This document shows, piece by piece, positions 1 to 13,732 of a DNA stretch of 13,732 bases. Numbering within the stretch: position 1 is the stretch's first letter; each line of letters starts with the position of its first letter. This DNA comes from Chloroflexia bacterium (GTDB lineage Bacteria > Chloroflexota > Chloroflexia > Thermomicrobiales > JALYUS01). Both the position numbers and the translations under genes were made by a program. Where the stretch lies: the NCBI GenBank assembly GCA_025924435.1, contig JAICIL010000093.1, positions 1-13,732 on the forward strand, read 5' to 3'. Under the pieces are notes generated by a model, which saw nothing but the letters and a program-made list of their open reading frames with translations, was not told the origin of the DNA and made no database searches.

Positions 1-425
1 CCGCCGAGCGAGGTCGTGATAACGGAGCCGGTCGGGAGTTGCGTCTGGCTGCCGACGAGTTCGAGGAGCGCGGTCTGCTTCAGGACGCGCACGGCGGCTT
101 CCGGGTCCTGCACGCCGGGCAGTTCGACGACGATTTTATCGTTCCCTTGTGTCTGGATGATCGGCTCGCTGACGCCGAGGCTATTGACGCGGCGCTCGAT
201 CGTGTCGCGCAGGCCCGAAAGGACATCGGAGTCAACCTTCTGCCCCGGCGCGGGTCGGGCCTGCAACACGGCATGCACGCCGCCCTTGAGGTCCAGCCCC
301 AGCTTCGTCTGCGTGCGCGTCTTCGCGTCGAAAAGGTTGAGTTGCTTGCCCGGCACGACGATCCAGGTGGCGAGGATCGTCAGCACGGCGATGATCGAGA
401 AGATATACCACGGACGAATTCGCAC
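1..425 (-). CDS. secD: Protein translocase subunit SecD, N-terminal part (partial, runs off the left edge)
   Basis: SecD partners SecF in the inner membrane and uses the proton-motive force to help complete SecYEG-dependent export. Read on the minus strand from GTG at 425, the protein begins with a short basic stretch and one hydrophobic helix (about residues 6-24), followed by the family hallmark LGLDLKGG (around residues 38-45). Next comes the first periplasmic P1 region with the recognisable segments ERRVNSLGVSEPIIQ and KIVVELPGVQDPE. Only about 141 codons lie in the window; the rest of P1 and the five C-terminal membrane helices are off the edge. The start is GTG, chosen because a good Shine-Dalgarno (GGGAGGA) sits just upstream and the membrane helix follows at once. 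Its promoter lies at 489-517. It is transcribed divergently from gltX. Confidence 0.93.
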   Translation of the reverse strand, partial: MRIRPWYIFSIIAVLTILATWIVVPGKQLNLFDAKTRTQTKLGLDLKGGVHAVLQARPAPGQKVDSDVLSGLRDTIERRVNSLGVSEPIIQTQGNDKIVVELPGVQDPEAAVRVLKQTALLELVGSQTQLPTGSVITTSLG

Positions 426-488
426 TGACGGATCCTCCCGAAGCGAAAGAAAAAGACGCCGACGGAACCGCCGACCGCGCCAACCGCT

Positions 489-517
489 AGGGTAGCACGC
501 GACCATACGGGTGTCAA
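489..517 (-). promoter_or_regulatory. Sigma-70-type promoter of secD
   Basis: On the minus strand there is a perfect -35 TTGACA (512-517), a 17-nt spacer (495-511) and a -10 TACCCT (489-494). This would start transcription near 482, about 57 nt before the secD GTG. The same layout (TTGACA, 17 nt, TAnnnT) recurs at 3754 and 6448, which strengthens the call. No start-site data are available. Confidence 0.75.
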
Positions 518-543
518 AATGAATAACGCGCCCGTTTCCCGTC

Positions 544-552
544 TGTTATGCT
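544..552 (+). promoter_or_regulatory. Probable extended -10 promoter of gltX
   Basis: TG, one base, then TATGCT (547-552) fits an extended -10 element. The -35 region at the usual distance is poor (TAACGC). Transcription would start near 559, which excludes the upstream in-frame ATG at 519 as a start for gltX and supports ATG 588. Confidence 0.5.
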
Positions 553-587
553 ATCGGCGGAGACGATGGTGGAGGAGAGAACGAGCA

Positions 588-2066
588 ATGACCGACATTG
601 AATCACGAACACCGATGCGCGTCCGCTTCGCGCCAAGCCCGACGGGCTACTTGCACGTCGGCGGCGCACGCTCGGCGCTATTCAACTGGCTCGCCGCCCA
701 TCAGTCGGGCGGCACATTCATCCTGCGGATCGAGGACACGGATCAGCGGCGATTGAATGAGGAGTCGCTCGACGCGATCACCGATGGCTTGCGCTGGCTG
801 GGCCTCCTCTGGGACGAAGGCCCGGCAGTCGGCGGGCCGTACGCGCCGTACATCCAAAGCGAGCGGCTGCCGCTCTATCAGCAATGGGCGCGCTGGCTCC
901 TCGATAACGGCCTCGCCTATGAGGACTTCGACCCGCCGCCACCGCCCGGCAAGAACGCCGCCCCGGACACGACGCATGCGTACCGGAAGTACCGCGACTT
1001 GTCGCCCGCGCAACGCGACGAAGCGCGCGCGCAGAGCGAACTGCCGCCCGCGATCCGCTTCAAGACGCCGCTCGACGGGGAGACGGTCGCGCACGACATC
1101 GTCCGCGGCGAAATCCGCTGGCGGAACAGCGAGATTCCCGCCGATCCGGTGCTCCTGAAGCGCGACGGTTTCCCGACCTACTCGCTGGCGGTCGTCGTGG
1201 ACGATCATTTCATGGCGATCACCCATATCATGCGCGCCGTCGAGTGGATCCCGACCCTGCCGATCCATGCCTTGCTCTACGACGCATTCGGCTGGGAACG
1301 ACCGATGTGGTGCCATCTTCCCCTCGTCACGCGGACGGACGGCAAGAAGTTCTCGAAGCGGCACGGCGATTCCGCCTTGCACGAATATCGCGAGCAGGGC
1401 TTCCTGCCGGAAGCGATCGTCAACTTCTGCGCGCTCCTCGGCTGGTCGTTCGGGGACGATATCGAGGTGTTCACGAAGGAAGAAGCGGCGGAGCGATTCC
1501 GCATCGAGGATATCCGCCCCGCCCCCTCCGCGTGGGACAAGGACAAACTGCTCTGGATGAACGGCCAATGGATCAACCACCGCCTCACGCTCGATGATTT
1601 CGTCGAGCGGTCGCTCCCCTTCCTGCACGACGCGGGGCTGGCGCACGACGCGCCGCGCGAGTATGTCAGCCGCGCGCTCTCGCTGGAAAAGGAGCGCGTG
1701 AAGACGCTCGCGGACGTCCCGGAGGCGACCCGCTTCTTCTTCGAGGAGCCGCGCGCGGACGCGACTATAGTCGCGCTGCTCAAGAAGCAAGGCGGCGATC
1801 AGGCAGGGGCAATCCTGGAAGCCGCATTAAACGCGCTGGCAGATGCCGATTGGACCGCCCGCGAACATCTTGTCGCCGCCATTTACGCGGTCGCGAAGCA
1901 GCTTGATGTGAAACCCGGACCGGCCTTTGGCGTAGTGCGCATCGCGACAACGGGGCGCACCGCCGCGCCCGATCAGGCGGATTTGATGCTCGTCCTCGGT
2001 CCCGGCCGGGTGGACGCACGGATTCGCGCCGCGATTGACGCGCTGAAAGCGGCCGGGGCAGGCTGA
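588..2066 (+). CDS. gltX: Glutamyl-tRNA synthetase (class I aminoacyl-tRNA synthetase)
   Basis: A cytoplasmic enzyme that charges tRNA-Glu, and in many bacteria also tRNA-Gln for later amidation, with glutamate. From ATG 588 the protein is 492 aa, normal for bacterial GltX. The Rossmann catalytic core opens with RFAPSPTGYLHVGG (residues 13-26), whose HVGG is the HIGH-type signature. The KMSKS-type motif is KFSKR at residues 254-258. The all-alpha anticodon-binding half follows, ending with the usual segment near LVLGPGRVDARI. The reading frame is open back to ATG 519, but ATG 588 has GGAGGAGAG about 10 nt upstream and lies downstream of the probable -10, so I prefer it; ATG 615 is a weaker alternative. 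Whether the enzyme is discriminating or accepts tRNA-Gln cannot be told from the motifs. The next gene starts 2 bp after the stop, so the two are probably co-transcribed. Confidence 0.96.
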   Translation: MTDIESRTPMRVRFAPSPTGYLHVGGARSALFNWLAAHQSGGTFILRIEDTDQRRLNEESLDAITDGLRWLGLLWDEGPAVGGPYAPYIQSERLPLYQQWARWLLDNGLAYEDFDPPPPPGKNAAPDTTHAYRKYRDLSPAQRDEARAQSELPPAIRFKTPLDGETVAHDIVRGEIRWRNSEIPADPVLLKRDGFPTYSLAVVVDDHFMAITHIMRAVEWIPTLPIHALLYDAFGWERPMWCHLPLVTRTDGKKFSKRHGDSALHEYREQGFLPEAIVNFCALLGWSFGDDIEVFTKEEAAERFRIEDIRPAPSAWDKDKLLWMNGQWINHRLTLDDFVERSLPFLHDAGLAHDAPREYVSRALSLEKERVKTLADVPEATRFFFEEPRADATIVALLKKQGGDQAGAILEAALNALADADWTAREHLVAAIYAVAKQLDVKPGPAFGVVRIATTGRTAAPDQADLMLVLGPGRVDARIRAAIDALKAAGAG

Positions 2067-2068
2067 CG

Positions 2069-3655
2069 GTGCGGCTCACCGCCGAACGGCAGGCAACCGT
2101 GGCGGCCGGGTTCCGTGTCCGGACGGACGCGATGATCGCGGTCGCGTTCGCGCTGCTGACCATCGCGACGCGCTTGCCGTTCCGCTCGCACCGCGTCTTC
2201 AACTGGGACGCGGTGAACTTCGTCCTCGCGTTGCACGACTACGACGTACGCCTCCACCACCCGCAGCCGCCCGGCTATCCGGTTTTCGTGGCGATGGGGC
2301 GCGTCGTGCAACTGGTGATTCCCGACGCGAACAGCGCGCTCGTCGCCGTCGCGATGCTGCTCAGCGCGGGGGCGGTCGCGGCGCTCTACCTGCTCGGGCG
2401 GACGCTGTTCGGGCGGGCGTCGGGTATCGTCGCCGCGCTTTACCTGCTCGTCAGCGTCACCTTCTGGACGAATGGTGCCGTCGCCCTCGCCTATCCATCG
2501 CTCGCGCTCTTCACCACGCTCGTCGCCCTGTTTGCATGGCGTTGCCGCCAGTACGGGCGCGGCGTTCCATTGTGGCTGCCGCTCGCGCTCTCGGCGGCGT
2601 ACGCGGTTGGCGGCGGCTTTCGACCGGATTTGCTCCTCTTCCTGCTGCCGCTCTGGGTATTTGGCCATTGGCGGCTGCCACTGCGCACGATCGTTCTCAG
2701 CGGGATATGTGTGATCGCCATCGTCCTCGCGTGGTTCGTCCCGACGATTGCGCTCTCCGGAGGCTGGTCGGGGTACTGGACGGTCTTTCGGGCATACACC
2801 GGCAACGACGTATTAAAGCGGTACTCCGTCGCCGAGAACGGCCCGCGCGCGCTGATCGTCAATGTGCGCGATACGGCGAAGTACACGGGCTATGCGCTGT
2901 ACGCGCTCGCGCTGCCGATGGCGGGCGCGGCGCTCTGGCTCCTCACCCGATGGCGAATGGTGCGAGACGGGCGCACCACTGCGCGCCCCTACATTGCGCT
3001 GTTCGGGTTGTGGATGACGCCGATGCTGCTCTTTTATGCATGGGTGCATATCGGCGACCCCGGCTACGTCTTCACCTTCGTCCCCGCGCTGCTGCTGATC
3101 GCGGCGCGGTTCACGGTGGAATTGCCGCGCATCGCCGCACGGTTTCACCTCGGTCGGCTCCGGCGGCTTCTCGTGCCCGCCCTGACGATCGTGGTGATCG
3201 CGGCAAATACGGGCATCTTCCTCTTTCGCCCGCTGACCCTGACGGCGCACGGCATCCGCCAGCAGGACCGGACGATTGACGGCAAGGTCGCCTATGTCCG
3301 CGCGCACGGCGACCCCGCGACGACGCTGCTCATCTCGTACGAGAGTTATCGCCACTGGCTCCTCTACCTACCCAATTACCGCGTGCAGTTCGTGGACGTC
3401 ACCTACGGCACAGAGGCAGATCGCACGGTCACGCTCCCGCCCGGCATGACGCGCGCCGTGCTGATGGACGCGACGCTACTTAACGCCCTCGGCGGCACCC
3501 CGGCGACGGACGTGCAGCGGATCGAAGTGGATCGCGTCGGCGTCATCACCCCGCCATCTCCAGGTGCGACGATCCACTTCGCCGCCGTCGCCTCCCCCCT
3601 CGGCAACCAACCACCGAAGCCGCGATCGGTGACGCGCGTAATCCAAGGTTTCTGA
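2069..3655 (+). CDS. Multi-pass membrane glycosyltransferase, GT-C fold, family-39 (ArnT/PMT)-like
   Basis: A 528-aa integral membrane protein with roughly ten or more hydrophobic helices and a polar C-terminal tail of about 130 residues. The first loop has FNWDAVNFVLAL with Asp47, the place where GT-C enzymes carry a catalytic acidic residue. It is followed by HHPQPPGYP (residues 63-71), a signature shared by bacterial family-39-like proteins that use polyprenyl-phosphate sugars. Such enzymes transfer a sugar from a lipid carrier to lipids, glycans or proteins on the outer face of the membrane; the donor and acceptor here cannot be deduced. The start is GTG 2069, 2 bp after the gltX stop, implying translational coupling; an ATG about 20 codons in, just before the first helix, is an alternative start. 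A functional tie to gltX is not obvious. Confidence 0.75.
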   Translation: MRLTAERQATVAAGFRVRTDAMIAVAFALLTIATRLPFRSHRVFNWDAVNFVLALHDYDVRLHHPQPPGYPVFVAMGRVVQLVIPDANSALVAVAMLLSAGAVAALYLLGRTLFGRASGIVAALYLLVSVTFWTNGAVALAYPSLALFTTLVALFAWRCRQYGRGVPLWLPLALSAAYAVGGGFRPDLLLFLLPLWVFGHWRLPLRTIVLSGICVIAIVLAWFVPTIALSGGWSGYWTVFRAYTGNDVLKRYSVAENGPRALIVNVRDTAKYTGYALYALALPMAGAALWLLTRWRMVRDGRTTARPYIALFGLWMTPMLLFYAWVHIGDPGYVFTFVPALLLIAARFTVELPRIAARFHLGRLRRLLVPALTIVVIAANTGIFLFRPLTLTAHGIRQQDRTIDGKVAYVRAHGDPATTLLISYESYRHWLLYLPNYRVQFVDVTYGTEADRTVTLPPGMTRAVLMDATLLNALGGTPATDVQRIEVDRVGVITPPSPGATIHFAAVASPLGNQPPKPRSVTRVIQGF

Positions 3656-3681
3656 GAGTAGGCCAGTCTCGCGATTTTTGC

Positions 3682-3695
3682 CCGGTCATGACCGG
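3682..3695. repeat. 14-bp perfect palindrome in the 3656-3753 gap
   Basis: CCGGTCATGACCGG is its own reverse complement. It lies 27 nt after the glycosyltransferase stop and about 60 nt before the -35 of the micropeptide promoter. It has no T-tract after it, so it is not a standard terminator. It could be an operator for a dimeric repressor or chance in GC-rich DNA. Nothing else recognisable lies between 3656 and 3753. Confidence 0.35.
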
Positions 3696-3753
3696 TTCAA
3701 CAGTTCAAAGCGTCAGTATCATTTCACCGGTAGCATCTTATTGAATTGCGCGA

Positions 3754-3782
3754 TTGACAAAAGCGCGTGAAGCGGCTAGAGT
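3754..3782 (+). promoter_or_regulatory. Strong sigma-70-type promoter of the micropeptide unit
   Basis: A perfect TTGACA (3754-3759), an optimal 17-nt spacer (3760-3776) and TAGAGT (3777-3782) predict a start near 3789. It is one of the best promoter matches in the window and points at a transcript of only about 165 nt that ends at the terminator at 3928-3956. Confidence 0.75.
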
Positions 3783-3793
3783 ACGTAAGGTTC

Positions 3794-3811
3794 GCGCTCC
3801 GTTGGGGGCGC
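3794..3811 (+). promoter_or_regulatory. Leader hairpin before the micropeptide ORF
   Basis: GCGCTCC (3794-3800) pairs with GGGGCGC (3805-3811) around the loop GTTG, giving seven pairs with one G-T. It would sit at the very 5' end of the transcript from the 3754 promoter and may protect the RNA or regulate the Shine-Dalgarno 16 nt downstream. Confidence 0.45.
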
Positions 3812-3838
3812 GTCGGTTTCTCAAAGAGGAGCGTCGCA

Positions 3839-3892
3839 ATGACCGGACGGTATCTGAAATCTTATTTCGGAGCGCGGTATTGCGAGGAGTAG
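3839..3892 (+). CDS. Putative 17-aa micropeptide ORF (function unknown)
   Basis: The ORF encodes MTGRYLKSYFGARYCEE, which I do not recognise. Support comes from signals rather than homology: AAAGAGGAG ends 7 nt before the ATG, a TTGACA-N17-TAGAGT promoter lies 57 nt upstream of the Shine-Dalgarno core, and a strong intrinsic terminator lies 36 nt after the TAG. The peptide is aromatic-rich (Y5, Y9, F10, Y14), has one Cys (C15) and ends in Glu-Glu. It has no signal peptide or membrane helix. It could be a small regulatory or structural peptide, the precursor of a modified peptide (no modifying enzyme is nearby), an attenuator leader peptide, or incidental translation of a small RNA. I infer that the transcript exists; translation is less certain. 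Confidence 0.45.
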   Translation: MTGRYLKSYFGARYCEE

Positions 3893-3927
3893 ATAGTCAC
3901 GGCGACCTGCCGGTTTGCCGATCTTCC

Positions 3928-3956
3928 ACCCCTCGCCCACAGGTGAGGGGTTTTTT
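3928..3956 (+). terminator. Intrinsic terminator of the micropeptide unit
   Basis: CCCCTC (3929-3934) pairs with GAGGGG (3945-3950). The stem extends inward by a G-T and two C-G pairs to the loop CACA and is followed directly by six T (3951-3956). It is the clearest intrinsic terminator in the window and isolates the short unit from the DIP1984 gene. Confidence 0.85.
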
Positions 3957-4010
3957 ATTCGCCCCGCTAGCCCTTCCCCTCCCCTGAATACGGCCATCCC
4001 ATCACGACGC

Positions 4011-4038
4011 CACCGACCGGGCTGCTGCGCGGTCGGTG
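4011..4038 (+). promoter_or_regulatory. 9-bp perfect hairpin in the leader region of the DIP1984 gene
   Basis: CACCGACCG (4011-4019) and CGGTCGGTG (4030-4038) are exact inverted repeats around a 10-nt GC-rich loop, 60 nt before the DIP1984 start. No T-tract follows, so a terminator is unlikely; an operator or a 5'-UTR regulatory stem fits better. I found no convincing -35/-10 pair between 3957 and 4098, so the promoter of the RNA-repair cassette is unidentified. Confidence 0.45.
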
Positions 4039-4098
4039 ATGATTGCCGCGCCGTGTCGGGCAGCCAGAAGGTATCCGGATTGAGAAAGGAGGGACACA

Positions 4099-4557
4099 GT
4101 GAAGTTGAGTGAGGCACTGATTCAGCGGGCGGACATCCAGAAGCGTATTCAGGAACTGCGTGGACGGCTGAATGCCAGCGCAATCGTGCAGGAGGGCGAG
4201 CAGCCACCGGAAGCCCCGGACGCGCTGCTGGCGGAACTGGACCGGCTGTTCGATCAGTTGACTGCTCTGATCGGGCAGATCAACCGGACGAACCTGACCG
4301 CGACATTGGAGAGCGGCAGCACGCTCACCGATGCACTGGCGCAGCGAGACGTCTTGCGGCTGCGGATCGGTGTGCTACAGGGTGCGGCGCAGGCAGCAAG
4401 CGGCTCCGTCAACCGCTACAGCCGGACGGAAATCCGCCAAGTGCCGACCGTGGACATCGCTGCGCTCCGTCAGCGAACGGATCAGCTGGCGCGGGAATGT
4501 CGCGCGTTGGACACGGCGATTCAGGCCGCGAACTGGACAACGGATGTGATCGAGTAA
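4099..4557 (+). CDS. DIP1984-family protein (function unknown; RtcB-linked)
   Basis: A 152-aa soluble protein matching, from memory, the DIP1984 family named after a Corynebacterium diphtheriae protein and sometimes labelled septicolysin. Family-typical segments are the N-terminal MKLSEALIQRADIQKRIQELRGRL, EGEQPPE (about 33-39), INRTN (about 64-68), LTDALAQRDVLRLRI (about 78-92), VNRYSRTEI (about 106-114) and the closing LDTAIQAANWTTDVIE. It is almost entirely alpha-helical with heptad-like patterns and very probably forms a helical bundle or coiled coil; I see no catalytic motif. The start is GTG with AAGGAGGG ending about 5 nt upstream, the best ribosome-binding site in the window. The gene precedes the tRNA-like RNA and rtcB on the same strand, which suggests a cofactor or scaffold role in RNA repair; that role is inference. 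Confidence 0.85.
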   Translation: MKLSEALIQRADIQKRIQELRGRLNASAIVQEGEQPPEAPDALLAELDRLFDQLTALIGQINRTNLTATLESGSTLTDALAQRDVLRLRIGVLQGAAQAASGSVNRYSRTEIRQVPTVDIAALRQRTDQLARECRALDTAIQAANWTTDVIE

Positions 4558-4586
4558 CGGCACGCGCAAGCAGGTAGCCAAACAGG

Positions 4587-4714
4587 GACAGCAGCGTACA
4601 CAAGGCGGCAACTGCCGAAGTTGCAGAATGGTCGAAGAAACCATTACCGAGAGGTATGCGCGGGCACGCATTTCCGGTTCGATTCCGGCTCGCATTGTAC
4701 TGCCCAGCACTGTC
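4587..4714 (+). ncRNA. tRNA-like non-coding RNA between the DIP1984 gene and rtcB
   Basis: Reading 5' to 3', the segment gives consecutive hairpins. H1 is GCAACT/AGTTGC (4608-4613/4619-4624). H2 is AATGGT/ACCATT with a 7-nt, anticodon-arm-sized loop (4627-4632/4640-4645). H3 is ACC/GGT with a GAGA tetraloop (4646-4648/4653-4655). H4 is ATGCG/CGCAT (4656-4660/4667-4671). H5 is CCGG-TTCGATT-CCGG (4674-4688), a textbook tRNA T-arm containing the consensus GGTTCGATTCC. An outer helix can close the set: GACAG (4587-4591) with CTGTC (4710-4714) and GTACA (4596-4600) with TGTAC (4696-4700). It is not a normal tRNA: no regular 7-bp acceptor or D-arm is seen, the H2 loop lacks U33, and no CCA is encoded. 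As I recall, Burroughs and Aravind described a tRNA-like RNA linked to RtcB-type repair operons; this may belong there. Exact ends are uncertain, and it could also act as a leader of rtcB. Confidence 0.55.
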
Positions 4715-4814
4715 ACAAGCGCACCGGGCATTGGGCATCGTTACTACCGCGTGTTGGGCTGTTCGTGTGCGGCGAGGGTGGGCGAGGGGCATTTGCGCGC
4801 TTCTACCTATTTGC

Positions 4815-6290
4815 ATGAGTGATGGCACGATTGTGAGGTGTGGAGTGACCCCGGAACGATACGTCGAGTTGCTGACACAGATTGTCGCGAAGAAGAAGTA
4901 CGCCGATGCGCTGGCGTTCGCGGCGAAGAACTATGCGCCGCTCGCGGAGCAGTTCAACGACGATCAGCGCGCGGCGATCAATGCCTTAATGCAGACAGCG
5001 ACGGCGCTGCCGGTGCTGGATACGCCGACAATTCAAGCGGGTGTCATCTCGCTACGACCGCGCGCGGAGGCGGTTGGCGTGGCGATCTTCGGGGAACCGG
5101 AGGAGAAGACGCTGACCCAGATGCAGCGCTGCCTGACGATGCCGGAGGCAGTCGCGGGCGTCCTCTGTGCGGACGCGCACTACGGCTATTCGCAACCGGT
5201 CGGTGGTGTCGCGGCGTACCGGAACGCGGTATCTGTTTCCGGTGTCGGCTTCGACATCGGCTGCGGACTGAAGGGCGCGCGAACGAACCTGAAGGCGGCG
5301 GACGTGCGCGCCGATCTGCCGCGCATCGTGGACGCCATCGCCCGCACCATCTCGTTCGGTATCGGGCGGAAGAACCCGCGCCCGGTCGAACATCCGCTCT
5401 TTGATGACCCGGTGTGGACGGATTTGCCGTGGTATGGGCCACGCTTGAAGGAGATGGCGCGCGCCCAACTTGGCACCGTCGGCAGCGGCAACCACTTCGT
5501 TGACCTCCTGGTCGAACCGGCGACAGACGACCTCTGGATTTCAACGCACTTCGGCTCGCGCGGCCTCGGACACAAGACGGCGACGGGATTTCTCAATCTC
5601 GCCGGTGGCCTCGGTTTCGAGGATAAGCCGCGTGGCGAGCAGATGGACGCGCCGCCGACGCTGCTCTCGACGGAAACTGCCCTCGGCCAAGCCTACCTCC
5701 AGGCGATGCGGCTGGCGGGCGACTACGCCTATGCCGGGCGGGATTTCGTGATCGCTGAAGTACTCGATCTTCTCGGCGCGCAGGCAACCTTCATCGTGCA
5801 TAATCACCATAACTTCGCGTGGGAGGAGGAGCACTTCGGCGAGCGATTGTTTGTCGTTCGCAAGGGCGCGACACCGCTCGCGCCGGGGCAACGCGGTTTT
5901 GTCGGCGGCTCGATGGCGGACATCTCGGTCGTCATTGAGGGCATCGAGAGCGCGCAGGGAGCCGATGCCCTCTATTCCGCGATGCACGGTGCGGGCAGAA
6001 TCATGAGCCGGACACGAGCGGCGGGCAAGGTGAAGTATGTCCGTGATGCTTCCGGGCGTAAGCAGATGCAGCGGCTCGGCGGCGAGGTGACACCGGAGAT
6101 GATGCGGGAGGCCGTGCGTGCTTACGGCGTCGAGGTCCGCGGTGCCGGGACGGACGAGTCGCCGTTCGTTTATCGCAAGTTGGCGGATGTCCTCGCTGCC
6201 CACGCCGGTACGCTCGTCGTTCGCCATGTCTTGCAACCGATAGGCGTGGTAATGGCAGGTGAAAATGAACGCGACCCCTACAAGGACTGA
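4815..6290 (+). CDS. rtcB: RtcB-family RNA ligase (3'-phosphate/2',3'-cyclic phosphate to 5'-OH)
   Basis: RtcB joins RNA 3'-phosphate or cyclic-phosphate ends to 5'-OH ends using GTP and Mn2+, through a histidine-GMP intermediate. The protein is 491 aa from ATG 4815. Metal and active-site motifs are all present: GFDIGCG (Asp147, Cys150), GSGNHF (His227), STHFGSRG (His245), HNHHNF (His329-His332) and MHGAGRIMSR with His391, the expected guanylylated histidine. The segment ADAHYGYSQPVGG precedes the DIGCG motif, as in the family. The frame is open back to 4656, but that stretch overlaps the tRNA-like RNA and gives a non-family N-terminus. ATG 4815 lacks a clear Shine-Dalgarno; GTG 4845, preceded by GAGGTG, is a plausible alternative. 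The protein carries about 100 residues before the catalytic core that I cannot assign. No RtcA, archease or PrfH gene lies in the window. Confidence 0.95.
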   Translation: MSDGTIVRCGVTPERYVELLTQIVAKKKYADALAFAAKNYAPLAEQFNDDQRAAINALMQTATALPVLDTPTIQAGVISLRPRAEAVGVAIFGEPEEKTLTQMQRCLTMPEAVAGVLCADAHYGYSQPVGGVAAYRNAVSVSGVGFDIGCGLKGARTNLKAADVRADLPRIVDAIARTISFGIGRKNPRPVEHPLFDDPVWTDLPWYGPRLKEMARAQLGTVGSGNHFVDLLVEPATDDLWISTHFGSRGLGHKTATGFLNLAGGLGFEDKPRGEQMDAPPTLLSTETALGQAYLQAMRLAGDYAYAGRDFVIAEVLDLLGAQATFIVHNHHNFAWEEEHFGERLFVVRKGATPLAPGQRGFVGGSMADISVVIEGIESAQGADALYSAMHGAGRIMSRTRAAGKVKYVRDASGRKQMQRLGGEVTPEMMREAVRAYGVEVRGAGTDESPFVYRKLADVLAAHAGTLVVRHVLQPIGVVMAGENERDPYKD

Positions 6291-6331
6291 GCCGCGTGAC
6301 ACCGTCTCACACTCCATCAGGGCGGATACAA

Positions 6332-6346
6332 CGTCGCTTGGCGACG
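6332..6346 (+). repeat. Short GC hairpin downstream of rtcB
   Basis: CGTCGC (6332-6337) and GCGACG (6341-6346) pair around TTG. There is no T-tract, so it is at best a weak transcript-end stem after rtcB. Confidence 0.3.
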
Positions 6347-6363
6347 CGTCGCGTCGCGGATCC

Positions 6364-6410
6364 ACCTCATCCCCGCTCCCCTCAATGGGAGAGGCTGGGA
6401 GAGGTCTTTT
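6364..6410 (+). repeat. REP-like palindrome, possible weak terminator of rtcB
   Basis: ACCTC (6364-6368) pairs with GAGGT (6401-6405), TCCC (6370-6373) with GGGA (6397-6400), and CTCCC (6376-6380) with GGGAG (6387-6391), followed by CTTTT. It resembles a degraded copy, in opposite orientation, of the CCCTCTCC...GGGGTGAGG element at 8244-8291. It lies 74 nt after the rtcB stop and could end that transcript. Confidence 0.45.
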
Positions 6411-6447
6411 CGAGCACGCATAAGCCCCGCAGTTCGTCCGCTCCGCC

Positions 6448-6476
6448 TTGACATGAACGACCCGCCGCCGTACCGT
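6448..6476 (+). promoter_or_regulatory. Sigma-70-type promoter of the sugar-acid operon
   Basis: A perfect TTGACA (6448-6453), a 17-nt spacer (6454-6470) and TACCGT (6471-6476) predict a start near 6483, about 59 nt before the small-subunit ATG. It has the same layout as the secD and micropeptide promoters. Confidence 0.65.
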
Positions 6477-6541
6477 GCCGGATGCACGCCACGGCGTGCC
6501 GACCGTCGCCAATGCACGCAGTGGGTGGGGGAGGATTGCCG

Positions 6542-6877
6542 ATGCCCGATACGACAGGCCGTATCGCCGGGGAGACGCGCGCGCTCATCATGGACCCGAG
6601 CGATAACGTCGCCGTCGCGATCCGCGAATTGACGGCGGGCGAAGCGCTCGTCATCACCGTGCCGGACGGGTCGGAACGCGCCGTCACGACCATCGAACCG
6701 ATTCCCTTCGGCCACAAGTTCTCCACCGCCGACATCGCGGAGGGCGATCAGGTGATTAAATACGGGGAGCGGATCGGGCGCGCGACCCGGCCCATCCCCG
6801 CCGGTTCGCACACGCACATCCACAACATCACGAGCCAGCGCGGCCGGGGCGACCTCAAGGGAAGGACTGAGGACTGA
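6542..6877 (+). CDS. UxaA-type sugar-acid dehydratase, small subunit (SAF domain)
   Basis: A 111-aa protein equal to the N-terminal SAF domain of altronate/galactarate dehydratases. In the split forms it is a separate subunit that pairs with the large catalytic chain to remove water from a sugar acid and give a 2-keto-3-deoxy acid. The pattern ALIMDPSDNVAVAIRELTAGEAL (residues 12-34), IPFGHKFSTADIAEGDQVIKYGERIGRAT (about 60-88) and the His-rich SHTHIHNITSQRG (about 92-104) is typical of this family. ATG 6542 is chosen because GGGGGAGG lies 7 nt upstream; an earlier ATG at 6482 gives unrelated sequence. The stop codon and the last residues (RTED) are encoded within the GGACTGA heptamer array, so the C-terminus is probably repeat-derived. 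The large subunit follows after 61 nt. The substrate is not determined; fuconate, altronate, arabinonate or galactarate-like acids are possible. Confidence 0.85.
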   Translation: MPDTTGRIAGETRALIMDPSDNVAVAIRELTAGEALVITVPDGSERAVTTIEPIPFGHKFSTADIAEGDQVIKYGERIGRATRPIPAGSHTHIHNITSQRGRGDLKGRTED

Positions 6878-6885
6878 GGACTGAG
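6864..6885 (+). repeat. Heptamer array A: three GGACTGA units at the end of the small-subunit gene
   Basis: Three exact tandem copies lie at 6864-6870, 6871-6877 and 6878-6884, plus a trailing G. The TGA at 6875-6877, the stop codon of the small-subunit gene, lies in the second copy. It is complementary to array B at 6965-6992. Confidence 0.9.
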
Positions 6886-6938
6886 CCGTACGGCTTTGCC
6901 TCAGTCATTCTCTCGACGCATCAGCAAGGAGTCGTACC

Positions 6939-8150
6939 ATGGCAACCGTAACACACCAAACCCCTCAGTCCTCAGTCCTCAGTCCTCAGTCCTCGTTTAT
7001 GGGCTACCGGCGCGCGTATAGTGGCCGCGCCGGGGTGCGGAATCTCGTGCTCATCATCCCCTCGGTCGTCTGCTCGAACACCGTCGTGCAGCGGATCGCG
7101 CAGCAGGTGCCGGAGTGCGTCTTCGTCACGCATCAGCACGGCTGCTCGCAGGTCGGTGACGATGTCGAGCAGACGCGCGCGACGCTGATCGGCTACGCGA
7201 CGAATCCGAATGTCGCGGGGGTGCTCGTCGTCTCGCTCGGCTGCGAGACGATCGAGGGCGATCGCGTCGCCCAGATGATCGCGGACACCGGCCAGGATGT
7301 GGAATTCCTCGGCATCCAGGAGAGCGGCGGCATCAAAAAGACGGTCGAACTCGGCATCGAGAAGTGTCACGCCCTGCTGGAACGCGCGAGCCGCCACAAG
7401 CGCGAAGAGGTGCCGCTCTCGGAACTGATTCTCGCCGTGCAGTGCGGCGGTTCGGACGCCTTCAGCGGCATCACCGCGAACCCCGCGCTCGGCATCGCCT
7501 CGGACATGCTCGTCGCGACGGGTGGCACGGTGATGCTCGCGGAGGTGCCGGAGTGCCTCGGCGCGGAGCATCTGCTCGCCGCGCGCGCCCGGACGCCGGA
7601 AGTCGGCGAGCAGTTGGTCGCCGCCGTGCGCCGCTACGAGGAGGACGCGCTGCGGATGGGCGTGGACCTCAACAAGGGCAACCCCGCGCCGGGCAATATC
7701 AAGGGCGGCCTGACGACGATCGAGGAGAAGTCCATCGGCGCGATGAAGAAAGGCGGCAGCACGCCGCTCAACGAAGTGCTCGCCTACGCCCAACCGCCCA
7801 CCCGGAAGGGCCTCGTCATCATGGACACGCCGGGGAACGACATCGAGAGCGTCACCGGCAACCTCGCCGGGATGGCGCAGATGGTCGTTTTCACGACCGG
7901 GCGCGGAAGTGTCACCGGCGCGGCAATTGCGCCCGTCATCAAAGTGGCGACGAACACGCCGATGTACGAGAAGATGACCGACAACATGGACATCAACGCG
8001 GGCACCGTCGTGGACGGCACCGAGACGTTGCAGGAGGTCGGGCGCCGCATCTTCGAGAAGATTATCGCCGTCGCGAACGGCGAGCAGACCCGCTCCGAAG
8101 AATGGGGCTGCAACGAGTTCGGCATCAACCGCATCGGTCCATCGCTCTAA
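6939..8150 (+). CDS. UxaA-type sugar-acid dehydratase, large catalytic subunit
   Basis: A 403-aa chain corresponding to the C-terminal catalytic part of altronate dehydratase/galactarate dehydratase-type lyases (metal- or Fe-dependent). Family motifs are GYRRAYSGRAGVRN (22-35), VCSNTVV with Cys45, THQHGCSQVG with Cys69, SLGCETI with Cys102, QCGGSDAFSGITANPALG with Cys169, VPECLGAEH, and PAPGNIKGGLTTIEEKSIGAMKKGG. Together with the preceding SAF subunit it makes a complete split dehydratase. The start is ATG 6939, with AAGGAG 7 nt upstream. Normal family members begin near MGYRRA, here residue 21 (ATG 6999); the extra 20 residues include PQSSVLSPQSS, which is translated heptamer repeat. ATG 6999 lacks a Shine-Dalgarno and is the fallback start. 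A split UxaA acts on L-fuconate in the Campylobacter jejuni fucose locus as I recall, which fits the neighbouring aldose dehydrogenase. Confidence 0.92.
   Translation: MATVTHQTPQSSVLSPQSSFMGYRRAYSGRAGVRNLVLIIPSVVCSNTVVQRIAQQVPECVFVTHQHGCSQVGDDVEQTRATLIGYATNPNVAGVLVVSLGCETIEGDRVAQMIADTGQDVEFLGIQESGGIKKTVELGIEKCHALLERASRHKREEVPLSELILAVQCGGSDAFSGITANPALGIASDMLVATGGTVMLAEVPECLGAEHLLAARARTPEVGEQLVAAVRRYEEDALRMGVDLNKGNPAPGNIKGGLTTIEEKSIGAMKKGGSTPLNEVLAYAQPPTRKGLVIMDTPGNDIESVTGNLAGMAQMVVFTTGRGSVTGAAIAPVIKVATNTPMYEKMTDNMDINAGTVVDGTETLQEVGRRIFEKIIAVANGEQTRSEEWGCNEFGINRIGPSL
6965..6992 (-). repeat. Heptamer array B: four units, inverted, inside the large-subunit coding region
   Basis: Four exact TCAGTCC copies (GGACTGA on the minus strand) lie at 6965-6971, 6972-6978, 6979-6985 and 6986-6992. 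They encode residues 9-19 of the large subunit. Because 7 is not a multiple of 3, gain or loss of one copy shifts the frame. Confidence 0.9.
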
Positions 8151-8161
8151 GACAGGGCCGA

Positions 8162-8196
8162 GGACTGAGGACTGAGGACTGAGGACTGAGGACTGA
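8162..8196 (+). repeat. Heptamer array C: five GGACTGA units after the large-subunit gene
   Basis: Five exact tandem copies begin 11 nt after the TAA at 8148-8150. The orientation is the same as array A and opposite to array B. Each unit contains TGA. Confidence 0.92.
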
Positions 8197-8205
8197 GAAA
8201 AGCGA

Positions 8206-8225
8206 GGGCGATTCACGAACCGCCC
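8206..8225. repeat. GGGCGATTC/GAACCGCCC palindrome
   Basis: GGGCGATTC (8206-8214) and GAACCGCCC (8217-8225) form nine positions of inverted repeat with one mismatch around AC. It is followed by CTACG and resembles a short interspersed palindrome (GGGCGATTC-type) that I have seen between genes in several bacterial phyla. Confidence 0.5.
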
Positions 8226-8243
8226 CTACGAATCCCATATTCT

Positions 8244-8291
8244 CCCCCTCTCCTTTGCCCACGGCAAAGGAGAGGGGGGCCGGGGGTGAGG
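8244..8291 (+). repeat. REP-like palindrome with a GGTGAGG tail that serves as ribosome-binding site
   Basis: CCCCCTCTCCTTTGCC (8244-8259) pairs perfectly over 16 bp with 8263-8278 around the loop CAC, followed by GGCCGGGGGTGAGG. This matches the common CCCTCTCC...GAGAGGG-CCGGGGTGAGG intergenic repeat type. The GTGAGG end (8286-8291) lies 7 nt before the aldo/keto reductase ATG and acts as its Shine-Dalgarno. The stem could also weaken read-through from the dehydratase genes. Confidence 0.75.
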
Positions 8292-8298
8292 TTTCCCG

Positions 8299-9285
8299 AT
8301 GCCCACACTACCGATGACGACGCTCGGCACAACCGGGCTGCGGGTGACGAATCTCTGCCTCGGCGGCGCGCCGCTCGGCGACATGCCGGAGACGTTCGCG
8401 TACGGCGTGCCCGAGGAACGCGCGCTGGCGACGGTGCGCGCCCTCCTCGACAGCCCGATCAACTTCATTGACACCGCCGCCTCCTACGGCGACGGCGAGA
8501 GCGAGCGTCGCATCGGCATCGTCATCAAGGAGCGCGGCGGCCTGCCCGCCGGGTATGTCCTCGACTCGAAGGCCGACCGCGACCTACAGACCGGCGACTT
8601 CAGCGGCGACCAGATGCGCCGCAGCGTCGAACGCAGCCTGCGCCTCCTCGATCTCGACACCATCCCGCTGATGCATCTGCACGACCCGGAGCACACGACG
8701 TTCGAGGCGGCGATGGCCCCCGGCGGCCCGGTGGCGGCCCTGCAAACGATGAAGGAGGAAGGGCTGATCGCGCATCTCGGCGTCGCGGGCGGGCCGATTG
8801 ATATGGAGATCCGCTACGTCGAGACGGGCATCTTCGATGCGGTGATCACGCACAATCGGTACACGCTGCTCGACCAGAGCGCCGACCCGCTCCTGACCGT
8901 CGCCCACGAACGCGGCCTCGGCGTGCTGAATGCCGCGCCGTACGGCAGCGGCATGCTCGCCAAGGGGCCGGATGCCTACCCGCGCTACCAGTATCAGCAA
9001 GCGCCGCCGCACATGATCGAGCAGGCGAAGCGGCTGGAGGCCGCCTGCCGGCGGCACGGCGTCCCGCTCCGCGTCGCGGCGCTGCATTTCTCGCTGCGCG
9101 ACCCGCGCATCCACAGCACCATCGTCGGCATGACGCACCCGGAGCGCGTGCAGCAGGCCGTCGAGGATGCCCTGACCCCGGTGCCCGACGCGCTCTGGGA
9201 AGAACTGGCTCCGCTGATCGCCGCGTACAACGCGACACACGGCGCGTTCGAGGACAAACGGTACACCCTTCCCGAAGGCCATTGA
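8299..9285 (+). CDS. Aldo/keto reductase, aldose 1-dehydrogenase (L-fucose/L-galactose dehydrogenase) type
   Basis: A 328-aa TIM-barrel, NAD(P)-dependent oxidoreductase. The catalytic tetrad of the superfamily is visible: Asp58 and Tyr63 in NFIDTAASYG, Lys91 in LDSKADRD, and His128 in MHLHDPE. The N-terminus MTTLGTTGLRVTNLCLGGAPLGD (about 6-28) and the C-terminal nucleotide-binding segment HSTIVGMTHPERVQQAV are standard. Overall it resembles the D-threo-aldose 1-dehydrogenase/L-galactose dehydrogenase branch, which oxidises a sugar at C1 to a lactone, the step before a sugar-acid dehydratase. This fits its place directly after the split UxaA genes. The substrate is inferred from context only. 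The start ATG 8299 has GTGAGG 7 nt upstream, supplied by a REP-like repeat. The 148-nt gap before it holds three different repeats, so it may be transcribed partly from its own promoter, which I could not identify. Confidence 0.88.
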   Translation: MPTLPMTTLGTTGLRVTNLCLGGAPLGDMPETFAYGVPEERALATVRALLDSPINFIDTAASYGDGESERRIGIVIKERGGLPAGYVLDSKADRDLQTGDFSGDQMRRSVERSLRLLDLDTIPLMHLHDPEHTTFEAAMAPGGPVAALQTMKEEGLIAHLGVAGGPIDMEIRYVETGIFDAVITHNRYTLLDQSADPLLTVAHERGLGVLNAAPYGSGMLAKGPDAYPRYQYQQAPPHMIEQAKRLEAACRRHGVPLRVAALHFSLRDPRIHSTIVGMTHPERVQQAVEDALTPVPDALWEELAPLIAAYNATHGAFEDKRYTLPEGH

Positions 9286-9294
9286 CCGGAAATT

Positions 9295-9391
9295 GACCCG
9301 CCAAGACGCCGAGGACGCCAAGAAAACGCGAAGAATGACGAAATCCCTCTTTTCCCTTTCTCTTCTTGGGTCCTTGGTCTCTTGGCGGTTC
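9295..9391. repeat. Inverted-repeat element of the CCGCCAAGA...TCTTGGCGG type
   Basis: The left end (9295-9326) begins GACCCGCCAAGACGCC and the right end (9361-9391), read on the minus strand, begins GAACCGCCAAGAGACC. The two arms match at most positions over about 30 nt, with a pyrimidine-rich centre. No transposase is encoded. It fills most of the 135-nt gap between the aldo/keto reductase and the next gene and looks like a small non-autonomous interspersed repeat. Confidence 0.7.
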
Positions 9392-9420
9392 AAAAAGATT
9401 CGCAACGGAGGTTCGACGCG

Positions 9421-10296
9421 ATGCCACTCTGCCATTTCACGACCTCGCTCAACACGATGCCGCGCCTCGGCTGGGCGGACCTCGGCGGTGTCTACGATCT
9501 GTCGGCATGGGAGGGCGCCGGGTTGTACTCCCTGCGCGATGTGCTCTCGCGCCCGCTCGCGAAAGTGCAGCAACTGCTGCGGGACGCGCCGTTCGACCGC
9601 TTGCCCGTCTGCACGCACACCGACGCGACGCTGCACAAGCCCCTCGACGCGCAGGAAGTCTGGGCATGCGGCGTGACGTACCTCCGCTCGCGCGACGCGC
9701 GGATGGAAGAGAGCAGCGAGCAGAGCGTCTACGACCGCGTCTACGCCGCCGAGCGGCCGGAAATCTTCTTCAAGGCGACGCCGTCGCGCGTCGTCGGCCC
9801 CGGCCAGCCGCTCGCCATCCGCCCGGACAGCACCTGGGATGTCCCGGAACCCGAACTCGCGCTCGTCGTCAATTCGGCGGGCGAAATCGTCGGCTACACG
9901 ATCGGCAACGATGTCAGCTCGCGCTCGATCGAGGGCGAAAACCCGCTCTATCTGCCGCAGGCGAAGATGTTCCGCGACTGCTGCGCGCTCGGCCCATCCG
10001 TCGCGCTCGTGGATGAGATTCCGGATGTGGGCAATCTTGCCATTAAGATGGCGATCACGCGCGGCGGCGACACGGTTTTCCGGGGGGAATCGAACACGAA
10101 TCAGATCGCCCGCCCGCTCGAACAACTCGTCGAATACCTCGTCAAGGCGAACGGTTTCCCACACGGCGCGGTGTTATTGACCGGCACCGGGATCGTCCCG
10201 CCGTCGGACTTCACGCTCGAGGCGGGCGACGTGGTCAGCATCACGATTGACGGCATCGGCACGCTCGGCAACCCGGTCTACCGGATCGCGGGCTGA
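9421..10296 (+). CDS. Fumarylacetoacetate hydrolase-fold enzyme, probable 2-keto-3-deoxy-pentonate dehydratase-like
   Basis: A 291-aa member of the FAH superfamily. Metal-site motifs are VPEPELALVV (Glu143, Glu145) and GYTIGNDVSSRSIE (Asp164), with Lys182 in YLPQAKMFRDCCALGP and the C-terminal LLTGTGIVPPSDFTLEAGDVVSITIDGIGTLGNPV. The segment DSTWDVPEPELA and the length are close to archaeal 2-keto-3-deoxy-D-arabinonate dehydratase as I remember it; a 2,4-diketo-3-deoxy-L-fuconate hydrolase is the main alternative. Either would take the product of the upstream dehydratase toward central metabolism. ATG 9421 has GGAGG (9407-9411) 9 nt upstream and gives the expected N-terminus; the earlier in-frame ATG 9382 lies in a repeat element. 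It is the fourth gene of the presumed operon. No aldehyde dehydrogenase or aldolase is in the window, so the pathway's last steps are elsewhere. Confidence 0.85.
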   Translation: MPLCHFTTSLNTMPRLGWADLGGVYDLSAWEGAGLYSLRDVLSRPLAKVQQLLRDAPFDRLPVCTHTDATLHKPLDAQEVWACGVTYLRSRDARMEESSEQSVYDRVYAAERPEIFFKATPSRVVGPGQPLAIRPDSTWDVPEPELALVVNSAGEIVGYTIGNDVSSRSIEGENPLYLPQAKMFRDCCALGPSVALVDEIPDVGNLAIKMAITRGGDTVFRGESNTNQIARPLEQLVEYLVKANGFPHGAVLLTGTGIVPPSDFTLEAGDVVSITIDGIGTLGNPVYRIAG

Positions 10297-10316
10297 CGGG
10301 GAGCGGAACAGTGCCC

Positions 10317-10371
10317 GTAGCGCGGGCGTTTCAGGCTGCGAGGCCGACGGAGGCTGGAACGCCCGCGCTAC
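10317..10371. repeat. Palindromic element with 14-bp perfect ends (GTAGCGCGGGCGTT type)
   Basis: GTAGCGCGGGCGTT (10317-10330) and its exact complement (10358-10371) flank a 27-nt centre that can pair further (CAG with CTG, CT with AG). Read in one frame it gives ARAFQAARPTEAGTPALP, a phrase familiar from spurious ORFs in many genomes, which argues for a widespread interspersed repeat. It fills the gap before the ABC ATPase gene. Confidence 0.75.
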
Positions 10372-10387
10372 CCCGTGCGCGCACCTG

Positions 10388-10396
10388 TGGTACAAT
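10388..10396 (+). promoter_or_regulatory. Probable extended -10 promoter of the ABC ATPase gene
   Basis: TGG followed by TACAAT (10391-10396) fits an extended -10. The -35 position falls at the end of the palindromic element and is poor. Transcription would start near 10403, about 53 nt before ATG 10456, and would exclude the in-frame ATG at 10375 as start. Confidence 0.5.
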
Positions 10397-10455
10397 TGCG
10401 CAACGATTTCGCTGCGACACAGCGTATTTTTCTTTCGCGCGCCAAGGGGACGACG

Positions 10456-11667
10456 ATGGGGCGGATCGCCTTCGATCATGTAACGAAAAAATATGGCGAC
10501 GTTGTCGCGGTCAATGACGTATCGCTCGAGGCCGCCGACGGCGAATTCCTCGTGCTCGTCGGCCCGTCCGGATGCGGCAAGACGAGCGCGCTCCGCTGCC
10601 TCGCGGGGTTGGAGGAGGTCACGGAGGGCACGCTCTACATCGGCGACCGCGAGGTGACAATGCTGCCGCCGAAGGACCGCGATGTCGCGATGGTCTTCCA
10701 GAACTACGCGCTCTACCCGCACATGGATGTCTACGGCAACCTCGCCTTCGCCTTGCGACTGCGCAAGCAGGAGATGGCGGCGGCGGGCGCGAACAAGCCC
10801 GACGAGGCCGCGAACGGGAACGGCTCGACGGGATTGATCGGCCGGATGCTCGGCAAGAATTCCACATTGCGCGGGGCGGACGCGGAGATTGACCGGCGCG
10901 TGCGCCACGCCGCCGAAATCCTCGACCTGACCGACCTCCTCAAACGCCGCCCGCGCCAACTCTCCGGCGGCCAGCGGCAGCGGGTTGCGCTTGGGCGGGC
11001 CATCGTCCGGGAGCCGCAGGCGTTCCTGATGGACGAGCCGCTCTCCAACCTCGACACCCAACTGCGCATGCAGACGCGCGCGGAGATCCTCAAGATCCAC
11101 CAGCGGCTGAAGGTGACGACGATCTATGTCACGCACGACCAGCAGGAAGCGATGACGATGGGCGACCGCCTCGCCGTCATGAAGGCGGGCGAGATCCAGC
11201 AACTCGACACGCCGCAACGCATCTACGACCATCCGGCGAATCTCTTCGTCGCCGCCTTCATCGGCAGCCCGGCGATGAATGTGCTCCCCGTCACCGTCCA
11301 GCGCAGCGGCGACCAGATCGTGCTCGCCAACGGCGATTTCGCCCTCCCCGCCCCCGGCCGCGTCCGCATGCGCCTCTCCGAAGCGATCGGCAAGGAGATG
11401 ACGCTCGGCATCCGGCCGGAGCACGTCATGCCGCTGCCGATGGGCGGCAACGGCGCGGAGACGCAGGACCGGATGGCCGTCAATGTGGACATCGTCGAAC
11501 CGCTCGGCGCGGAAGTGTTGATGTACATGTCCGGCACCGGCGGCAAGCAGATCGTCGGGCGCTTCGATCCGTCCCAGCGCGCCCGCAACGGCGACCGCCT
11601 CTACATCGGCTTCAAGCCGGAACACCTGCACCTGTTCGACCCGGAAACCGGCAATGCGCTGATTTGA
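10456..11667 (+). CDS. ABC transporter ATP-binding protein, MalK/MsmK/UgpC (carbohydrate importer) type
   Basis: A 403-aa cytoplasmic ATPase that drives sugar uptake through partner permeases. It has Walker A GPSGCGKT (36-43), Q-loop Gln82 in VFQNYALYPHM, signature LSGGQRQR (169-176), Walker B AFLMDEP (189-195), D-loop SNLD, H-loop His227 in YVTHDQQEA, and a C-terminal TOBE/MOP-like domain (about 270-403) containing LGIRPEHV and ending near VGRFDPSQRARNGDRLYIGFKPEHLHLFD. ATG 10456 follows AAGGGGA and gives the standard MGRIAFDHVTKKYG start. Unusual is an insertion of about 35 residues (about 107-141, rich in Ala, Gly, Asn) after LRLRKQE in the helical region, where most relatives go almost directly to AEIDRRV. 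No permease or binding-protein gene is adjacent, so it may be a shared ATPase serving several sugar transporters. The stop codon overlaps the first GAGTTCG repeat unit. Confidence 0.93.
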   Translation: MGRIAFDHVTKKYGDVVAVNDVSLEAADGEFLVLVGPSGCGKTSALRCLAGLEEVTEGTLYIGDREVTMLPPKDRDVAMVFQNYALYPHMDVYGNLAFALRLRKQEMAAAGANKPDEAANGNGSTGLIGRMLGKNSTLRGADAEIDRRVRHAAEILDLTDLLKRRPRQLSGGQRQRVALGRAIVREPQAFLMDEPLSNLDTQLRMQTRAEILKIHQRLKVTTIYVTHDQQEAMTMGDRLAVMKAGEIQQLDTPQRIYDHPANLFVAAFIGSPAMNVLPVTVQRSGDQIVLANGDFALPAPGRVRMRLSEAIGKEMTLGIRPEHVMPLPMGGNGAETQDRMAVNVDIVEPLGAEVLMYMSGTGGKQIVGRFDPSQRARNGDRLYIGFKPEHLHLFDPETGNALI

Positions 11668-11693
11668 GTTCGGAGTTCGGGGTTCGATGTTCG
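11666..11693 (+). repeat. Second heptamer family: four GAGTTCG-like units overlapping the ABC ATPase stop
   Basis: GAGTTCG, GAGTTCG, GGGTTCG and ATGTTCG lie at 11666-11672, 11673-11679, 11680-11686 and 11687-11693, with a further degenerate unit AAGTACG (11694-11700). The first unit shares two bases with the TGA stop (11665-11667). Confidence 0.65.
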
Positions 11694-11736
11694 AAGTACG
11701 CGGGGAAACCGTTCTCCGAACGATCAAGGAGGACCG

Positions 11737-12420
11737 ATGCTCTACGAAGTGCGGCATTACACGACACCGGACACGTCGAGCCTCGGCGCGCTCGCGGCGG
11801 TGTGGGGCGAACAGATCGTGCCCGCCGCGCAAGCGCATGGCATGCGTTATGTCGGTTGCTGGACGGTCGCGATTGGGCAACAACCGCGATTGACGGTGAT
11901 GCTCGTGTTCGATAACGCCGACCAGCGACAGGAACAGTACGCCACTCTTTTTGGCAGCGATGCGTGGCGGCGGGCCGAGCCGATGTTATTTCCCAACGGC
12001 GCCGCGCTTATCACGGGCATCGACACGGCGCTGCTCCGCCCGACGCCCTATTCGCCGGACCCGTTCCAGTTCATGAACGCGGCTTCTCCCGGCGTCTTCG
12101 AGGAGCGTATCTATCGCGGGAAAGACTCGCGCGCCTTCGCCGCCGTGAACAAACGATTCAACGACCACACGACGCGCATCTTCGCCAATCACGGGATCAC
12201 CCCGGTCGGCTTCTGGACGGTGGAGACTGGTGCGGATCAGCCCTCGCTCTACTATCTCGTCCGCTTCGACGACCTCGGCGAGTACAACCCGAAATGGAAC
12301 GCCTTCCGCGCCGACCCGGAATGGCAGCGGGTGCGCGCCGAATCGGAGAGGAACGGCAACATCATTGCGCGGATCTCCAGCGCCATCCTCACCCCGACGC
12401 CGTTCAGCCCGATGCGATAG
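11737..12420 (+). CDS. NIPSNAP-family protein, two tandem domains
   Basis: A 227-aa soluble protein built of two ferredoxin-like (dimeric alpha-beta barrel type) NIPSNAP domains. The first starts at MLYEVRHYTTPDTSS (1-15) with VGCWTVAIGQQPRLTVMLVFDN (about 38-59). The second starts at VFEERIYRGKDSRAFAAVNKRFNDHTTRIFANHGITPVGFWTVE (about 114-157) and ends with WQRVRAESERNGNIIARISSAILTPTPFSPM. The molecular role of bacterial NIPSNAP proteins is not settled; they often occur near catabolic or oxidoreductase genes, as here. No signal peptide or membrane helix is present. ATG 11737 has AAGGAGGA about 5 nt upstream. The gene lies 69 nt after the ABC ATPase and probably shares its transcript. Its last 17 bp overlap the 3' end of dxr on the other strand. 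Confidence 0.88.
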   Translation: MLYEVRHYTTPDTSSLGALAAVWGEQIVPAAQAHGMRYVGCWTVAIGQQPRLTVMLVFDNADQRQEQYATLFGSDAWRRAEPMLFPNGAALITGIDTALLRPTPYSPDPFQFMNAASPGVFEERIYRGKDSRAFAAVNKRFNDHTTRIFANHGITPVGFWTVETGADQPSLYYLVRFDDLGEYNPKWNAFRADPEWQRVRAESERNGNIIARISSAILTPTPFSPMR

Positions 12421-13549
12421 CGCCGTTCACAAACTCCCGCGCCCATCGGTCCGCCGCCCGGATGCTCTCCAGCGCGAGCGGGCCGCCCGGCGTGTGCGCG
12501 TCGAGTGCGCGCGCAACGAGCGCCGGAATGTCGAGAAAGCCGATCGCGCCGCGCAGGAAACGATCAACCGCCACCTCGTCCGCCGCGCTGAGGACGGTCG
12601 GGTAGGTGTTCCCCGCGATCCCCGCCTCGCGCGCCAGCCGCAACGCCGGGAACCGTTCCAGGTCCGGCGCCGCGAAATCGAGATGGCCGACGGCGGGCAA
12701 GTCGGCGCGACGGAATGGGTTCGGCCAGCGCTCCGGGTAGGAGAGCGCGTACTGAATCGGCAGGCGCATATCCGCCGGGCCGAGTTGGGCGATCAGCGAG
12801 CCGTCGGCGTATTCGATGTACGAATGGACGACGCTCTGCGGGTTGACGACGACATCAATCCGCTCATACGGCATGTCGAAGAGCCAGCGCGCCTCGATCG
12901 TCTCCAACCCCTTGTTCATCAGCGTCGCGGAGTCAATCGTGACCTTGCTGCCCATGTTCCACGTCGGGTGCTTGAGCGCGTTCGCCGCCGTCATCGCGCG
13001 TAATTCCTCCACCGGCGTCGTGCGGAACGGCCCGCCGGAAGCGGTCAGGGTGATGCGTTCCGGCGCCGCGCCCGGTCGCGCCGTTTCCAGGCATTGCCAG
13101 ACGGCGGAATGCTCGCTGTCCACCGGGCGGAGCCGGTTCCCCGCCCGCCGCGCCTCGGCCATCACCAGTTCGCCCGCGCAGACAATCGTCTCCTTGTTCG
13201 CCAGCGCGACGATTTTCCCCGCCCGCAGGGCGGCGAGCGTCGGTTCGATGCTCGCGTGGCCGGAGGTCGCGACGACGACGATATCCGCGTCGGGATGCGT
13301 CGCCGCCGCATGCAAGCCAGCCGCGCCGCTGAACCGCTCGACGCCGTCCGGTCGCCAATCGGTCGCGCCCGCATCGTCGAGGCTGACAAGCGTCGGGCGG
13401 TACTGTTTCGTCTGCTCGCGAAGCAACCCGGCGTTCCGACCCGCCGCGAGCGCGACGACGGCGAGTCTGTCCGGGTGCGCGTCCACGACTTCGAGCGTGC
13501 TCCGCCCGATCGAGCCGGTGCTGCCGAGGATGGCGAGGCGGATTGGCAT
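12404..13549 (-). CDS. dxr: 1-deoxy-D-xylulose 5-phosphate reductoisomerase
   Basis: The first committed enzyme of the MEP isoprenoid pathway; it converts DXP to 2-C-methyl-D-erythritol 4-phosphate with NADPH and a divalent metal. The protein is 381 aa, slightly short of the usual 385-400. The NADPH-binding fold begins IRLAILGSTGSIG (3-15). VVVATSGHASIEPTLAALRAGKIVALANKETIV covers the dinucleotide region. The metal-binding PVDSEHSA has Asp144, Ser145 and Glu146. TASGGPFR and HPTWNMGSKVTIDSATLMNKGLE form the catalytic loop region, followed by the C-terminal helical domain (GFLDIPALVARAL). The start on the minus strand is ATG at 13549, with AAGGAG (13560-13565) 10 nt upstream. The reading frame stays open into the GC-only contig end, but that part is artefactual. 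It converges with the NIPSNAP gene, overlapping by 17 bp, with no terminator visible between them. Usual neighbours such as cdsA or uppS would lie off the right edge. Confidence 0.97.
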   Translation of the reverse strand: MPIRLAILGSTGSIGRSTLEVVDAHPDRLAVVALAAGRNAGLLREQTKQYRPTLVSLDDAGATDWRPDGVERFSGAAGLHAAATHPDADIVVVATSGHASIEPTLAALRAGKIVALANKETIVCAGELVMAEARRAGNRLRPVDSEHSAVWQCLETARPGAAPERITLTASGGPFRTTPVEELRAMTAANALKHPTWNMGSKVTIDSATLMNKGLETIEARWLFDMPYERIDVVVNPQSVVHSYIEYADGSLIAQLGPADMRLPIQYALSYPERWPNPFRRADLPAVGHLDFAAPDLERFPALRLAREAGIAGNTYPTVLSAADEVAVDRFLRGAIGFLDIPALVARALDAHTPGGPLALESIRAADRWAREFVNGAIASG

Positions 13550-13571
13550 GCGTTCGATGCTCCTTGTTATC

Positions 13572-13732
13572 GGTGGTGGCGGGGGGGGGGGGGGCGGCGG
13601 GGAACGCGGGGGGGGGGGGGGCGCCGCCCCCCCCCCCGGCGACCCGGCGCCGGCGGGGCCCGGGGGGGGCCCGCGGCGGCGCGGGGGCGGCGTGGCGGCG
13701 GGGCGGGCGCCGCACACACGCCGCGTGGGGCC
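13572..13732. other. Low-complexity poly-G/poly-C contig end, probable artefact
   Basis: From 13581 the sequence is almost only G and C: two runs of 14 G (13581-13594, 13608-13621), a run of 11 C (13627-13637) and many short G/C runs. Upstream sequence has normal base mixture and codon structure. This pattern is typical of unreliable base calls or a fold-back at a read or contig end. I see no feature in it and would not interpret the reading frames crossing it. Confidence 0.8.

Follow-up and report, generated by a model that had tools for sequence, protein, structure and literature searches.

The window (the whole 13,732-nucleotide stretch of Chloroflexia DNA analyzed here) carries on its forward strand a gene of the DIP1984 family, a structured RNA of a family that appears to be new, and a divergent rtcB gene (Table 1). 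The names of closely related proteins point to a Thermomicrobiales-like member of Chloroflexota. The DIP1984 gene starts at a GTG codon (4099) and encodes a product of 152 aa, which scores 186.3 bits against NCBIfam NF038048 (cut-off 70) and 183.9 bits against Pfam PF20935/DUF6847 (cut-off 27). A strong Shine-Dalgarno sequence (AAAGGAGGG, judged by eye) lies 5′ of this start codon, and with the family scores over their cut-offs the original prediction of a DIP1984-family gene with a very strong ribosome-binding site is borne out. The RtcB product belongs to family PF01139 (205.2 bits, cut-off 27), and translation probably starts at GTG 4845 to give 481 aa, as judged from P0001 and relatives. 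It has an N-terminal extension of about 77 residues that is common to its 60–82% identical relatives. Its expected Asp, Cys, and His positions match those in two relatives of known structure, 2epg and 4dwr, and do not vary across an alignment of 18 sequences; we take these to be the metal ligands and the guanylylated His, and to that extent the expected RtcB ligase with its metal ligands was found. The tight packing on one strand that had been described also holds, with 287 bases between DIP1984 and rtcB. Other genes flanking the locus encode a glutamyl-tRNA synthetase, a membrane protein, altronate dehydratase parts, an aldo-keto reductase, an FAA hydrolase, an ABC ATPase, and NIPSNAP, and none of the flanking genes suggests a link by its Pfam assignment.

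Table 1. Features of the DIP1984 locus in the window, with the evidence for each.
Feature	Position	Strand	Basis
DIP1984 family (DUF6847) gene	4099..4557	+	NF038048 and PF20935 scores; PDB 3kdq is a solved relative
DIP1984-linked structured RNA (putative new family)	4564..4804	+	R1 and R2 covariance models, window in neither training set
P1 5′ strand GCGCAA, closing stem	4564..4569	+	Cognate/non-cognate duplex test; weaker on unfitted alignment
GGUA, 5′ side of P1–P2 internal loop	4573..4576	+	Invariant in 33 of 33 A4 rows
P2 5′ strand region	4577..4585	+	Covariation
P3 5′ strand ACAC	4598..4601	+	Pairing in 93.9% (A4) and 98.1% (A7) of cells
H-type pseudoknot	4604..4624	+	GGC 4604–4606 with GCC 4614–4616; GCAACT 4608–4613 with AGTTGC 4619–4624
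P6 hairpin ATGCG-CGGGCA-CGCAT	4656..4671	+	94.2% of lettered cells paired, fitted alignment
T-loop hairpin CCGG-TTCGATT-CCGG, optional element	4674..4688	+	Strict test, 19 of 52 copies
P7 3′ strand GCCC inside conserved TGCCCAGCA segment	4702..4705	+	Covariation
P3 3′ strand GTGT	4751..4754	+	As P3 5′ strand
P2 3′ strand region	4759..4773	+	Covariation
GAGGGYGGGNNNGGGG box, most conserved part of the RNA	4774..4789	+	Invariant G columns in A4
P1 3′ strand TTGCGC	4793..4798	+	Duplex test, as P1 5′ strand
Divergent RtcB gene	4845..6290	+	PF01139

The RNA in the window (about 240 nt) was detected with two covariance models, both built with the window left out: R1, from 11 sequences, gave 81.6 bits (E = 6.6e-22), and R2, from 29 sequences including some Bacillota loci, gave 103.7 bits (E = 3.4e-31). 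These matches, together with its position 3′ of DIP1984, assign it to the linked RNA, which spans about 200–240 nt across the family. Most regions downstream of DIP1984 share a GGUA near the 5′ end, GCGANCAC, TGCCCAGCA, ACUACC, and the 3′ box GAGGGYGGGNNNGGGG, with GGUA differing in a few RNA copies outside alignment A4 (described below). Of 40 sequences carrying DIP1984 (a count that includes three loci fetched twice), 36 have this box. A further four occurrences fall in the 179 other loci: three at plasmid DIP1984 loci and one in a remnant. At the DNA level, the spacer between DIP1984 and rtcB was searched (E ≤ 1) against one Chloroflexota class of 158 genomes; 138 of them had matches, nearly always short ones. 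The best two were long (G094, 73% identity over 116 bases, E = 4e-11; G095, 72%, E = 1e-10), followed by G064 (74% over about 80 bases, E = 7.7e-6); a few of the short matches outranked the one in G072 (68% identity over 115 bases, E = 0.006). DIP1984 lies upstream of the matches in G094, G064, and G072, on the same strand and at a distance of about 90–120 bases.

The gene and the RNA co-occur closely. Of 37 Chloroflexota loci, R1 places the RNA just downstream of DIP1984, in the same orientation, at 32 (9 of them training sequences). The five misses comprise a locus that runs into N (L091), one that appears to end inside the RNA (L125), a gene fragment (L147), and two loci that seem to be without the RNA (L145 and L146). 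In the 158-genome class, the RNA was found in 15 genomes, including all 13 with DIP1984 (directly downstream of the gene in 12) and 2 of the 145 without it. Of these last two, G095 seemingly has the 3′ half only (L195, by eye) and the 38-base partial match in G044 is probably due to chance. One complete copy (L232 in G037; R2, 46.4 bits) lies away from DIP1984, a single case of an orphan RNA in a genome whose DIP1984 gene runs into N.

DIP1984 itself is present in 30 of 400 Chloroflexota genomes and in 22 of 338 Bacillota genomes (25 places, 20 of them over the family cut-off). R1, which had no Bacillota sequence in its training set, detected the RNA at 19 of these 25 places (E < 1e-6), and R2 added one more copy from each of two tandem pairs, the second in each case (L256 and L257; E about 1e-6 to 1e-5), giving 21 of 25. 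The remaining places consist of three DIP1984 matches below the cut-off and one partial match. R1 also found the RNA at DIP1984 loci on which it had not been trained, namely those of Picosynechococcus, Paracoccus, and an Enterococcus phage record. The non-pathogenic Picosynechococcus sp. PCC 7117 and 7003 carry the pair. High scores were also obtained for the copies of Streptomyces and M. branderi, but these belong to the training set, which they had joined after recognition of the motifs. The Psychrobacter RNA, in neither training set, was weak with R1 (E = 0.015) and clear with R2 (E = 2.3e-6). A copy on an A. baumannii/Acinetobacter plasmid (L218) was detected by neither R1 nor R2, and similar segments are visible in it by eye. 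Two further genomes carry DIP1984 without a convincing RNA (G457, best 17.8 bits, E = 0.047; G462, none). Judged by these homology searches, DIP1984 and the RNA occur as a pair in at least five phyla of bacteria. Among 72,556 plasmid records, DIP1984 was found on 370, of which 341 are from Acinetobacter. The 44 flanking ORFs of 22 DIP1984-RNA loci (the longest per side within 1.5 kb, taken as ORFs) gave a single cross-locus match, between two proteins that are 91% identical, and the conserved unit therefore seems to be just DIP1984 plus the RNA.

The RNA contains three nested helices, P1, P2, and P3. In A4, a MAFFT alignment of 33 sequences fitted to no structure, 80.2% of cells are paired, compared to 63.1% in shuffles and 34–40% when the helices are slid, and the covariation score is 0.599, compared to 0.256 in shuffles (reached in 0 of 500) and 0.14–0.16 in the slid versions. 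Because the helices were found by eye in the same sequences on which they were tested, and sequence relatedness inflates shuffle tests, the slid control and a duplex test carry more weight. In the duplex test (32 sequences), the strands of each sequence out-pair the strands of other sequences for P1, P2, and P3, with 0 of 5000 permutations doing as well in each case. P2 and P3 covary strongly and each pair in 93.9% of A4 cells, whereas P1 pairs in only 52.7%. In A7, a model-fitted alignment of 52 sequences, P3 has five pair types at three positions and pairs in 98.1% of cells, a value to be read with the tendency of fitted alignments to lean toward their own structure. Conservation includes bases outside the helices, with 21 invariant columns in A4.

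Two tertiary features were compared with shuffled controls. Of 52 sequences, 42 can form the H-type pseudoknot inside P3, and for 24 of these the fit has p ≤ 0.05 against their own shuffles (p = 0.033 for the window copy); a few sequences use another register and 10 copies are without a fit. The GGGC of the P6 loop can pair with the downstream GCCC to form P7. Among copies with GCCC, 22 of 24 have GGGC upstream, and of the 17 copies with another tetramer, 12 have its exact complement upstream (a few of these outside any clear hairpin loop), compared to 148 of 795 non-cognate pairings and a shuffle mean of 4.3 (maximum 9) of 17; the count leaves out 11 of the 52 copies, in which the site is gapped. 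By these comparative counts, both the predicted pseudoknot and the putative P6–P7 loop pairing are supported. The folding energy of the window RNA was no better than that of shuffles (z = +1.04), and the case for the RNA therefore rests on homology and covariation. The original prediction was to stand or fall partly on whether the intervening RNA is conserved in structure or expression among relatives. Its conservation there is strong. With this evidence, it is nearly certain that the RNA family exists and is linked to DIP1984.

The intervening RNA had been described as having a canonical T-arm and was read as a tRNA-like decoy or guide. The pattern GGTTCGANTCC is present a single time in the window (0.07 expected; at least once in 12 of 200 shuffles), and a looser T-arm pattern allowing one mismatch is no more frequent there than expected by chance; taken alone, the hairpin is thus only mildly unusual. 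Across the family, 19 of 52 RNA copies pass a strict test for the T-loop hairpin versus 0.4% of shuffles, and this excess indicates a real but optional part of the linked RNA. The earlier description thus captured a structured RNA and a hairpin that are both present, although the RNA is larger than described and the T-arm is optional; the decoy or guide reading is unsupported, with the strict hairpin in 19 of the 52 copies. No tRNA was found by ARAGORN, and Rfam gave no tRNA match over the window at E ≤ 1. The spacer alone matched tRNA-Sec with 13.5 bits (E = 6.6), short of the gathering score of 47, and a tRNA assignment was rejected. The linked RNA resembles tRNA and tRNA-Sec (Rfam RF00005 and RF01852) in one T-loop hairpin but shows no acceptor stem by eye and falls outside both families.

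More broadly, Rfam 15 contains no family that comes near its gathering score in the window, the spacer, or 20 DIP1984 loci; its matches at the 20 loci are a real tRNA elsewhere in L136 and others far below their gathering scores. In these comparisons, neither the RNA nor the DIP1984-RNA pair matches any family or system tested. The DIP1984 family is known (NF038048, DUF6847, 3kdq), and the RNA partner is the new part here. A similar arrangement is that of OLE RNA, a large structured bacterial RNA that occurs with the membrane protein OapA, and of comparable RNA-protein pairs in bacteria. In each case a large folded RNA has its own small protein, made from an adjacent gene, but the linked RNA matches no Rfam family and DIP1984 is modeled as four long helices. 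By title, the library searched contains no paper on an RNA for DIP1984, DUF6847, or septicolysin, the latter being the annotation name of the DIP1984 family on some Acinetobacter plasmids. In one part of a 2026 paper, “sep (septicolysin)” is drawn among the genes of plasmids built from dif modules (PMC13141974).

The AlphaFold model of the DIP1984 protein consists of four long helices (mean pLDDT 92.3), in agreement with the helical protein originally predicted, and such a protein may bind the linked RNA. The sole clear structural match of the model is PDB 3kdq, which is described as functionally unknown. This C. diphtheriae protein has had a crystal structure since 2009. An RYSR loop is conserved in the protein (alignment A8) and is the least confident part of the model.

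DIP1984, a tRNA-like RNA, and RtcB had been proposed to form a single RNA-repair cassette. Their adjacency in this one window and the T-loop hairpin are consistent with the proposal, as is a precedent: Burroughs and Aravind reportedly described in 2016 RtcB systems with Ro/Y RNA, or with SPFH/band-7 and a tRNA-like RNA. The linked RNA and DIP1984 resemble those systems in the placement of a protein gene beside a structured RNA and in the T-loop, but differ in that RtcB lies outside the conserved unit and the RNA is not tRNA-like as a whole. A survey of the loci argues strongly against the cassette. DIP1984 was found at 0 of 80 rtcB loci (the best 80 of 570 confirmed relatives, flanks up to 4 kb), and rtcB was found at 0 of 36 DIP1984 loci within 1.5 kb, so that the search revealed no conserved co-occurrence; it covered loci whose rtcB is at most 62% identical. 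In the 158-genome class, 13 genomes have DIP1984, 89 have an rtcB match, and 12 have both, with none of the rtcB matches listed sharing a contig with DIP1984; in another class (47 genomes), 18 have both genes, and the three with both on one contig have them more than 800 kb apart. R1 gave no match at E < 0.01 at 82 rtcB loci (best 8.9 bits, E = 0.66), R2 found no RNA at 62 such loci (best E = 0.31), and the RNA and DIP1984 occur together without rtcB nearby. Membership in an RtcB RNA-repair operon was accordingly rejected, and RtcB looks like an unrelated neighbor of DIP1984 and the RNA. As a general system the repair cassette already fails, and it is the least probable of the explanations considered, with a negligible chance of being correct.

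The reading that we prefer is that DIP1984 and the downstream RNA constitute a two-gene ribonucleoprotein cassette, to which we assign a probability of roughly 0.6 from comparative sequence evidence. With few exceptions the RNA follows DIP1984 immediately on its 3′ side and in the same orientation, no common neighbor gene was seen within 1.5 kb, and the RNA architecture comprises the nested helices P1–P3, GGUA facing the GAGGGYGGGNNNGGGG strand, a pseudoknot, and a hairpin loop paired downstream. DIP1984 and the RNA would be made from one transcript, from which the RNA might be excised or persist as a stable piece; the helical protein would then bind it to form a ribonucleoprotein acting in trans. 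Action in trans is hinted at by G037, because its complete orphan RNA lies apart from the DIP1984 gene elsewhere in the genome. Natural candidates for the interface would be the conserved RYSR loop on the protein side and, in the RNA, GGUA with the G-rich strand opposite it. The cassette may spread by itself on plasmids, dif modules, and chromosomes. Two candidate roles are equally plausible, each of them doubtful when taken singly: the particle might regulate or sequester a cellular RNA or translation factor, or it might serve mobile DNA through conditional fitness or maintenance. The fullest version of this reading is an unrecognized, self-contained, horizontally spreading ribonucleoprotein of at least Chloroflexota, Bacillota, Actinomycetota, Cyanobacteriota, and Pseudomonadota, one that works in trans in a manner without parallel among described RNA-protein systems, and its chance of being correct as a whole is slightly below even.

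Other explanations give the RNA or the pair a different role. The RNA may be a cis-acting 3′ element of the DIP1984 mRNA that, when bound by DIP1984 or another factor, controls the stability, termination, or translation of this mRNA and has no function in trans, which would fit its location 3′ of DIP1984, on the same strand and mostly close to the stop codon. However, the complete copy in G037 has no adjoining DIP1984, and about 200 nt with several pseudoknots would be large for a 3′ control element; we consider this explanation unlikely, although it is the strongest of the rivals. Alternatively, the RNA might be the active or mobile part (ribozyme-like or self-spreading) and DIP1984 only a folding helper. 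The high conservation of the RNA, including the invariant columns and the bases outside helices, and the presence of DIP1984 on many plasmids would agree with this, but each of the 15 positive genomes in the wholly searched class contains a single RNA match and there is no Rfam match, ribozymes included, which makes it a distinctly improbable explanation.

About equally improbable is a toxin-antitoxin or anti-phage unit in which the RNA serves as antitoxin or trigger. The pair does occur on plasmids and in a phage record, and its distribution in Bacillota and Chloroflexota is patchy, as in the genome counts above. Type III toxin-antitoxin systems are defined by tandem RNA repeats. No such repeats occur in the linked RNA, however, the Pfam scan results contain no nuclease family, the neighboring genes are diverse, and four DIP1984 proteins gave no match to any PADLOC defense family at E ≤ 0.1.

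The two-gene ribonucleoprotein cassette, if correct, would bear on both of its components. As Rfam 15 lacks the linked RNA, a large and widespread structured RNA is added to those known. The RNA would also explain a stretch free of annotated genes behind DIP1984 in five annotated plasmid records, whose gene tables are incomplete and one of which (Acinetobacter) has no model-detected RNA. DIP1984 proteins are widespread and have a structure but no function, and a conserved, dedicated RNA would be the first partner through which that function can be tested.

Permuted tRNA genes would be unusual in bacteria. At locus L274, the parts of a tRNA were recognized by eye in permuted order: a 3' half, made up of the CTTCTAA loop, a T-arm, and the CATCAGC acceptor strand, is joined by the linker GTAA to the 5' parts, which consist of the acceptor strand GCTGATG, followed by the D-arm and then the anticodon stem. 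The two acceptor strands form 7/7 pairs and, as judged by eye from the sequence, the parts fit a tRNA-Arg(UCU). When the halves were joined and run in ARAGORN, the anticodons were mixed, and Arg was absent among the top ones. An array of tRNA matches at 27 places directly follows this arrangement on the same contig. A second, weaker arrangement was observed at L094, in the order T-arm, CAGTGG, TTTG, CCGCTG, and D-arm, with an rtcB gene about 200–270 bases downstream; neither ARAGORN nor Rfam made a call for it. A third match to the permuted pattern (L275) was rejected as two ordinary tRNA-Met genes in tandem.

Four loci (L184, L186, L191, and L192) encode RtcB frames of 801–967 residues with a family match split in two pieces, the pattern expected of an intein-containing RtcB. 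The N-terminal extension of the window RtcB (~77 residues) is common to its relatives at 60–82%; in most RtcB relatives from genomes it is unmatched, and those from genomes G054, G055, and G107 match part of it. Elsewhere in the window, a dxr-like frame enters proline runs at the low-complexity, very G-rich contig end, suggesting that an error arose in sequencing or assembly.

Location of the features described
Feature	Location	Position	Strand
Permuted tRNA-like arrangement	L274 (G088:C137:3800-4300)	about 200-273 of locus	+
tRNA-match array	G088:C137	4130 to 7058	
Weaker permuted arrangement	L094 (G096:C4)	about 2925-3010	-
RtcB N-terminal extension	window	4845-5075	
G-rich contig end	window	13540-13732	
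Complete orphan RNA	L232 (G037)	1492-1701	
RNA 3' half	L195 (G095)	about 1490-1630	

In each of two Bacillota genomes, a pair of DIP1984 genes is present, with about 2 kb between them (L237/L257 and L238/L256). The second copies of the DIP1984-linked RNA at both tandem pairs lack the G-rich box and look degenerate. Moreover, the RNA occurs without an adjacent DIP1984 gene, as a complete orphan copy at L232 and as what appears to be the 3' half alone at L195, the latter likely a remnant left by the loss of DIP1984.
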